64,000 nucleotides of DNA from Bacillota bacterium (GTDB taxonomy: Bacteria; Bacillota; UBA4882; UBA8346). This document shows positions 1-64,000 of this stretch, in pieces. The notes under the pieces are model-generated. The model searched no databases. It was not told where the DNA came from and worked only from the letters and a program-made list of their open reading frames with translations. Each line of letters opens with the position of its first letter. Positions within the stretch are counted from its first letter, which is position 1. The translations under genes and the position numbers were made by a program. The stretch is from NCBI GenBank assembly GCA_029776205.1, contig JAKOTQ010000001.1, positions 1 through 64,000 of the forward strand, given 5' to 3'.

Positions 1-279
<279 letters not shown>

Positions 280-505
280 ATCTTTTATTCCTCGCCGTAC
301 CAGCCAGGTATGCCTGGCCAATACAGGATTCATTTCATTTTACAGAGCCTTTGACTTAGCTCTTTTACTTCTTCAACCGCATCTGGTTTCTCAACCAGAT
401 ACCATTGACAGGTTTCGTGTTTTTTCTTGAAGACTTACCAATCTTCATTACTGTTCAGTTTTCAAGGTTCATTTCTCGGTGCCGACGTTCAGAGGCGACT
501 TTTAT

Positions 506-534
506 ATCTTATCACAAACCGTTTTTCATGTCAA
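506..534 (-). promoter_or_regulatory. rRNA promoter P2 (proximal)
   Basis: On the minus strand TTGACA (529-534) and TAAGAT (506-511) are separated by exactly 17 bp. It reads toward the 16S gene with a leader of about 220 nt. The leader contains a stretch around 450-470 resembling the TGAACCTTGAAAACTGAACA element often seen in Firmicute rRNA leaders. Confidence 0.8.
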
Positions 535-610
535 GCTGGTATTTTTTGTTTTCTGTATCTCGTTGCTGCTTCGCTTGGTTTTTTGTACTGCGGTTCGTGA
601 CAGCTTTTAT

Positions 611-639
611 ATATTAGCACGGCTCTTAAAATCAGTCAA
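611..639 (-). promoter_or_regulatory. rRNA promoter P1 (distal)
   Basis: On the minus strand TTGACT (634-639) and TAATAT (611-616) are 17 bp apart, about 100 bp upstream of P2. The tandem arrangement is typical of rRNA operons. No protein gene is supported in 280-733; the short frames there are accidental. Confidence 0.75.
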
Positions 640-733
640 GGACTTTTTTTAACTTTTTCAACTATTATCATCTTATATTTTTCAAATAAATATACGTTCA
701 TTTTATAAACAATCGAGTTAATGTTGTATGTTT

Positions 734-1762
734 TTATAATGTATCGATAAACTCCAGCCAAAACTTTTTATCGGCCAATTGCCGGTCAAGCTTCTCCAAA
801 AACCGAAAGACCGTCCATTCTGTTCGATTGAAATAATACCGTTCCGCCAGCCGATAAATGTTCCAAGGGAAATGAAGCAACGCTTTGATAATTTCATACT
901 CTTCAAAGGATATAGCAAAGTAGGCCTGATACCACTCCCACATCTGACGAAACCACAGTTTCGACCATTGGTTGAAACGGCCGCTTTTTATCAGTAATAT
1001 AGCAAAATCAACGATACTCATGTCGTAACAGCAGTTTTTGAGATGTAAAATATAAACGATGCCTTGCCGATCCACATGAATATTTCCCCGGGTCAAATTA
1101 TAAATGATTAATCGGCAGCCCGATTCACTTAAAATCTTCGAATATTCTGACTTGGCCAATAATTCATATCCTTGTCGGGCTTTTTCAAGAATGAAGGGAT
1201 ATTCTCTTAAAAACAACTCATCAAACCGCGTCGGGCGCAGCCGGTGATTGGCCAACATTTCAAAGGATTGTAGATTGTCGATGGCATTTTTCATTACATC
1301 AAGAAAATTGTGATATTTCTCTTCCGTTTTTTCAATCTCCGGAAATAATTCCAGTTCCATCGCCATCCGCCGGAACTGAGCAACCCTGTGAACCATCCCT
1401 TGTAAATCTCTATCTTTTCGATAAGAAACCGGTTGAAGTTCAGGCCAATCCGTCAAATAAAACCAAGTACGATCATCCAATTTTCCATACATTCGGCCAT
1501 CATTGAGCGGTAGTGGATATAAAAATCCATCCATCTTTCGCTCCTTGCAGATTGCAAACAACCGGCTTTGGCCAATTAAAACTTTCTCCGGGCCACGAAA
1601 AATCCATAAAGCCTTTGGACCGTTTACAGTATAAACCAAATAACCGTGCCGGTTATACTGGACCAGATCCATGATTTCAAAGGAAACGACCTGTAGAATT
1701 TCAAAGGGAATACCGTATGTATCTAATGCCTGATATAAGCGAAATTCCTTTTGATTCACCAC
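734..1762 (-). CDS. CotS-like spore coat kinase homologue, degenerate
   Basis: A 342-residue protein with the overall plan of the CotS/YutH branch of aminoglycoside-phosphotransferase-like kinases. The C-terminal part (about residues 255-342) has the family's run of FP..IYRLAERYYFNRTEW and KLDRQ segments. The catalytic loop, normally HGDxxxxN, reads IYNLTRGN, so the catalytic Asp is Asn and the His is lost. The metal-binding Asp region reads YILHL. It is therefore likely a pseudokinase. Two GTG codons (1762 and 1759) follow a GAGG ribosome site. It lies 6 bp behind the companion kinase-like gene, so the two are probably co-transcribed. A spore-coat role is inferred from the family only. Confidence 0.7.
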   Translation of the reverse strand: MVNQKEFRLYQALDTYGIPFEILQVVSFEIMDLVQYNRHGYLVYTVNGPKALWIFRGPEKVLIGQSRLFAICKERKMDGFLYPLPLNDGRMYGKLDDRTWFYLTDWPELQPVSYRKDRDLQGMVHRVAQFRRMAMELELFPEIEKTEEKYHNFLDVMKNAIDNLQSFEMLANHRLRPTRFDELFLREYPFILEKARQGYELLAKSEYSKILSESGCRLIIYNLTRGNIHVDRQGIVYILHLKNCCYDMSIVDFAILLIKSGRFNQWSKLWFRQMWEWYQAYFAISFEEYEIIKALLHFPWNIYRLAERYYFNRTEWTVFRFLEKLDRQLADKKFWLEFIDTL

Positions 1763-1768
1763 ATATCC

Positions 1769-3277
1769 TCACTTTTTGATTGGTGTCGGAAATTTGGACC
1801 AGCTTAACAGCTGATTTTGAGGCTTTGGTACCGGAGCCGGTTCATTTTTTTCCAAATCCTCCGCAGGGCTGTTATCAACCTTTTCTACCGGACTATCCTT
1901 TTCTTTAGCTTCCGTCAATTCTTCAGCCTGCGCTTCATCCAGTTCGACGGTTTCTTCGGTGGGCGGCTGAACATTTTCAATAATCTCAAAACCACCCAAT
2001 TCCGCACTTAATCCCAATTGCTCCACACCGGAGGCACCCTCCATGATATTCCCGTCTCTTCCGCCAAAGACCCGGTCCTCCGATATATTGGTCAATCGTT
2101 CAAGCACATCCTTTGGAAGCCGTTGTTCGCTCTTCACGTGAATCAACGAATCAAACTGCCGAGCCGTAAAACCTCCCCAGGTTTCCATCGGTGAAAGCAC
2201 CATCGAAATTTTTCCACGGTCATCGGAGATCTTATCGGAACTAACCCGGGATTTCGCCCAGCGCTTCTCCGTGCCCAAGTCCCGCCACACCTTAGCCAGG
2301 CAACGTTCTTTCCGTTTCAACTCTTTTCTCGCCTCCTTAATTTCTTTATATTCCAACGTTTCGGCATTTTCTTCCCGCAGCAATTGAACAATCCGTTTCG
2401 GGTATTGCAGCATGGCTTTGAGGGCTTCATATTCTTCAGGCCAAAACGGTTGCAGCCTGGAATATTCATTAATCAGGTAAACAATCCATTCCGGTTCCCA
2501 GATACCGACATCATTGATCAATGCAGCTAAGTCAGCAATTTTCGGTTGAAAGGAAAGATGTTCCCAATCCAATAAATAAAAATCTTTATCTTTCCAAATA
2601 ATTTTCGCGGCAGTTAAATTTCCATGCCCAATCACCCCCGAACGAAGGTGATGGTCAAACAGATTGTTGATTCCCGATTTCCAAATCGCAAGACAATCCG
2701 TCAACAAGTCGCCAATCTCTTTCTTACACCCATGAATTTCTTTCCGAACCTTCTCATGGAAAAGGTCTTCCGGCAACTCTTGGATCCGTTTCATTTCCCC
2801 TTCCCATTCATGTTCGATTGTACTCCAACGATCTCGGTAAATCTCGATCCCTTTATTCTCCCGGTAATCTTTCCCACAACGGTATAACTCAGCTAAAATT
2901 TCCGCAACCCGGCCAATAGCTGCCGGATCTCCCGGCGAAAAACTTTCCCCTGTAAACTCCCAGGGCTGAATCAGAAAACAAGAATCGTTCTCCTCCCAAA
3001 TGATCGTTTTCTGCCAGGAAACTGCCCAATTGGCAAAGGAACGTTCCTCAAGGTAAAGCAGAATACTCCGGATCCACTGCAATTCACCTTTTTCATAAGG
3101 GACCATGCTCAGTCGGAACCAACCTTCAGCAGTCGCTACATAAACCCCCTGATCATCTTTAAAATAACGTCTTGGTTTCAACCCTAACCGGTTAAAAATC
3201 GGGAACCAGTTTTTATATTCGGCACAAATTGCATCAAAGATCCGGAGAGGCTTATCTTCCAATGAATTTTTCCCCAT
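1769..3277 (-). CDS. CotS-like kinase homologue with long acidic C-terminal tail
   Basis: 502 residues when started at the ATG at 3277, which has AGGAGGTG 8 nt upstream; an ATG-equivalent further upstream lacks such a site. The N-terminal two thirds resemble CotS/APH-fold kinases. The catalytic loop is HGNLTAAK instead of HGDxxxxN, while the metal-binding motif LLDWE is retained. Helices such as EEYEALKAMLQYPKRI match the CotS C-lobe. Beyond about residue 340 there is a Lys/Arg/Glu-rich helix and then a Glu/Pro/Ala-rich, low-complexity tail of about 100 residues. The Asp-to-Asn change suggests loss of phosphotransfer, as in the downstream neighbour. The role is unknown; spore coat assembly is an inference. 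Confidence 0.7.
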   Translation of the reverse strand: MGKNSLEDKPLRIFDAICAEYKNWFPIFNRLGLKPRRYFKDDQGVYVATAEGWFRLSMVPYEKGELQWIRSILLYLEERSFANWAVSWQKTIIWEENDSCFLIQPWEFTGESFSPGDPAAIGRVAEILAELYRCGKDYRENKGIEIYRDRWSTIEHEWEGEMKRIQELPEDLFHEKVRKEIHGCKKEIGDLLTDCLAIWKSGINNLFDHHLRSGVIGHGNLTAAKIIWKDKDFYLLDWEHLSFQPKIADLAALINDVGIWEPEWIVYLINEYSRLQPFWPEEYEALKAMLQYPKRIVQLLREENAETLEYKEIKEARKELKRKERCLAKVWRDLGTEKRWAKSRVSSDKISDDRGKISMVLSPMETWGGFTARQFDSLIHVKSEQRLPKDVLERLTNISEDRVFGGRDGNIMEGASGVEQLGLSAELGGFEIIENVQPPTEETVELDEAQAEELTEAKEKDSPVEKVDNSPAEDLEKNEPAPVPKPQNQLLSWSKFPTPIKK

Positions 3278-3518
3278 CACACCGACACCTCCTGGGACTT
3301 TCGCATAATAGTATATTCCAGTCCCGTTCGTTGAGACCAATCATCCGGAACCTTCCGGCAAGAGTATTCATAAAATATCCTATGCTAAAGTCCGCTTTTA
3401 TAGAAGAACCGGTATTCAGGCGCGTTCGTTATGCCCCCAGGTCTTTTTATCAACAGCTTCACCATACATTTATTAAATAAGACCATTGTTCAATATCTCG
3501 CTAAGGAGGAAGCAGTCA

Positions 3519-4529
3519 TTGGAAATCCGCAGCAGGGCCCCTTTGCGCATTAGCTTTGCAGGGGGCGGAACCGATATTGAACCCTATTTGTCAGAGAAAG
3601 GAGGCGTGGTTCTCAGTACAACCATCAATCGTTACAGTTACGGGACTTTGTTACCCCGAACCGATCAGGAAATTCAGATCGAGTCGTTGGATGTGGAGAT
3701 GTTCGCGAAGTTTTTAGCTTCTCAAAAACTGGATTTCAACGGACAACTCGATCTGATCAAAGCAGTCCTTCGCAAATTTGAAGGCTGGAAGCAGGGATTT
3801 TCTTTGTTCTTACACAGCGATGCCCCACCTGGCAGCGGTTTGGGTTCGTCCTCAACCATGGTTGTCACACTGCTGGGATTATTCCGCCAATGGCTCAATT
3901 TACCCTGGTCTAACTATGATCTGGCCAATCTGGCTTATGAGATTGAACGGGTCGATTTGGGGATCCGAGGCGGGAAACAAGACCAATATGCTGCGGTTTT
4001 TGGAGGGTTTAACTTCATTGAGTTTTATCACGACCAAACCATCGTAAATCCCCTGAAGATCAATCCCTCGATCCTCAATGAACTGGAGTACCATCTTTTG
4101 CTTTGTTATACCGGAAAAACCAGGCTCTCTGCCAATATCATCGCCAGCCAAGTGGAAAGCTACTTAAAAAAAGAAAAGAGTTCTTTACATGCTTTGGATC
4201 AACTGAAGGAAATAACGATAGCCATGAAAAACGCCTTACTAACAGGAAGACTCAATCAATTCGGCGATCTTCTCCACGAAGCCTGGATGCAGAAAAAACA
4301 ATTGGCTGGTGCCATCACCACCGAAAAAATTGATACCCTTTATCATTTAGCATTAAGCAAAGGAGCTTTGGGCGGAAAAATCCTTGGTGCCGGAGGAGGT
4401 GGCTATCTGCTTCTTTACTGTCCTTATAACAAAAAACATATCATCGCTTCCGAACTGGAACGGGTAGGCGCCCAGATTACACGCTTTAGTTTCGACACCC
4501 AGGGGCTCGTCACTTGGAGAGTCCACTAA
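3519..4529 (+). CDS. hddA: GHMP kinase, D-glycero-D-manno-heptose 7-phosphate kinase type
   Basis: About 336 residues from a TTG start at 3519 with AAGGAGG 9 nt upstream; an ATG at 3486 in frame has no ribosome site. The protein has the GHMP order: N-terminal RAPLRISFAGGGTD, the ATP-binding PPGSGLGSSST loop (about 103-113), and a C-terminal GKILGAGGGGYLLL loop. This combination is characteristic of HddA, which phosphorylates heptose 7-phosphate at C1 in the GDP-heptose route. The next gene is a GmhB-type phosphatase, which supports the pathway. Fucokinase-like GHMP enzymes share the motifs, so substrate is not certain. Confidence 0.82.
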   Translation: MEIRSRAPLRISFAGGGTDIEPYLSEKGGVVLSTTINRYSYGTLLPRTDQEIQIESLDVEMFAKFLASQKLDFNGQLDLIKAVLRKFEGWKQGFSLFLHSDAPPGSGLGSSSTMVVTLLGLFRQWLNLPWSNYDLANLAYEIERVDLGIRGGKQDQYAAVFGGFNFIEFYHDQTIVNPLKINPSILNELEYHLLLCYTGKTRLSANIIASQVESYLKKEKSSLHALDQLKEITIAMKNALLTGRLNQFGDLLHEAWMQKKQLAGAITTEKIDTLYHLALSKGALGGKILGAGGGGYLLLYCPYNKKHIIASELERVGAQITRFSFDTQGLVTWRVH

Positions 4530-4558
4530 CCATTTAACATTGAATGAGGCGAATATCA

Positions 4559-5248
4559 ATGAGTACCTTAACATATCGTTGTGATGATCCGGTTTCCCAC
4601 TACGGGCCGAGTCCGTGGAAACGGCCGGCTGTTTTTTTTGACCGGGACGGAACCCTCATCGAAGAACATCATTATTTAAACTCCATTTCCGATATTCGCA
4701 TTTTACCCGGTGTTCTTCAAGGGCTCCGCAAACTCAAATTTACCGGTTGGCCGTTGTATATCATTACCAACCAAGCCGGCGTCGCTCATGGTTATTTCAG
4801 CGAAAAGCAATTAGCCGAGATCCATCAGTATTTACTGCATATCTTCGAACGCCACCATATCCATTTCCAAGGATTATTCTATTGTCCCCACCACCCCAAA
4901 TCCGAAAACAGCGTTTATCAACGGGACTGCTTTGGCCGAAAACCGAAGCCGGGGTTGATTTTGAAAGCTGCCGAAATCGATAACCTCGATTTGGCCAACA
5001 GTTATGTCATCGGAGATAAGCTCATTGATATTCAAGCCGGAAAAGCCGGTGGCACAAAAACCATCTTGATTCTAACCGGATATGGCCGAAATGAACGATT
5101 GCAAATCACTGAGTTTAACCATCCGGACTTTATTGCTGGCGATTTCATTCAAGCTGTTAACTGGATTTTGAAAGATTGGAACCAGAGCCGCCACCGCATA
5201 TTCATTGAAGAAAACCAGTCAAATTATAAAAGGAGCGGAACAATTTGA
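4559..5248 (+). CDS. gmhB: HAD phosphatase, D-glycero-D-manno-heptose 1,7-bisphosphate 7-phosphatase type
   Basis: 229 residues from the ATG at 4559 (GAGG upstream); an alternative ATG lies at 4544. The HAD motif FFDRDGTL is at about 26-33, TNQAG at about 70-74 and the GDKLIDI motif IV near 165. The GmhB zinc loop is present as CPHHP (Cys109, His111) and DCFGRKPKPG (Cys124), but the position that is usually the fourth ligand Cys is Gly126. It removes the C7 phosphate in GDP-heptose synthesis for surface glycans. It sits between hddA and a glycosyltransferase, and its stop overlaps the next start. Confidence 0.85.
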   Translation: MSTLTYRCDDPVSHYGPSPWKRPAVFFDRDGTLIEEHHYLNSISDIRILPGVLQGLRKLKFTGWPLYIITNQAGVAHGYFSEKQLAEIHQYLLHIFERHHIHFQGLFYCPHHPKSENSVYQRDCFGRKPKPGLILKAAEIDNLDLANSYVIGDKLIDIQAGKAGGTKTILILTGYGRNERLQITEFNHPDFIAGDFIQAVNWILKDWNQSRHRIFIEENQSNYKRSGTI

Positions 5249-6369
5249 AAATTGCCATCGAAGCCCGTCCCATTCAATGGTCCCATGGAACCGGAATCGG
5301 AAATTATACTTATTTTTTAATTCAGAAGCTATCCGAACTCGACCAAGAGAATGCTTACACCTTTTTATGGCCGGATGATCAACCCATCTCCACTCTTCCG
5401 TTTCATCGGGAGTTTACCTATTATACCCTGCCCAAAGACGATGCCCGGGAAGAAACGGAAATTCCCCTGTGGCTCAAATCTGAAGAAGCAGACCTGTTTC
5501 ATTTGCCGCAGAACGGATTCCGCACACCGAAGCTTTCAGGAAAAACCAAAATCATCGTGACCATTCACGATCTGATCCCCTACTTTGTTCCTGAAATGGT
5601 TCGAACCAGCTTTTTAAAACGATTTATGGATGAAATGCCGTTTATAGTAGAACGGGCCGACCATATCACCACCGTTTCTGAAACATCGAAACAGGATATT
5701 ATCCGGTTGTTTGGAGTTCGTCCCGATAAAATTACCGTGATCCCTTCGGCTCCCAGCCCATCAATGCGGGAATATCCCGAACCCGCCGTGAAAGAACAGG
5801 TCCTCAAAAAATTCAACTTGAGCAAACCGTTCATTCTGTATGTTGGAGGCTTGAATCCCCGCAAAAATGTGGCCGAACTCATTTATGCCTATTCCAAAAT
5901 CCATCGGGATCTTCCGGAAGAGCGTAAACTGGTCATTCCGGGAGCGCCGGGCAAACATTTAAGCCGATTACAATTACTGGCCGAAGCACTAAATATCGAG
6001 GAAAACGTAATATTCCCCGGCTTTATCTCCGCCGATGATCTTCCCTGGCTCTATAATGGTGCAGCTTTGTTTGTCTACCCGTCGTTATATGAAGGTTTTG
6101 GTTTACCCCCCATTGAAGCCATGGCATGCGGCGTACCGGTCATCACCTCCAATGTTTCTTCTTTACCGGAAGTAGCAGGAGAAGCAGCTCTAACCATCAA
6201 TCCTTATGATACCTTAGCTTTAGCTGATGCGATGTTCCGTGTCTTAACCCAACACGAACTGGCAGAATCTTTACGCAAAAAAGGACGTCTCCATTGCCAA
6301 CGATATACGTGGCAAGGAAACGCCCTTCGTATGCTGGAGGTTTACCACAAGGTAGCCGGCCAAACATGA
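5245..6369 (+). CDS. Glycosyltransferase family 4 (GT-B fold)
   Basis: 374 residues. The start is the TTG at 5245 with AAAAGGAG upstream, overlapping the stop of the preceding gmhB by 4 nt. The N-terminal half carries KTKIIVTIHDLIPY and HITTVSETSKQDI, typical acceptor-side segments. The C-terminal half has ILYVGGLNPRKN, PGFISADDLPWLYNGA and the retaining-glycosyltransferase EX7E signature in YEGFGLPPIEAMACG. It is most similar to mannosyl/rhamnosyl-type GT4 enzymes. Given its operon with heptose genes, it probably adds a sugar (perhaps heptose) to an S-layer glycan or LPS-like polymer. Donor and acceptor cannot be read from the sequence. Confidence 0.85.
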   Translation: MKIAIEARPIQWSHGTGIGNYTYFLIQKLSELDQENAYTFLWPDDQPISTLPFHREFTYYTLPKDDAREETEIPLWLKSEEADLFHLPQNGFRTPKLSGKTKIIVTIHDLIPYFVPEMVRTSFLKRFMDEMPFIVERADHITTVSETSKQDIIRLFGVRPDKITVIPSAPSPSMREYPEPAVKEQVLKKFNLSKPFILYVGGLNPRKNVAELIYAYSKIHRDLPEERKLVIPGAPGKHLSRLQLLAEALNIEENVIFPGFISADDLPWLYNGAALFVYPSLYEGFGLPPIEAMACGVPVITSNVSSLPEVAGEAALTINPYDTLALADAMFRVLTQHELAESLRKKGRLHCQRYTWQGNALRMLEVYHKVAGQT

Positions 6370-6435
6370 GGCCGTCACCGACGTAAAACATAATTCATTA
6401 AAGTAAGTAATATCCCATCAATAAAAGCTTCGGTA

Positions 6436-7596
6436 CTAAGACTCAGCAACTCGCTCTTCGGTTTTTTTCGGAGGCCGCGGCCCAAAATACTGATACAATT
6501 GACATTCAATCCGTCCATTATAAAGTTTGCGGCGGCGATCCGCCGGTTTCCCATAAATTTGCTCAAACCTGGGATGGGCCGTTAAGATATAAAAGGACCA
6601 GGTTTCCAAAGCATCAAAAACCTTTCGCATTTGCCGGTAAAGAGCCTCCACCTCCGCCTTTTCCCCAATCCGTTCACCATATGGCGGATTGCAAATCACG
6701 CATCCATATTTATAACTGCTGCGTAAGTCCGCCAAAGCCAGCCTTTGCAGATGGATCTGTTCATCCAGGCCAGCCAGCTTTCGATGATATCGAGCCATAC
6801 TTAAAACCTTTTCATCGATATCGGTCCCAATAATCTTTAATTTACGGTCCTTCACCATACTATCCCAGGCCTCTTCCCGCGTTGAATTCCAAATTGACTT
6901 TGGAATTTGCGGCCAGGACTCGGAAGCAAAATTACGGTTTAGCCCCGGTGCCATGTTTAGGCCGATCATTGCTGCCTCAATCGGAATCGTCCCGGACCCG
7001 CAAAAGGGATCAATCAATACCCGGTCCGGATTCCAATAACTCAGCTGGATCATCGCTGCAGCCAAAGTCTCTTTTAAGGGGGCCTGACTCGACAATTTCC
7101 GGTATCCCCGTTTATGAAGCCCTGCTCCGCTGGTATCCAATGTCAGAGTAGCCACATCTTTTAATAACGCCACTTCAATCGTATATTTGGGGCCGGTTTC
7201 CTCAAACCACTGTTTCTTGTAAAATTGCTTTAACCGTTCAACAATGGCTTTTTTCACAATGGCTTGACAATCCGAAACACTAAAGAGTTTGGATTTCACT
7301 GATTTACCTTCCACCGGAAAGCAGGCATCAGCCTCCAACCACCTTTCCCAAGGCAAAGCTTTGGTTTGTTCAAACAATTCCTCAAAAGATAACGCCTTAA
7401 ACTCGCCCATCCGAATCAAAACCCGATCTGCACTACGCAGCCACAAATTACACCGGGCAATGGCCGATTCGTCAGCTCGAAATACCACCCTGGAGTTTTC
7501 AACATGTACCGGGCCATAACCTAAAGCCTCGACCTCACGGGCCACTACTTTTTCCAGACCAAACGTTGCTGTAGCAATTACATCGAAATCCGCCAT
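6436..7596 (-). CDS. THUMP-domain class I SAM-dependent RNA methyltransferase (RlmL/YpsC type)
   Basis: 386 residues. The N-terminal third is a ferredoxin-like plus THUMP RNA-binding module (VIATATFGLEKVVAREVEALGY to about residue 160). The C-terminal part is a Rossmann methyltransferase with LIDPFCGSGTIPIEAAMIG (SAM site, about 195-213) and the CNPPYGERIG catalytic motif (about 305-314), which is the N2-guanine type NPPY. The family methylates guanines in 23S rRNA, as does the N-terminal half of E. coli RlmL. It converges with the glycosyltransferase gene across a 66-bp gap in which no clear terminator is seen. Confidence 0.88.
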   Translation of the reverse strand: MADFDVIATATFGLEKVVAREVEALGYGPVHVENSRVVFRADESAIARCNLWLRSADRVLIRMGEFKALSFEELFEQTKALPWERWLEADACFPVEGKSVKSKLFSVSDCQAIVKKAIVERLKQFYKKQWFEETGPKYTIEVALLKDVATLTLDTSGAGLHKRGYRKLSSQAPLKETLAAAMIQLSYWNPDRVLIDPFCGSGTIPIEAAMIGLNMAPGLNRNFASESWPQIPKSIWNSTREEAWDSMVKDRKLKIIGTDIDEKVLSMARYHRKLAGLDEQIHLQRLALADLRSSYKYGCVICNPPYGERIGEKAEVEALYRQMRKVFDALETWSFYILTAHPRFEQIYGKPADRRRKLYNGRIECQLYQYFGPRPPKKTEERVAES

Positions 7597-7689
7597 TCAA
7601 CCATCCTCTTACATTTCTATATCCAAATCCAGTATCTCCGTTTTTTATCGAAAAGATCCGCTCCGGATCATATTTTTAAATATACAAAT

Positions 7690-7716
7690 CAGAAAACCCC
7701 GGTCAAAAGACCGGGG
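7690..7716 (-). terminator. Intrinsic terminator of the cold-shock gene
   Basis: On the minus strand an 8-bp perfect stem CCCCGGTC / GACCGGGG with a 4-nt loop (7697-7716) is followed by TTTTCTGATTTG. It lies about 30 bp past the stop of the csp gene. Confidence 0.85.
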
Positions 7717-7747
7717 ATAGTTATCGGTTATATTAAAATAATTGATA

Positions 7748-7945
7748 TTAAGCTAAAGTAACTCTAGCAGCTTGAGGACCGCGGTCACCTTCTACGATGT
7801 CGAACTCAACCAGTTGGCCTTCTTCTAAAGTTTTGAAGCCATCCATTTCAATCGCGGAAAAGTGAACGAATACATCCTTACCGCCTTCTCTTTCAATAAA
7901 CCCATAACCCTTTTCCGCATTAAACCATTTTACCTTACCTTGCAT
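7748..7945 (-). CDS. csp: Cold-shock protein (CspA/CspB family)
   Basis: 65 residues, the usual length for a single cold-shock domain. The ATG at 7945 has AGGAGG 8 nt upstream; the open frame extends further but only leader sequence lies there. RNP1 (KGYGFIE) and RNP2 (VFVHFSAI) single-strand nucleic-acid-binding motifs are intact. It acts as an RNA chaperone or transcription antiterminator. The messenger has an untranslated leader of about 85 nt behind a consensus-like promoter at 8037-8065, which is typical for cold-inducible csp genes. Confidence 0.96.
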
Positions 7946-8036
7946 TAAAACATTCCTCCTAAGAAAAATCTCGTGGATTTTCTTCAGCTTACAACATTCG
8001 AAACGAAGTTGTACTACCAAGGCAAACCACAAGAAC

Positions 8037-8065
8037 ACTATAGCATAGGGACTATCTAAAGTCAA
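8037..8065 (-). promoter_or_regulatory. Promoter of the cold-shock gene
   Basis: Minus strand TTGACT (8060-8065) and TATAGT (8037-8042) with a 17-bp spacer. The predicted start near 8030 gives a leader of about 85 nt containing complementary segments around 7985-8020. Confidence 0.75.
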
Positions 8066-8069
8066 ACAA

Positions 8070-8100
8070 AAGAAAAAACTCCATCCCACAAAAGATGGAT
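8070..8100 (-). terminator. Intrinsic terminator after neuB
   Basis: Minus strand TCCATC (8094-8099) pairs with GATGGA (8080-8085) across an 8-nt loop, followed by GTTTTTTCTTTTG. It begins about 20 bp after the neuB stop and overlaps the -35 side of the csp promoter region. Confidence 0.6.
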
Positions 8101-8120
8101 TTCTGTAAAGCCGCATCCAG

Positions 8121-9167
8121 CTATTGAAGTTTATCCCATGTAAGTATTTCGTTGGCGGCAATATTTCGTTTCGCTTTACGTCCCAGAACTTTATAAAGAT
8201 CCCGCGGTGAAATCCCAGTCCCCGGACGTTTCATCATCAGCATATCTTCAGTAATCACCGTATTGGCATCAATCGGAACCCGAGCAACAATACTGCGTCG
8301 GCCAAATTTTCGATAGGCCAGTTCAGCCGGTGTCGGGTCTTTCCGTTCCACACCCAGCATCAACTCTACCCGGCGGATATCCCGAACCATCTGCCCCATC
8401 TCATATGGATCCAGGGAAAACCGGTGATCTGGACCGGGAAGCTCTTTATTTAGCGTAAAATGCTTCTCAATGATACACGCTCCGGCTGCCACAGCCAACG
8501 GAGCAACCGCTCCTCCGACGGTATGGTCGGAAAAACCGATAGGTATCTGAAACTCTCTGCCCAATGCAGGAATAACCCGCAGATTGAGCTCTTCCAGTTT
8601 AGCCGGGTAGTTGGTCACACAATGAAGCAATGCCAGCTCCTCACAGCCATTTTCCTGAAGAACCGCCACGGCATGTTTAATCTCATCCAAACTGGACATA
8701 CCGGTTGATAAAATCACTGATCTTTTTTGCTTAGCAATGTATTTTAAAAAAGGATCATTGGTCAAATCTCCGGAAGCGATCTTAATGGCCGGAATCCCGC
8801 TCTGAACCAAAAAGTCCACATTTTCTTCATCAAAAGGCGTTGATAAAAAGTCAATCCCTAATCGCCGACAAAGATTGGCGATCTTGGTCAGGGTCTCATA
8901 GGACAACTCAAAATCCTGATGGAACTCTTCATCATGTTGGTCATTATGACAGGTGTCATCCTCACAGACGTAGGTATCCTCCATCGAAAGTAATTTATGG
9001 GTATCAAAACGGGAAACTTTGATGGCATCAACACCGGCTTTACAAGCCTCTTCCACCAATTTTATAGCCAAACCTTCTTTTCCATTATGATTCAGTCCCA
9101 GCTCTGCAATGATATAACAAGGTTGGTGTTGATTGATTACCCGCCGGCCAATATGGAATTCTCTCAT
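8121..9167 (-). CDS. neuB: N-acetylneuraminate synthase family protein (sialic-acid-like sugar synthase)
   Basis: 348 residues, normal NeuB length. The N-terminal TIM barrel carries [12 protein letters not shown] (about 18-29), DAIKVSRF and [10 protein letters not shown]. The FSDHTVG and [23 protein letters not shown] segments supply the metal-binding histidines. The C-terminal SAF (antifreeze-like) domain ends with [18 protein letters not shown]. The enzyme condenses phosphoenolpyruvate with an amino sugar to a nine-carbon nonulosonic acid (sialic, legionaminic or pseudaminic type); which one cannot be told. Start ATG has GGAGGTG upstream. No NeuA, NeuC or Psu neighbours are in the window, so the rest of the pathway is elsewhere. 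Confidence 0.92.
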
Positions 9168-9228
9168 GGTTCACCTCCAAACGTCATTATTTAAGCATCG
9201 TTCATTATTATCCCCCAAATTTCATAAC

Positions 9229-9257
9229 TTTACTTCTCCGATAACTACCGCTATAAT
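9229..9257 (+). promoter_or_regulatory. Promoter of the HAD gene at 9306
   Basis: TTTACT (9229-9234) and a perfect TATAAT (9252-9257) separated by 17 bp, reading rightward; predicted start near 9264. Confidence 0.7.
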
Positions 9258-9305
9258 ATCTGATATTAGAATTTCAAATACTTTATGAAATAACGGGGTC
9301 AAAAA

Positions 9306-10031
9306 ATGATCGATACTGTTTTATTTGATTTGGACGGAACCTTGCTTCCTCTTGATTTGGATAGTTTTTCCAATATTTATTTTAAAGAAATGGGATATGC
9401 TTTTCAAGACTTGATCGATCCCGAAACCTTAGTCAAATATATTTGGGCAGCAACGCGTAGTATGATCCAAAACACAGAACCCAAAACCAATGAACAAACT
9501 TTTATGGAACATTTTGGGCAATTGGTCGGAGAAGACCTTCTTCCAGTTTATCAAGAACGCTTTAACCAATTTTACGATGAAGGATTTATCAACGCCCAAA
9601 AAACCGTCAGTCAATCTCCCTATATACTCGACAGCATTAACATATTGAAGGCGAAAGGATATACCCTGGTTATCGCCACCAATCCCTTATTCCCCAAAAA
9701 AGCCATCGATCATCGCATACGTTGGGCGGGACTGTCACCCGAAGATTTCTCGTATATTACCTCCTATGAGCGAAATCATTACTGTAAGCCCCAGCTCCTG
9801 TTTTATCAGGAAATATTGACTCATATCAACAAAGAGCCCAGCCAGTGCCTGATGGTTGGCAATGATGTTCAAGAAGATCTGATCGCCGGAAAACTTGGCA
9901 TCAAAACCTTTTTAATCACCGATCATCTTATTCATCGGAACACCTGTGAAATTCGTAGTGATTATCAAGGAAATTATGAGGCTTTTCACAGTTTCGTGAA
10001 AAGCCTCCCCCAAGTTAACAAATCAGCCTGA
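9306..10031 (+). CDS. HAD-superfamily hydrolase
   Basis: 241 residues. Motif I LFDLDGTLL is at residues 6-14, motif II is ATN near residue 119, and motif IV is MVGNDVQEDLIAGKLG near 185-200, all expected for a haloacid-dehalogenase phosphatase with an alpha-helical cap between motifs I and II. The substrate is unknown. It has its own promoter (9229-9257) and converges with the propeller gene only 4 bp away. The last codons contain a perfect 12-bp inverted repeat (9978-10007). Confidence 0.85.
   Translation: MIDTVLFDLDGTLLPLDLDSFSNIYFKEMGYAFQDLIDPETLVKYIWAATRSMIQNTEPKTNEQTFMEHFGQLVGEDLLPVYQERFNQFYDEGFINAQKTVSQSPYILDSINILKAKGYTLVIATNPLFPKKAIDHRIRWAGLSPEDFSYITSYERNHYCKPQLLFYQEILTHINKEPSQCLMVGNDVQEDLIAGKLGIKTFLITDHLIHRNTCEIRSDYQGNYEAFHSFVKSLPQVNKSA
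9978..10007 (+). repeat. Perfect 12-bp hairpin inside the 3' end of the HAD gene
   Basis: GAGGCTTTTCAC (9978-9989) and its exact complement (9996-10007) flank a 6-nt loop, 24 nt before the stop. No T-run follows on the plus strand, so it is not a classical terminator, but the neighbouring genes converge with a 4-bp gap and no other terminator is visible. Confidence 0.65.
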
Positions 10032-10035
10032 ACTT

Positions 10036-12288
10036 TTAATTCAAAGGATTAACCTGCTGTTCATACTCCATGATCATCAACGCTTCCTGTTGACCAACAT
10101 TAGGCAAGTCAAGGGCAAGTTTAACCGTAAAGATCACTTTCGATCCATAACTCAACATGGTACTGGGATCTATCAACTCGTAACCTAAAATCGTGAACGA
10201 TTTGACCTTAAAACTGGAACCCAAAGCATCCATCTTGGCCAGTTCATCGTTAATAAATCGTTGAACCTCATACGAATCAAAGTCAATGTCATAGTCCAGC
10301 TTTACACACTGGGCACCGCTGACTCTCACCTCATCCGTTGCCACCATCCTGATCTGAAGTATTACATTCTTCCCATTAGGGAGGTGCCAAGTTACCCGCC
10401 CAAAATCCCAAGAATCCCCGATTTTAAAGGTTTTTCCTGAAAACCGTTTCATCCTGTTCTCCCATTGTTGATAAAACATCTGCTTAATTTGGGCTGGCGT
10501 GAGTGTGGCTCCTTGAAAATCTTTCATCAATATTTCAAAATCTCCCTGAATCTCGAAATCACGCAACCGTCCGGTTGAATCAGTGAAATACCGAATCTCC
10601 GTATTCTGCAATTGACGATTGAATTGTCTACGATCAACCTCTTCCCCTCGCAGAAACTCCCGCACAGAAACAAATTGCTGTTTCACTAAGTAATTATTCT
10701 GATTTTTGGTAAAAGATGTATCCCAAATCACTTCCCGTTCCAGCACTTTCATCGACTCATTAACCGCTGAAACCGTTACCGTTTGCCGTTCGATTTGTCT
10801 CAAACGTTTTCCGTTGGGAGGATTGAAGGTAAAACGATAGATTTGCCCTCTTTGTAAAGCGCTTGAACTTATGGTGATTTCCCGGGAATCCCCCAAGATC
10901 CGGTTGGGTAGCCTTTCAGCAATATAGTAAACCGTCGTCCCTGCGACAGCCTGATAACCAAAGCCGGCATCCCCTAAAATCCGTCCGCCATATCCGGTAA
11001 TAATCTGATCATAAGCCCGTCCTTCCGAACCGTTAAACACTACAAACCATTGTTTGCCGCGACATGCACTGTAAACAACATCACCCCGGTTATTAAAAGC
11101 CAAACTATCCCGGCCAATGGCATCATATAAACGGCCGGATACATGATTTACCGGAACCATCCATTTGCCGCTTTTCCGTGCCACATAGGCAAATTTTCGA
11201 CTATCCGGACTAAAGATAATGGTGCCCTCACCAACTGCCTCGTATTTCTCGGAATGTTTCCCGTCAACGAACACGATCCAATGGTTGCCAACCTTTGCAG
11301 CATAGGCAACTCTTTCCCCGTTGGGGCTGAATACGGGAGAATGCTCCAATACCGCGTCATACGGCCCGGTCTCCTTTCCATCGACAACCACTACCCAGCC
11401 CTTTTCCGTTAAGGCCGTATAACCGTAGCGATGGCCGGTTTGACTGAAAACAATACCCTGATTACCGACTTTAAGATATTTTTTCGATTCAATGTCGTCG
11501 ATAACCGCGTATTGATAATCTCCCGTCTGGGCAATAAACCCTAACCGCGAACTGTCCGGACTGAAGCACAAACTATTGGGCCTAATGAACTCATATTTGG
11601 ATGTTTCTTTTTCGTTCACCACAACCAGGAACTGACTGCCATCCCGAACCAATACAGCAAGACGTTGACCGTCCGGACTAAACACCACGTTCCGAATACC
11701 GTCATAGGATTTCCCCGGCCGACCGTCCTCCACCAAAAACCAAGCCTCGTTTTGTTGGGCAGCGTAGACCAGCCGTTTTCCGTCCGGACTGAATTTTAAA
11801 GTCATCACATTGATATCATCATAGAGCGGATGTTCAGTTTTGTCCTGAACCACCCGCCACTGATCGCCCGTTTTGGCCACATAGGCAAAATGGGCGCCGT
11901 CAGGACTGAAAACCAAAGATTTCTTTTTAATCTCCGGATAAGGGGTATGTTCAACCCCGTCATATACCAAAAAGAACTGGGCATTCCGTTTGGCGATATA
12001 CAGGATATGTTGACTGTCAGGCGTGAAGTAAATCGTATCATCCAAAATATCTTCATATTTCTTCTGACGGATCCCGTTGACCACCACCGATTTACCTGAC
12101 TCATCCTGTACAATCATTCCGATATTGGCCCCATTCGGGCTGATTTTCAGCGTTCCAGGCAACCAGGCTTTCTCAATCACCATACGTGGTGTTTCCGTAA
12201 ATACCCGTCCCTCAAATTCTCCTTTGGCAACTGCCGAAACGGCTAAACAACCGATAATCGCCAAACTCAGAACCAGTTTTTTTAACAT
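10036..12288 (-). CDS. Secreted beta-propeller protein with C-terminal uncharacterised domain
   Basis: 750 residues. A signal peptide is visible at the N terminus (MLKKLVLSLAIIGCLAVSAVAKG). About residues 45-450 hold ten tandem repeats of roughly 41 residues, each with a core such as FSPDGKRLVYAAQQ followed by W.F.VVDG....YD.I. They resemble TolB/WD40-like propeller blades. A C-terminal portion of about 280 residues lacks blades and begins near a YRFTFNPPNGKRLRQIER segment. It resembles in style the secreted protein at 31624-32628. The function is unknown; an extracytoplasmic binding or scaffold role is inferred. It lies 70 bp downstream of the HAD phosphatase gene on the same strand. Confidence 0.8.
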   Translation of the reverse strand: MLKKLVLSLAIIGCLAVSAVAKGEFEGRVFTETPRMVIEKAWLPGTLKISPNGANIGMIVQDESGKSVVVNGIRQKKYEDILDDTIYFTPDSQHILYIAKRNAQFFLVYDGVEHTPYPEIKKKSLVFSPDGAHFAYVAKTGDQWRVVQDKTEHPLYDDINVMTLKFSPDGKRLVYAAQQNEAWFLVEDGRPGKSYDGIRNVVFSPDGQRLAVLVRDGSQFLVVVNEKETSKYEFIRPNSLCFSPDSSRLGFIAQTGDYQYAVIDDIESKKYLKVGNQGIVFSQTGHRYGYTALTEKGWVVVVDGKETGPYDAVLEHSPVFSPNGERVAYAAKVGNHWIVFVDGKHSEKYEAVGEGTIIFSPDSRKFAYVARKSGKWMVPVNHVSGRLYDAIGRDSLAFNNRGDVVYSACRGKQWFVVFNGSEGRAYDQIITGYGGRILGDAGFGYQAVAGTTVYYIAERLPNRILGDSREITISSSALQRGQIYRFTFNPPNGKRLRQIERQTVTVSAVNESMKVLEREVIWDTSFTKNQNNYLVKQQFVSVREFLRGEEVDRRQFNRQLQNTEIRYFTDSTGRLRDFEIQGDFEILMKDFQGATLTPAQIKQMFYQQWENRMKRFSGKTFKIGDSWDFGRVTWHLPNGKNVILQIRMVATDEVRVSGAQCVKLDYDIDFDSYEVQRFINDELAKMDALGSSFKVKSFTILGYELIDPSTMLSYGSKVIFTVKLALDLPNVGQQEALMIMEYEQQVNPLN

Positions 12289-12358
12289 CCGATCGCCCCC
12301 ATGCCAACGAAATGCTTCTGGGGATTTTTTTCGCCAAATTCCGTAAATTTCCTGCTTA

Positions 12359-13060
12359 TTATTTCATCCGCATGGAACCCTTTGGTGTTTTTAACAATAA
12401 TTTCATCAAATCCTCGGCATCCACAGCAATTGCCATGGGCCTGACCGCTTCAAGTTCCGCGCGGGATCCATAACCATAACCGACGCCAATGGCATCCATT
12501 CCATTGGCTCGGGCACCTAAAATATCATGTTTCCGATCCCCCACCATCACAGCGGACTCAGGCGATATCTCCGGAAATTGCTCCAGCAAATAAGCAATGA
12601 CTTCCCCTTTTTCCACCCGGCTTCCGTCCAAATTGCTTCCGATAATCGCTTCAAAAAAACCGTCCAACTGAAAATGGCGTAAAATCTGTTCTGAAAATTC
12701 GGTCGGCTTTGACGTCGCCACCCACAATTTCTTATGTTGGTCTTTAAGTCGAAAGAGCAGTTCCGGTATTCCAGAATACACATAATTTTCAAACATTCCC
12801 TTTTCTCTGAAATATTCCCGGTAATATTCCACCGCTCGCCAAGCATCATCGCTTTTCAATGCATAATAGCGTTCGAAAGATTCTTTCAAAGGCGGCCCGA
12901 TAAAGGCCCGAAGCCGCATCGGGTCCGGTTCTTCAATACCCATTTTAGCCAAAGCATATTGAATGGAACGAATAATTCCTTCCCCGGGATCTGTTAACGT
13001 ACCATCGAGGTCAAACAAGATATGTTGATAATTTTTCACACCGTTCACTTTCAATATCAT
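12359..13060 (-). CDS. HAD hydrolase, phosphoglycolate phosphatase (Gph/PpaX) type
   Basis: About 233 residues. HILFDLDGTLTDPGEGIIRSI is motif I with the DxD and a Gph-like entry to the cap domain; ATSKPTEF is motif II and VMVGDRKHDILGARANG is motif IV. IGPPLKESF in the cap fits the phosphoglycolate phosphatase group. The start is uncertain: ATG at 13060 lies very close to GGGGAG, and the TTG at 13054 has better spacing. An upstream in-frame ATG at 13129 has no ribosome site. Downstream on the same strand is the propeller gene. Confidence 0.82.
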   Translation of the reverse strand: MILKVNGVKNYQHILFDLDGTLTDPGEGIIRSIQYALAKMGIEEPDPMRLRAFIGPPLKESFERYYALKSDDAWRAVEYYREYFREKGMFENYVYSGIPELLFRLKDQHKKLWVATSKPTEFSEQILRHFQLDGFFEAIIGSNLDGSRVEKGEVIAYLLEQFPEISPESAVMVGDRKHDILGARANGMDAIGVGYGYGSRAELEAVRPMAIAVDAEDLMKLLLKTPKGSMRMK

Positions 13061-13144
13061 CTCTCCCCAGCTAACAATATCCGGTTTTTTTCGACAGGTT
13101 ATTCTACAATAAATCTCAACCCGAATCAAAGCTCAAGACGAGCT

Positions 13145-13646
13145 TCAGCTGCCAACCAAAAAAGCTGTTCCCGGATGAATGTACGACCGTTCCACAGCCG
13201 GGTCCCATTCATCGCAACTGACATCATCGCCACCGTACAATATTTGTGCAAGGATCACCTTGCGATACTGGGCTACCGCAAAAATTGCTGCTGCCTCCAT
13301 CTCCACACATAACATCCTTCCGACTTCCTGAGTTTAACCTTATCCGGCGTTTCCCGGAAGATGGCGTCTGTAGTCCATGTTTTAGACAGCAAATATGCAC
13401 ATTGATGCTTTTCCAGAACCCGCCGGATCGCTTCAATCCCTTCCGGACTGGCAGCTACTTCCCGCGAAGGAGGAAGATAATGATAGGAAAAACCTTCATC
13501 CCGAAGGGCTGAAACCGAAACCAGCAGGTGCTCCACAGTGTAACTTCTCCATAATCTCTCCGGTGGTGCGTAAATCAAGCCCAAACGAAGACCCGGAGCA
13601 ACAATCTTAGAAAAAGTACCAAGCAAAACAGCAGTCCTACGGTAAT
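13145..13646 (-). pseudogene. Mosaic pseudogene: aminotransferase fragment joined to a frameshifted nucleoside phosphorylase
   Basis: On the minus strand the readable frame starts right after the terminator with residues YRRTAVLLGTFSKIVAPGLRLG, the PLP-lysine region of a class I/II aminotransferase (GTFSK, PGLRLG). After APPERL it changes without a stop into the C-terminal part of a nucleoside (uridine-type) phosphorylase: ALRDEGFSYHYLPPSREV, SKTWTTDAIFRETP, KLRKSEGC. One base change of frame near 13310 breaks it; the phosphorylase continues in another frame as VEMEAAAIFAVAQYR and YGGDDVSCDEWDP to a stop at 13145-13147. Both parent genes are therefore truncated and fused, and the product is not expected to work. 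It sits behind a riboswitch and terminator. Confidence 0.85.
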
Positions 13647-13654
13647 AGCTGCAT

Positions 13655-13697
13655 ACAAAAGCCCGAAGGAAGGAGCAGTGAGACTCCTTCCTCGGGC
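13655..13697 (-). terminator. Riboswitch-controlled intrinsic terminator
   Basis: Minus strand GCCCGAGGAAGGAG (13684-13697) pairs with CTCCTTCCTTCGGGC (13661-13675) around the loop TCTCACTG, followed by TTTTG. The 5' arm is also the conserved 3' strand of the aptamer, and the loop holds the 3' strand of aptamer stem P1, so aptamer and terminator are mutually exclusive. Confidence 0.85.
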
Positions 13698-13779
13698 TTT
13701 TCTCCCAAGGGTGTTGCGTTACCGCTTGCCTCGCTTAGACCGAACCCAGAAACAGGTGGAACCCTAGGTGTACTCTCAC
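13678..13779 (-). ncRNA. ykkC-family riboswitch aptamer
   Basis: Read on the minus strand, the segment is closed by P1 (GTGAGA at 13774-13779 with TCTCAC at 13678-13683). It contains the ykkC-type conserved blocks CTAGGGTTCC (13758-13767), ACACCC and GGGAGAAAAGCCCGAGG. The overlap with the terminator arm predicts an ON switch: ligand binding frees the downstream region. Family members sense guanidine, ppGpp, PRPP or nucleoside diphosphates; the sub-class cannot be settled by eye. The gene it once controlled appears to have been deleted, leaving the mosaic pseudogene. Confidence 0.72.
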
Positions 13780-13807
13780 CATCATGTATACAAAATACTT
13801 TTTAAGT

Positions 13808-13836
13808 ATGTTAACAAAAGAACCTGGGTATGTCAA
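13808..13836 (-). promoter_or_regulatory. Promoter of the riboswitch transcript
   Basis: Minus strand TTGACA (13831-13836) and TAACAT (13808-13813) are 17 bp apart. The predicted start near 13801 lies about 20 nt before aptamer stem P1. Confidence 0.75.
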
Positions 13837-13975
13837 TTTTTTCTATGTAAAATTTCTGTATGGCGATCCACTCATTTGAAAAGAAGGAATAATTTTTTAT
13901 TTTATCGTATATTTTTTATTGAATTATTGCCATTGGTACAGCTTTAATAAACCAAAGCCATAGGAGGTTTGAACG

Positions 13976-14569
13976 ATGGATCTGGGAAAAACCATTAGGC
14001 AAACGATGGAAATTTATATCAAAAACTTTGAGACCTTGTTTATTGCAGGACTGATCGCTTCATTGTTATCCTGTATCACCCTTGGCATTCTCGCCGGGCC
14101 CTTCATGGGCGGATTTTTGATGTTAGCGCTCAAAGTTATCCGCGAAGAAAAGGGCGAAATCAACCAAATCTACAATTATTTTGACAAATTCACACCGTTA
14201 TTTGTAACTACTCTGATCTGCTTTGTGCCAATGGTTATCATCAGTATGATTCCGATCCTCAATCCTGTCCTCAGTTTCATCCTCAATTCGCCCATCGCTT
14301 TCGTATGGGCCATAGCCTTAATCAAAATCCTCGAAAATAACGCGGCACCGCTGGATGCTATTAAAGAAAGCATCGAAATGGTGAAAGATTATCCATTCCC
14401 CATTTGGCTATACTCTTTGATAATGGCAATTATTTGTTCCATCGGTTTTGCTTTCTATTTTATTGGCTGCATTATAACGGCTCCGATCAGTTGCGTCGGG
14501 ATGGCCGTTGCTTACAAAGAACTAACCAACCCCACATCAATATCGGGAAACTGGTCCTTAAGTGATTAA
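13976..14569 (+). CDS. Integral membrane protein of unknown function
   Basis: 197 residues with about five hydrophobic segments: residues 20-42, 45-55, 78-96, 100-120 and 145-185. No catalytic or transport signature was recognised. The layout (short amphipathic N terminus, Gly-rich second helix, paired helices at the end) resembles the small DUF4013/DUF975-type membrane proteins, but this is a style comparison only. Ribosome site TAGGAGG precedes the ATG. It has a strong shared terminator with rex at 14589-14614. Confidence 0.7.
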   Translation: MDLGKTIRQTMEIYIKNFETLFIAGLIASLLSCITLGILAGPFMGGFLMLALKVIREEKGEINQIYNYFDKFTPLFVTTLICFVPMVIISMIPILNPVLSFILNSPIAFVWAIALIKILENNAAPLDAIKESIEMVKDYPFPIWLYSLIMAIICSIGFAFYFIGCIITAPISCVGMAVAYKELTNPTSISGNWSLSD

Positions 14570-14588
14570 TCCGTTTAAACGAAAGCAA

Positions 14589-14614
14589 ACGCCACCCGAA
14601 ACGGGTGGCGTTTT
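14589..14614. terminator. Bidirectional intrinsic terminator between the membrane-protein gene and rex
   Basis: AACGCCACCCG and CGGGTGGCGTT form an 11-bp stem with a 3-4 nt loop, followed by T-runs on the plus strand (TTTT) and a short T-rich tail on the minus strand. It lies between convergent genes. Confidence 0.85.
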
Positions 14615-14663
14615 CCATGGTCAAAATGGATCTCATGATCTATCTTGGTTTTCAGGGTATTTT

Positions 14664-15302
14664 TTATTCATTCCGCTCTGCTAAATAATGAAAGAGAGTA
14701 GCCAAGCCGGCAGCTAAATCTTCATTACGCAATACAACATGGGAAGGGACCTCGATCACCGCTGGAGCAAAGTTCCAAATGGCCCGAATTCCGGCTTCAA
14801 CCAATACATTGGCAATAGACTGAGCATACTCGGCCGGAACAGTAATAATGGCCACTTTAATCTGGAGTCGCCGGATAATATGAAGTATCTCTTGGGTTGA
14901 AAAGACAGGCCTGCCGCTGACTTGAGTGCCGATTAATTCCGGATTAGAGTCGAACAAGGCCACGATATGAAGTCCATATCGTTCGAATCCCGGATAATCA
15001 ATGATCGCCCGACCTAAACGGCCAACACCGATTAATACGGCTTCATTCACGTTATTTAGGCCTAATACCTCTTCCAGCTTGGCCTTTAAATCCGCTACAC
15101 AATATCCGACTCCCGGTGTTCCCATCGCTCCAAACAACGCCAGGTCTTTACGGACTTGTACCGCATTAACCTGAGCTGCTTTGCCAATCTGTTCCGAAGA
15201 TACATATTCCTGGTTTCGGTCCAGACAAGCCCGAAGGCACCGGTAATACAGAGGCAGCCGTTTAAGGGTGAATTTCGGCACTTTGATCGAGTCCGAATGC
15301 AT
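14664..15302 (-). CDS. rex: Redox-sensing transcriptional repressor Rex
   Basis: 212 residues, typical Rex length. An N-terminal winged helix (about 1-80: TLKRLPLYYRCL, NAVQVRKDLALFG) is followed by a Rossmann NAD(H) domain (VLIGVGRLGRAIIDYPGF, about 88-105) and the C-terminal swapped helix (LATLFHYLAER). Rex releases operators of fermentation and hydrogen genes when NADH rises. The ATG at 15302 has AGGAG at proper spacing; a GTG at 15308 lies too close. It is the last gene of the hydrogenase operon, 6 bp after hydA, so the repressor is probably co-transcribed with its own target. Confidence 0.95.
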   Translation of the reverse strand: MHSDSIKVPKFTLKRLPLYYRCLRACLDRNQEYVSSEQIGKAAQVNAVQVRKDLALFGAMGTPGVGYCVADLKAKLEEVLGLNNVNEAVLIGVGRLGRAIIDYPGFERYGLHIVALFDSNPELIGTQVSGRPVFSTQEILHIIRRLQIKVAIITVPAEYAQSIANVLVEAGIRAIWNFAPAVIEVPSHVVLRNEDLAAGLATLFHYLAERNE

Positions 15303-15308
15303 TGCCAC

Positions 15309-17339
15309 CTACTCCTTATTTCTTTCCAATTCCGGCAGCACTTTCTCCTGAATGAAGGTTCCAACCCGTTCCGCAGTGATCCCTCCGTATATCTGGTCAT
15401 TCACCCGGACTGAAGGACTGTTTTCACAGCCTTCCAGACAGAAGGTAGCATGGAGATTCAGTTGCTCTTTGATTCCATTCCGTTCGGCCTGACGAATAAA
15501 TTCCTGCAACGTATCATAAGAACCCTTCGTATAACAGCAGGTACCCAAACAGACCGCCAAATCCACCTTATGCTCACGATCACTATTCAGCAACTCGATA
15601 TCTTCACCGGTAATCCGGGCGCGGGTACTATATGAGGTGTGCAACGTCTCATGGGCTTCATGGCTATTCGGGCGTTGCAGCCATTTTTCATAGAACTTGG
15701 CCACCACCGGGTTATCTTGGGACTTCCGCAATTGGGAAAGTTTATCCGCATGATAAATCCCACGGGCCCTGGCCTTTTTCGTATTCATATCCACAGCCTG
15801 AGGCTGTCCAGCACCACTGATACATCCGCCAGGACAGGCCATTACTTCCACAAAGTCGTACTTTGCCTCACCGGAATTCAGCTTATTCAAAAGCTCTTTG
15901 GCATTGCCCAAACCGTGGACAACGGCAACTTTCACTTCTTTTCCATTCAAGTTGACTGTTGCTTCTTTTAAGCCGGCAAAACCGCGGATAGACTCAAAGT
16001 TCACCTGTTCCAGCACTTCTCCGGTGACCATCTCATAAGCTGCGCGAAGGGCTGCTTCAGCCACACCACCCGAGGCACCGAAGATGACTCCGGCACCGGT
16101 CGTAAAGCCAAAAGGCATATCAAAGGAGTCCGGATCAACAGCCGCGAAATCCAGGCCCGATTCCCGAATCATCTGGGACAACTCTTGCGTGGTCAATACC
16201 AGATCCACGTCCGGTACACCATCTACGGTAAATTCCGGCCGGGCCGCCTCAAATTTCTTCGCCGTACAAGGCATGATCGAAATGACATATATATCTTTGG
16301 GTTCTTTCCCCAATTCTTTTGCCCAGTACCGTTTCACTAAAGAACCGAACATCTGCTGGGGCGAACGACAGGTGGAAAGGTTCTTTAAGAGGTTGGATCC
16401 ATTATGCTCCGCATACTTCACCCAAGCCGGGCAGCAGGAGGTAAACAACGGCCCCTCTATGCCCTTTTCAAGCCGTTCTATCAATTCGGTAGTCTCTTCC
16501 ATAATGGTCAAATCCGCCGCAATACAGGTATCGAAGACTTTATCAAAGCCGAGCCGTTTCAAAGCGCCGACCACTTTCCCGGTGACGATCTGGCCTGCTT
16601 CCATCCCAAATTCTTCGCCTAAAGCAACCCGGACCGCCGGAGCCACCTGCGCAACAACCACTTTACTGGGGTCAGCCAACGCTTTCCAGGCTTGATTCAC
16701 TTGGGACTTCACCACCAAGGCTCCGGTGGGACATACGGCGCTACATTGGCCACAGTTGACACATTCTACTTCGGCCATTTTTTTGTTAAACGCCGGCGTA
16801 ACCTGAACTTTGGAACCCCGATTGGCAAAGTTCAAAATGCCGATTCCTTGAACTTCAGAGCACATCCGGACGCAATCGCCGCATAAAATACACTTATTCG
16901 GGTCCCGAACAATGGATGCGCTGGAGTCATCGATAGGCAATTTCATATCCCGCTCGCCGAAGCGGATTTTACGGACGCCAAACCGATTGGCCAAATCCTG
17001 AAGCTTACAGTTGCCGTTCTTTTCACAGGTGGTACATTCCCGCTCATGATTAGCCAAAAGCAATTCCAAAACCGTCCGGCGGACCCGCTGCACCCGTGGG
17101 CTATTGGTCAAGATCCGCATTCCGGGCGTAGGCGGCGTAGAACAGGCGGCAACGATGCCCCGGCCTTCGATTTCAACGACGCACATGCGGCAAGCTCCAT
17201 AAATGCTTAATTCCGAATGATAACAGAACGTCGGCAATTCCACCCCGACCTTACGCACTAAGGTCAGTAAATTAACTTCGCCATTGAGTTCCACCGGCTG
17301 ATTATCTATAAATACACTGTTTGCAGTGACAGTCATCAT
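15309..17339 (-). CDS. hydA: [FeFe] hydrogenase catalytic subunit HydA (multimeric, NADH-linked type)
   Basis: 676 residues. Ordered cofactor sites are: a [2Fe-2S] domain (Cys39, 50, 53, 66); a His-ligated [4Fe-4S] (His99, Cys103, 106, 112); two [4Fe-4S] clusters (Cys151/154/157 with Cys204, and Cys194/197/200 with Cys161). The H-cluster motifs are TSCCPAW (301-307), IMPCTAKK (356-363) and MACPGGC (501-507). From about residue 590 there is an added thioredoxin-like [2Fe-2S] domain (CLGTCC, FCLEGC). It makes or oxidises H2 and with HydB and HydC forms the soluble NADH/ferredoxin-coupled (probably electron-bifurcating) complex. The start overlaps the last base of hydB. Confidence 0.95.
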   Translation of the reverse strand: MMTVTANSVFIDNQPVELNGEVNLLTLVRKVGVELPTFCYHSELSIYGACRMCVVEIEGRGIVAACSTPPTPGMRILTNSPRVQRVRRTVLELLLANHERECTTCEKNGNCKLQDLANRFGVRKIRFGERDMKLPIDDSSASIVRDPNKCILCGDCVRMCSEVQGIGILNFANRGSKVQVTPAFNKKMAEVECVNCGQCSAVCPTGALVVKSQVNQAWKALADPSKVVVAQVAPAVRVALGEEFGMEAGQIVTGKVVGALKRLGFDKVFDTCIAADLTIMEETTELIERLEKGIEGPLFTSCCPAWVKYAEHNGSNLLKNLSTCRSPQQMFGSLVKRYWAKELGKEPKDIYVISIMPCTAKKFEAARPEFTVDGVPDVDLVLTTQELSQMIRESGLDFAAVDPDSFDMPFGFTTGAGVIFGASGGVAEAALRAAYEMVTGEVLEQVNFESIRGFAGLKEATVNLNGKEVKVAVVHGLGNAKELLNKLNSGEAKYDFVEVMACPGGCISGAGQPQAVDMNTKKARARGIYHADKLSQLRKSQDNPVVAKFYEKWLQRPNSHEAHETLHTSYSTRARITGEDIELLNSDREHKVDLAVCLGTCCYTKGSYDTLQEFIRQAERNGIKEQLNLHATFCLEGCENSPSVRVNDQIYGGITAERVGTFIQEKVLPELERNKE

Positions 17340-19222
17340 TATCCCTCCTTAATCGCTTTAAATGGGCAGGAGCTTACACAGGCGCCACATTTAATACATT
17401 TTTCACTATCAATCCGATAAGGTTTCTTAATTTCACCGGTGATCGCCCCAACCGGACAGACCCGACTGCACTTGCTACATCCTTTACAAGATTCCGGATC
17501 AATGCTGTAACCCAGCAATGCCTTACATACCCCTGCAGGGCAGCGTTTATCGACAACGTGGGCAACATATTCATCCTTAAAGTATTTAAGCATGGATAAT
17601 ACCGGATTCGGTGCAGTCTTGCCCAACCCGCACAAAGAACCATCTTTCACGGCTTCGGCCAAATCCTCCAAAATCTCCACATCTTCGGGACGGCCTTCAC
17701 CGTCAACGGCCCGCTGTAACATCTCCAACATCCGTTTGGTTCCTTCCCGGCAGGGAACACACTTACCACACGATTCATTTTGAGTAAAATTCATGAAGTA
17801 GCGGGCAAATTCCACCATACAGGTATCTTCATTCGTAACAACCAAACCGCCGGAACCGATCATTGCCCCGACTGACAACAACGAATCGAAGTCAAGCTCC
17901 ATATCCATATGCTGTTCCGTCAGACATCCTCCGGAAGGGCCGCCGATTTGCACCGCTTTAAACCGTTTACCGTTTCGGAGTCCGCCGCCGATCTCATAGA
18001 CGATATCCCGGAGGGTAATGCCCATCGGCACCTCGATCAATCCAGTATTCGCCACCTGCCCGGTGAGAGCGAAGGTTTTGGTACCCGGGCTCTTGGCTGT
18101 TCCGGATTTCCGGAATACCTTCGCACCGTCGTTGATGACTTTCGGCACGTTGGCAAAGGTTTCTACGTTATTGATCAACGTGGGTTTTCCCCACAAACCG
18201 GACTGAGCCGGGAACGGCGGCTTAGGACGGGGCATTCCACGTTCACCTTCGATAGAGGCCAACAGGGCAGTTTCTTCACCACACACGAAAGCTCCGGCTC
18301 CTTCTTTGATCTTAATCCGGAAATTAAACCCGGTTCCCAAAATATTCTCACCCAACAAACCCATTTCCAGGGCCTGTTTAATGGCGGTCTCCAACCGTTG
18401 AACAGCGAGAGGATACTCGGCACGGACATAAATATAGCCTTCATCCGCACCGACCGCATATCCGGCAATCGCCATGCCTTCCAAGACCTTATGGGGATCG
18501 CCTTCCATCACGCTGCGGTCCATAAAGGCACCCGGGTCTCCTTCGTCACCGTTACATACCACATATTTCTTTTCACCTTCACTGATTCGGGTGGCTTCCC
18601 ATTTCCGGCCGGTCGGAAACCCGCCGCCGCCCCGGCCCCGCAAACCGGAGTCGATCACTTCCTGGCAGACATCGGCCGGGCTCATCTCATGGAGGACTTT
18701 AGCTAAAGCCTGATAGCCACCTTCGGCGATATATTCCCGAATGTCTTCCGGATCAATAACACCGCAATGTTGCAGAACCGTCCGGGTCTGATGTTTATAA
18801 AAGGGAATATTGGATTCTTCGGCATAAATCTCACCGGTCACCGGATGCTTGTACAGCAACCGTTCCACCGGCCCTTTTCCTTCAAGTAACGCCGTAACGA
18901 TATCCGTTGCATCATCTTTGCTAACTTTGATATATAAAATCCCTCCGGGTTCTAAACGAACCAACGGACCCATTTCACAGAAGCCGTGACAACCGCTTTT
19001 CACAATCGTAGTTCCTGATTGCCCTTCTTCAAGCAACATCTCTACAGAAACATAGGCATTTCGACGTTGGACTTCCGCTTTAAGGGCTTCATATACCTGC
19101 AATGAACCATTAGCGACACAACCGGTTCCGGCACAAACCAAAATCCTGGCTGTTTCCTTGGCAAAACCCTCTTTCCAGGTTTTCCCCATGGTATTTAAAG
19201 TTTCTCTGGAATCGATTTTCAC
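17339..19222 (-). CDS. hydB: NADH-binding subunit HydB of the [FeFe] hydrogenase complex (NuoF-like)
   Basis: 627 residues. An N-terminal thioredoxin-like [2Fe-2S] domain (CAGTGCVANG, SGCHGFCEMGP) precedes the NuoF core with the NADH/FMN motifs RGRGGGGFPTGRKW and CNGDEGDPGAFMDR. The NuoF [4Fe-4S] site ESCGKCVPCREGTKRML follows at about 490, and a C-terminal two-[4Fe-4S] ferredoxin domain (CKGCSKCSRVCPVG, CIKCGACVSSCPF) ends the protein. This domain order is that of HydB in bifurcating hydrogenases, where it carries the flavin. GTG start; 4-nt overlap with hydC. Confidence 0.95.
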   Translation of the reverse strand: MKIDSRETLNTMGKTWKEGFAKETARILVCAGTGCVANGSLQVYEALKAEVQRRNAYVSVEMLLEEGQSGTTIVKSGCHGFCEMGPLVRLEPGGILYIKVSKDDATDIVTALLEGKGPVERLLYKHPVTGEIYAEESNIPFYKHQTRTVLQHCGVIDPEDIREYIAEGGYQALAKVLHEMSPADVCQEVIDSGLRGRGGGGFPTGRKWEATRISEGEKKYVVCNGDEGDPGAFMDRSVMEGDPHKVLEGMAIAGYAVGADEGYIYVRAEYPLAVQRLETAIKQALEMGLLGENILGTGFNFRIKIKEGAGAFVCGEETALLASIEGERGMPRPKPPFPAQSGLWGKPTLINNVETFANVPKVINDGAKVFRKSGTAKSPGTKTFALTGQVANTGLIEVPMGITLRDIVYEIGGGLRNGKRFKAVQIGGPSGGCLTEQHMDMELDFDSLLSVGAMIGSGGLVVTNEDTCMVEFARYFMNFTQNESCGKCVPCREGTKRMLEMLQRAVDGEGRPEDVEILEDLAEAVKDGSLCGLGKTAPNPVLSMLKYFKDEYVAHVVDKRCPAGVCKALLGYSIDPESCKGCSKCSRVCPVGAITGEIKKPYRIDSEKCIKCGACVSSCPFKAIKEG

Positions 19223-19743
19223 TTTACGTCACCTTCCTCTTCCAGGATTTTGTCCAGAATGACATTGATAGCATCTGGCGTCATCTGGCCGTAAATCTGG
19301 TCGTTGATCATGACGACCGGTGCCAAACCACAGGCACCCAAACAGGAAACGGTTTCCACCGTAAATCGAAGATCATCGGTGGTATGTTTCTCATTTTTCA
19401 AACCTACCCGTTTTCGAATGGCTTCCTTCACCGGATCGGAACCCCGGACATGACAGGCTGTCCCGTCACAGATTTTAATCACATATTTGCCCTTCGGCTC
19501 CAGCGAAAACTGGACATAGAAAGTTGCCACACCGTAAACAGTGGAGGGTGGCAAATCCATGACCATTGCCACATAGGTCAAAATCTCTTCCGGTAGATAC
19601 CGGTACTCCTCCTGCACCTCCTGAAGAATGGGAATCAAAGCGGAGGCACTTTTACCGTGGCGGGCGATGATTTCATTCACTTTTTCAAAGCGCCGCCGCG
19701 GTACCGCCAGGGCATCTTCGCGTACTTTTTTTGCTTCTGCCAT
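19219..19743 (-). CDS. hydC: HydC subunit of the [FeFe] hydrogenase complex (NuoE-like [2Fe-2S] protein)
   Basis: 174 residues. An N-terminal helical part (ALIPILQEVQEEYRYLPEEIL) is followed by a thioredoxin-fold [2Fe-2S] domain with the cysteines in CDGTACHVRG and SCLGACGLAP. This is the 24-kDa subunit type that relays electrons between HydB flavin and HydA. Start ATG follows AAAGGAG. The gene overlaps hydB by 4 nt and is 22 bp downstream of the phosphatase gene. Confidence 0.95.
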   Translation of the reverse strand: MAEAKKVREDALAVPRRRFEKVNEIIARHGKSASALIPILQEVQEEYRYLPEEILTYVAMVMDLPPSTVYGVATFYVQFSLEPKGKYVIKICDGTACHVRGSDPVKEAIRKRVGLKNEKHTTDDLRFTVETVSCLGACGLAPVVMINDQIYGQMTPDAINVILDKILEEEGDVK

Positions 19744-19765
19744 TGTCGTTCTCCTTTCAATTGAT

Positions 19766-20914
19766 TCAGTAATATTCTACTGTCACCTGTTTCCCCAGGC
19801 GTTGCAATACTTCAGTAATTTCAGTAACAACTTGCATTTTTAAATTCAAATTTAACGGAAGTTCCGGATTTTGATGAGCCGGATTAATGGCCCGGCCGAC
19901 AATAAAGCGGATCGCATCACTCTCCAGCAACAACTTGACCAGTTCGTCCGCTCCGTTGGTTTTCCCATAAGCAGCCAAGTGAGACTTGTCCTTAAGCTTC
20001 TCCAGGACTTTGGTGAGAGTAATAATCCCCTCAGTTACCAGATCGATCCCTTTGATCTTGCCGGTGGGCGGCAACTCCGGATCAAGGCGGCTCAGATCCA
20101 CTTCGATTTTCTCTCCCAAATGCCGGGATACGATCAAACTGGTGGTTCCGCCACAAACAACCCGCCGTCCCGATTCGGCCATAATTGCTTCAACGATCTT
20201 CGGGTCATCCTCCGTATTCCGGGGAGGTCCGACCACCAACGTCATGGTTTTAGGCTTCCTGAACCGTAACGAAAGTACTGTTGCATCATCACCGGGTTGT
20301 CTGGCATATAACTGATCACAAGCAGTCACCAATCCCTGGGCGATGTCTGCTGCACTGCTTTCCGCCGGACTGATCCGTTCCAAATATTCGGCCACATTCT
20401 CCCATTGCCATCCCAAATTCAACACTTGGCCGATCCCTGCATGAATGACGCCGTCAGACACAGCCACCAAACTATCTCCGGGATCCAATTGAAACCGGCT
20501 TTCTTTAATCCGTTTTCCGCAAATCTCAACTTCTTCAAAACAAGGTTGTTGAACTTTTCCCCGATGCAGATAAAAGATGGACGGGTTGTCAAATTGCACG
20601 ATATACGCTTCACCGTCCGTTTTCACCTGAATAATGGTGAAAGTGGAATAAGCCAAATTACGTTTTTGACAGACCGGTAATGTATTGGTGATCGTTTCAA
20701 CCACTTCTTCAAGGGATGCGCCTTTATCGAGCATGGTAACGATGATTTTCGCGGTCATCTTCGATAAAATATTGGCTTTGACTCCGCTGCCGAGACCATC
20801 GGCCAATACCGCCACCACATAATCCGGAGTCTTCAGCACTTCCACATTGTCGCCGCATAATTCTTCTCCATATTTGGAGAGACTGGCCCACCCCGTATCA
20901 ATGATGCATTTCAT
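19766..20914 (-). CDS. PP2C/SpoIIE-type serine phosphatase of the hydrogenase operon
   Basis: 382 residues. The N-terminal half has PP2C-like metal sites: ELCGDNVEV, VAVLADGLGSG and SLVAVSDGV, in the SpoIIE arrangement. The C-terminal third (from about residue 215) has a conserved MTLVVGPPRN and VCGGTTSLIVSRHLG segment seen in phosphatases next to sensory [FeFe] hydrogenases. It overlaps the hydS stop by 4 nt, indicating coupled translation. Known operons pair this phosphatase with group C hydrogenases as a likely output of H2 sensing. Its protein target is unknown. Confidence 0.85.
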   Translation of the reverse strand: MKCIIDTGWASLSKYGEELCGDNVEVLKTPDYVVAVLADGLGSGVKANILSKMTAKIIVTMLDKGASLEEVVETITNTLPVCQKRNLAYSTFTIIQVKTDGEAYIVQFDNPSIFYLHRGKVQQPCFEEVEICGKRIKESRFQLDPGDSLVAVSDGVIHAGIGQVLNLGWQWENVAEYLERISPAESSAADIAQGLVTACDQLYARQPGDDATVLSLRFRKPKTMTLVVGPPRNTEDDPKIVEAIMAESGRRVVCGGTTSLIVSRHLGEKIEVDLSRLDPELPPTGKIKGIDLVTEGIITLTKVLEKLKDKSHLAAYGKTNGADELVKLLLESDAIRFIVGRAINPAHQNPELPLNLNLKMQVVTEITEVLQRLGKQVTVEYY

Positions 20915-22608
20915 CGTCCTTTCCCTGCCTCGTTTTGGATTAGCTTCATCAACTTGGTCAATTGAACTTTGGTTTCAGCGGTGGTCTCGCCAAGCAAGCC
21001 GGCGATCTCCTGAGCCACTCGCATTTGCTTGTCGATAACTTCCTGAGCTTTTGCCAAAGTCTCCTCCGTCACCCGATCCAGCCGTTCCCGCTGTTGTTTC
21101 TCCCGGGTAATATCGGCAAAGATTCCGATTATCACCTCTTCTTTTTCAACATAAAAAATAGCTTGCCAGGCTACTAACCCATAAGCGGGAAAACTGACCT
21201 CCCCGGTAATCAATTCCTTCGTAACAAAAGCTTCATTAAAATATAAGGGATCAAAAATACTGGACAATTTCGCCCCCACAACCTTCTCCTGCTTACAGCA
21301 GAATTTAAGTTCGGCTGCAGGGTTAACTTCCAGGATCCGAAGCTCTTTATCAACCACAAAGATGGCATTCGGTGTCATTTGGCAGATAATATTGGCTTTA
21401 GACTCTGCCTTCTCCCGCATGTAAGGAATACACATATCCACCTCAGCCATTCCTTTGGCAACCGCCACCGCCTTTTCCCGGCAGGAATTGTAGCCGCAGG
21501 CTCCACAGTTCAACTCATCCTCGGCCGTATATTTGCCGGTACGGGACAAAATCTCCCGAATCTCTTCCTCCGTCGGCTCCGTCTCCACCGTATGGGCAGA
21601 AAATTGCCGTCCCAGCTCCGGTTGGAATGTAAATTCCCCAACTTCGGAAACACCGGCCTCCTCCACATAGTTCAACAGCTGATGACGGCGTTGATACAAC
21701 CCTAAGCGGTTAGGCATTCCAGGCCCTGACAGACAACCGCCCCGGCAGGCCAGCAACTCCACCAATTTCAAGTTGTTCTCTTTCGGATCAAAATGCTCCA
21801 AAAATTCGATGGTTTCATCCAGTCCGTCAATGGAAATCACTGCTTTGGCCAACAGGTCTGTACTTAGGCTGGCTGTTTTCGCCAAACCGCCAGGCGCCGG
21901 AAAATTACGGGCCAGGTGAATGCCGTCACCGGTAACCGGCATATCTTCCATTTGATTTAAATCAAGACGGTACTGTTCAAGGAGGGCTTCCAGTTCCTGA
22001 AAACTTAGAACTGCATCCACTTCCTCAAAGTGATGGCCTTCGTCTTTTTTCGCAATGCAAGGGCCGATAAAAACCACCTTAGTCTCTGCCCCATATTTTG
22101 CTTTTAACATCCGGGCATGGGCCACCATCGGCGAAACAACTTCTGCCAGATAGGGCAACTTTTCCGGATAATAACGTTCAATCAATTTCACAATCGCCGG
22201 ACAACAGCTGGCGAACACCGGATGGCCGGAGCTTGCGGCCAGTTCCGCGTGTTTTCTGGCAACATATTCAGCCCCTGCTGCCGTTTCTTCCACATAATCA
22301 AAACCAATATTCTTTAACGCTGCAAACAACTGTCCCGGCCGAATACCTTCAAATGCCGAAACAAACGAGGGCGCCAGACTGACCGCCACTTTTGACTGGG
22401 ACTTCAGATGTTTAACAACGGCTTCAATACCGCTTTCAACTTTCTTTGCCCGCTGCGGGCAAACGATGACGCACCGCCCGTCGCCGATACACCGCTCGGC
22501 CACAACTTCCGCATGATTGCGAATGACCCGGATCGCCTTCACCGGACAATACCGGACGCACTTATAACAATCCCGGCATCTAGCTTCAATGGTGGAGATT
22601 ACGCTCAT
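20911..22608 (-). CDS. hydS: Putative sensory [FeFe] hydrogenase HydS (group C) with PAS domain
   Basis: 565 residues. An N-terminal ferredoxin domain has one full [4Fe-4S] site (Cys11, 14, 17, 21). The second site reads CIGDGRCVIVC (40-50), in which the second ligand Cys is Asp43. The H-cluster domain has FASCCPAI, FIGPCIAKKDE and LACRGGC, so the usual Met before the L2 Cys is Gly, as is common in group C. An extra CGACGYNSC cluster domain follows at about residue 365 and a PAS domain at about 400-515, ending in a coiled-coil-like helix. No transmitter kinase domain is present; the adjacent phosphatase is the likely partner. Confidence 0.88.
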   Translation of the reverse strand: MSVISTIEARCRDCYKCVRYCPVKAIRVIRNHAEVVAERCIGDGRCVIVCPQRAKKVESGIEAVVKHLKSQSKVAVSLAPSFVSAFEGIRPGQLFAALKNIGFDYVEETAAGAEYVARKHAELAASSGHPVFASCCPAIVKLIERYYPEKLPYLAEVVSPMVAHARMLKAKYGAETKVVFIGPCIAKKDEGHHFEEVDAVLSFQELEALLEQYRLDLNQMEDMPVTGDGIHLARNFPAPGGLAKTASLSTDLLAKAVISIDGLDETIEFLEHFDPKENNLKLVELLACRGGCLSGPGMPNRLGLYQRRHQLLNYVEEAGVSEVGEFTFQPELGRQFSAHTVETEPTEEEIREILSRTGKYTAEDELNCGACGYNSCREKAVAVAKGMAEVDMCIPYMREKAESKANIICQMTPNAIFVVDKELRILEVNPAAELKFCCKQEKVVGAKLSSIFDPLYFNEAFVTKELITGEVSFPAYGLVAWQAIFYVEKEEVIIGIFADITREKQQRERLDRVTEETLAKAQEVIDKQMRVAQEIAGLLGETTAETKVQLTKLMKLIQNEAGKGR

Positions 22609-22643
22609 CGTTTCACCCCAATCAAAAGAACTTCATTTTTGAT

Positions 22644-22892
22644 CTAATGAAACTTACATAAGACACGATCCGTAAAAAAAGCCACAATATTTTCTTTGGA
22701 AAGAAGGGGATAAATCTGGCCTTCCCACCGGACATTAACCCCTTCGATACAATTATTCATGCAAAAACAAGCTTTCAGCTCAATATGTTCTTGGAGTCCA
22801 TGGGTAGCGATGAGTTGTTGAAGCTCAGTGATGACATCGTAAGCTCCCTTGAGATGGCATGAACTTCCGACGCAAACTTCAAGAACGAGCAT
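22644..22892 (-). CDS. Thioredoxin-like [2Fe-2S] ferredoxin, first gene of the hydrogen operon
   Basis: 82 residues from the ATG at 22892 (AGGAG 8 nt upstream). It is a stand-alone version of the NuoE-type domain with cysteines in CVGSSCHLKG and ACFCMNNC. Such small ferredoxins commonly accompany HydS and the phosphatase. It probably passes electrons to HydS or the HydABC complex. A second Rex-like element lies just upstream (22920-22937). Confidence 0.85.
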   Translation of the reverse strand: MLVLEVCVGSSCHLKGAYDVITELQQLIATHGLQEHIELKACFCMNNCIEGVNVRWEGQIYPLLSKENIVAFFTDRVLCKFH

Positions 22893-22919
22893 CCAACCCA
22901 CTCCTTCAAAGGGGAGTAT

Positions 22920-22937
22920 TTGTGAAAATTTGTACAA
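22920..22937. promoter_or_regulatory. Second Rex-like element (imperfect)
   Basis: TTGTGAAAATTTGTACAA matches the left half of the Rex consensus TTGTGAAnnnnTTCACAA well and the right half poorly. It lies 28 bp before the first start codon, downstream of the promoter, where a bound protein could block elongation. Confidence 0.45.
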
Positions 22938-22983
22938 TCTCCACCAGACAGAATTCGTGAATTTCGTTACGATCTTGGACTAA

Positions 22984-23006
22984 AAAAAGCGGGTTTTTTC
23001 AACCCG
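22984..23006 (-). terminator. Leader hairpin with T-run ahead of the hydrogen operon
   Basis: Minus strand CGGGTT (23001-23006) pairs with AACCCG (22990-22995, one end wobble) and is followed by CTTTTTTTAG. It lies between the operon promoter (23033-23061) and the first gene, so it can act as an attenuator. It could also be a second terminator for clpB. Confidence 0.55.
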
Positions 23007-23009
23007 AGT

Positions 23010-23027
23010 TTGTAACATTTTTCACAT
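23010..23027. promoter_or_regulatory. Rex-like operator at the hydrogenase promoter
   Basis: TTGTAACATTTTTCACAT agrees with the Rex consensus TTGTGAAnnnnTTCACAA at most palindromic positions. It begins 6 bp downstream of the -10 box (23033-23038) on the minus strand, overlapping the expected start of transcription, where a repressor would act. Confidence 0.6.
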
Positions 23028-23032
23028 ACTAT

Positions 23033-23061
23033 AGTATACCATCGATCCCTTATGAGTTCAA
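23033..23061 (-). promoter_or_regulatory. Promoter of the hydrogenase/rex operon
   Basis: Minus strand TTGAAC (23056-23061) and TATACT (23033-23038) with a 17-bp spacer. It drives the seven genes from 22892 down to 14664. Confidence 0.7.
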
Positions 23062-23232
23062 TCATTAGATGAAAAAAAGTCTATGAGTTCACTAGGATTT
23101 CATCCTTACGCTGGTTGTTATGTTACAATAATATTCAAAACTTTTGCAATATATTCCGCATCATAAAATGTATTCTTTTCCTTTTTTTAGGAAACAGAAA
23201 ATAACATGATTAGAAGAAAAATAGAATAGATA

Positions 23233-23262
23233 CGCAAAAAAAGGGGAGGCCACTACCTCCCC
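23233..23262 (-). terminator. Intrinsic terminator of clpB
   Basis: Minus strand GGGGAGG (23256-23262) pairs with CCTCCCC (23243-23249), followed by TTTTTTTG. The stop codon of clpB lies in the loop. Confidence 0.85.
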
Positions 23263-25865
23263 TCAAACCTCAATTCTTTCGTCCCTGTATCATAATCCAC
23301 CTGGACTAGTTGTCCGTCGCTGATCGCTCCTTGCAGCAACAACCGGCCCAAGGGCGTTTCTAGCTCTTTCTGAATGGCCCGTTTTAAGGGACGGGCGCCG
23401 TAGACCGGATCAAAACCCACCCGGACCAGGTGATCTTTCGCCGTATCCGTCAGTTCCAAACGGATATGGCGTTCTGCAAGTCTTTGGCCCAATAACCCCA
23501 GGTGAATATCGATAATCTGCTTCAGATGGGCTTCACTTAAAGAATGGAACACGATCACTTCATCCACCCGGTTTAAAAATTCCGGACGGAAATGTTGCCG
23601 CATCTCATCCAACACGGCATTTTTCATCCGTTCATAGGATTCCCCCTCAAAGGATCCCCGATATTCCAGGATTCGCTGGCTTCCGATATTGGATGTCATG
23701 ATCACGATGGTATTTTTAAAATCCACCGTCCGCCCCTGGCCGTCGGTTAACCGTCCGTCATCCAACAGTTGCAGCAGCACATTGAAGACATCATAGTGAG
23801 CTTTCTCGATCTCATCAAAGAGCACCACCGCATAGGGCCGGCGCCGAACCGCTTCGGTCAACTGGCCACCTTCCTCATATCCCACATATCCGGGAGGCGC
23901 CCCCAAAAGACGAGCTACCGTATGCTTCTCCTGATATTCGGACATATCGATCCGGATCATCATGTTTTGATCATTGAACAAAAACTCAGCTAAGGCTCTG
24001 GCCAGCTCCGTTTTACCCACACCGGTCGGCCCCAGAAAAATAAAGGAACCGATCGGCCGGTTCGGGTCCTTCAACCCGGACCGGGCCCGGATCACCGCTT
24101 CAGCCACTGCCGTCACCGCCTCATTCTGCCCAATCACCCGCCGGTGAAGTTCCTCCTCGAGATGGAGCAGTTTTTGAGCTTCCCCTTCCAACAGTTTGGA
24201 AACGGGGATCCCGGTCCAACGGCTGACGACCTCGGCGATATCTTCCTCATCAACCTCTTCCTTAAGGAGCTTACGTCCTTTTTCCTGCTGTTTCAGGGCA
24301 GCCTCCGCCTCAGCAAGCTCCCGTTCCAACTCGATCATTCGGCCATATTTCAACTCGGCTGCGCGATTAAGGTCATATTGCAATTCAGCCTGCTCGATCT
24401 CGACTTTGGTAGCATCGATAGCTTGTCGCAGGCTATGTACCCGCTGTACGCCTTCTTTTTCCCTTTGCCACCGGGCTTTGAGGGCATCCGACTCCGCCTT
24501 CAGCTCCGCCAGTTCCTTCTCCAATCGCTCCAGCCGCTCCTGCGAAGCCCGATCCGTCTCTTTCTTTAATGCTTCCCGCTCGATCTCCAACTGCATGACC
24601 CGCCGGAGCATCTCATCCAGTTCCGTTGGCATGGAGTCGATCTCGGTCCGCAGTTTGGCTGCTGCCTCATCGACCAAGTCGATGGCCTTATCCGGTAAAA
24701 AGCGGTCCGAGATATACCTGTTCGAAAGGACGGCTGCAGCCACCAACGCCGAGTCCTTGATCCGGACCCCATGATGAATCTCATACCGTTCACTGAGGCC
24801 GCGTAAGATCGAGATAGTATCCTCCACCGTGGGCTGATCCACCAAAACCGTTTGGAAGCGCCGTTCCAAGGCTGCATCCTTTTCGATATACTTTCTGTAC
24901 TCATCCAGAGTGGTTGCGCCGATGCAATGAAGTTCTCCCCGGGCCAGCATCGGTTTTAAGAGATTTCCTGCATCCATCGCCCCTTCCGCTTTCCCGGCTC
25001 CGACCACCGTATGTAATTCATCGATAAACAAAATGATCTGCCCGCCGGACTCCTGCACCTCACGGAGGACCGCTTTTAGCCGCTCTTCAAATTCTCCCCG
25101 GAACTTGGCTCCGGCAATTAATGCCCCCATATCCAGGGCGACCACCCGTTTATCCTTTAACCCTTCCGGAACATCATTGCGTACAATCCGCTGGGCCAAC
25201 CCTTCTACAATGGCCGTTTTCCCGACACCGGGCTCACCGATGAGTACCGGATTGTTCTTCGTCCGCCGTGACAACACTTGAATGACTCGACGGATCTCTT
25301 CATCCCGGCCAATGACCGGATCCAGTTTCCCCTGGGCAGCGATTTTCGTCAGATCCCGTCCGTATTTCTCCAACGATTCATAGGTAGCCTCCGGATCCAT
25401 GGAAGTCACCCGTTGATTGCCGCGGATATCCTGAATAATCTTGGCCAACTTATCCCGTTGAACCCCTAATTCTTTTAAGATTTTGCCAGCAGCCCCACGG
25501 TCATCGGCTATCGCTAACAGCAAATGTTCCACCGAAAGATATTCGTCCCGATACTTTTTCGCCTCTGCCTGAGCATCGGCAAAAACCCGGTTAAGACGGG
25601 TCGTAATATAGATCTGTTCCGAACCGCTGTCACCGGAGACCACCACCCGGGGTAACCGGTCCAGCTCCCGTTCCAACCGCTCTTTTAAAACGCCAGGTTG
25701 TATTTGGGCTTTCTGAAGAACCGATGAGGCAAGCCCCCCCTCCTGTTCCATCAAAGCCAACAACAAATGTTCCACATCCACCTGTTGGTGTTGTTTGCGT
25801 AAAGCCAAATTTTGAGCAGAAGCCACCGCCTCCTGCACCTTGCGCGTCATTTTCTCAAATTCCAT
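23253..25865 (-). CDS. clpB: ATP-dependent chaperone ClpB (disaggregase)
   Basis: 870 residues from the ATG at 25865 (GGAGGG upstream); the frame extends 10 codons further but without ribosome site. It has the Clp N-domain (two repeats, 1-150), NBD1 with GEPGVGKT and FIDELH, the ClpB-specific middle coiled-coil (about 400-520) and NBD2 with GPTGVGKT and LFDEIEKAH. This order and length identify ClpB rather than ClpC/ClpA. It rescues aggregated proteins together with DnaK. No convincing CtsR or CIRCE site was found upstream. Confidence 0.97.
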
Positions 25866-26219
25866 CACAATCCCTCCAAGCAAAAAGTCAGCCATTGTCT
25901 ATGTAAAGGATTGAGATAAGATCCCAAATCGATAAACATGACTCTCTTATCCAGAATAACGCTGGCTCCTTCAGCTGGGTTCCTTATAAATTTAGGAGAC
26001 AGAGTCAGGAGCTTCGAAAGAGTTGACATTTGACAGTTGGGACAGTGGACAGTTAAGGTCAAAGGGCTAGGTGAAAAATTAGGAAACAGAATACAGAAGA
26101 TATAAATCAGAAGAAAACTACAATTCTAAAAAACGCTTCATACTTAAAATGTACTGTGAACTGTGTACTGCGAACCCCAATAGGAAGAACTGTCAACTGT
26201 TAACTGACTTAAATTCCGG
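25866..26219. other. Gene-free stretch upstream of clpB with tandem CTGT/ACAG words
   Basis: 354 bp without a believable gene. It holds several repeated words (GACAGTTGGGACAGTGGACAG near 26031-26051; GAACTGTGTAC and AACTGTCAACTG near 26158-26199) that also occur at 33652-33760. The part closest to clpB must contain its promoter, but no clear -35/-10 pair was seen. Confidence 0.5.
26158..26199. repeat. Dispersed intergenic repeat, copy 1
   Basis: GAACTGTGTAC (26158-26168) followed 19 bp later by AACTGTCAACTG (26188-26199). The same two words in the same order with 21 bp between them occur in the intergenic space at 33716-33759. Both copies are surrounded by more diverged GTACTGTGAACTG-like words. 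Confidence 0.6.
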
Positions 26220-27185
26220 TCACCTCACCCTCCGAATCGTCGTGGTCAGGTTCACATCCAGTTTGGCCGGGGACCGTTGGTCGTGTTTCCACTGGACCTC
26301 ATATTCCCTGCTTCGGCTGTAATTGAAAAACAAGTGGCGGTCACTGGGAATAATTTTACCAAAAAAATCATAATTGATCTGTTTAACTCCATTGACCGTA
26401 TAAACATAGGTCGGATCAACCGTGACCCATCCCAGTTGTGGCAGTTGAATCTCAACCCAGGCATGGGCGTAAGGCGTCAAAAGCTGCGGTTTGCTGCTAA
26501 TCTTAGTTTCATCAAGACGATATCCGCCTACATATCGTGCAGGAATTCCCGCAGCCCGGCACAGGGCAATATAAGCCAGGCTAAAATCGACACAGGATCC
26601 ATACTGCCGTTTCAAGGCCTTCAATGCACTTTGATTGGTTTCATTGGTGATCTGATAGTCAAAATGACTGTTTATATAGGCAAAAATACTTTTGGCCTTG
26701 GCCAGAGGAGTAAATTGACCATCCGTCAATCGTTTCGCTAAATCAACAATCATCGGGTCCGTTGACTCAATCCCCTCTTCCTCAGCCAGATATTTACTAT
26801 CGAAAGGTCTCCCCCGATACTCCCTCAATTGATGCTCGATGGTATAATTGACAATCCAATACTCAAACTCCATCTTAACCGTTTGATTGGGGAGCATTTT
26901 AGGAATGACCCATTCGGCATGATCTTTATACAATTTCGGCTTAAACGATGAAGCATAAACGGAACAACTCAACACCTTTTGGTAAGGCGGCAGTTCCTCC
27001 CTATCTAAGATACTGACTCTGCCCCGTATATCAGTGGCCATTCCCCCCTGGTTCCGCATTTCAACAATCTGCCGAATTTCAAAGGTTTGCGGGTTTCCCA
27101 CTGCATAATAGTTACCAAAACATACTGTCGCAGTAAGGGCAAGCAACCCCAAGATTACTCCGACAAAACGAAGGATTCGCATCAT
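26220..27185 (-). CDS. Secreted transglutaminase-like protein
   Basis: About 321 residues with an N-terminal signal sequence (MMRILRFVGVILGLLALTA). The transglutaminase core is at about 175-265: the Cys motif is YGSCVDFSLAYIALCRAAGIPARYVGGY, then HAWVEIQLPQLGWVTVDPTY supplies His and Asp of the triad. The upstream 150 residues form an extracellular beta-rich region. Bacterial relatives act as peptidases or as cross-linking/envelope enzymes; the exact reaction cannot be read. Several GTG/ATG starts exist; the ATG pair at 27185/27182 fits the GGGTG site best. Confidence 0.85.
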   Translation of the reverse strand: MMRILRFVGVILGLLALTATVCFGNYYAVGNPQTFEIRQIVEMRNQGGMATDIRGRVSILDREELPPYQKVLSCSVYASSFKPKLYKDHAEWVIPKMLPNQTVKMEFEYWIVNYTIEHQLREYRGRPFDSKYLAEEEGIESTDPMIVDLAKRLTDGQFTPLAKAKSIFAYINSHFDYQITNETNQSALKALKRQYGSCVDFSLAYIALCRAAGIPARYVGGYRLDETKISSKPQLLTPYAHAWVEIQLPQLGWVTVDPTYVYTVNGVKQINYDFFGKIIPSDRHLFFNYSRSREYEVQWKHDQRSPAKLDVNLTTTIRRVR

Positions 27186-27306
27186 TATCACCCATTCCCA
27201 ATATTAGGCATTTTGGAGTATTTTCCCTTCCTGCAATTTTTTATTCTCAAAGATCATATCAAAATAAAAAATCACCGGCCGGTTACACTATACCGGGGTG
27301 ATAAAA

Positions 27307-27507
27307 ATGCCGGATACTACCAAAATCGAAGCCATTGTTGATTTTGTAACCCGCTATCCGGAGACAACAGCCAGCCGGCGAATCTGCCGGGAACTGTTCG
27401 GCGCGGGAAGAGAAAAAGTCAGTCCCGAATTTTCCAAAGAACTGTTTGAAAGTTTAACCAAAACCGAAAGCTCCGTCGTTGACAGTTATTATTATCTAAT
27501 CCGTTAA
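27307..27507 (+). CDS. Small hypothetical protein
   Basis: 66 residues beginning MPDTTKIEAIVDFVT, with GGGGTG 7 nt before the ATG and an in-frame GTG at 27298. It is Glu/Lys/Ser-rich and probably helical, with no recognised domain. Its last 12 bp overlap the end of the convergent ferritin-like gene. The ribosome site and even codon use make it plausible, but there is no other support. Confidence 0.45.
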   Translation: MPDTTKIEAIVDFVTRYPETTASRRICRELFGAGREKVSPEFSKELFESLTKTESSVVDSYYYLIR

Positions 27508-28083
27508 CACCAGGCTGTCCCGATCTAAACCATATGCCTCATAAAACAATTGAGTGAACGCTACAAAATGTTCTTTCTCCTGATGCTGTAGATGGGCTAA
27601 TACTCCCTGAACCGCCGGAATAGAGGCCGTTTCCAGCTGTTTTTGATAAGCATTGATCGAATACAACTCATCCTTAATGGCATTTCGGAGCATTTCCCAT
27701 ACCGGATCATCGGGATGAAATTCCCGTTTGGATTCTCCCCGGAAATGCCTTGAAACAACTTTCTCTCCATGATAAGGGCATACACCTTCCGTGGCAGCCG
27801 TTAAAATAGCCATCTCCTGCTTTTTCATCTCCGCCGCCAGCTCCGGATCAAGCCCGGTCAACAGCTGAAGTAAACTGGCAAAATGACTCAGCTCCTCATT
27901 GGCAATCTTCCGGAAGGTTTTCGCCATTCGGTGGTCCCGCAAAAGTTCTGCACATTCCAGATAACCGATAACCGAGCCGATCTCCTCAGCCATCAACTCT
28001 CGTACAAGCAACTGCTCAGGCCTGCCATATTGATGAGCCGCATCAAGGGCTATCCCTTGTGAATGCTGATAATTATACTCCAT
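27496..28083 (-). CDS. Ferritin-like / rubrerythrin-type di-iron protein
   Basis: 195 residues from the ATG at 28083 (GGAGG 7 nt upstream). Two helix pairs carry metal-ligand motifs: EEIGSVIGYLE and EELSHFASLL in the first half, DELYSINAYQ and HQEKEHFVAF in the second. These are the E...ExxH pairs of ferritin-like four-helix bundles. No rubredoxin Cys4 domain is present. A role in peroxide or iron handling is typical for anaerobes, but some family members are spore coat-associated; the substrate is unknown. Confidence 0.75.
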   Translation of the reverse strand: MEYNYQHSQGIALDAAHQYGRPEQLLVRELMAEEIGSVIGYLECAELLRDHRMAKTFRKIANEELSHFASLLQLLTGLDPELAAEMKKQEMAILTAATEGVCPYHGEKVVSRHFRGESKREFHPDDPVWEMLRNAIKDELYSINAYQKQLETASIPAVQGVLAHLQHQEKEHFVAFTQLFYEAYGLDRDSLVLTD

Positions 28084-28166
28084 TTTCCATCCTCCGCAAC
28101 CTGTAATCCCTTTTATCCTATGTGCCAAAATCCCGACAGGTGCTGACAGAGGGATGAATTTCACAT

Positions 28167-28565
28167 TTATTGAAATCGTTCGGTGATGATGTTAAAGATC
28201 CATACCGATACCATAGCTAGCACAATCCGGGGAAAGATAAGTATCCAAACCCCAGCCCCAATCGCTGTAAAATTGGCAGTTTCCTGAAGCAAAGCATGAC
28301 AAGTAGACAATGAAACATTTAATTTGGCCAAATCCACATCATCCAGAATACGTTGGCGTTTAGCATCAACCAGCAATGCCGCTCCGGAAATCAAACCCAG
28401 AATATTGGCTGCCACCCATAAAAAAGCCGTTTGCTTCGGCAAACCTAACAAACCCATTATCCCGGCGCACCATTCGCCCATCCTTTCAACGGTATGATAC
28501 TGCTTCAATATACGGAAAAAGAGAATAAGCAAAACATTGATTCCAATAATTTTAATAATGATCAT
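28167..28565 (-). CDS. Nucleoside-recognition (Gate) domain membrane protein B
   Basis: 132 residues with about four hydrophobic helices. The LLGLPKQTAFLWVAANILGLISGAALL segment is the Gate/nucleoside-recognition pattern also found in SpmA/SpmB, FeoB and nucleoside transporters. The ATG at 28565 starts 1 bp after the upstream gene's stop, so translation is likely coupled. The two adjacent Gate proteins may form one heteromeric membrane unit; the cargo is unknown. Confidence 0.7.
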   Translation of the reverse strand: MIIIKIIGINVLLILFFRILKQYHTVERMGEWCAGIMGLLGLPKQTAFLWVAANILGLISGAALLVDAKRQRILDDVDLAKLNVSLSTCHALLQETANFTAIGAGVWILIFPRIVLAMVSVWIFNIITERFQ

Positions 28566-28566
28566 A

Positions 28567-29121
28567 TTATCCGTCAGCCACCCCAACAGCATCAGGGGCA
28601 AAGGTTTCCGAATCCTGGACACCGCCGAGGGAACCCGCATTTACCATGGCCACCTGTTCTCCAGGTAACCATAGGTTTAACAACCACCCCATCAGTAAAC
28701 TGGCAAATAACCGAATCCCAAGAATTACCCAGAATGGGCCTCCAGCCCGTTTTTGAACGCTCATTTCCACCGGCAAGGTATGACAAATAACCAACATCAC
28801 CGAAAGTATCGTAATTTCCTTACCGGTTAACGGTAATGTGGCCATCACCGCCAAAGCCGAATAACAGTTGACCAAATATCCGGTAAGCAAAGCTAAAATC
28901 GCCTCACCCGGTATAAAAAGCGGTGAAAGAAACAAACTCAGATAATCAATAAAGCCAAAATACTTCATCACCGCTATCAACAGTGAAACAGGCAACATCA
29001 CTTTAACAATGGAAATACTGGCGCCTATCCCGTTGTGAAAAGCATCTTGTACCCACTTTAAATGAAAATTCTTTAAAGATGACGTTTTTTTAATCAAAGC
29101 ACTGCGAGGCGGAATATCCAT
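28567..29121 (-). CDS. Nucleoside-recognition (Gate) domain membrane protein A
   Basis: 184 residues from the ATG at 29121 (GGAGG upstream). The hydrophobic core includes ISIVKVMLPVSLLIAVMKYFG and the Gate-type ALLTGYLVNCYSALAVMATLPL. It is followed directly by the second Gate protein. The pair resembles SpmA/SpmB in organisation, but SpmA/B are longer and this identity is not claimed. Confidence 0.72.
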   Translation of the reverse strand: MDIPPRSALIKKTSSLKNFHLKWVQDAFHNGIGASISIVKVMLPVSLLIAVMKYFGFIDYLSLFLSPLFIPGEAILALLTGYLVNCYSALAVMATLPLTGKEITILSVMLVICHTLPVEMSVQKRAGGPFWVILGIRLFASLLMGWLLNLWLPGEQVAMVNAGSLGGVQDSETFAPDAVGVADG

Positions 29122-29147
29122 AGAAGCCTCCAATCTATATCCCTATA

Positions 29148-30512
29148 TCAAACGACAATCTCTTTCCATTTTCCGGTTTTAAACCGGTAATATATTAATA
29201 TGGACCGGACCGTTTGATCGCTAATGGCTGCCATCCAGGCTCCTATCAAACCCCAGTGAAAAACAAGCACAAACAAGGCAGCCAAACTCACCCGGGCAAA
29301 GATCATCCCAATAAAGGACGAAATCAGCGGCCACCGGGTATCGCCGGCTCCGCGCAAACATCCGGATACGATCGATAAATAATTCTGAGGTACTACTATT
29401 AAGATGGTGATCCGGAGAACATCAGCAGCTTGTCGAATAACCCCCTGATCCGAAGTATAAATCCTGGAAATAGGGGATCCGGCAAAGAAAAACATCAAAC
29501 CAGCAAATACTGAAAAAACCAATCCGATTTTTTGCAGCTCATTACAGTAGGTTTCAGCCAAATCCGGCCTTTTAGCTCCCAGGTTCCGTCCAGTGAAAGA
29601 ACTGGCTGCCATGGAAAAGCCATTGATTACATTGGAAAGGAGTTGAGTTACATTCAAACAGATCTGATGCGCAGCGAAAGCTTCCGTTCCCAGACCCGCA
29701 ATGATTTTGGCATACAACAGCAATCCAAAACGCATAAAAAACTGTTCCCCTGCTGCTGAAATGCCAATATTCATAATCCGTTTCAATATCGAAAAGTCCA
29801 GTCGAAAACGATCCTTCCATGAAATGGCCACCGGAAGGTCGGTCTGAAACAGAGCATACAATGCCATCACACAGGCCGAAAGCTTTGCCAGAGTACTGGC
29901 GATGGCTGCTCCCTGGAGTCCCAGCCCGGGAAAAATCCCTAAACCGTAAATTAAAACAAAACCGCTGACGACATTGACGATATTAGATATGATATTATAC
30001 TGCATCGGTATCCGGGAATTTCCCGCACCCCGTAAAATTGAAGTCACCGCCGTCGGTATCGCCTGAAATAAAATCCCAACAGCCATGTACTTCATATACA
30101 TGGAGGCATGCTCTACCGTATCCGCTTGTGCACCCATGCCGATAACGATAGATTTCGAAAAAACCACACCGAAAAATGCGAGAATTAAACCAAGCAGCGT
30201 CGAAACGATCATCGTCTGAATGACAACCGCTTTCGCCTCCCGATATTCCTTGGAGCCGATAAACCGGGAAACTAAAGCGGTAGCCCCGACATTAAACGAC
30301 TGAAAAACAGCCAAACATATAAAAACCGGCTGATTGGTCAAGCCGGCTGCACTTAAGGCATAAGCTCCCAAATGGCCAACCATCGACAAATTAACAACTC
30401 CAATCAAAGACATTAACATCAATTCAGCTATGATTGGCCATGAAAAGGATAAAATGGTCTTTCGTATCTCCGCTTTCGTTAATTCCCGTCCAACATCTGA
30501 TGATTGTTGCAC
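29148..30512 (-). CDS. MATE-family multidrug/Na+ efflux transporter
   Basis: 454 residues with the twelve hydrophobic segments of a MATE transporter in two similar halves. The first half opens with FSWPIIAELMLMSLIGVVNLSMVGHLGAYALSAAG. The second half contains AAGEQFFMRFGLLLYAKIIAGLGTEAFAAHQI and VNGFSMAASSFTGRNLGAKRPDLA. It exports cationic compounds in exchange for Na+ or H+. It is divergent from an AraC-type regulator 228 bp away, which could control it. Confidence 0.93.
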   Translation of the reverse strand: MQQSSDVGRELTKAEIRKTILSFSWPIIAELMLMSLIGVVNLSMVGHLGAYALSAAGLTNQPVFICLAVFQSFNVGATALVSRFIGSKEYREAKAVVIQTMIVSTLLGLILAFFGVVFSKSIVIGMGAQADTVEHASMYMKYMAVGILFQAIPTAVTSILRGAGNSRIPMQYNIISNIVNVVSGFVLIYGLGIFPGLGLQGAAIASTLAKLSACVMALYALFQTDLPVAISWKDRFRLDFSILKRIMNIGISAAGEQFFMRFGLLLYAKIIAGLGTEAFAAHQICLNVTQLLSNVINGFSMAASSFTGRNLGAKRPDLAETYCNELQKIGLVFSVFAGLMFFFAGSPISRIYTSDQGVIRQAADVLRITILIVVPQNYLSIVSGCLRGAGDTRWPLISSFIGMIFARVSLAALFVLVFHWGLIGAWMAAISDQTVRSILIYYRFKTGKWKEIVV

Positions 30513-30740
30513 AGAAAATCTCCTTATCTTCCTTACGTTTAAGTGATGATAACCAGCTCATCGTCATGTTTAAACCAACTTTTGAGACTAATTTCATTAT
30601 ACGAGTTCCAAAAGATAAAATCTGTACATTTTTTATTCAATATTGCAAATTTCCTCTTATATTTTGTCTAAATCAATGATATGATACGTAATGAATACTA
30701 CCCCTTTTCCCTTAAGATTTTTCGAGGAAAGGAAGTTACC

Positions 30741-31586
30741 ATGGCTGTTCCAGATGCACTGGTTAAAATACCAAATTCCTTTTATATTTCCCACCGTAAA
30801 ATGACCACCCATCACAGCAGGCATGTCCATGATTCATTTGAACTGCTTTATTTATACTCCGGAGAACGTTCATTTTTCATCAACGATCGCACCTTTAAGA
30901 TACAAGCCGGCGATTTGTGTTTAATTCACCCTAACGTCTTACATCGAGCCACCAGCGAAGACAGTCCAGAATGTGAAGGAATCTTACTTTACTTTCACGA
31001 AAGTTTTCTCTCTCCCAATCAACCTCTTGGAGAATTATTAAGTATTGATGATGTCTATGTGACGCTTCCCATCTATGAACGTACAGTTGTGGAGGAATTG
31101 TTCCAAAAGATGCTCCATGACTTTGAAACGCATGAATCAGGCTTTACCCTAAACCTTCAAGGATTAACCCTTCAACTTTTGGTGCTTCTCGGCCGCTGCG
31201 TGAAAAAACACCAAACTGAGCAAATCCATTACCCCAGCCCGATGCATCAAAAGGTTTCTGAGATCGCCCGATACATCAACCACCATTATCAAGAGGACTT
31301 ATCTCTGGAATCTCTGGCTCACCAGTTTTACATCAGTCCCAGCTATTTGAGTAAGATATTTAAACGGGTCACCAATTTTACCTTCATTGAATATCTCAAC
31401 AACGTCCGGGTCAAAGAAGCAAAACGCCTGCTGATGGAAACTTCAAAAAAAGTGGTGGAAATTGCCGAAGAAGTCGGATTTGGAAGCATCACCCATTTCG
31501 GCAGGGTTTTTAAGGAGATTACCGGAAATCCTCCGGCATATTACCGCAAATTAAAAAAACACCCGGAAAATATCCATGACCATTAA
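30741..31586 (+). CDS. AraC-family transcriptional regulator
   Basis: 281 residues from the ATG at 30741 (AAAGGAAG upstream). The N-terminal cupin (HHSRHVHDSFELLYLYSGE, about 25-43; AGDLCLIHPNVLHRA) binds a small ligand. The C-terminal part (about 180-281) has the two AraC helix-turn-helix motifs: LSLESLAHQFYISPSYLSKIFKR and VVEIAEEVGFGSITHFGRVFKEITG. Divergent from the MATE gene, so that transporter is a likely target. The ligand is unknown. Confidence 0.92.
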   Translation: MAVPDALVKIPNSFYISHRKMTTHHSRHVHDSFELLYLYSGERSFFINDRTFKIQAGDLCLIHPNVLHRATSEDSPECEGILLYFHESFLSPNQPLGELLSIDDVYVTLPIYERTVVEELFQKMLHDFETHESGFTLNLQGLTLQLLVLLGRCVKKHQTEQIHYPSPMHQKVSEIARYINHHYQEDLSLESLAHQFYISPSYLSKIFKRVTNFTFIEYLNNVRVKEAKRLLMETSKKVVEIAEEVGFGSITHFGRVFKEITGNPPAYYRKLKKHPENIHDH

Positions 31587-31593
31587 CGAAGAC

Positions 31594-31613
31594 CCCCCTG
31601 CACCGGCAGGGGG
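31594..31613. terminator. GC-rich hairpin between convergent genes
   Basis: CCCCCTGC (31594-31601) and GCAGGGGG (31606-31613) with a 4-nt loop between the AraC and secreted-protein genes. T-runs are weak on both sides, so efficiency is unsure. Confidence 0.55.
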
Positions 31614-31623
31614 ATCATTACTT

Positions 31624-32628
31624 TCACAACCGCTTTATTTTCAGCTGGGTTTCAAATGTCACTCGCATCGGAATCTTCTCAAGATAGGACATCGCCTCAA
31701 TACGGCCGTCACCTTTCAATATCAATTCCCGTTCCTTAAGTAAGCCATCATCTATACCGAAAACGATCTTCCCCTTCCACTGCATGGGGAAAGTCATCAC
31801 TATTTTATTTAAAGCTGAAAGTTCCTTCGCTTCCTTCTCATCTTCACCAGCCGCTTCCAATTCTTCTTCCAATTCCTCTTTCAGATCTTCCCCATTAAGA
31901 TCTGACGTATGTTTCTTGGCAAAAGCACTGATGTCGATAATTGTATCAAAGACCGTTTGCCCTGAAGAAAGCAATGTTGCATATCGTTTCCCTCGGCTTT
32001 TTTGGACTTTACTCAATTCATAAGTTACAGGCAAAAATTTCGATTCGCCCGATTCGGACAGCTTGGGAAAAACGTATGTGATCTCCCAACGTTCACCCTT
32101 CTTCACCGAATGGTCCGGAAGATAATGATAAATGAGTTCATAGAAGGTTTTATTTATAGCCAATATTTGCTCCGGGGAAACAAAACTAGGCAAAACAACC
32201 TCGGTTTCTTCTGCTTCATCATCTTTCGTTGAAAACGCCGGTAAAACAACATCCATCACTTCACCCCAAGGAGTCATGACGACTTCGATAGCACTATCCG
32301 ATGATAAATTATCCTCTTTCTTGGAAATCTTCTGATTTAAAAACTCAGTCTCCACCTCCACCATATCAATGATTGAACTGCATCGTATCGCAGACTCGCC
32401 GTCCATAGTCCAACGTTCGGTAGAGTCATAACGAAAGGCCATTCCCATCTCCATCGGCCTCATATTAAACTCTTTCGGCCAATGAAACACAAAATGAAAC
32501 TTCATCTCCGTCCGATAACGGATCGGTTCCTGTTGCTCCCGGTACTCCAATGTATAATTTTCTTCAGCGGCTAGGGCTAGACCGGAAAAGAGTACGACAA
32601 TTACTAAAAGCCATCTTAATTTTTTCAT
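31624..32628 (-). CDS. Secreted protein of unknown function
   Basis: 334 residues with a clear signal peptide (MKKLRWLLVIVVLFSGLALA, cleaved near residue 20). The mature part is Glu/Lys-rich and predicted mainly beta strand, with one strongly acidic stretch (EDLKEELEEELEAAGEDEKEAKE) around residue 250. It resembles the C-terminal domain of the propeller protein at 10036-12288 in the order of features (KKGERWEITYVFP here, IGDSWDFGRVTW there). No catalytic signature was recognised. Confidence 0.7.
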   Translation of the reverse strand: MKKLRWLLVIVVLFSGLALAAEENYTLEYREQQEPIRYRTEMKFHFVFHWPKEFNMRPMEMGMAFRYDSTERWTMDGESAIRCSSIIDMVEVETEFLNQKISKKEDNLSSDSAIEVVMTPWGEVMDVVLPAFSTKDDEAEETEVVLPSFVSPEQILAINKTFYELIYHYLPDHSVKKGERWEITYVFPKLSESGESKFLPVTYELSKVQKSRGKRYATLLSSGQTVFDTIIDISAFAKKHTSDLNGEDLKEELEEELEAAGEDEKEAKELSALNKIVMTFPMQWKGKIVFGIDDGLLKERELILKGDGRIEAMSYLEKIPMRVTFETQLKIKRL

Positions 32629-32750
32629 GGGCTCCCTCCAACATGTAACATACTACCATTTATATTCCAAAACCAAAACATATTTACCTTATTTTTCCAC
32701 CGAACGAAAAATCTCTATCCTTACCGCTCATTTTTGATATAATCAGAGGC

Positions 32751-33653
32751 ATGAACAGCTTCTATCAATCATGTATCATTTGTCCGCACCAGTGCGGGAT
32801 CAATCGTAATCAAGGCCAATTGGGCCGATGTTTGGCACCGGCACGGCCCAAAATCGCCAAAACAATGCTGCACCTATGGGAAGAACCTTGCTTGAGCGGA
32901 ACCCGTGGCTCCGGCGCCGTTTTCTTCTCCCATTGCAATCTTCGCTGTATTTTCTGTCAAAATTACGCCATTAGCCAGGAAGAAAACGGGCGGGAATTGA
33001 CGGAAATCGAATTATCGGATCTATTTTTATCTTTGGAACAACAAGGTGCCCATAATATCAATTTAGTTTCGCCTACCCCATATGTTCCGTCCATTGTCCA
33101 AGCATTGAAGATAGCCAAAGAAAAAGGACTTAAAATTCCGGTGATCTATAACACTAACGCCTTCGACAGTCCGGAATCCATCGCTTTACTCGACGGCCTA
33201 GTCGATATTTACCTTCCGGACTTAAAATTCTATTCGCCGGAAGTTTCCCAATGTTTGGCCGGAACCCGGGAATATTTCTCACATGCGACGAAAGCTATTT
33301 TAACCATGTTAGAGCAAGTCGGCCCGACATATATCAACGAAGAGGGAATGATGACGCGGGGAGTTCTGATCCGGCATCTGATTCTCCCGGGTTATCTGGA
33401 AGAAAGCCGGGTTATCTTACGTTGGATTCGCGATTTTTTACCGAGGGAGGTTTATCTCAGTTTAATGTCCCAATATTTCCCGACCCACCGGGCGGTACAC
33501 CATCCTAAACTGAACAGGACATTAAACCCTGAAGAATACGAGGCAATCATCGATTATTTTCTGGATTTAGGTTTAGAAAACGGCTTCACCCAGGATTTGG
33601 ACTCCGCCGACCCGCAATATGTACCGGACTTTGACACGGAAGAAGAGAAATAG
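32751..33653 (+). CDS. Radical SAM enzyme, pyruvate-formate-lyase-activating-like (COG1313 type)
   Basis: 300 residues. The radical SAM cluster motif is CNLRCIFCQNY (about residues 63-73). An N-terminal Cys pair region (CIICPHQCGINR, GQLGRC) is typical of this PflA-like subfamily. The C-terminal part holds LVDIYLPDLKFYSPE and RHLILPGYLEES. The partner enzyme is not in the window and the reaction (possibly glycyl-radical activation) is not proven. A TATAAT box at 32738-32743 lies just ahead of the ATG. Confidence 0.85.
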   Translation: MNSFYQSCIICPHQCGINRNQGQLGRCLAPARPKIAKTMLHLWEEPCLSGTRGSGAVFFSHCNLRCIFCQNYAISQEENGRELTEIELSDLFLSLEQQGAHNINLVSPTPYVPSIVQALKIAKEKGLKIPVIYNTNAFDSPESIALLDGLVDIYLPDLKFYSPEVSQCLAGTREYFSHATKAILTMLEQVGPTYINEEGMMTRGVLIRHLILPGYLEESRVILRWIRDFLPREVYLSLMSQYFPTHRAVHHPKLNRTLNPEEYEAIIDYFLDLGLENGFTQDLDSADPQYVPDFDTEEEK

Positions 33654-33715
33654 TACACAGTACACGGTTCACATCGCACAGTACAATCCTGAAATATCAG
33701 TAAACTGTGCACTAA

Positions 33716-33759
33716 GAACTGTGTACCATTCCCACTTATTAGCTGCCAACTGTCAACTG
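33716..33759. repeat. Dispersed intergenic repeat, copy 2
   Basis: GAACTGTGTAC (33716-33726) and AACTGTCAACTG (33748-33759) in the same order and nearly the same spacing as at 26158-26199. Words such as AGTACACAGTACACGG (33654-33666) and ACTGTGCACT surround it. It lies between the convergent radical-SAM and tlyA genes. Confidence 0.6.
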
Positions 33760-33761
33760 GT

Positions 33762-34556
33762 TCACTCATTTTTAAGTTCCCGCCATGCGGCGTCCACCAC
33801 GGCTTCGATCTCCGGCCGTTCTGCCGGTTCCTGAATCCAATGGCCAAGAAACTCAATATTTCCTTCAGGCCCCAATATAGGAGAAAAAGTTAGATGAGCC
33901 AAGTGCCATCCGTGGGCAGGAGCCAGCTCTGCCAACGTCCGAATCACTTCTGCATGAATTCGGCGGTCCCGGACCACCCCTTTTTTGCCTACATGTTCTT
34001 TACCCGCTTCGAACTGCGGTTTAATTAAGGTCATCAACTGGCCGTCAGCAGTGATCAACGCCTTAAACCGCTCAAATAACAGTTTGAGGGAGATAAATGA
34101 AAGGTCCGCCGTAATCAGTGACGGCCGTTCCGGCAGATTATCCACTTCAAAATACCGGATATTTTGCCGTTCAAACACCATCACCCGGGGATCCTGCCTT
34201 AATTTCCAAGCCAATTGGCCATATCCCACATCCACTGCATAGACCAGCCGGGCCCCGTTTTGCAGCAACACATCGGTAAAACCGCCGGTAGATGCACCGG
34301 CATCCAGGCATACTTTCCCTGCCACTTCAATGGGGAAAGTTTCCAATGCTTTCACCAGTTTATGAGCCCCGCGGCTCACATATTGATATTCCGGCCGTTC
34401 CACCATAACATCCAAGGGTTCTGCCACCATTTGGCCGGGTTTTTCCACCCGTTTTCCGTTCACTTGAACCTGTCCGGCCATTATTGCCCGCTGAGCCTGT
34501 TCCCTGCTTTCAAAAAATCCTGCTTTCACTAAATAACTATCGATACGCTGTTTCAC
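33762..34556 (-). CDS. tlyA: TlyA-family 16S/23S rRNA 2'-O-methyltransferase / hemolysin-like
   Basis: 264 residues. An N-terminal S4 RNA-binding domain (residues 1-60: RIDSYLVKAGFFESREQAQRAIMAG) is followed by an FtsJ-like methyltransferase domain (CLDAGASTGGFTDVLLQNGA, about 85-104; DLSFISLKLL). The family methylates rRNA 2'-OH positions. The start overlaps the stop of the preceding bactofilin-like gene by 4 nt, so the two are translationally coupled. Confidence 0.93.
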   Translation of the reverse strand: MKQRIDSYLVKAGFFESREQAQRAIMAGQVQVNGKRVEKPGQMVAEPLDVMVERPEYQYVSRGAHKLVKALETFPIEVAGKVCLDAGASTGGFTDVLLQNGARLVYAVDVGYGQLAWKLRQDPRVMVFERQNIRYFEVDNLPERPSLITADLSFISLKLLFERFKALITADGQLMTLIKPQFEAGKEHVGKKGVVRDRRIHAEVIRTLAELAPAHGWHLAHLTFSPILGPEGNIEFLGHWIQEPAERPEIEAVVDAAWRELKNE

Positions 34557-35722
34557 AGGTCACCTCGTCCTGCCAACCGGGAAGAACCGGATTCGATTTC
34601 TGGCCGAATATTGGCTAACACCATGCCCACACCGATAATTTGCAGAATATGACCGACTAACGGAATAAATCCTAATAATGTAAGACCAAAGCCACCGGTA
34701 ATGATCAACAGCACAGGGTGTCGCCGGGTATTTAAAGAAGATTTGAGGAAGATAATCCGTCCAATCCACAGGTAAAGCAGGACATTGGAAAAGAGCAATA
34801 AGATGATATAGACTAATATCAGCAGAACCGCCAAAGGTATGCCCACTTGAGTCAGAAACAGGACCACAATAAGCAGTGGAATTCCGAAAGAGCCCAAGAG
34901 CCCCACTTTCAAGTACCGTTTGAAATTCATTACACTGGGTTCGGTGATCTTCCATGAAGTTCGGGGAAACAATTTATAAAAAACTAAACCTATTAAAATA
35001 TTCCCCATAAACCACATCAACGAAAAAAGCAAAAATGCTTTTAAAAACCGGGCCAGCATCTCATTATTCTGATGCATCCGGTATTCCCCGCGAATCGTGG
35101 CTTGACTGCTACGTGAGGTATCCGTAACACCAGTATAATCATCCACATCGCCTTCAACCACAGCCTTCTCCAGCCATTTTACCGGTACCCCTCGCACATG
35201 AAAGGAACCATTGATAACTCCGCCCACCGTCGTCGCAGCATATCCCGTAACCCGGACCGGACCGTTGATGGTCCCGCGAAGGGCCAGCTGATGATAATAT
35301 CCCAACATCCCGCCATCCACACGGGCTGAAGAATTGATCTCCGCTTTCATGGCAGCCGACGCCAGTGTCTCGCCAACCGTCCCGTTCAATTCCAACTGGC
35401 CGGCAGCCACTCGAAGATCGCCGGCAACAGAACCATTCACCGTTAACTTTTCCCAAACGACACCCAACAGGTTTCCCTTAACATTACCGGTGATAATCAC
35501 TTCACCGGCCAACACCAGAAGATCTCCTTCAATATCCCCTGCAACCTCCAAGGTCTCCCCTCGGAAATAATAATCGCCCTTAATGCTCTCTCCCTGACGG
35601 ATAACGGTTGTTCCACGCGCTATCGTCCAGGGCTGAGCTGCCGCAGGAAACGCCAGGAGCATAAGTAAAAGGCCGCTCAATAATAAACACATTATTTTTT
35701 TCATCATCTTCACCCAAACCAT
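34553..35722 (-). CDS. Bactofilin-like polymer-forming domain with C-terminal membrane helices
   Basis: 389 residues. A signal or anchor sequence (IMCLLLSGLLLMLLAFPAAAQ) is followed by about 170 residues of short repeating strands such as EVAGDIEGDLLVLAGEVIITGNVKGNL. These resemble the right-handed beta-helix of bactofilins/polymer-forming proteins. The C-terminal 150 residues carry four hydrophobic helices. The polymer domain would lie outside the cytoplasmic membrane. The start is ambiguous (35722, 35707 or 35704). Likely an envelope-organising protein; function inferred. Confidence 0.8.
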   Translation of the reverse strand: MVWVKMMKKIMCLLLSGLLLMLLAFPAAAQPWTIARGTTVIRQGESIKGDYYFRGETLEVAGDIEGDLLVLAGEVIITGNVKGNLLGVVWEKLTVNGSVAGDLRVAAGQLELNGTVGETLASAAMKAEINSSARVDGGMLGYYHQLALRGTINGPVRVTGYAATTVGGVINGSFHVRGVPVKWLEKAVVEGDVDDYTGVTDTSRSSQATIRGEYRMHQNNEMLARFLKAFLLFSLMWFMGNILIGLVFYKLFPRTSWKITEPSVMNFKRYLKVGLLGSFGIPLLIVVLFLTQVGIPLAVLLILVYIILLLFSNVLLYLWIGRIIFLKSSLNTRRHPVLLIITGGFGLTLLGFIPLVGHILQIIGVGMVLANIRPEIESGSSRLAGRGDL

Positions 35723-35763
35723 TTCTCACCATCACAGTAATTATTAACTGCAAAATTTTGCCC

Positions 35764-38040
35764 TTAAATATTCACCTGAATCAAATCCCGATCCATTTTT
35801 TCCATACACTCTTTAAGTTTTGCGGCAAATGCAGGATCCTCGCCGATACAGGCCGCCTTCATCTGGCGCATGACATCGATGCCCCGCCGGAAAGCTTGGA
35901 CAATATCCCCTTCTTGAATGGAACCGGCTTCTTTGATCAATTCATCAAAACTCACACCCTGGCTCCAGCGATACGCCAAATTGGCTAAACTGGGATGGAA
36001 CCGGGCATCCCGCTCATCGACACCGTACCGGTAAATCAAATTGCGAATAATCGTCCGTACCGGTTTAAGATCAAAAGGTAGCCGTTTTGGAGCAAATTCG
36101 CCTTTGCGAGGCTCATAATCGATCCCGACGATCAATGCATTCAATTGATCGTAATCCAGTTCATGCAAGAAACCGCTGAAATACAACTCGGTAACCAACA
36201 GTTCCTGCGTATAGATGAGAGCAGCAAATTCGCCCCTGGGCAGAAGCTTGCCATCCCTGATATAGTCCAAATCTTCCAAAATCTCATTCTTCATCCGCAA
36301 ATCATCATTAAACCGTCCGGAAGTGATGATCTGGGCGGCCCGTTCCTGCAATGCCGTAACCCGGCTGTTCACCTCATCCCACTGCTTAATCTTGGCTGCA
36401 CAAGCCTGTTGTTCTTCAGGAGAACACTCTTTCAAATCTACCTGGGCTAGTTGCCGTTTTAACTCGTCAATCTCCGCTGCAATCGCCGCCCGGGCCCGGC
36501 CTTTAATAAACCTGAGCCGACGCTGTTTTTTTCGAAGTTTCTGCCGGAGTTTACTATAGATAATCGGGCATTGATGATTATCCCGATCCTCGCAAAGGGT
36601 GCCGTGTAACTGATTGAGCTTCTCCACCTCTTTAGCGAGTTGCATCTCAAAATGTTTTTTGGCATTGCGTGCCTGATAAGTGGCAAAGTTTTGATTTAAG
36701 ATAACATCGATTTCCGATGCCTCATAATTACGGTTTAAGTTTAACACCGAGTTATAGGAGAGATTAAACTGACTCTTTAACTCCTCAATATCATCCTGAC
36801 GAGTACTAGGAAATTCATCAGGATAGAAGTTATTGAGGTTTACCATGATATACACGAAACCTTTCGTATCGATCCCCCGGCGTCCTGCCCGCCCGGCCAT
36901 TTGGAAATATTCCAAATTGGTCATGGGACGGAAAGTGACCCCATCAAATTTGGATGGGCCGTCAAAACAGACGCTTTTGACCGGATAATTGATCCCGACG
37001 GCAAAGGTTTCGGTGGCATACATTACCTTGATCAAACCCATCCCGAAGAGCGTCTCCACGATCTCTTTCAATCCAGGCAGCAATCCGGCATGATGATAGC
37101 CGATACCTCGGACTAACAATTTCTTCGCCTGATAAACCGTTTTCAACTTTTCCAACCCAAATTCCTGAATTAACCGATCACAGACAACTTCCGCCTGCTC
37201 CGCTTCCTCAGGTGTCAAAAAATTCTTATAGTAACTTAATTCTTCCGCCTTCACCTCGCACATCCGGCGGCTGAAAACGAAATAAAGACAGGGAAGGCCT
37301 TTCTGTTTTGCCACATACTTCACTAAATCCAAATGAGTGGTTTCCCATTCTTTTTTATCCCGAAATGGCCAATCTTCCCTCGCTTCAAGCTGCTGTTTAT
37401 ATTTAATAACTTTTTTAAGATCCGTTGCTCCCAAATGCTTCTCGAACAAGTGATTTTCCAACGGAACTGCCCGGTCTTTCTTTACAATAACTTTCACTGG
37501 ATGCTGTTTGATCTCGCTGATCCACGCCGCCAACTCTTTCGCATTGGGGATGGTAGCCGACAATCCTAACAGTCGCATCTCTTTGGGCATAAAAATGATG
37601 GACTCTTCCCACACCGTACCCCGTTCTTCATCGGAAAGATAATGGATTTCATCGAAGATAATGTGGGAAACTCCTTCCAATCGCTTCAGATCTTGGTGGA
37701 GAATATTGCGGAAGATTTCAGTCGTCATTAAACAGACTTCTGCTTCGGAATTGATCACCACATCCCCGGTGACGATCCCGACCCGTTCTTCACCATACAA
37801 CGCCTTAAATTCTTTATATTTTTGATTGGATAACGCCTTTATCGGCGCCGTATAAATGATCCGGTCCCCTTTTTTAATGGCTTCATCGATCAGGTAATCG
37901 GCGATTAATGTCTTTCCCACCCCAGTCGGAGCAGATACCAATACCGAATTGCCCTCTAAAAGCTCAGCCACTGCCTGGCGCTGAAAATCATCTAAACGGT
38001 AATTCCGATAAAATTCAGGTATTTCATTCATCTGAGCCAT
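35764..38040 (-). CDS. Ski2-like superfamily 2 DEAD/DEAH-box RNA helicase
   Basis: About 758 residues from the ATG at 38040 (GAGGGAG upstream). Helicase motifs: Walker A SAPTGVGKT, DEIH (motif II), LLGLSATIPN (motif III) and the conserved MAGRAGRRGID (motif VI). After the helicase core a Ski2/Mtr4-like C-terminal part (DSH-type, EFAALIYTQELLVTELYFSG) is present. Relatives act on RNA with exosome-like nucleases in eukaryotes and occur as HelY in Actinobacteria. The role here (RNA turnover) is inferred. Confidence 0.9.
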   Translation of the reverse strand: MAQMNEIPEFYRNYRLDDFQRQAVAELLEGNSVLVSAPTGVGKTLIADYLIDEAIKKGDRIIYTAPIKALSNQKYKEFKALYGEERVGIVTGDVVINSEAEVCLMTTEIFRNILHQDLKRLEGVSHIIFDEIHYLSDEERGTVWEESIIFMPKEMRLLGLSATIPNAKELAAWISEIKQHPVKVIVKKDRAVPLENHLFEKHLGATDLKKVIKYKQQLEAREDWPFRDKKEWETTHLDLVKYVAKQKGLPCLYFVFSRRMCEVKAEELSYYKNFLTPEEAEQAEVVCDRLIQEFGLEKLKTVYQAKKLLVRGIGYHHAGLLPGLKEIVETLFGMGLIKVMYATETFAVGINYPVKSVCFDGPSKFDGVTFRPMTNLEYFQMAGRAGRRGIDTKGFVYIMVNLNNFYPDEFPSTRQDDIEELKSQFNLSYNSVLNLNRNYEASEIDVILNQNFATYQARNAKKHFEMQLAKEVEKLNQLHGTLCEDRDNHQCPIIYSKLRQKLRKKQRRLRFIKGRARAAIAAEIDELKRQLAQVDLKECSPEEQQACAAKIKQWDEVNSRVTALQERAAQIITSGRFNDDLRMKNEILEDLDYIRDGKLLPRGEFAALIYTQELLVTELYFSGFLHELDYDQLNALIVGIDYEPRKGEFAPKRLPFDLKPVRTIIRNLIYRYGVDERDARFHPSLANLAYRWSQGVSFDELIKEAGSIQEGDIVQAFRRGIDVMRQMKAACIGEDPAFAAKLKECMEKMDRDLIQVNI

Positions 38041-38155
38041 ATTCTCCCTCAATTCTCCGCCATACCATTTATTTTAGTTAATCTTTTAATCTTCGCGGCT
38101 TTTTACTAAAAATCCTTCCCCAAAGTAACAGTATGTAGTCATGGTCTTAAAAAGA

Positions 38156-38182
38156 AACGCCGGTCATTCATCAACCGGCGTT
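38156..38182 (-). terminator. Intrinsic terminator of thrC
   Basis: Minus strand AACGCCGG/ACGCCGGT and ACCGGCGTT pair around a 9-nt loop at 38157-38180, followed by TTCTTTTT. It lies about 10 bp past the thrC stop. Confidence 0.85.
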
Positions 38183-38188
38183 CATTAT

Positions 38189-39697
38189 TTACTTATCTAT
38201 CTTTAACAACTGCTGAACAAGCTCACCTAAACGTTCCGGCTTGCACACCCTTTGGTGGCGGATGACCTTCCGGTTCAATCCTTCTAAAGCTTGCGGAATG
38301 GCTTCGCCGGAAATCCGCTGCAATTCATGGAGAAGTTCAAACTCATCCTTCCCAGCGACGGCTTCCTCTCCGGCAATCGCTTGGACCACGCTGGCATTGA
38401 ACTTAAAGGGGCTGGCCGTCGAAGCCAGCAGCATCGGCGTCCTATCGCCAGTTTCCTGGAGATACTGTTTATAGACGCTTTGTCCCACTGCGGTATGAGT
38501 ATCAATAACTTTGGAGGCAGACTGATACACATCCCCAATGGTATCCATCGTCTCCGCTTCGGTGGCAAATCCGCCGTAAAAGTCCGCATGAAGTTTGGCC
38601 AGGTAATCATCACCAATCCGGTACTCCCCGCTGGATTTCAATTGACTCATCCAGTCACAGACCTGATCGGCATTCTGTCCCGTAAGATAAAACAGCAGCC
38701 GCTCCAGATTGCTGGAGATGAGAATATCCATGGACGGCGAAATCGTCAGATGAAAATCCCGGTTCCGGTTATAATGGCCGGTTTTAATGAAATCCGTCAA
38801 CACATTGTTGGAATTAGACGCACAAATCAATTTCCCCAAAGGCAACCCCATCTGTTTGGCAAAATAGGCAGCCAAAATATTGCCGAAATTGCCAGTCGGG
38901 ACCACCACATTCAAAATATCGCCCATTCTCAGGCATTTCTCGCGGCAAAGAGCCATATATCCGTAAAAATAGTAGACAATCTGCGGGACCAACCGTCCCC
39001 AGTTAATGGAGTTGGCCGATGAGAAAGTCAGGCCATGCCGGGCCATTTTATCTAAAATTTCCCGATCCGTGAAAATTTGCTTCACTGCATTTTGGGCATC
39101 GTCAAAATTGCCCTGAACTGCGATAACTTCGGTATTTTGACCCTCCTGGGTAACCATTTGCAACCGTTGGACTTGACTGACGCCTTCTTCGGGGAAGAAT
39201 ACGATAATCCGGGTTCCCGGTACATCTTTAAATCCTTCCAACGCCGCCTTTCCCGTATCGCCGGAGGTAGCCACCAGGATCACGATCTCCCGGGCATCTC
39301 CCGTTAACTCACTGGCTTTGGTCAGCAAATGGGGCAACAGTTGTAAAGCCACATCCTTAAAGGCGCAAGTTGGACCATGGTACAATTCCAATACATACTG
39401 TCCGTCACCGATGGCTGTCACTGGCGTCACTTCCGGACTGCCAAACTTCTCCGGAAACGCATAGGCTGCACCGATCATCCGTTTAAGGTCATCCGCAGGA
39501 TAATCCGTTAAATACAATCCTAAAATCCTGGCGGCCAGTTCCTGATAACTCAAATCCACCATGGCACTTAATTCCGTTTCAGTCAAACGGGGAATTTGTT
39601 CCGGCGTATATAAACCGCCATCCGAAGCAATCCCTTGGCGGATAGCTTCCGCCGCACTCACTGCCGGTACACGCCCCCGGGTACTTACATATCGCAT
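38189..39697 (-). CDS. thrC: Threonine synthase
   Basis: 502 residues, the longer class of PLP-dependent threonine synthase. The N terminus MRYVSTRGRVPAVSAAEAIRQG and ASDGGLYTPE are family hallmarks. The PLP lysine lies in GPTCAFKDVALQLLP, and the phosphate-binding loop in VPTGNFGNILAAYFAKQMG. It converts O-phosphohomoserine to threonine in the cytoplasm. A gene of its own, with a terminator after it and no thrA/thrB neighbour in the window. Confidence 0.96.
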   Translation of the reverse strand: MRYVSTRGRVPAVSAAEAIRQGIASDGGLYTPEQIPRLTETELSAMVDLSYQELAARILGLYLTDYPADDLKRMIGAAYAFPEKFGSPEVTPVTAIGDGQYVLELYHGPTCAFKDVALQLLPHLLTKASELTGDAREIVILVATSGDTGKAALEGFKDVPGTRIIVFFPEEGVSQVQRLQMVTQEGQNTEVIAVQGNFDDAQNAVKQIFTDREILDKMARHGLTFSSANSINWGRLVPQIVYYFYGYMALCREKCLRMGDILNVVVPTGNFGNILAAYFAKQMGLPLGKLICASNSNNVLTDFIKTGHYNRNRDFHLTISPSMDILISSNLERLLFYLTGQNADQVCDWMSQLKSSGEYRIGDDYLAKLHADFYGGFATEAETMDTIGDVYQSASKVIDTHTAVGQSVYKQYLQETGDRTPMLLASTASPFKFNASVVQAIAGEEAVAGKDEFELLHELQRISGEAIPQALEGLNRKVIRHQRVCKPERLGELVQQLLKIDK

Positions 39698-39984
39698 ATC
39701 GATCGACTCCTTCTCTTAACCAAGGTCACTGAGATTGGATACACATGCAAATTTCAGTTTTAGATATCTACCTGCACTGTGCCTTCGAACCTTTCCGAAA
39801 GTAATCTTACCATACTTTCCATGCTTATCCTAGAGCATATTCTGATTTGTTTACCAACTTTATACATGACCTTCACTTGATGTTAAACAATTCATGCTAA
39901 CCTATTGAAAGTGTTTTGCGGAAATATCCGCAGCTAATACCAATTTTTTCATTTTACATCAACTGGGAAAACCGGAGGTAACAT

Positions 39985-40230
39985 ATGCTTGCAAAAAATC
40001 GCACCGAAGAATTAGTCTTTCATTTAATGCGTTCCAAGAAAAAATCCTTCCACTTTGGGGAAATCTCCTTAGGAGTCGTCAAACTGCTAGATGCCTTGAA
40101 AGACAAGGGATTCATCGTTCAGTTTACAGTGAAAGATGGCATTCCTGAGCCTCAAATTTTAAGTGAAGAAGACTGTGAAGCATTGGGAATCGAATTTGAA
40201 CACAGTATTTCAATCGAAAATTACAAATAA
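39985..40230 (+). CDS. Small conserved-looking hypothetical protein
   Basis: 81 residues with a strong ribosome site (GGAGGT, 7 nt spacing) and its own terminator. The sequence begins MLAKNRTEELVFHLMRSKKK and is acidic in the second half (SEEDCEALGIEFEH). It contains no recognised domain or transmembrane segment. It is divergent from thrC. It is very likely a real gene but I cannot name its function. Confidence 0.75.
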   Translation: MLAKNRTEELVFHLMRSKKKSFHFGEISLGVVKLLDALKDKGFIVQFTVKDGIPEPQILSEEDCEALGIEFEHSISIENYK

Positions 40231-40255
40231 AGATCAAAGAAACGCATAAAAAGAC

Positions 40256-40282
40256 GCCGCTATCGAAAATAGCGGCTTTTTT
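40256..40282 (+). terminator. Intrinsic terminator after the 81-residue protein
   Basis: GCCGCTAT (40256-40263) and ATAGCGGC (40269-40276) with a 5-nt loop and a following TTTTTTAT. Confidence 0.85.
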
Positions 40283-40292
40283 ATCGTATCGT

Positions 40293-41648
40293 TCAAAATT
40301 CCAACCGGCGGCATTCCATATAATAACGTTTCTCTTCCGCTTCGCCCATGGAGAAGGTCTTCCTGGGCAATGCCCCGTTCAGAATCACCGTTTTAAACAG
40401 ATCACCCTTATCCATTGGTGGCAGATAAAAGCCTATGTTGCCGGGTCTGGAACCCAGCTCCCCAACGACAGCGTCCCCGTGAATATAATCGACTTCGACC
40501 TCGGTATCATCTTTCAGAAAGTCATCGATAAACAGTTGAAGGGTCCCTACTTCCAACGTATGGGGCGGTTTCGTCACTTCAAAATAACCTTTCACCGCTT
40601 CCGTCACAAACCCGATGCGGTGAACCTGAGAAGAACCCCGGCCCACAGACTCCAGAGGATTTTCCGGAGCATCCTGAAGATATTGGCAGGTTAAACGGGC
40701 ACCGATCCTTTCAAAGAAACGGGCCATCCGTTCCAAAACCCTTTCCGGCTCGACGCCAAATAACACTCGATGAATGGGTTCAAATTCCAAGGCCTGATCA
40801 TGGAGATTGACCACTTCGACCAGAGCGAAACGGGCCGGATGGTCTGTCAACTTTTGAGGATCCGTGATTCCTTCTTTCACCCGTTCCCAGACAGCTTTCG
40901 CCGTAGCTAAGGAGTGGTTGCCGTCTCCCACGGCAAATAACAACGGCTTACAGCCGGATAATCCATATTTTTGGTTAAATGCCGTCCCGTCGGCCAACTT
41001 GTGAAACTTATCGATGATCGACCCGATCAATTCTCTGTCTTCCACCCGGTATCCGGTCACCCGGCCGCCCTGCAACATCAGTTCCACATCGTACAACAAG
41101 GGCAGTTTTCCATTCCAACGATCGATTTCCCGAAAGATACTGTCATCCGGATCATCAATCAGCAGCATGACATGGGGCGACTCCAATGGTGCCCCTTCGC
41201 GGATCTTAACCCGGGGCGGAATTCGTTCCAACACCGTGCCTTCGGTGGCCCGGATGAGGGTCTCGGCTCCCGGCAAAAAGTCATAACACTCCAGATCAAC
41301 AGCCAACACCAATCCTCTCCGGAGCCGGCCATGGATATTACGGCGTTCTACATAAACCAAACCGGGTTCATACTCAGTCAAGACCCCTGTATCCAAATAC
41401 TCCCTCATAGTCCGCTGAATTTGGCTTATCCGGGCCATATCGTCACCTTTCCCAAGATAAACCTCGGGAAAGATAATATGTAGCGTCGATGGGGCTTCCC
41501 CAACGAGGCGAGCAGCTCTCTCCCAATATTCGGGCTGTGAAGTAAACTGGTCACAGGCAATTACCGGCCATTTGGCCAAAACTTCAGGATTTTTTGGCAA
41601 TAAAATCCGGGGAATGGCGATCCCCAGTTCAGGATAATAATGATTCAT
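40293..41648 (-). CDS. DUF1015 family protein
   Basis: 451 residues. Recognised by segments such as WPVIACDQFTSQPEYWERA, PHVMLLIDDPD and LFAVGDGNHSLATAKAVWE that match the DUF1015 family. The biochemical function of the family was not known to me. It lies 13 bp downstream of trpS on the same strand and is probably in an operon with it. Confidence 0.88.
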   Translation of the reverse strand: MNHYYPELGIAIPRILLPKNPEVLAKWPVIACDQFTSQPEYWERAARLVGEAPSTLHIIFPEVYLGKGDDMARISQIQRTMREYLDTGVLTEYEPGLVYVERRNIHGRLRRGLVLAVDLECYDFLPGAETLIRATEGTVLERIPPRVKIREGAPLESPHVMLLIDDPDDSIFREIDRWNGKLPLLYDVELMLQGGRVTGYRVEDRELIGSIIDKFHKLADGTAFNQKYGLSGCKPLLFAVGDGNHSLATAKAVWERVKEGITDPQKLTDHPARFALVEVVNLHDQALEFEPIHRVLFGVEPERVLERMARFFERIGARLTCQYLQDAPENPLESVGRGSSQVHRIGFVTEAVKGYFEVTKPPHTLEVGTLQLFIDDFLKDDTEVEVDYIHGDAVVGELGSRPGNIGFYLPPMDKGDLFKTVILNGALPRKTFSMGEAEEKRYYMECRRLEF

Positions 41649-41661
41649 CGGTTCCTTTCAC

Positions 41662-42636
41662 TCATTTCCTCAAATAATCGGTACCAACCAAATGGCGCAT
41701 TTTATCCAAGTACACCGTCGCGACAGCCCGGGCCTTTTCCGCACCAGCTTGCATCACCTGGCGGATATAATCCGGTTCGGCGGCAATTTTCTCCCGTTTG
41801 GCCCGGTAGGGTTCAAAGTACTCCCAAATCACTGTAAACAGTTCCTTTTTAAGTTCCCCATATTTAAGGCCCGGCGTTAAAAACCGATCCCGTAAAGCTT
41901 CCCGGCCTGCATCATCCAGGAAAAGCGAATAGAGGTCAAACAATACATTGCCTTCAATGGGTTTCGGTTCGTTCACCGGCGTTGAATCCGTTTTAATACT
42001 CATAATCTTCTGCTTTAAAACTGCTTCGTCGATGAAAATTTCAATGGTGTTTCCATAGGATTTGGACATTTTTTGACCATCCAATCCCGGAATAGTGGCC
42101 AGATTGGTATCAATATCTTCCTCCGGGATGGTGAAAACCTGGCCATAGGTATTGTTAAAACGAATGGCTATATCCCGGGCCACTTCCACGTGTTGTTTTT
42201 GGTCTTTCCCCACTGGAACCCGGTCAGCACCATAGAGCAAAATATCGGCAGCCATCAGCACCGGATAGGAGAACAGACCATGACTGGCCGGAATCCCTTT
42301 TGCTAGTTTATCTTTGTAGGAATGGCATCGCTCCAGCAATCCCATTCCGGTAATATTGCTCAAATACCAGGTGGCTTCAGTAACCTCCGGAACATCGGAC
42401 TGAACCCAGAAAACGGACTTTTCCGGATCCAAGCCTAAAGCTAAAAAGTCACAAATCGCATCATACGTTTGTTTTCTCAATCTCTCTGCATCAAAGGTTG
42501 ACGTCAGGGCATGAAAATTCACGATAAAACAGAAGAGTTCATGTTCGGACTGATATTCGATCATCCGTTTCATCATGCCGAAATAATTGCCAATGTGCAG
42601 ATTCCCCGAAGGCTGAATTCCTGATAATACTCTCAT
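41662..42636 (-). CDS. trpS: Tryptophanyl-tRNA synthetase
   Basis: 324 residues, class I. The HIGH-type motif is PSGNLHIGNYFG (about 10-21) and the KMSKS motif is GQKMSKSYGNT (about 190-200). SDVPEVTEATWYLSNITGMGLL is the TrpRS-specific segment. It charges tRNA-Trp in the cytoplasm. No T-box leader was evident in the 90 bp before its start. Confidence 0.95.
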   Translation of the reverse strand: MRVLSGIQPSGNLHIGNYFGMMKRMIEYQSEHELFCFIVNFHALTSTFDAERLRKQTYDAICDFLALGLDPEKSVFWVQSDVPEVTEATWYLSNITGMGLLERCHSYKDKLAKGIPASHGLFSYPVLMAADILLYGADRVPVGKDQKQHVEVARDIAIRFNNTYGQVFTIPEEDIDTNLATIPGLDGQKMSKSYGNTIEIFIDEAVLKQKIMSIKTDSTPVNEPKPIEGNVLFDLYSLFLDDAGREALRDRFLTPGLKYGELKKELFTVIWEYFEPYRAKREKIAAEPDYIRQVMQAGAEKARAVATVYLDKMRHLVGTDYLRK

Positions 42637-42728
42637 CTTAAAACACTCCTCAACTCGATATTGCCGGTCTCATTTCATGAAAAACCATAAGCTTATTTAT
42701 TATAACAAAATCTTTCCAAATGGACCAG

Positions 42729-43493
42729 TCATTCCGCGTAAATCATCTTAATCGTCATACCGCCGTCGATCACCAAATTGATCCCGGTGATAAACCCGGC
42801 CTCCGAGGATGCCAGATACAGACAGGCATGGGCAATATCCTCCGGTTTGCCGACCCGTCCCACCGGATGCTGGCTGGCATCCTCGAAACTATGAACCGGC
42901 GTTTCAGCCCGGCTTCGCTTCTGCCAATCCCTGACCTCGATCCAACCGGGACTGATGGCATTCACCCGAACCGCAGGACCTAAAGATACGGCCAACGCAT
43001 GGGTCATAGCCAGCAATCCGCCTTTAGAAGCAGCATACGCCTCAGAATCCGCTTCGGACATCAACGCCCGGGTCGAAGCGATATTGATGATATTCCCTTG
43101 GTACCGGATTAACGAAGGGGCAGCATATTTCGAACAAAGATAAGCACCCCGCAGATTGACGCCGACCACTCGGTCCCATTGAGCTACCGGATCCGTCAGA
43201 ATATTCCCTTTATAACTGATTCCGGCATTATTGACCAAAACGTCCAACCGGCCGAAATCCCTTTCGATCACTTCCATCAATAATTTGACCGCTGTTTCAT
43301 CCGCCACATCCGTTTCAATAAACCGCGCGCATTGGCCCCGGGCTTGGATGATTTGCTCACTTTCCATACCAGCCTCAGTATCGATATCGGCAATCACCAC
43401 CTTCCCCCCTTCGCCGGCAAAGCCTTGGGCAATAGCCCGGCCAATGCCCTGTCCACCGCCAGTAACAACGATCACCTTATCCTTAAACCGCAT
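42729..43493 (-). CDS. Short-chain dehydrogenase/reductase (SDR family)
   Basis: 254 residues from the ATG at 43493 (AAGGAG 8 nt upstream); the open frame extends much further upstream but without a ribosome site and with no SDR homology. Cofactor loop is VTGGGQGIGRAIA, NAG motif is VLVNNAGISY, and the catalytic SxxYxxxK is given by STRALMSEADSEAYAASKGG. ADIDTEAG after strand 2 suggests NAD(H) preference. Substrate unknown. Confidence 0.9.
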   Translation of the reverse strand: MRFKDKVIVVTGGGQGIGRAIAQGFAGEGGKVVIADIDTEAGMESEQIIQARGQCARFIETDVADETAVKLLMEVIERDFGRLDVLVNNAGISYKGNILTDPVAQWDRVVGVNLRGAYLCSKYAAPSLIRYQGNIINIASTRALMSEADSEAYAASKGGLLAMTHALAVSLGPAVRVNAISPGWIEVRDWQKRSRAETPVHSFEDASQHPVGRVGKPEDIAHACLYLASSEAGFITGINLVIDGGMTIKMIYAE

Positions 43494-43612
43494 AGCACTT
43501 TCTCCTTCGAGGAAACTTCCTAATTTTCCAATGGATTTCGCTTTCTTAACCCCATGTCCTTCAATCCAATGGTATCTTAACCTTAATTTAAATTTTAACC
43601 ATTCAAATAAAA

Positions 43613-43640
43613 AAGCCAGATGAAGAATTTCATCTGACTT
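43613..43640 (-). terminator. Intrinsic terminator of citrate synthase gene
   Basis: Minus strand GTCAGATGAA (43629-43638) pairs with TTCATCTGGC (43615-43624) followed by TTTTTTATTTG. Confidence 0.8.
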
Positions 43641-43656
43641 TCGATTCGAATTTATT

Positions 43657-44907
43657 TCATTTAACAATATGCCGGGTATCGAAGCCCACGTAAAGTTGAT
43701 ACGGACGATAGATTTTCCCTGCAGAATCCTGTTGTTCAATCCAATGGGCTGTCCAACCCACCACCCGGGCCATAGCAAAAATGGTGGTGAAATACTCGGT
43801 CGGTACATTAACGGCTTTATAGAAGAGTCCGGACCAGAAATCAACGTTGGGATGGAGATTTTTCTTTCCTAATTTATCCTGGACAAACCGTTCCAAAGTC
43901 ACAGCCGTCTCATACAGATTCCATAAATCGGGCCGTTCCGCCTTGACTTTCTCCGCATCCCCGTAAATCTTGGGAAGAATGACATTTTTGAAATACTTGG
44001 CTCTGGGATCGTAGGTTTTATAAATTCGGTGGCCGACACCCATAATCTTTTGATGATGTTCCAATGAATTTTCAACATGATGTGGCACTTGATCCGCAGA
44101 CCCGATGGTTTCCAAAGTACGGACAACCCTTTCGTTGGCCCCGCCATGAAGCGGTCCAGACAAGGAATTGATGGCCGAAGAGATCAATGCATAGATACTG
44201 GCCTGAGATGATCCGACAGCTCGGGCGGAAAAAGTACTATTGTTCATCGTATGATCCATGTGAAGAATAAGGGATTCTTCAAACATTTTTACATATTCCG
44301 CCTTTTCCGAATGCTCCGGCGAGAAACAGAATAAGGCATATTCAGCAAAGGAATTAAACTTCCGGCCTTTATTGAAATCCGCCTTCCTGGTTAAGAAGGT
44401 TCCGATGATCGTCGGGAACTTGGCGATCAAAGCGATGGCCCGTTTTACATTTTCCCGATGATTGTCCACTTGCCAGGAGCCTTTGTCGACCGCTTCCAAC
44501 AACAATACCGCAGCGCTGAGCATATTCATGGGATGCAGATCCCGGTTAAAATGCAGAATGGAATCACTGACACATTCCGGAAGATAAATATTTTCCAAGA
44601 GTCTCTCGCGGAATTTTTTCTCCTCCTCCTCCAAGGGAAGATCACCGTTGAGAATGAGAAAAGCTACCGATTCAAAACTACAGTTCTCCGCCAGCTCTTC
44701 CACAGGATAGCCACGGTATGTCAACAACCCGCGTTCGCCGTCGATGTGACTGATGGCCGATTTGACCACCGGCACCTCAGCCAAACCCGGGAAATACCCT
44801 TTTTCCAGCAATGTGGAGATCAGACGATAATAATGTTCCTTTTTTTTGGGATCGTCAACATACTCCAAAAGCCGATTCAACTTTTCCTCCAGATGTTTTT
44901 CAGTCAT
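43657..44907 (-). CDS. gltA: Citrate synthase
   Basis: 416 residues from the ATG at 44907 (GGAGG 7 nt upstream). Catalytic His region is GPLHGGANERVVRTLE and the second His region is MGVGHRIYKTYDPRAKYFK; NSSTFSARAVGSSQAS is also diagnostic. It condenses oxaloacetate and acetyl-CoA. Single gene with terminator; in this anaerobe it probably feeds glutamate/2-oxoglutarate synthesis. It could also be a 2-methylcitrate synthase, but no prp genes are near. Confidence 0.93.
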   Translation of the reverse strand: MTEKHLEEKLNRLLEYVDDPKKKEHYYRLISTLLEKGYFPGLAEVPVVKSAISHIDGERGLLTYRGYPVEELAENCSFESVAFLILNGDLPLEEEEKKFRERLLENIYLPECVSDSILHFNRDLHPMNMLSAAVLLLEAVDKGSWQVDNHRENVKRAIALIAKFPTIIGTFLTRKADFNKGRKFNSFAEYALFCFSPEHSEKAEYVKMFEESLILHMDHTMNNSTFSARAVGSSQASIYALISSAINSLSGPLHGGANERVVRTLETIGSADQVPHHVENSLEHHQKIMGVGHRIYKTYDPRAKYFKNVILPKIYGDAEKVKAERPDLWNLYETAVTLERFVQDKLGKKNLHPNVDFWSGLFYKAVNVPTEYFTTIFAMARVVGWTAHWIEQQDSAGKIYRPYQLYVGFDTRHIVK

Positions 44908-45116
44908 TGCCATTCCTCCATCTTCACAATCAAACCTTGCGCAAAATTATCATCAAATAACACATGGTATTCAATGAAAAGCATAATTATGCGGTGATTA
45001 AGTATTAATTATTAGGGATCATCAAAAAAATTTCAAGTAAAATTTGTGAAAAAACTCGAGAATTCTGGGATTTATCCACCATCCAATATACTGTATACAA
45101 TATTCGTCGAGAATAA

Positions 45117-45146
45117 AAAAACAATCCTTGATAATTGCAAGGATTG
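45117..45146 (-). terminator. Intrinsic terminator of pyrF
   Basis: Minus strand CAATCCTTG (45138-45146) pairs with CAAGGATTG (45122-45130) and is followed by TTTTTTTATTC. Confidence 0.85.
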
Positions 45147-45171
45147 CTTTATAATGATGAACCAAAATCTC

Positions 45172-46023
45172 TTAAGAAAGACGCTGAACTACAGCCTTTA
45201 TCGCCCTATCCATCTTTTTCGCTTCATTTCGGGCCGCCTCGGCAAAGTCATCCCCGGAAGACGCATAGATAATACTTCGGGAAGCATTGATAATGATCCC
45301 TGCCCCTTTTTCATCCAAGCCATTCTTAACCGTCTGCTCCAAGTCACCGCCCTGGGCGCCGACACCCGGAATAAGGAAGGGAAGATCCGGAGCCGCTTTA
45401 CGGACTTCCGACAATTGTTCCGGATAGGTCGCCCCCAGCACCAATCCGCAGTTGCCCTGGGTATTCCACTCCCGGTAAACAGCTTCGGCCACTTTCCGGT
45501 ATAAGGGCTCTCCCCCGGCTACAGCCAAGTCCTGAAATTCGGATGCTCCGGGATTGGAAGTATGGCAAAGAACGATCACGCCGAGATGGGGACGTTCCAA
45601 AAAAGGCAGTAAAGCCTCTCGTCCCAGATAAGGATGGACCGTAATCCCATGGGCCAGAAAAACATCTTCGACCATTTTGACATAGCCCTGATTGGTACTA
45701 CCGATATCGGCCCGTTTGGCATCGAGAATAATTGGAATGTCCGGATAATGTTCTCGAAGATACCGGTTGGTCCGAATGAGGGCATCAAGGCCTTCCAACC
45801 CATACCCTTCATAAAATGCGATATTCGGTTTATAAGCGCCGCAAAAATCAGCCGTCGCTTCGATAATCAAACGGTTAAATTCAAAAATTGCATCCGCTAT
45901 AGATGTTTGCCGAATCCCCTTCGGCAATTTAGCATAATCCGTATCCAGCCCGACACAGAGAAAACGCTGTTTTTCCCATTGTTTCCGGAGTAATTCGTTA
46001 AAAGCAACCGGCACTCTGATCAT
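45172..46023 (-). CDS. pyrF: Orotidine 5'-phosphate decarboxylase (long form)
   Basis: 283 residues, the longer OMP decarboxylase subgroup. Catalytic Lys/Asp motif is ILDAKRADIGST (about 88-99); LCVGLDTD and LVLGATYPEQL are further hallmarks. It forms UMP in de novo pyrimidine synthesis. It stands alone rather than in a pyr operon. Confidence 0.94.
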   Translation of the reverse strand: MIRVPVAFNELLRKQWEKQRFLCVGLDTDYAKLPKGIRQTSIADAIFEFNRLIIEATADFCGAYKPNIAFYEGYGLEGLDALIRTNRYLREHYPDIPIILDAKRADIGSTNQGYVKMVEDVFLAHGITVHPYLGREALLPFLERPHLGVIVLCHTSNPGASEFQDLAVAGGEPLYRKVAEAVYREWNTQGNCGLVLGATYPEQLSEVRKAAPDLPFLIPGVGAQGGDLEQTVKNGLDEKGAGIIINASRSIIYASSGDDFAEAARNEAKKMDRAIKAVVQRLS

Positions 46024-46102
46024 CGCTCCTTTGAATATTATCGCATTCCTTTTCGCTATAGATCTAACAAATCCTCCAAAACTTTATGTAAAACAAGACA
46101 AA

Positions 46103-46140
46103 AGGAAGAGCCAGTTCTTCAACAAACCTGCTCTTCCTTT
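46103..46140 (-). terminator. Intrinsic terminator after the 175-residue protein
   Basis: Minus strand AGGAAGAGC (46130-46138) pairs with GCTCTTCCT (46103-46111) across an 18-nt loop, followed by TTTTG. Confidence 0.7.
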
Positions 46141-46667
46141 TATGAAACGGTAGTTTCTGTAAACAACTGACGCAACAGATTCGGATATTTCCTGGCTAAC
46201 ACCTGGGAACGTACAGGCGGCCGCAACCGGGCTTTACACAAATGCTTGTTGGCTTTGGGCAATGAATGATACCATAAACTGACCCATTCATAAAACTCCT
46301 GATAATTTCGATCGCGCAAGCGAATATCCGAAGGGAACCCATATGAATATAAAATCTCCATGAACTTTCCCTCCGCCAGGCGGTCCGTTGCTGCCGACAC
46401 CTTTTCCCTGACCACTAGATACCCTTTGGCTTTCAGATACTCTTCAAAGAGATCAAAGATTTCGCCGCGGCACAACCGGATCGGCTCTTGAGGAGAAATG
46501 GCTAAATCGACGAAAGCCCTCTTCAAAATCCGAGTTGCAAACAAAACCCGTTCTTTGACATAGGGCGGGATATATAAATACCAGGCTTCATCCGTTTCCA
46601 AACGGTGAATCACCAATACTTCCGGGCCCAGAAAACACCCTCCGCCCGCATCATCGATCTCAATCAT
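46140..46667 (-). CDS. Hypothetical protein with N-terminal IEIDDAG motif
   Basis: 175 residues. It opens MIEIDDAGGGCFLGPEVLVIHR, a conserved-looking pattern that reminds of an RNase H-like strand pair with acidic residues, but this is not proven. The middle has RLCRGEIFDLFEEYLKAKG and the C terminus is basic. No membrane segment or signal. It has its own terminator. No function assigned. Confidence 0.65.
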   Translation of the reverse strand: MIEIDDAGGGCFLGPEVLVIHRLETDEAWYLYIPPYVKERVLFATRILKRAFVDLAISPQEPIRLCRGEIFDLFEEYLKAKGYLVVREKVSAATDRLAEGKFMEILYSYGFPSDIRLRDRNYQEFYEWVSLWYHSLPKANKHLCKARLRPPVRSQVLARKYPNLLRQLFTETTVS

Positions 46668-46821
46668 GAGTTCATGTCATCTTCTTTCTGCAAAGTTTAA
46701 ACATAAAAGAGTTCGATAATATCGCAACATCGATAAAAAAATATGAAATACGAAACCCATACGTTCCTATGATACACCAGATCGTTATGGCTTTCAACTA
46801 TCGCTCATTGGGAAGAATGGC

Positions 46822-46860
46822 AAAAGAATCAAAGGCCTGCTGTACGTCAACAAGCCTTTG
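46822..46860 (-). terminator. Terminator after the beta-barrel pseudogene
   Basis: Minus strand CAAAGGC (46854-46860) pairs with GCCTTTG (46830-46836), followed by ATTCTTTTGCC. Confidence 0.55.
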
Positions 46861-46890
46861 AACATTATTTATCAATCATTCAAGTAAGGC

Positions 46891-47490
46891 TTAAAACCAT
46901 AAGTTAACACCGACAAAGAAACCTTTGAGATCAATGTCAGGTAGTGAATCGTCATCAAACTCCATTGCGTAACCCCGATAACCGGCCATCAATCCCACCC
47001 GGTCTGTCGCGTTATAGATATATTTCAACTTATATATAAACACATCCAAGTCATCATCATAGAAATTAGCATTCAAGCTATATCCCACCGAAGCAGTAAT
47101 GGTCGAACGCTCAGTCGGATACCAGTTAAAATCCACCCCAAATGACAGAGCTTCCACTTCCAGGAAGCCCCCATAAAAACCAAACCTGGAGAGATACAAA
47201 TCCGCATTCGCTTCAGGTTTATCAAGCAACCGGTAACCCGCTCTCACTTCCCAAAGATCGACATCCACACCTTCCACATCGCCGATCCCGCATTGGAAAC
47301 TTGCTTTAAAACGTTGAACTGCTGCTCCATCCCAAACAAGGTCATTGAAAAGTCACCCTTGGCACCACTAATTTCCATATCTCCATCAATTATCCGTTCC
47401 ATCCAAAATTCCGCTGGTTCCGTGACAACTGTATACCGATACTCCCAAAAGGACCATGCTGACCAACAACACCATTAATATTTTCTTCAA
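46891..47490 (-). pseudogene. Frameshifted outer-membrane beta-barrel protein gene
   Basis: The 3' part (to 47277) reads as 128 residues ending in a terminal aromatic strand (FFVGVNLWF), as in outer-membrane barrels. Upstream, the coding sequence continues in two other frames. Frame one has a signal peptide starting at a TTG at 47490 (LKKILMVLLVSMVLLGVSVYS). Frame two reads AEFWMERIIDGDMEISGAKG. Breaks fall near 47425 and 47310. The rebuilt protein is homologous in layout to the intact gene at 59612-60265: MERIIDGDM/MDRFFGGEV, CGIGDVEGVDV/YGEGDVDGVVDV and AGYRLLD/AGYRVLD. Two sequencing errors would also explain the breaks. Confidence 0.8.
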
Positions 47491-47547
47491 TTTTTATCAC
47501 ATTTCCAAAATTATCACAGATTTATCCAATATTTTTTAGTTCGACAC

Positions 47548-47574
47548 AAAAGCTGCCATTTTTAGGCAGCTTTT
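47548..47574 (-). terminator. Terminator at the end of the nif-mod operon
   Basis: AAAAGCTGCC (47548-47557) and GGCAGCTTTT (47565-47574) form a 10-bp stem with a 7-nt loop; the minus strand continues TTTTGTG. It is about 65 bp past the modB stop. Confidence 0.8.
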
Positions 47575-47639
47575 CAATATTTTGATTTTAATTATTCCAA
47601 CACTTCGCAGATAAATCCAGAATCCCAACTCTTTACAGC

Positions 47640-48308
47640 CTATGTTCGACAAACGGATTCACATTTGATACCATTCAAAGCATACATCAATGCCATCGAT
47701 AATGCTGAAACAATCAAAACCCATATCAAAGCGGTATTCATATCTCCTGTCTCGGCTGCGAAAAAGATAGCTAAGGGTATTGTCTGAGTCCGGCCGGGAA
47801 TCCCTCCGGCAATCATTATGGTCGCGCCGAATTCACCCAGAGCCCGTGCAAAGGACAGCATAATCCCGGCTAATATACCCGGCCAAGCCAAAGGCAAAAT
47901 GATTCGGAAAAATGTTTGCCACCGTGTAGCCCCAAAGATCTCTGCAGCCTCAATGAGACTTTGATCGATCTGTTCCATAGAAACTAAAATCGTCTTATAC
48001 ATTAAAGGGAAAGACACCACGACTGCTGCGATAACCGTTGCCATCCATGAAAATACGATAACTACTCCAATCCGGGCCAGAAGGCTCCCAAGGGGCCCGT
48101 TTTTACCGAAGAGCAATAATAAAAAATATCCGACAACCGTCGGAGGTAAAACCATAGGCAGGGTTAATATCCCATCCAAAATACGTTTCCAAATTCCGGT
48201 ACATCCAGCCAGCCGATAAGCAATCAAGATACCGAGCACCAATGTAACGAACGTAGCTGCAACTGCTGTTTTTAAAGATATCCATAAAGGAGAAATATCA
48301 AAAGACAT
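47640..48308 (-). CDS. modB: Molybdate ABC transporter permease ModB
   Basis: 222 residues from the ATG at 48308. It has about five membrane helices and the permease EAA-type loop EAAEIFGATRWQTFFRIILPLAWPG (about 135-160). LPMVLPPTVVGYFLLLLFG is typical for ModB/CysT permeases. It imports molybdate with ModA. The first codons overlap the modA stop. No modC ATPase follows, so the ATPase must come from elsewhere. Confidence 0.92.
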   Translation of the reverse strand: MSFDISPLWISLKTAVAATFVTLVLGILIAYRLAGCTGIWKRILDGILTLPMVLPPTVVGYFLLLLFGKNGPLGSLLARIGVVIVFSWMATVIAAVVVSFPLMYKTILVSMEQIDQSLIEAAEIFGATRWQTFFRIILPLAWPGILAGIMLSFARALGEFGATIMIAGGIPGRTQTIPLAIFFAAETGDMNTALIWVLIVSALSMALMYALNGIKCESVCRT

Positions 48309-48313
48309 GGTCA

Positions 48314-49114
48314 TCATTCCTTTAACGACTTCTGATTGTTTATCAAAAATCCATGTTCAACAAAGACCTTGTTCGCCTTGGTAGAAGTCAGATATTTAAT
48401 AAAACGGCCAGCTTCTTCTGGAAACAGACTGCTTTTCAAAACAGCCACCGGATAGATTATGGACGTATGGGACTTTTCAGGGGCAGTTGCCACCACTTTG
48501 ACATTATCGACAGATTTAGCATCAGTATGGTAAACAAAGCCGGCATCCACATTTCCCGTTGCCACCCACGTTAATACTTGCTTCACATCTTTAGCGAAAA
48601 TCAGCTTCCCTTCGACTTCCGTCCAGAGTTTCAGATAAGTCAAAGCTTCACGGGCATATCTCCCTGCCGGCACACTCTCCGGATGGCCCACCGCAATTTG
48701 GGAAAGGCGCTTAGAACTTAGATCTGAGAATGTCTTGATCCATTCCCCTTGCTCCGATACAATCAATACTAAGGAATTCCGGAGCAAATCTTTTCGGGTT
48801 CCCGATAAAACCAATTGCTTTTCAGCAACCAAGTCCATATCTTTGGCTGCAGCCGGAAAGAAGATATCGACCTGCGCCCCTTGTTCGATCTGTTGCCGTA
48901 AAGAACCGGAAGAACCAAAATTTAAAAGCAGTTTAACATCGGGATTATCCTGTTGATAAAGGGCAGCGATGGTTTCCAGCGGTACCTGTAAACTGGCAGC
49001 AGCCGAGATCATCAACTGCACCTTTTGCTTTCCGGAAACCGTTCCAAAAAGCAAACTCATTACGATAATAATCAATAAAAACAAGTTGTTTATATTTTTA
49101 TTATAGCGGCCCAT
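48314..49114 (-). CDS. modA: Molybdate-binding periplasmic protein ModA
   Basis: 266 residues with an N-terminal membrane anchor/signal (FLLIIIVMSLLFGTVSG). The ligand-binding motif ISAAASLQVPLETIA and NFGSSGSLRQQIEQGAQVDIFFPAA are diagnostic of ModA/WtpA-type oxyanion receptors. It delivers molybdate to ModB. The start overlaps nifV by 14 nt, placing molybdate uptake in the nitrogenase operon. Confidence 0.93.
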   Translation of the reverse strand: MGRYNKNINNLFLLIIIVMSLLFGTVSGKQKVQLMISAAASLQVPLETIAALYQQDNPDVKLLLNFGSSGSLRQQIEQGAQVDIFFPAAAKDMDLVAEKQLVLSGTRKDLLRNSLVLIVSEQGEWIKTFSDLSSKRLSQIAVGHPESVPAGRYAREALTYLKLWTEVEGKLIFAKDVKQVLTWVATGNVDAGFVYHTDAKSVDNVKVVATAPEKSHTSIIYPVAVLKSSLFPEEAGRFIKYLTSTKANKVFVEHGFLINNQKSLKE

Positions 49115-50273
49115 CGCCCATCACATCCTCATCTGATTGCTGCTGTAATTCGATATAAATCCGCTGAACTTCATCCAATGTTAATCCCCGTTTATAGACG
49201 CTTGCCAAGCGCCGAACCTTTTCTAACACTCTGGCTGTTTCCTCATCGTCCGCTTCAATCCCCCGTTTCGCCAAACCATACCGGATCATTGCCCGACCTG
49301 AATGTTTTCCAAATACCAATTCCGTTCCGGGTCTGCCGATTTCACTTGCATTAAACGGTTCAAAGGACCGACGATCAGCTAACAAACCTTTTCCATGGAT
49401 CCCTGATTCATGTCGAAAAACATCCGATCCGACAATCGGTTTATCTTCAGAAATCCTCCGTCTGGCCAACCCGGCAACCAGGAAACTCACTCGGTACAAC
49501 TCGGAAGTTTTCACTCCGGTATCCCGATGCAATGTTAATTTGGCTCCCATCACGACTTCAGCCAAAGCCGCATTGCCAGCTCTTTCACCAAGGCCGTTCA
49601 CTGTGACGCTTACAGCCCGAGCTCCTCCGGAAATCGCAGCCAAGGTATTGGCCGTGGCCATCCCCAAATCATTATGGCCGTGAAATTCAAGTACAAGATG
49701 GGGGACAACTTCAGTCAGTTTTCCAATTAAGCTTTGAGTCTGCATCGGATTTAAGATCCCTACCGTATCAGCAATCCGCAACCGTTGAGCCCCCAAAAGC
49801 CAGGCTTCTTTAGCAAACTGTTGCAAAAAACGGATATCTGCCCGTGAAGCATCCAAAGCTCCCACCGAAACAAAATCAAACATTCCTTTGGCGTACTCCA
49901 GCAACCGGGCAAGCTCTTCTATTACCCATGATTCACTTTTACGCAATGACAGAATCTGGATTTCGGATACAGGGAAGGAGATATGTACCCGTTTAATCCC
50001 GGTTTTTTGAGCTGCTTCCAGATCGTTACGGTTCGCCCGACACCAACAGATGAGTTCCGCAGACAACGGAAGATTAACCAGTCTTCGGATAGTTTCAATT
50101 TCATCGTCTCCCATGGCAGGTGTACCCACTTCCAACTCGGGTATCCCCATCTCATCCAACATCCGGGCAATAGTTAATTTCTCATCCAGCGTAAACGCTA
50201 CGCCAGGCGCTTGTTCCCCGTCTCGCAATGTCGAATCAATCAATCGTATCTTTGGCAGTATCTGTTGGTGCAT
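49101..50273 (-). CDS. nifV: Homocitrate synthase NifV
   Basis: 390 residues from the ATG at 50273 (GAGGTGAGGGAG upstream). The HMGL-like barrel has DSTLRDGEQAPGVAFT, HISFPVSE, the metal motif HGHNDLGMATANTLAAI and the SDVFRHESGIHGKGLL loop. It makes homocitrate, the organic ligand of FeMo-co. 16-25 bp downstream of the ferredoxin gene; overlaps modA. Confidence 0.94.
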   Translation of the reverse strand: MHQQILPKIRLIDSTLRDGEQAPGVAFTLDEKLTIARMLDEMGIPELEVGTPAMGDDEIETIRRLVNLPLSAELICWCRANRNDLEAAQKTGIKRVHISFPVSEIQILSLRKSESWVIEELARLLEYAKGMFDFVSVGALDASRADIRFLQQFAKEAWLLGAQRLRIADTVGILNPMQTQSLIGKLTEVVPHLVLEFHGHNDLGMATANTLAAISGGARAVSVTVNGLGERAGNAALAEVVMGAKLTLHRDTGVKTSELYRVSFLVAGLARRRISEDKPIVGSDVFRHESGIHGKGLLADRRSFEPFNASEIGRPGTELVFGKHSGRAMIRYGLAKRGIEADDEETARVLEKVRRLASVYKRGLTLDEVQRIYIELQQQSDEDVMGDGPL

Positions 50274-50298
50274 CTCCCTCACCTCTTTTTGCCCCGCT

Positions 50299-50604
50299 TT
50301 ACGTCAGCAAATATTTCTCACAGCTTTCGCCAACTTCTAAAGCATCTAAAATCAGGTCAATGGCTTCTTCGGTCAGGTTGCCATACCAATATCCCTCCGG
50401 GTAGATCACCATGGCCGGACCCCGGTCACACACCTTCAAACATCCGGTATTGCTGATCATTACCCCTTCCATCCCCCGATCTTCCACTTCACTTTGGAGA
50501 TACTGAAGCAATGATCCGGCATCCCGTTTCCCGCAAGCCCCTTTCGGCTCACCGGTAACCCGTGAACTCGTACATATAAAAATATGATGTTTCGGCTTTT
50601 CCAT
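50299..50604 (-). CDS. [2Fe-2S] ferredoxin, Clostridium pasteurianum type
   Basis: 101 residues. The order Cys11, Cys24, Cys55, Cys59 and the segments KPKHHIFICTSSR and SNTGCLKVCDRGPAMVIYPEGYWYG agree closely with the thioredoxin-like [2Fe-2S] ferredoxin of C. pasteurianum. That protein is linked to nitrogenase, so a role in electron supply or cofactor assembly is likely. It lies between nifB and nifV. Confidence 0.88.
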   Translation of the reverse strand: MEKPKHHIFICTSSRVTGEPKGACGKRDAGSLLQYLQSEVEDRGMEGVMISNTGCLKVCDRGPAMVIYPEGYWYGNLTEEAIDLILDALEVGESCEKYLLT

Positions 50605-50662
50605 AACTCATCCCCCCGCTCATTTTTTTATGGATTTAAACATTTCAACTCCCACATTTCGT

Positions 50663-51931
50663 TTAACCACATCCCACCCCGTCTCCCTTACAGGAAAATC
50701 CGCATTTGGTAATGGACGCTTTGCCTCGAACCGGCCTTCCGGCTGTCAAAGCTAACACCGCCTCATCGATCAATCCCTCGGTCTCATATACCTTAATGCC
50801 GCTTTTTTTGAGAATATCCCGGGGAGTTTGCCCAATGCCATTGACCAATAACGCTTGGCAATCCCCGATGATCCGACTTAACTCCCGCCACCGTTCCTCC
50901 CCTGTGCCAGGGGGCGGTGTAGACCGGGTTTGGACCAGCTCGACCGCATCCCCGTTTACGCGGTAAATAAAGAGTTCCTCCGCTTCCCCCAAGTGTCGAT
51001 TGATTAAAATCCCTTCCATGGTCGCTACAGCAATATATGGCCGGTGTTGTTCGGGATAAAGGGGAAGAGCAGCGGATTCCCTCAAAAACACCTGAGTTGC
51101 CGAATCCATCTTCGCCCCAATCAATCCGGCGGCATCTGCCCTGCATCTGGCACAGTGTTTCATCACAGGCACCAATGTTTCAACCCGACTTCGAATAAGG
51201 TCCATAGCTTGAGACGATGGTGCCTGTAATCCTTCAAAATGACTCCCCTGGGCCGGGAAGAGCGGAATGCAATTCATCAGATCCACCTTTAATTCCCGCA
51301 CTTTCTCAGCAATGGCCAGAACATGGTCGTCATTGATACCGGGGATCACGATGGTATTGATTTTAATCACAAACCCTTTCTCTTTTAATTGGGCGATGGC
51401 TGACAACTGTCGTTCAAGTAAAAGGGCTGCACCTTCAGTTCCTCGATAGATCACTTTGCCGTCACGGATCCATGCATAGATTTTGGCGCCAATTTCCGGA
51501 TCAACAGCATTGACAGTCAGCGTAATATGGCTTACTCCGAGACTTTTTAACTCCTCGATATAGGGCTCCAGCTGCAATCCGTTCGTCGAAAGACAAAATA
51601 TCAATTCAGGGTGATACTCGTGAATCAGGCGGATAGTTTCCAAAGTTGCCTCGGGATTGGCCATCGGATCCCCCGGCCCTGCGATACCCACGGTCGAGAT
51701 TCGAGAATCAAACTTCAAATATTGCTTGATATATACTAAAGCCTGCCACGGCGATAAGACGACACTTGTCACTCCAGGGCGGCTTTCATTGACACAGTCA
51801 TATTTCCGGTTGCAAAAATGGCATTGAATATTACACTCAGGAGCTACCGGCAGATGGATCCGTCCATATTGATGCCGGACTGCACCATTAAAACATGGAT
51901 GATTCAAATGACTAGATCCCATCATCATCAC
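50663..51931 (-). CDS. nifB: FeMo-co precursor synthase NifB (radical SAM + NifX-like domain)
   Basis: 422 residues. Radical SAM motif is CNIQCHFCNRKYDC (about 33-46). NifB signatures include HPCFNGAVRHQYGRIHLPVAPE and GPGDPMANPEATLETI. The C-terminal domain (about 300-400) is NifX/NafY-like (IAVATMEGILINRHLGEAEELFIY). It makes NifB-co, the 8Fe precursor of FeMo-co. Located 21 bp after nifN. Confidence 0.96.
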   Translation of the reverse strand: MMMMGSSHLNHPCFNGAVRHQYGRIHLPVAPECNIQCHFCNRKYDCVNESRPGVTSVVLSPWQALVYIKQYLKFDSRISTVGIAGPGDPMANPEATLETIRLIHEYHPELIFCLSTNGLQLEPYIEELKSLGVSHITLTVNAVDPEIGAKIYAWIRDGKVIYRGTEGAALLLERQLSAIAQLKEKGFVIKINTIVIPGINDDHVLAIAEKVRELKVDLMNCIPLFPAQGSHFEGLQAPSSQAMDLIRSRVETLVPVMKHCARCRADAAGLIGAKMDSATQVFLRESAALPLYPEQHRPYIAVATMEGILINRHLGEAEELFIYRVNGDAVELVQTRSTPPPGTGEERWRELSRIIGDCQALLVNGIGQTPRDILKKSGIKVYETEGLIDEAVLALTAGRPVRGKASITKCGFSCKGDGVGCG

Positions 51932-51952
51932 TTCCTTTGTAAATTTTCCGTC

Positions 51953-53311
51953 TTACATATAACTCCAACCAATCGGTGATCGATCTTGCCTGGCACGGAT
52001 CAATTCATTCACAATCTGATCGAATAAATGTTGGGTTCCTCGATAACCCAGATGCAAGATACGTTGGCCGCCGATACGGTCATGAATCGGGAAACCCACC
52101 CGAATCAGCGGAATACCAGACTGCCGCGATAACGGGTAGCCTTTACTGTTTCCAATGAGCAAATCCGGCTGAACCCTTTCAACCAACGTCCGGATATCAT
52201 CAAAATCGATCCCTTCCGCCACAGTTATTTCCCCTTCCAACTCAGGCAACAAGCATCTCAACTCGTCACCCAGCTTTCCGGTCCTTGCACCTGTGGCACA
52301 TATTACCGGAACAACACCGACTTCAGCCAGAAATATAGCTATACCAAGAACTAAATCCGGTTCACCGTAAATAGCTGCTTTTTTCCCAAACAAATATTTA
52401 TGGGCATCCACGTAAGCATCGATCAATCGTCCCCGTTCTTCCTGATATTTTTGGGGTATGTCGTTTCCTGTAATGACTGCCAGAGTCTGCATCAACCGAT
52501 CCGTCTCTCGAATCCCCACCGGCAACCCTAACTGATAACTTTCCACACCAAATCGTTCTTTCAAGTACTCCGCTGCATTCTGCTGCTTTCGAACGGTTCT
52601 CCCCAATTGAATAACTGCTTTGGAACGGCCTGCCGCCCGGATTTTATCAACGGATGCTCCTCCAGGGGCAATTTTCTGATATGTATCCCACATACCACCG
52701 TCCATCGTTTCGGAATAATCCGGCAACACTAAAAAGTCCAGTCCGAAGTCGGTCAAAACCTCTTTCAACAGCCGTAAATCAGCAGCCGAAACCATGCCAG
52801 GAAAGATCGATACCATATTCTTTTTCGGTCCGCCGGTTGCAACCTGTTCAATCACTGCCCGAACTGTATCATGAAAACCATCAATATGAGACCCCTGGTA
52901 ACTTGGAGTCGATACCGTCACCAGCAACGGTTTGCCCGGCGCTCGATATTCCCGGTTAAATTCGTCGAGAATTAACTGCAGATCATCTCCAATGGTTTCA
53001 CTCAAACAGGTGGTCGCAATGCCGATGAAAGTCGGCTGATACTGATCGATCACATTCTTTAGCGCCTGCTTCAATTTGGGACCGCCCCCAAAGATTGTGC
53101 TGGATTCGCTGAAGTTCGACGAAGCTATATCGATAGGTTCTTTGAAATGGCTGATGAGATACCGCCGGATATACGTAGCACAGCCTTGAGACCCGTGTAG
53201 CAACGGGACAGCCCCTTCAATACCGCGAAACACCAGGGAGGCACCAAGCGGATTGCATAATTTACAAGCATTGATCGTCACTTCACGGGTTGGCAGTTCG
53301 CGAATATTCAT
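51953..53311 (-). CDS. nifN: FeMo-co scaffold subunit NifN
   Basis: 452 residues from the ATG at 53311 (GGGAGGTG, 9 nt spacing). NifK-like fold with CKLCNPLGASLVFRGIEGAVPLLHGSQGC and FSESSTIFGGGPKLK. The usual NifK P-cluster cysteines are only partly kept, as expected for NifN. It forms the NifEN scaffold with NifE; the genes overlap by 29 nt. Confidence 0.93.
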   Translation of the reverse strand: MNIRELPTREVTINACKLCNPLGASLVFRGIEGAVPLLHGSQGCATYIRRYLISHFKEPIDIASSNFSESSTIFGGGPKLKQALKNVIDQYQPTFIGIATTCLSETIGDDLQLILDEFNREYRAPGKPLLVTVSTPSYQGSHIDGFHDTVRAVIEQVATGGPKKNMVSIFPGMVSAADLRLLKEVLTDFGLDFLVLPDYSETMDGGMWDTYQKIAPGGASVDKIRAAGRSKAVIQLGRTVRKQQNAAEYLKERFGVESYQLGLPVGIRETDRLMQTLAVITGNDIPQKYQEERGRLIDAYVDAHKYLFGKKAAIYGEPDLVLGIAIFLAEVGVVPVICATGARTGKLGDELRCLLPELEGEITVAEGIDFDDIRTLVERVQPDLLIGNSKGYPLSRQSGIPLIRVGFPIHDRIGGQRILHLGYRGTQHLFDQIVNELIRARQDRSPIGWSYM

Positions 53312-54671
53312 CCTGGACACCTCCCATCGGTACGGATTGCTTTGGCCGAGGTATAAACTGCCATACCGGACTCATCACCGACTGATACACTTCTTCGGCG
53401 AAATTCAACATTCCCACAAACCCTGCCAATGCTACTTTCCGTTCATGATTATGATCACAAAAACCGATTCCCAACTTGTAAGCAATAGGCCGTTCCTTGA
53501 CTCCGCCAATAAACAGTGATACATTTTTTTCGCGTATGAAATGGGATAATTCTAACGGGTTGGAATCATCCACGATGATCGTGCCTTCGTCGCACAATTC
53601 TTTTAACAACTGGTAATCCTGCTTACTTCCGGTTTGAGAACCAACCACCGCTACATCCATCCCTAACAAGCGCAATGCTTTAACTAAAGAAAATGCCTTA
53701 AAGGCTCCTCCTACATAAATGGCTGCCTTCTTTCCGGCAAGGGCTTTCCGGTATTCAAGAAGCTTTGGATAGATGGCCTGGATTTCATCACGGACCAATT
53801 CCTGTGTACGTTTCATCATTTCCGCATCGTTAAAATGTCGAGCGACACCATACAACGCCTCCGCCATATCCTCGAACCCAAAGTAAGACACCTGCAACGA
53901 AGGGATACCATACTTCTCTTTCATCAATTGAGCCAAATAATTCATTGAACCCGAACACTGAACCAAATTCAGCGCCGCTCCATGAGCCCGTTCAATCTCT
54001 TCAACCCGGCCGTCTCCGGTGATTCCGGCGACCACTTCCACCCCCATACGACGGTAATAGTCTTTGATGATCCAGATTTCACCGGCTAGATTATAGTCAC
54101 CTAAAATATTCACACTGTATTTTGAAATCCCATCAGTCCGCCCCCTGCCGATAAGCCGCATTAACGCTGTACAAGCTGCCTTATATCCATCTTTCTTGGT
54201 CCCTTTAAACCCTTCCGAATGGACTGGAATCACCGGTATCCCCTTTAAAGCACTGACTTTTTTACAGACTGCCTCCACATCATCACCGATAACTCCCACG
54301 ATGCAGGTTCCATAAACAAATGCCGCCTTAGGATGATAGCGATCGATCAACTGAATTAACCCTTGATAAAGTTTGGATTCTCCTCCATGGATCACTTCCT
54401 GCTCCCGCAAATCCGTTGTAAAACTGAGACGATGTAACTCCGGTCCGGAGGAAAGGGCCCCCCGAATATCCCAGGTATATGCGGCACATCCCGCCGGACC
54501 ATGAACGAGGTGAACGGCATCAGCGATTGGATACAAGACTACCCGCGACCCACAGAAAACACAGGCTCTCTGGCTGACCGAACCAGCCAAACTCTGCTTT
54601 TCACAATCGATCTCGAAAGGAGTTTCCCCTTTACGAAACACCTGTTTTTTCCGTCCCTCCAACACTTTCAC
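53283..54671 (-). CDS. nifE: FeMo-co scaffold subunit NifE
   Basis: 462 residues from a GTG at 54671 (AGAGGTG 6 nt upstream); a GTG at 54680 overlaps that ribosome site. Motifs: CVFCGSRVVLYPIADAVHLVHGPAGCAAYTWDIRG and HSEGFKGTKKDGYKAAC. It pairs with NifN to mature FeMo-co. 16-26 bp behind nifK. Confidence 0.94.
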   Translation of the reverse strand: MKVLEGRKKQVFRKGETPFEIDCEKQSLAGSVSQRACVFCGSRVVLYPIADAVHLVHGPAGCAAYTWDIRGALSSGPELHRLSFTTDLREQEVIHGGESKLYQGLIQLIDRYHPKAAFVYGTCIVGVIGDDVEAVCKKVSALKGIPVIPVHSEGFKGTKKDGYKAACTALMRLIGRGRTDGISKYSVNILGDYNLAGEIWIIKDYYRRMGVEVVAGITGDGRVEEIERAHGAALNLVQCSGSMNYLAQLMKEKYGIPSLQVSYFGFEDMAEALYGVARHFNDAEMMKRTQELVRDEIQAIYPKLLEYRKALAGKKAAIYVGGAFKAFSLVKALRLLGMDVAVVGSQTGSKQDYQLLKELCDEGTIIVDDSNPLELSHFIREKNVSLFIGGVKERPIAYKLGIGFCDHNHERKVALAGFVGMLNFAEEVYQSVMSPVWQFIPRPKQSVPMGGVQDEYSRTANP

Positions 54672-54696
54672 CGCCGTCACCTCTCTTCATTTTGTG

Positions 54697-56070
54697 TTAC
54701 ATCACCAATTCAAAACTCTCTTCAGGGCAGTCCCGATCCTGCCGATCCATGATCGCACCGAGAATCTTTTCCACCAAACGCAACGCTCCGGTGTAACTGA
54801 CGAGCGGAAAATACGAGTGGCCGATCCGGTCCAAAATGGGGAAACCTATCCGGATAAACGGAATGTCTTCATCCCGGGCAATATATTTGCCATAGGTATT
54901 TCCCATCAAAAGATCCACCGGCTCATTTTTAATCCATTGATGTAACAAATAAATATCTCCGGCTTGTTTAAACTTGGCTTCCGGAATCTCATGCAACACT
55001 CGGCTCATTTCTTCCTCAAATTTTTTACCCGGTGTCCCAGTTACCACGTAGACCGGCCGCATATTCAACGTAACCAGAAATTCGCTCAATGCTATAAGCT
55101 GATCCGGATCACCGAATAACGCCACCCGTTTCCCATAAAAGTAACTTTGCATATCACTGATGGCATCAATCAGGCGGCCCCGTTCTGCATTGATAGATTC
55201 AGGAACTACCACTTTGGCCATCCGCCGCAAACTATCGATAAAACGGTCCGTAGCCAGCAATCCATAGGGCAGATCCAGGATCTCATACTTCACGTTGCAT
55301 TTGGCATCCAGAGCTTCAGCAGCTGCTGCGGAAGCAAAGTGTCCCAAGGCAATGGTTCCAATACTGTCGCCGGCAGATTTCAAAGCTTCGATCGTAACCC
55401 CGCCTTTGGGATAAAACTGGTGCTTTCCGGTAAGCGGTGCATCCAGAACATCAGAGGTATCGGGAAATACCACCGTTGAAATGCCCATTTCCCGGGCCAG
55501 TCGTTTAATTTCCCGCATATCGGAAGGTTCAACCCATCCGGGGATGATATTGACCTGGTTTAATTTGTTACCGCTGGACTCGGCGAAATATTGAACCATA
55601 CCTTTGACCATATTGGAAAAGCCGGTGACATGAGACCCCACGAAACTCGGAGTATTACAATGGATAACATATTTGCCTTCCGGGATCCTTCCGTCTTCTT
55701 TTGCCTTTGCCAAGATCTGAGGGATGTCATCGCCGATAACCTCGCTCAAACAAGTGGTATGCACCGCGATGACATCGGGATTATACACTGAAAAAATATT
55801 ATTGATGGCCTCCAGTAAATTGGCTTGCCCGCCAAAGACCGAGGCCCCTTCTGTAAATGAACTGGTCGAAGCCATCACTGGTTCTTTATAATGACGGGTC
55901 AACGTGCTCCGATGATAGGCACAACACCCTTGAGATCCATGACTGTGGGGCAAACAATTGTGAATCCCAAGAGCCGCATACATCGCCCCAACCGGTTGAC
56001 AGGTCTTCGCCGGATTCACGGTTAAGGCCACCCGTTCTTTAATCTCTTTGTCCGTATGCCGTAATAACAT
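54697..56070 (-). CDS. nifK: Nitrogenase molybdenum-iron protein beta subunit NifK
   Basis: 457 residues, the short clostridial-type NifK lacking the N-terminal extension. P-cluster cysteines are seen in NPAKTCQPVGAMYAALGI, HGSQGCCAYHRSTL and HTTCLSEVIGDD. With NifD it forms the MoFe protein. 16 bp downstream of nifD. Confidence 0.97.
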   Translation of the reverse strand: MLLRHTDKEIKERVALTVNPAKTCQPVGAMYAALGIHNCLPHSHGSQGCCAYHRSTLTRHYKEPVMASTSSFTEGASVFGGQANLLEAINNIFSVYNPDVIAVHTTCLSEVIGDDIPQILAKAKEDGRIPEGKYVIHCNTPSFVGSHVTGFSNMVKGMVQYFAESSGNKLNQVNIIPGWVEPSDMREIKRLAREMGISTVVFPDTSDVLDAPLTGKHQFYPKGGVTIEALKSAGDSIGTIALGHFASAAAAEALDAKCNVKYEILDLPYGLLATDRFIDSLRRMAKVVVPESINAERGRLIDAISDMQSYFYGKRVALFGDPDQLIALSEFLVTLNMRPVYVVTGTPGKKFEEEMSRVLHEIPEAKFKQAGDIYLLHQWIKNEPVDLLMGNTYGKYIARDEDIPFIRIGFPILDRIGHSYFPLVSYTGALRLVEKILGAIMDRQDRDCPEESFELVM

Positions 56071-56086
56071 CTCTCTCGCCTCCTCA

Positions 56087-57709
56087 CTACTTCACATAGG
56101 TTGCAATCAGTTCCGGATTTTTCTCCCAAGGAGCCTGGATATAGCCCCATATTTTGGAGTTCACCAACCGGTCAATATCACGGTAAAAGTTGATAGCACC
56201 TTTGAAACCGGCATATGGACCGCTATAGTCGTAGCTATGCAGTTGTTTACAGGGAACACCCATTTTCTGAATGACATATTTTTCTTTAATCCCTGCACAG
56301 AAAATATCCGGTTTGTGATATGCGATTAATTTCTCCATTTCATAATGGCTGATATCATCGATGACCAAAGTCCCTTTGGCCATCTGAGCCATCATTCCCT
56401 CATAATCTCTAAACTCAAATCCTTGAGCTTTTAGCTCTGCTACCTCCGCTTCCGTCTTACGGTAGCGGTAACGCTCAGGATCGGGTTCCACCGTAAGCTC
56501 CTCAATATTCCGGCTATCTGCATCAATTTTAATCGTAGGCAGAACCCGGCGGCCCTCGTAGTCATCCCGGTGGGCAAATTCGTAACCGGCTGCGATAGTC
56601 CTCATTCCAAGTTCTGCGAAGAGATCCTGATAATGATGGGCTCTGGAACCACCAACGAACAACATCACCGTTTTCCCCTCGCAACGGGTTCTTGCATCAG
56701 CCCGATGTTTCTCTACTTCCGGCATTTCTTCGGCGATGACCTTTTCCACACGTTCCTTCAACTCCGGATCTCCAAAGTACTGTGCAATTTTCCGCAGGGA
56801 TTTCGCCGTAGCCTCGGCTCCGATAAAGTTAACTTTAATCCAAGGGATTCCGTACTTGATCTCCATCATATCCGCCACATAGTTGATGGAACGATGGCAC
56901 ATAATACAGTTCAAATCGGCAGTATGAGCATTGGCAAAATAATCGTAAGACGAATTGCCGCTAAAGGTAGCAATCAGGTCAATACCGCATTTTTCCAGAA
57001 TTCGTTCGATTTCAAAGGCATCGCCCCCAATGTTGTACTCGCCCAGCAAATTAATCTTATATTTACTGTCACGAACTGTATCATCTAATCCGATCACATG
57101 TTTGAACATTTGATTATTGGCGATATGGTGGCCGGCCGATTGACTGACGCCTTTATACCCCTCACAGCTGAATCCAAAGACATTGATCCCCAATTCCTCT
57201 TTCATCTCACGAGCCACCGCATGAACATCATCTCCGATGAGACCCACCGGGCAAGTAGAAAAGATGCCGATAGCTTTTGGTTTAAATATCTCATATGCTT
57301 CTCTCACAGCTTGCCGCAGCTTTTTCTCACCACCAAAAACAATGTCATCTTCCTGCATATCCGTTGAAAAGCAATAGTTCATCAAATTATAATCATTATC
57401 ATCAATGGGCTTGGTTTGATTACGCCGTGTGAGCCAGCTGTAAAAACCACAACCAATCGGCCCATGGGTAATATTCACAATATCCCGGATCGGCCCTACA
57501 ACCACACCTTTGCAACCTGCATAGGTACAACCCCGTTGCGTAATGATTCCGGGAATAGTCCGAACATTGGCTTCGATCTCCGGCATAGTTTCAGGATCCG
57601 GGTCATTGAGGACCATATGTTTGGCCCGCTTCCGCGCAGCCTTCGTCGGATATACCTTCAGTAACTTTTCTCGGGTTACGGCAAAATCTTGCGCTAAATT
57701 TTCGGACAT
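56087..57709 (-). CDS. nifD: Nitrogenase molybdenum-iron protein alpha subunit NifD
   Basis: 540 residues from the ATG at 57709 (AGGAGG 9 nt upstream). P-cluster cysteines: GCTYAGCKG, GPIGCGFYSW and STCPVGLIGDD. FeMo-co ligands: the Cys in CHRSINY (about 280) and the His in LHSYDYSGPYAGF (about 490). Near 385-435 there is an insertion of about 50 residues (within IKIDADSRNIEELTVEPDPE) typical of clostridial and group III NifD. No vnfG/anfG delta-subunit gene is near, so this is the Mo enzyme. Confidence 0.97.
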   Translation of the reverse strand: MSENLAQDFAVTREKLLKVYPTKAARKRAKHMVLNDPDPETMPEIEANVRTIPGIITQRGCTYAGCKGVVVGPIRDIVNITHGPIGCGFYSWLTRRNQTKPIDDNDYNLMNYCFSTDMQEDDIVFGGEKKLRQAVREAYEIFKPKAIGIFSTCPVGLIGDDVHAVAREMKEELGINVFGFSCEGYKGVSQSAGHHIANNQMFKHVIGLDDTVRDSKYKINLLGEYNIGGDAFEIERILEKCGIDLIATFSGNSSYDYFANAHTADLNCIMCHRSINYVADMMEIKYGIPWIKVNFIGAEATAKSLRKIAQYFGDPELKERVEKVIAEEMPEVEKHRADARTRCEGKTVMLFVGGSRAHHYQDLFAELGMRTIAAGYEFAHRDDYEGRRVLPTIKIDADSRNIEELTVEPDPERYRYRKTEAEVAELKAQGFEFRDYEGMMAQMAKGTLVIDDISHYEMEKLIAYHKPDIFCAGIKEKYVIQKMGVPCKQLHSYDYSGPYAGFKGAINFYRDIDRLVNSKIWGYIQAPWEKNPELIATYVK

Positions 57710-57744
57710 TTCCTTCAACCTCCTTATCTTTTTGGGATCTAACG

Positions 57745-58128
57745 TTATAATTCATCCAAAACCGCATCACCGGTTTCCCCGGTACGTATCCGAATCGCAT
57801 CGAGCGTAGGCATTACAAAGATTTTTCCATCACCGGGTTGGCCGGTTTGGTTGACCTCAATAATGGTATCTACTGTTCTTTGAACCAGTTCATCCGGGAC
57901 GATAATCCACAACAGCCGTTTCGGAACAAGCCTTGGACCTTTGCCCAATTGAGCGATGGCTTCCTCATACCCCTCTTTGGCCCCTTCGAGCAACGTATAG
58001 TCCACATTACCTTTACCACGCCCCATAACTCTGCCCGTCGCAGTGAAAGAGGAAATCCCGGCTTCTGCCAAAGCCTTCTTGGTTTTGTTCATCATGTTCA
58101 TCCGGATCACAGCCATGACTTCTTTCAT
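57745..58128 (-). CDS. nifI2: PII-family nitrogen regulator NifI2
   Basis: 127 residues; GlnB-type fold with MKEVMAVIRMNMMNKTKKALAEAG and a longer T-loop than GlnB (about 35-70). NifI1 and NifI2 between nifH and nifD inhibit nitrogenase when ammonium is high and 2-oxoglutarate low. 26-35 bp before nifD. Confidence 0.95.
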   Translation of the reverse strand: MKEVMAVIRMNMMNKTKKALAEAGISSFTATGRVMGRGKGNVDYTLLEGAKEGYEEAIAQLGKGPRLVPKRLLWIIVPDELVQRTVDTIIEVNQTGQPGDGKIFVMPTLDAIRIRTGETGDAVLDEL

Positions 58129-58142
58129 CGGGGATCCCTCCT

Positions 58143-58469
58143 TTAAACTTCTTTTACACCGGAACTAACCGTGTACACCTCAGACACCGGAGTCACAAAG
58201 ATCTTGCCATCGCCGAACGAACCATTCTCTCCGGTACGGGCGCTTTCTATAATGGTTTTCACGATAAAATCTTTATCTTTATCGGGGACAACGAGAATTA
58301 GAAGTTCTTTGGGAAGTTCATCATAATGGATTTCCCCAACCTTTAAGCCGCGCTGCTTACCCCGGCCAAAAACAGCCACTTTCGTCACCGCCGGAAAACC
58401 GGCATCCAACAATGCCGCCAGCACATCGTCGGCCTTCTCAGGACGGACAATTGCCCGAATCATCAACAT
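58143..58469 (-). CDS. nifI1: PII-family nitrogen regulator NifI1
   Basis: 108 residues with MLMIRAIVRPEKADDVLAAL, FGRGKQRGLKVGEIHYDELP (T-loop) and GKIFVTPVSEVYTV. Partner of NifI2. The position between nifH and nifI2 is the classical order. GGGGG ribosome site 8 nt before ATG. Confidence 0.95.
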   Translation of the reverse strand: MLMIRAIVRPEKADDVLAALLDAGFPAVTKVAVFGRGKQRGLKVGEIHYDELPKELLILVVPDKDKDFIVKTIIESARTGENGSFGDGKIFVTPVSEVYTVSSGVKEV

Positions 58470-58494
58470 ATTGATTCCCCCTTATCTTTTTTCA

Positions 58495-59340
<846 letters not shown>

Positions 59341-59375
59341 TTAAGTTAATGTAAGTTTTTGTCTTTTGTTTATAT

Positions 59376-59404
59376 ATTTTACAGGCCGTTATGGTCAATG
59401 TCAA
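59376..59404 (-). promoter_or_regulatory. nifH operon promoter (sigma-A type)
   Basis: Minus strand TTGACA (59399-59404) and TAAAAT (59376-59381) with exactly 17 bp between. No sigma-54 GG-N10-GC element was seen, so NifA-type control is not indicated. Confidence 0.8.
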
Positions 59405-59418
59405 TTAAAATTCTGACA
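59399..59418. promoter_or_regulatory. Inverted repeat overlapping the nifH -35 box
   Basis: TGTCAATTAAAATTCTGACA: TGTCA and TGACA half-sites 10 bp apart, with AT-rich centre. It covers the -35 hexamer, so a bound protein would repress. Confidence 0.5.
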
Positions 59419-59452
59419 CAAATATTACATAATGCATTAATAATATGTTACG

Positions 59453-59471
59453 TGTTATCAAAAAGATAACA
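59453..59471. promoter_or_regulatory. Perfect palindrome upstream of the nifH promoter
   Basis: TGTTATCAAAAAGATAACA has 7-bp perfect arms and a 5-bp A-rich centre, about 50 bp upstream of the -35 box. The protein that binds is unknown. Confidence 0.55.
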
Positions 59472-59479
59472 TTAATGTG

Positions 59480-59515
59480 CCAAAAAAATAGAAGCTGCCG
59501 GTAACGGCAGCTTCC
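59480..59515 (-). terminator. Terminator between the beta-barrel gene and nifH
   Basis: Minus strand GAAGCTGCC (59505-59513) pairs with GGCAGCTTC (59491-59499), followed by TATTTTTTTGG. It separates the beta-barrel gene from nifH. Confidence 0.85.
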
Positions 59516-59560
59516 AAAATCACAAACCTTCATTAATTAAATATAAAGTTTCACACACGT

Positions 59561-59587
59561 AAAATGGTTGCCCCTTTCGGGCAGCCT
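59561..59587 (-). terminator. Second hairpin after the beta-barrel gene
   Basis: Minus strand GGCTGCCC (59579-59586) and GGGCAACC (59566-59573) with one G-T pair, then ATTTTACG. It is about 25 bp beyond the stop and precedes the main terminator. Confidence 0.5.
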
Positions 59588-59611
59588 ATAGTTGGCGATT
59601 AGGTCTATGGC

Positions 59612-60265
59612 TTAGAATCGATATAACATTCCCAGCGTATAGCCACCCAGAGTGGTATCCCGGTCCAGGGCATCATAGGGTGACGCAGCATCGACTTTGA
59701 AGCTTAGCTGACTGTATCCGGCGGTTACGGCCACATTGTCATTGATCATATACGTAAACTTGATCCGCGGAACAAAGACACCACCATCCACCTTTGTCTT
59801 AACCGCCGAATATTTATCATATGTAAATGAATCATCAATTGAACGTTGAACCGTAAGGCTCATAAAGAATTTCTCCGAGAAAAACTGAGTATAGTCCAAG
59901 CCAATCAAAGCATTACTTTTTAGTTCATATGTATTTTTAGCATCCAGATCCAGGCTGGAAAGGGTAACATCCAATTTGGAAGCCCGAGCATCAAGGACGC
60001 GATATCCGGCTTTGACACTCAACAACGAAACATCGACCACTCCGTCAACATCGCCTTCCCCATACTCGAAGCCCGCTTTCCACTTACCCATCGAAAAACC
60101 GGCACCTACAAATGCCGCATCCAAATCCTGATCGGCATGTCCTTCAGTATTAACCTCTCCGCCAAAAAAACGATCCATATATACCATTCCTGAAGCCATC
60201 ACACTATGGGAAAACCCAATCACCATCATCGCCAAAAGCAGAAATAAGACAAACAGTTTGAGCAC
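59612..60265 (-). CDS. Outer-membrane-type beta-barrel protein
   Basis: 217 residues from a GTG at 60265 (AGGAGG 8 nt upstream). Signal peptide LKLFVLFLLLAMMVIGFSHSVMA, then about ten alternating amphipathic strands (for example AAFVGAGFSMGKWKAGFEYGEG) and a C-terminal aromatic residue (GGYTLGMLYRF), the BAM-type end signal. It is a small porin-like protein and supports a two-membrane envelope. Paralogue of the broken gene at 46891-47490. Own promoter at 60297-60325. Confidence 0.78.
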   Translation of the reverse strand: MLKLFVLFLLLAMMVIGFSHSVMASGMVYMDRFFGGEVNTEGHADQDLDAAFVGAGFSMGKWKAGFEYGEGDVDGVVDVSLLSVKAGYRVLDARASKLDVTLSSLDLDAKNTYELKSNALIGLDYTQFFSEKFFMSLTVQRSIDDSFTYDKYSAVKTKVDGGVFVPRIKFTYMINDNVAVTAGYSQLSFKVDAASPYDALDRDTTLGGYTLGMLYRF

Positions 60266-60296
60266 TATAGAAACCTCCTTATTATATAATGAAGTC

Positions 60297-60325
60297 ATTA
60301 TACCATGTATGGCCAAATATGTCTA
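60297..60325 (-). promoter_or_regulatory. Promoter of the beta-barrel gene
   Basis: Minus strand TAGACA (60320-60325) and a perfect TATAAT (60297-60302) with 17 bp between. Confidence 0.75.
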
Positions 60326-60354
60326 ACATTTCCCACAACACCCAAAACATAAGA

Positions 60355-60384
60355 AAAACCGCCATTTCATCAAAAATGACGGTT
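60355..60384 (-). terminator. Terminator after the SLH protein gene
   Basis: Minus strand AACCGTCATTT pairs with AAATGGCGGTT (60357-60384; one mismatch) and is followed by TTTCTT. Confidence 0.75.
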
Positions 60385-60425
60385 TAATACTTTGCCATGA
60401 TCCTATGATTTCCAGCCCAATTATT

Positions 60426-61067
60426 TTATTGAGCGCATCCTGCCAAACCGAGAATAATCGCAATTGCTATGTATAACCCATGTTTCCGGTTGGCTTCTTT
60501 TAAACTTGCATTTTCCATCCGCAAAATAGCAACTTCATTCTCCAACTGTTCAACCCGTTTCTTAAAGACCAACAGATCCGTGATAATTTGCTGGATTTCT
60601 TTCTCCAACTCCATCTGTTCCTGAGTCACATTTTGCAGACCGGCATTGAGCTTGGTAATATCCTCTTTAAAAATCTGATCCTGACGGGTTAGCTCATCCA
60701 ATTGCTTGGAAAGGGAACTGTTTTCCGTCAAGACTTTGACCAATTCCTCACGGAATTCATTGGTCAGACTCCGCAGCAGCTTCACATCTTCCCTGCTGGC
60801 CGCCGTACTGCCCGCAGCCCCTTCCTTGAGAATCTTCGCAACGACCGTGGCCAGGGTATATCGATCCACCGGCTGATCCCCACGGAAGGTCTGATCCTGA
60901 TACAAAGCCAAATATCCTTTGTCTACCAGCTGTTTGACAGCTTGATAAGCCCAGTGGTTCGGCGGGACATCCACCGGATTGGCCGCAGCCAAGGCACAGG
61001 TCATGATGGAAATTAGTAACAATACCGTGACACCAAGAACCAAACCCCATTTACTCAAATTGTTCAT
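60426..61067 (-). CDS. SLH-domain protein with coiled coil and C-terminal hydrophobic end
   Basis: 213 residues. A signal peptide (GLVLGVTVLLLISIMTCALA) precedes one S-layer homology domain (DVPPNHWAYQAVKQLVDKGYL, about 33-80). A long coiled coil (about 95-185) and a hydrophobic C-terminal segment (YIAIAIILGLAG) follow. In diderm Firmicutes, SLH-coiled-coil proteins tether the outer membrane to the cell wall (as OmpM does), but this one lacks a barrel. It overlaps the upstream gene by 4 nt. Confidence 0.82.
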   Translation of the reverse strand: MNNLSKWGLVLGVTVLLLISIMTCALAAANPVDVPPNHWAYQAVKQLVDKGYLALYQDQTFRGDQPVDRYTLATVVAKILKEGAAGSTAASREDVKLLRSLTNEFREELVKVLTENSSLSKQLDELTRQDQIFKEDITKLNAGLQNVTQEQMELEKEIQQIITDLLVFKKRVEQLENEVAILRMENASLKEANRKHGLYIAIAIILGLAGCAQ

Positions 61068-63049
61068 TTTTTCTCCCCCTCAATTTTGTATTTTACAGCA
61101 GACCATTCATAAGGAAGGATTTCTCCCTGTGCATTCATCACTTTAACCTTGGGCAACTCAATCTCTCCGTCTCCGGAACCGATCACCATCCAATCCAACC
61201 GACATAACGTCGTTTTCTCACCGTTAAACGGCTGCGACCGTTTCCCGCTCACAGTATGTATCAACCCGATGTTCCGGTCATTGGTTCCACCGTCCCACAA
61301 CGCCAATTTCCCGTCATCCTCGACCAACATGGTTCCCCGAGAGATATTAACCAATCGCAACTGAGACGGATCATACTTGATATCCAACTCAAACGCACTG
61401 GCATCGTACAAATTATAGGCCGTCAGATCCACCGAGAAAAGTTGTCCCGAACGAAGACGCTGTGGCACTTCCAACTCCAATGTGAAAGGAAGTGAAGGAA
61501 TAGCTACCATTCCCGGAATCTCAAAAGGAAGAATGTTGGACCCGCTGACTTTCACCATGAAATTCCCGATTTTAAATCCCCGAACGGGATTAAGCTTCCA
61601 TGACACTTCAACCTCTTTCCCAAACTCCAAATCAGCAAGCAACCGTTCCGGATGTTCCCCGGCTGCCAAATTCAATCCATCAACCGGTACCAGCTCCACC
61701 CGGACATCCGCAGCTGTCAGTTGATCCGGGTTTTTCAATGCAAGCTTGACTGTTAATGGATTCGGCACCCATTGATTGGCTTCAACTCTCAGGTTGGGAA
61801 TCTCCATCGTGGCCGTCAATATTGGAGGCTGCAAAATCCGAATTCTCCGGTTGACTTCATTGGCTTCCATCCCTTCTCCGGTCACCCGGATCCGAAAACT
61901 GGCATCGCCATAATAAAGACCAGTCGGTCGAATCTCCCAAACATGCTGGATCATCGCACCTGGAGCCAGTTCCGGAATAACAAACCGTTCAGAATTTCCC
62001 ATGGCCTCCAGCCCCGCAGGCAACTCCAACATCACTTCCACATCGCGGGCCATGACTTCTCCTTGGTGTTCCATATACATCACCACGGTATACGAACGGG
62101 AATTAGGTCCGCTATATTGAACCTCAGCCGGTGCTGAAATCCCTAAAAAGCTTTTACCCGGTGCAAAAGTAATTCCGCCTAAACCATAATAAATCACGAT
62201 CGTATATTCTTTTCCCGGATCCAGTTTCCGCGGAAACCAGTACATCGCAATAGCACTGTCCAATTCATCTTCGCCTTGACGAACAAAAGGCCTTCCCGGT
62301 TCGAGCGGAATATCCCAGGGATGATCCGCCACATTTCCCCAATCCGCAAAAACGATCCGGTCCGGCGGTGTCACGCCGCCGCCTTTCAACGTCCCCTGAG
62401 CAATAACGGACGGTTGTTCGAAAGAATCGAAGGCTTGCCAAAAATCCGGATACTCCCCGGCATCAACGACATGATCATAATTAATCTGCCGTTCCCCCAA
62501 CCGGAATGGCGCCCCGTCATTGCTTCCAAGCATCGTATCGATGGCCGCCCGAAGCCCGACTTCCACCGGACTTTCCCCGTTATTTTTAATAATGTAGCGA
62601 ATTCGGGCCGTATCTTGGGCTCCCGTCGTCGGACTGGTGGTAATATCCAGAACCTGTTCCACCGTGACGGCCCCAAATTGACAGGTCATCGTAATTTTAC
62701 CATCGACCAGCCGGGGCGCTGCCACGATGGTTCCCGCCGGAAGCCCGGCCCCCGACCGTTTTACCGTCTCTTTACCATAAATATAGTCGGTTCCGTCGAT
62801 TCGGACCGTCGTATACGATGTCCATGGCAAAGGATGCCCATAAATAAGGGCTTTATGGTCATCATCTTCCCGACCGGGGTCGCCTTCGGTGACATCCACT
62901 GCAAAACGTCCGGTTTCGTTAGGGCTTTGATTGATAAAAATCTTGATATATTTATTCTCAACGGAAAGCAAATCACCGGATTCGCCCCAAACGGACGACG
63001 AAACAACCAGTGCCAATACCATCAACAACCCAAAAATCCGATATTTCAT
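61064..63049 (-). CDS. Secreted protein with C-terminal cohesin-like domain
   Basis: 661 residues from the ATG at 63049 (GAGGAGG upstream). Signal peptide MKYRIFGLLMVLALVVSSSVWG. The first 300 residues form a beta-rich domain of unknown type. Two immunoglobulin-like/CARDB-type segments follow at about 300-500. The C-terminal 150 residues resemble a cohesin-type fold (SVDLTAYNLYDASAFELDIKYDPSQLRLVNISRGTML). Cohesin domains bind dockerins or serve as adhesion modules; no dockerin is seen here. Sits between tonB and the SLH gene. Confidence 0.75.
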   Translation of the reverse strand: MKYRIFGLLMVLALVVSSSVWGESGDLLSVENKYIKIFINQSPNETGRFAVDVTEGDPGREDDDHKALIYGHPLPWTSYTTVRIDGTDYIYGKETVKRSGAGLPAGTIVAAPRLVDGKITMTCQFGAVTVEQVLDITTSPTTGAQDTARIRYIIKNNGESPVEVGLRAAIDTMLGSNDGAPFRLGERQINYDHVVDAGEYPDFWQAFDSFEQPSVIAQGTLKGGGVTPPDRIVFADWGNVADHPWDIPLEPGRPFVRQGEDELDSAIAMYWFPRKLDPGKEYTIVIYYGLGGITFAPGKSFLGISAPAEVQYSGPNSRSYTVVMYMEHQGEVMARDVEVMLELPAGLEAMGNSERFVIPELAPGAMIQHVWEIRPTGLYYGDASFRIRVTGEGMEANEVNRRIRILQPPILTATMEIPNLRVEANQWVPNPLTVKLALKNPDQLTAADVRVELVPVDGLNLAAGEHPERLLADLEFGKEVEVSWKLNPVRGFKIGNFMVKVSGSNILPFEIPGMVAIPSLPFTLELEVPQRLRSGQLFSVDLTAYNLYDASAFELDIKYDPSQLRLVNISRGTMLVEDDGKLALWDGGTNDRNIGLIHTVSGKRSQPFNGEKTTLCRLDWMVIGSGDGEIELPKVKVMNAQGEILPYEWSAVKYKIEGEKK

Positions 63050-63059
63050 GGATACCTCC

Positions 63060-63893
63060 TCAAGGCCGGGTTCGCGAACCCAACAAGCGATATTCAACCA
63101 TTGGCGCTTGCATCCTGAATATAATCTGCACATCCACATAATAGGGGTGATCATTGGAATTAAAATGCCATTCCTTGCGGATATAATCCTGTGCCGATTT
63201 ATCCAAGCGGGAATCGCCTGATGACTGTCTTAATTCAATCCCCTCAATGGTTCCGTTGGCAAAGACCAAGACTCTGAGGATCACATCACCTTCTTTGCCT
63301 TCATTCAACGCGTTTTTAGGATAAGTCGGCTGTTTTACCAATCCCCTTTTGGAAAACATCCCGCTTCCGTCTCCTAAACTTCTAGCCGCCGGCTTGCCCT
63401 GATTCCCACCCGGGCTGGTTCCCCCGCTGCTGCCTTCGTTTTCAGAGCTTGCCGTCTGCGATGAAGCCACTTCAGGTTTAGGCGGCTCAGGCTTTACCTG
63501 TTTCTCTTGTTCCGGATTTTCAACTACCTTTGGCCTATCCGACACATTGGGCTGTTCTAGCGGTTTCGGCTTTTCCAACGGTTTTGGTTTTTCTACCAAA
63601 GGCTTTTCCACCCGTTGAGCAGGACGTTCAGCTATAGGATCCGGCCGTCTTTCCGCCTGGACAACCTTTGGAGCAGAAACCACCCGAGGTGTAGCCGGTT
63701 CCAGTAACGGTTGAACTTCCGCTTCAACCTCTTCCCTATCTCCTTCCAAATCGATCAGCCCGGTCGAATATGTATCCAATGTGGTATTTCCGTTAAAAAC
63801 TCCCGCGGGGAAAGCAATAAGAAACAACAACCCATGAAGAAATACGGAAAGAACCATCGCTATACGATAATTTTGACGTTCAATGCGTGTCAT
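63060..63893 (-). CDS. tonB: TonB-family energy transducer
   Basis: 277 residues. A single N-terminal membrane helix (about 12-30: AMVLSVFLHGLLFLIAFPAG) is followed by a Pro/Lys/Glu-rich linker (about 75-150, KPKPLEKPKPLEQP). The C-terminal TonB domain has YPKNALNEGKEGDVILRVLVFANG. TonB transmits proton-motive energy to outer-membrane receptors, strong support for a diderm envelope. ExbB/ExbD are not in view. Confidence 0.9.
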   Translation of the reverse strand: MTRIERQNYRIAMVLSVFLHGLLFLIAFPAGVFNGNTTLDTYSTGLIDLEGDREEVEAEVQPLLEPATPRVVSAPKVVQAERRPDPIAERPAQRVEKPLVEKPKPLEKPKPLEQPNVSDRPKVVENPEQEKQVKPEPPKPEVASSQTASSENEGSSGGTSPGGNQGKPAARSLGDGSGMFSKRGLVKQPTYPKNALNEGKEGDVILRVLVFANGTIEGIELRQSSGDSRLDKSAQDYIRKEWHFNSNDHPYYVDVQIIFRMQAPMVEYRLLGSRTRP

Positions 63894-63904
63894 CTCATTA
63901 ACTC

Positions 63905-64000
63905 CTACTCCGCGGAATGCGGCATTTGCTGCCGGTCAACTCCCCAAAGCGGCTTGTCAACTCCGAAACTTGCCAGAGCATCAGTCACTGCAATAATCGC
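63905..64000 (-). CDS. C-terminal end of an unidentified protein (partial)
   Basis: An open frame enters from the right edge and ends 11 bp before tonB. The 31 visible residues begin AIIAVTDALASFG and end with a polar tail. The text has a faint likeness to C-termini of molybdopterin hydroxylases, too weak to assign. It is probably in the same operon as tonB. Confidence 0.5.
   Translation of the reverse strand, partial: AIIAVTDALASFGVDKPLWGVDRQQMPHSAE

Follow-up and report, generated by a model that had tools for sequence, protein, structure and literature searches.

A ykkC subtype-2 riboswitch with a half-broken P1 helix and broken genes downstream in a Bacillota bacterium

Among ykkC RNAs, guanidine aptamers have an A at position 46, while subtypes 2a and 2b have a pyrimidine (49) and an extra helix, P0 (PMC6031431). 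PRPP aptamers (2b) keep a flipped-out G96; ppGpp aptamers (2a) are without it, and their C75 pairs with the guanine of ppGpp (PMC6031431). Transporters of the natA kind are a published gene context of subtype 2a (PMC5912903), and a natA aptamer from Clostridiales is reported to prefer pppGpp about tenfold (PMC12373219). Subtype 2c RNAs precede HAD hydrolases, and the orphan class 2d also precedes transporters (PMC7266159). According to published work on ykkC switches, mutual exclusion of terminator and aptamer makes an ON switch (PMC5912903, PMC6031431). Here we describe an RNA of this superfamily in a 64-kb stretch of bacterial DNA, referred to below as the window.

Identity and parts of the element

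The element lies on the minus strand, from 13836 to 13655, and is a real ykkC feature. We built a covariance model, R2, from eight relatives with the window left out; it scores the element at 82.8 bits (E=1.2e-21 over the 64-kb window), a match in both sequence and structure to the ykkC superfamily. Because of this score we regard homology to ykkC RNAs as settled. RNAalifold applied to the R2 relatives recovered P0, P1, P1a, P2 and P3, with 12 pairs changed on both sides. At the Rfam gathering threshold no match was found at the site; below it, Guanidine-I (RF00442) was the sole low-score match, at 24.5 bits against a cut-off of 63, and no separate ppGpp or PRPP family scored. The first-pass annotation had called the RNA ykkC-type and proposed a covariance search as the check. 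The Guanidine-I model fails this check, but the leave-window-out model upholds the call far above chance.

The same genome has a second ykkC riboswitch, of the PRPP type (2b), between purE and purB (G000:C105:49255-49364; L040 2056-2165, minus strand). It too is below the RF00442 cut-off, at 57.9 bits.

Table 1. Features of the riboswitch locus, in window coordinates
Feature	Position	Strand	Basis or remark
Promoter-like site TTGACA-17-TAACAT, TG before second hexamer	13808..13836	-	Consensus scan
Second promoter candidate, TTAACA and TATACA	13809-13814 and 13785-13790	-	Overlaps first candidate
ykkC subtype-2 aptamer, P0 to P0	13677..13780	-	R2 82.8 bits; RF00442 24.5 bits
P0 5' strand GUGAGA	13774..13779	-	Pairs with UCUCAC (13678-13683); complete
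P1 5' strand UACACC	13767..13772	-	Partner GAGGCA (13727-13732); three of six pairs form
Conserved block GGUCUAAGC	13733..13741	-	C where guanidine aptamers have A; one conserved C now U
P2 hairpin GCG-GUAA-CGC	13716..13725	-	Sequence and fold
P3 hairpin CCCUUGGG-AGAAAAG-CCCGAGG	13690..13711	-	Antiterminator, without G96-type bulge; covarying pairs in relatives
Terminator hairpin	13657..13701	-	5' arm takes up P3 3' strand; P0 3' strand in loop; short U-tract
PLP-dependent aminotransferase fragment, around PLP lysine	13558..13647	-	phmmer to 1vp4, 1wst and 1x0m, E about 1e-3
PNP_UDP_1 (nucleoside phosphorylase superfamily) pseudogene	13148..13536	-	Frameshift near 13315

Read along the minus strand, the promoter-like site is followed by GUGAGAGUACACCUAGGGUUCC...GGUCUAAGCGAGGCAAGCGGUAACGCAACACCCUUGGGAGAAAAGCCCGAGGAAGGAGUCUCAC and then by the terminator half CUCCUUCCUUCGGGCUUUUGU; the conserved ykkC blocks are represented by CUAGGGUUCC, GGUCUAAGCG and ACACC-P3 (Table 1). 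An intact promoter had been claimed in the first-pass annotation. A promoter-like site is indeed present, but chance alone predicts 1.3 such sites for the scanned stretch, and hence the match by itself is not above chance. The sequence GTATACA directly upstream of P0 is common to the window and three other loci (L041, L042 and L060) and is perhaps the -10 element of the true promoter.

When the full leader is folded, a hairpin from 13701 to 13657 takes up the 3' strand of P3 (13696-13690) and leaves the 3' strand of P0 (13683-13678) in its loop, as the annotation had supposed in letting the terminator capture the 3' aptamer strand. The hairpin has a z-score of -2.78, and none of the shuffled sequences folded as well. 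Its stem is near-perfect, with 19 pairs, and the hairpin ends in UUUU. Folding the leader without its last part returns the same bases to P0 and P3. In these folds, terminator and aptamer states are mutually exclusive. Together with the published ykkC logic, this exclusivity suggests that the ancestor of the element was an ON switch; the ligand-ON behaviour predicted earlier thus stands as a design of the ancestor. The U-tract of the window, UUUUGUAU, is shorter and poorer than the UUUUU to UUUUUU of the nearest relatives.

Subtype marks and relatives

By alignment, the window element has C at position 49, P0 and C75, and lacks G96; this is the structural combination of subtype 2a. It shares the ancestral ykkC fold and the conserved blocks with Guanidine-I RNAs (RF00442, subtype 1) but differs from them in its covariance score, far short of the cut-off, in having C in place of the diagnostic A (position 46), in the presence of P0 and in the absence of a guanidine gene. 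Guanidine is disfavoured as the ligand by the subtype-2 base and by P0. With 2b RNAs the window has in common the fold, P0 and the terminator logic; in contrast to them, its P3 continues without a flipped-out G, and neither the UAGG-UUUC segment nor a purine gene next to the element is present. The missing G96 bulge and UAGG joining segment disfavour PRPP.

The segments that join the helices were compared across loci. At the purine-operon loci that we collected, the joining segment is close to GGNUAGG-UUUC, while glutamate-synthase loci have CGGAAGG or CGGAGGG before UUCC or UCCC, and branched-chain loci have GCGGMAAG-UUCC. The window group has GGAAGGAG-UCUC, with GGACGAG in G329 and G370. Based on this comparison and the subtype marks, the window appears to fall with the ppGpp-associated RNAs while having its own joining segment. 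It has AAGG in this segment, as in the glutamate-synthase 2a loci, but two more nucleotides (AG) than these before the 3' strand of P0.

The relatives were sought in 29 genomes from the class and, at the level of the phylum, in 398. Covariance models were used for this, since the exact group pattern occurred in only four of the genome contigs, three of them already known. Eight close relatives were found (in G005, G006, G007, G015, G067 and G108 and, further off, in G329 and G370), and natA-like exporters accompany four of them. An ABC exporter ATPase and permeases lie directly behind the riboswitch in G006 and G108; in G067 a permease of the same kind is found there, and in G005 the exporter comes after a GNAT gene and a PhzF-like gene. 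G329 and G370 have an MFS carrier behind the riboswitch, and the G015 locus stops at a contig edge. From the ATPase sequence we read the exporters as the natA of the literature; the best NCBIfam match is drrA, below its cut-off. In G007 (L043 546-1400, G007:C19), a truncated GNAT gene and then a broken aminotransferase come behind an intact-looking riboswitch of the window group. Judging from this damaged copy, loss of the target gene would have happened more than once.

Because natA-like ABC exporters, a published context of 2a, lie behind several of the nearest relatives, our best guess for the class of the window element is 2a (ppGpp), a class assigned here to an RNA whose joining segment, GGAAGGAG, is unlike those of the glutamate-synthase and branched-chain 2a loci. 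With natA-associated 2a RNAs the window has in common the fold, P0, the pyrimidine at 49, C75, the lack of G96 and the exclusive terminator, and its relatives have the exporters; this last likeness is one of gene context, not of aptamer sequence. Unlike those RNAs, the window copy has a half-broken P1 and no target gene: downstream of it there is no amino-acid, glutamate-synthase or natA gene, only gene fragments. The ligand class had earlier been called unclear for want of the usual downstream gene. The gene is indeed missing, but the diagnostic base, P0, G96 and the relatives narrow the class without it.

One alternative is a separate exporter-linked ykkC subtype whose ligand is not (p)ppGpp, of which the window copy would be a decayed or weak member. 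The joining segment (GGAAGGAG or GGACGAG) and the nearly fixed P0 (GAGAG/UCUC) of the group do differ from those of the glutamate-synthase and branched-chain loci, its members are found before ABC exporters and before MFS carriers (the latter in two genomes), and class 2d, likewise found before transporters, offers a parallel. However, natA is already assigned to 2a, with an aptamer reported to favour pppGpp (PMC5912903, PMC12373219), and the pocket bases tested fit 2a. We consider this alternative quite unlikely. Similarly doubtful is a related proposal, that the copy in this genome (G000) and those of the eight relatives form a ykkC subtype of their own with a distinct ligand preference (pppGpp or a new ligand), tying export to the signal. 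Such a subtype would be marked by its joining segment, by a P0 that hardly varies and, often, by an exporter gene downstream.

The P1 helix and the genes behind the terminator

The first-pass annotation described the riboswitch as complete, with all parts intact. This description does not hold. Half of P1 is lost to the mismatches A.C, A.G and C.A, the second C of GGWCC, kept by 40 of 40 other loci, is U in the window, and the U-tract is short. We counted P1 pairs in 41 loci aligned to model R1, the window included. All six pairs form in 39 of the 40 other loci and five in the remaining one, L051, which shares the first mismatch of the window; the window lacks an intact P1 helix to carry P1a. 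Forced into a hairpin, P1 has an energy of -0.2 kcal/mol in the window, compared to -5.3 to -9.3 kcal/mol in the relatives. Two further measures do not set the window apart: it does not stand out in its number of deviations at near-invariant positions, and partition-function probabilities for P1 were not decisive, being low also for several RNAs with intact P1. The argument for decay rests on two observations, the P1 pair count across loci and the loss of the gene. Further points count against it. P0 and P3 are complete, and the retention of both, along with the P2 hairpin and the terminator, is odd for a long neutral decay; and a shifted P1 of three pairs (CCU/AGG) is possible in the window.

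A near-perfect terminator stem beside a broken P1 would also fit an element that is kept only as a plain terminator, or a short leader RNA, shielding the region from transcription, its aptamer being irrelevant. Against this speak the U-tract, shorter than in the relatives, the intactness of P0, which lies outside the terminator stem, and the absence of any sign of selection on the terminator. We regard this explanation as very improbable.

The usual downstream gene was said to be missing. It is, and the remains of two broken genes follow the terminator (Table 1). The first sequence behind the terminator on the minus strand, YYRRTAVLLGTFSKIVAPGLRLGLIYAPPE, is similar to aminotransferases around their PLP lysine. 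This fragment has neither a start nor a continuation, and NCBIfam aminotransferase-like profiles match it at weak E-values. The remnant in G007 aligns to the next part of the same aminotransferases (1x0m 266-333, E 1.4e-11). With aminotransferase remnants behind both copies, the window and G007 riboswitches may at one time have stood before genes of the same type. The second broken gene matches positions 90-168 of the Pfam profile PNP_UDP_1 in one frame and 170-196 in the next; the latter match, taken by itself, is weak (E=0.0086). Pfam recognized the phosphorylase pieces, but searches of the PDB with them gave no match. In ten family genomes the phosphorylase remnant had no relative besides itself at E<=1e-5, and no natA-type ATPase like that of G006 was found in the genome at E<=1e-40.

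Beyond both broken genes, the next intact gene on the strand encodes a HAD phosphatase (12359-13057). The riboswitch could still be working despite its weak P1, through tertiary docking or a shifted P1, and control this gene by read-through, like ykkC 2c RNAs, which precede HAD hydrolases; P0, P3, the terminator and the promoter-like site are intact. The window does share with 2c (nucleoside diphosphates) and 2d (orphan) RNAs the subtype-2 marks, a HAD gene further downstream and relatives that precede transporters. In 2c RNAs, however, the NUDIX or HAD gene is directly downstream, whereas here about 600 nt and two broken genes separate the terminator from the HAD start. Among the HAD orthologues found in relatives, none has a ykkC match nearby; orthologues of the HAD and membrane-protein genes lie on other contigs, unlinked to each other or to the riboswitch. 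Moreover, all 40 other loci have at least five of the six P1 pairs, and the nearest relatives precede exporters rather than hydrolases. The transporters behind the relatives are ABC and MFS, not EamA or TauE. The distinction from 2c and 2d is drawn by gene context, not by consensus sequences. A switch still acting on the HAD gene seems unlikely to us.

Other features of the window include the 5' end of a 16S rRNA gene (1-279, minus strand), cut by the window edge. A gene at 10036-12288 encodes a 750-aa protein with a signal-like start and PD40/WD40-type propeller repeats, and is flanked by two HAD phosphatase genes on opposite strands. At 14664-19222, a gene for a Rex-like redox repressor stands beside two large genes that read as components of an NADH-linked FeFe-hydrogenase-type complex (NuoF/HydB-like and HydA-like).

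Present state of the element

With P1 broken and the controlled gene reduced to fragments, the element is probably no longer a working switch but a fossil. Our favoured explanation, held with moderate confidence, is that of a ykkC subtype-2 riboswitch that has been orphaned and is degenerating. Its nearest kin would be the natA-exporter-associated group, most likely of the ppGpp class (2a); it would have lost ligand binding, or retain it badly weakened, and would terminate by default. In the ancestor, the aptamer would have been made on transcription, and (p)ppGpp in its pocket would have kept P0 and P3 together, barring the 3' strand of P3 from the terminator and letting transcription continue into an exporter or amino-acid gene. 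In the window copy, three of the six P1 pairs are gone while P0, P3 and the terminator hairpin remain. Its leader, presumably binding ligand poorly or not at all, would stop transcription by default, with no target gene of its own remaining.

For annotation, the Rfam cut-off for Guanidine-I misses subtype-2 ykkC RNAs, as seen for the window copy and for the PRPP-type copy beside purE and purB. As a result, ppGpp and PRPP switches are easily overlooked. An exporter-linked group emerges from the relatives, and its ligand preference is open to direct testing. The window itself provides a fairly clean case of a riboswitch after gene loss, in which a promoter-like site, the outer helices and the terminator remain while a core helix has begun to decay.
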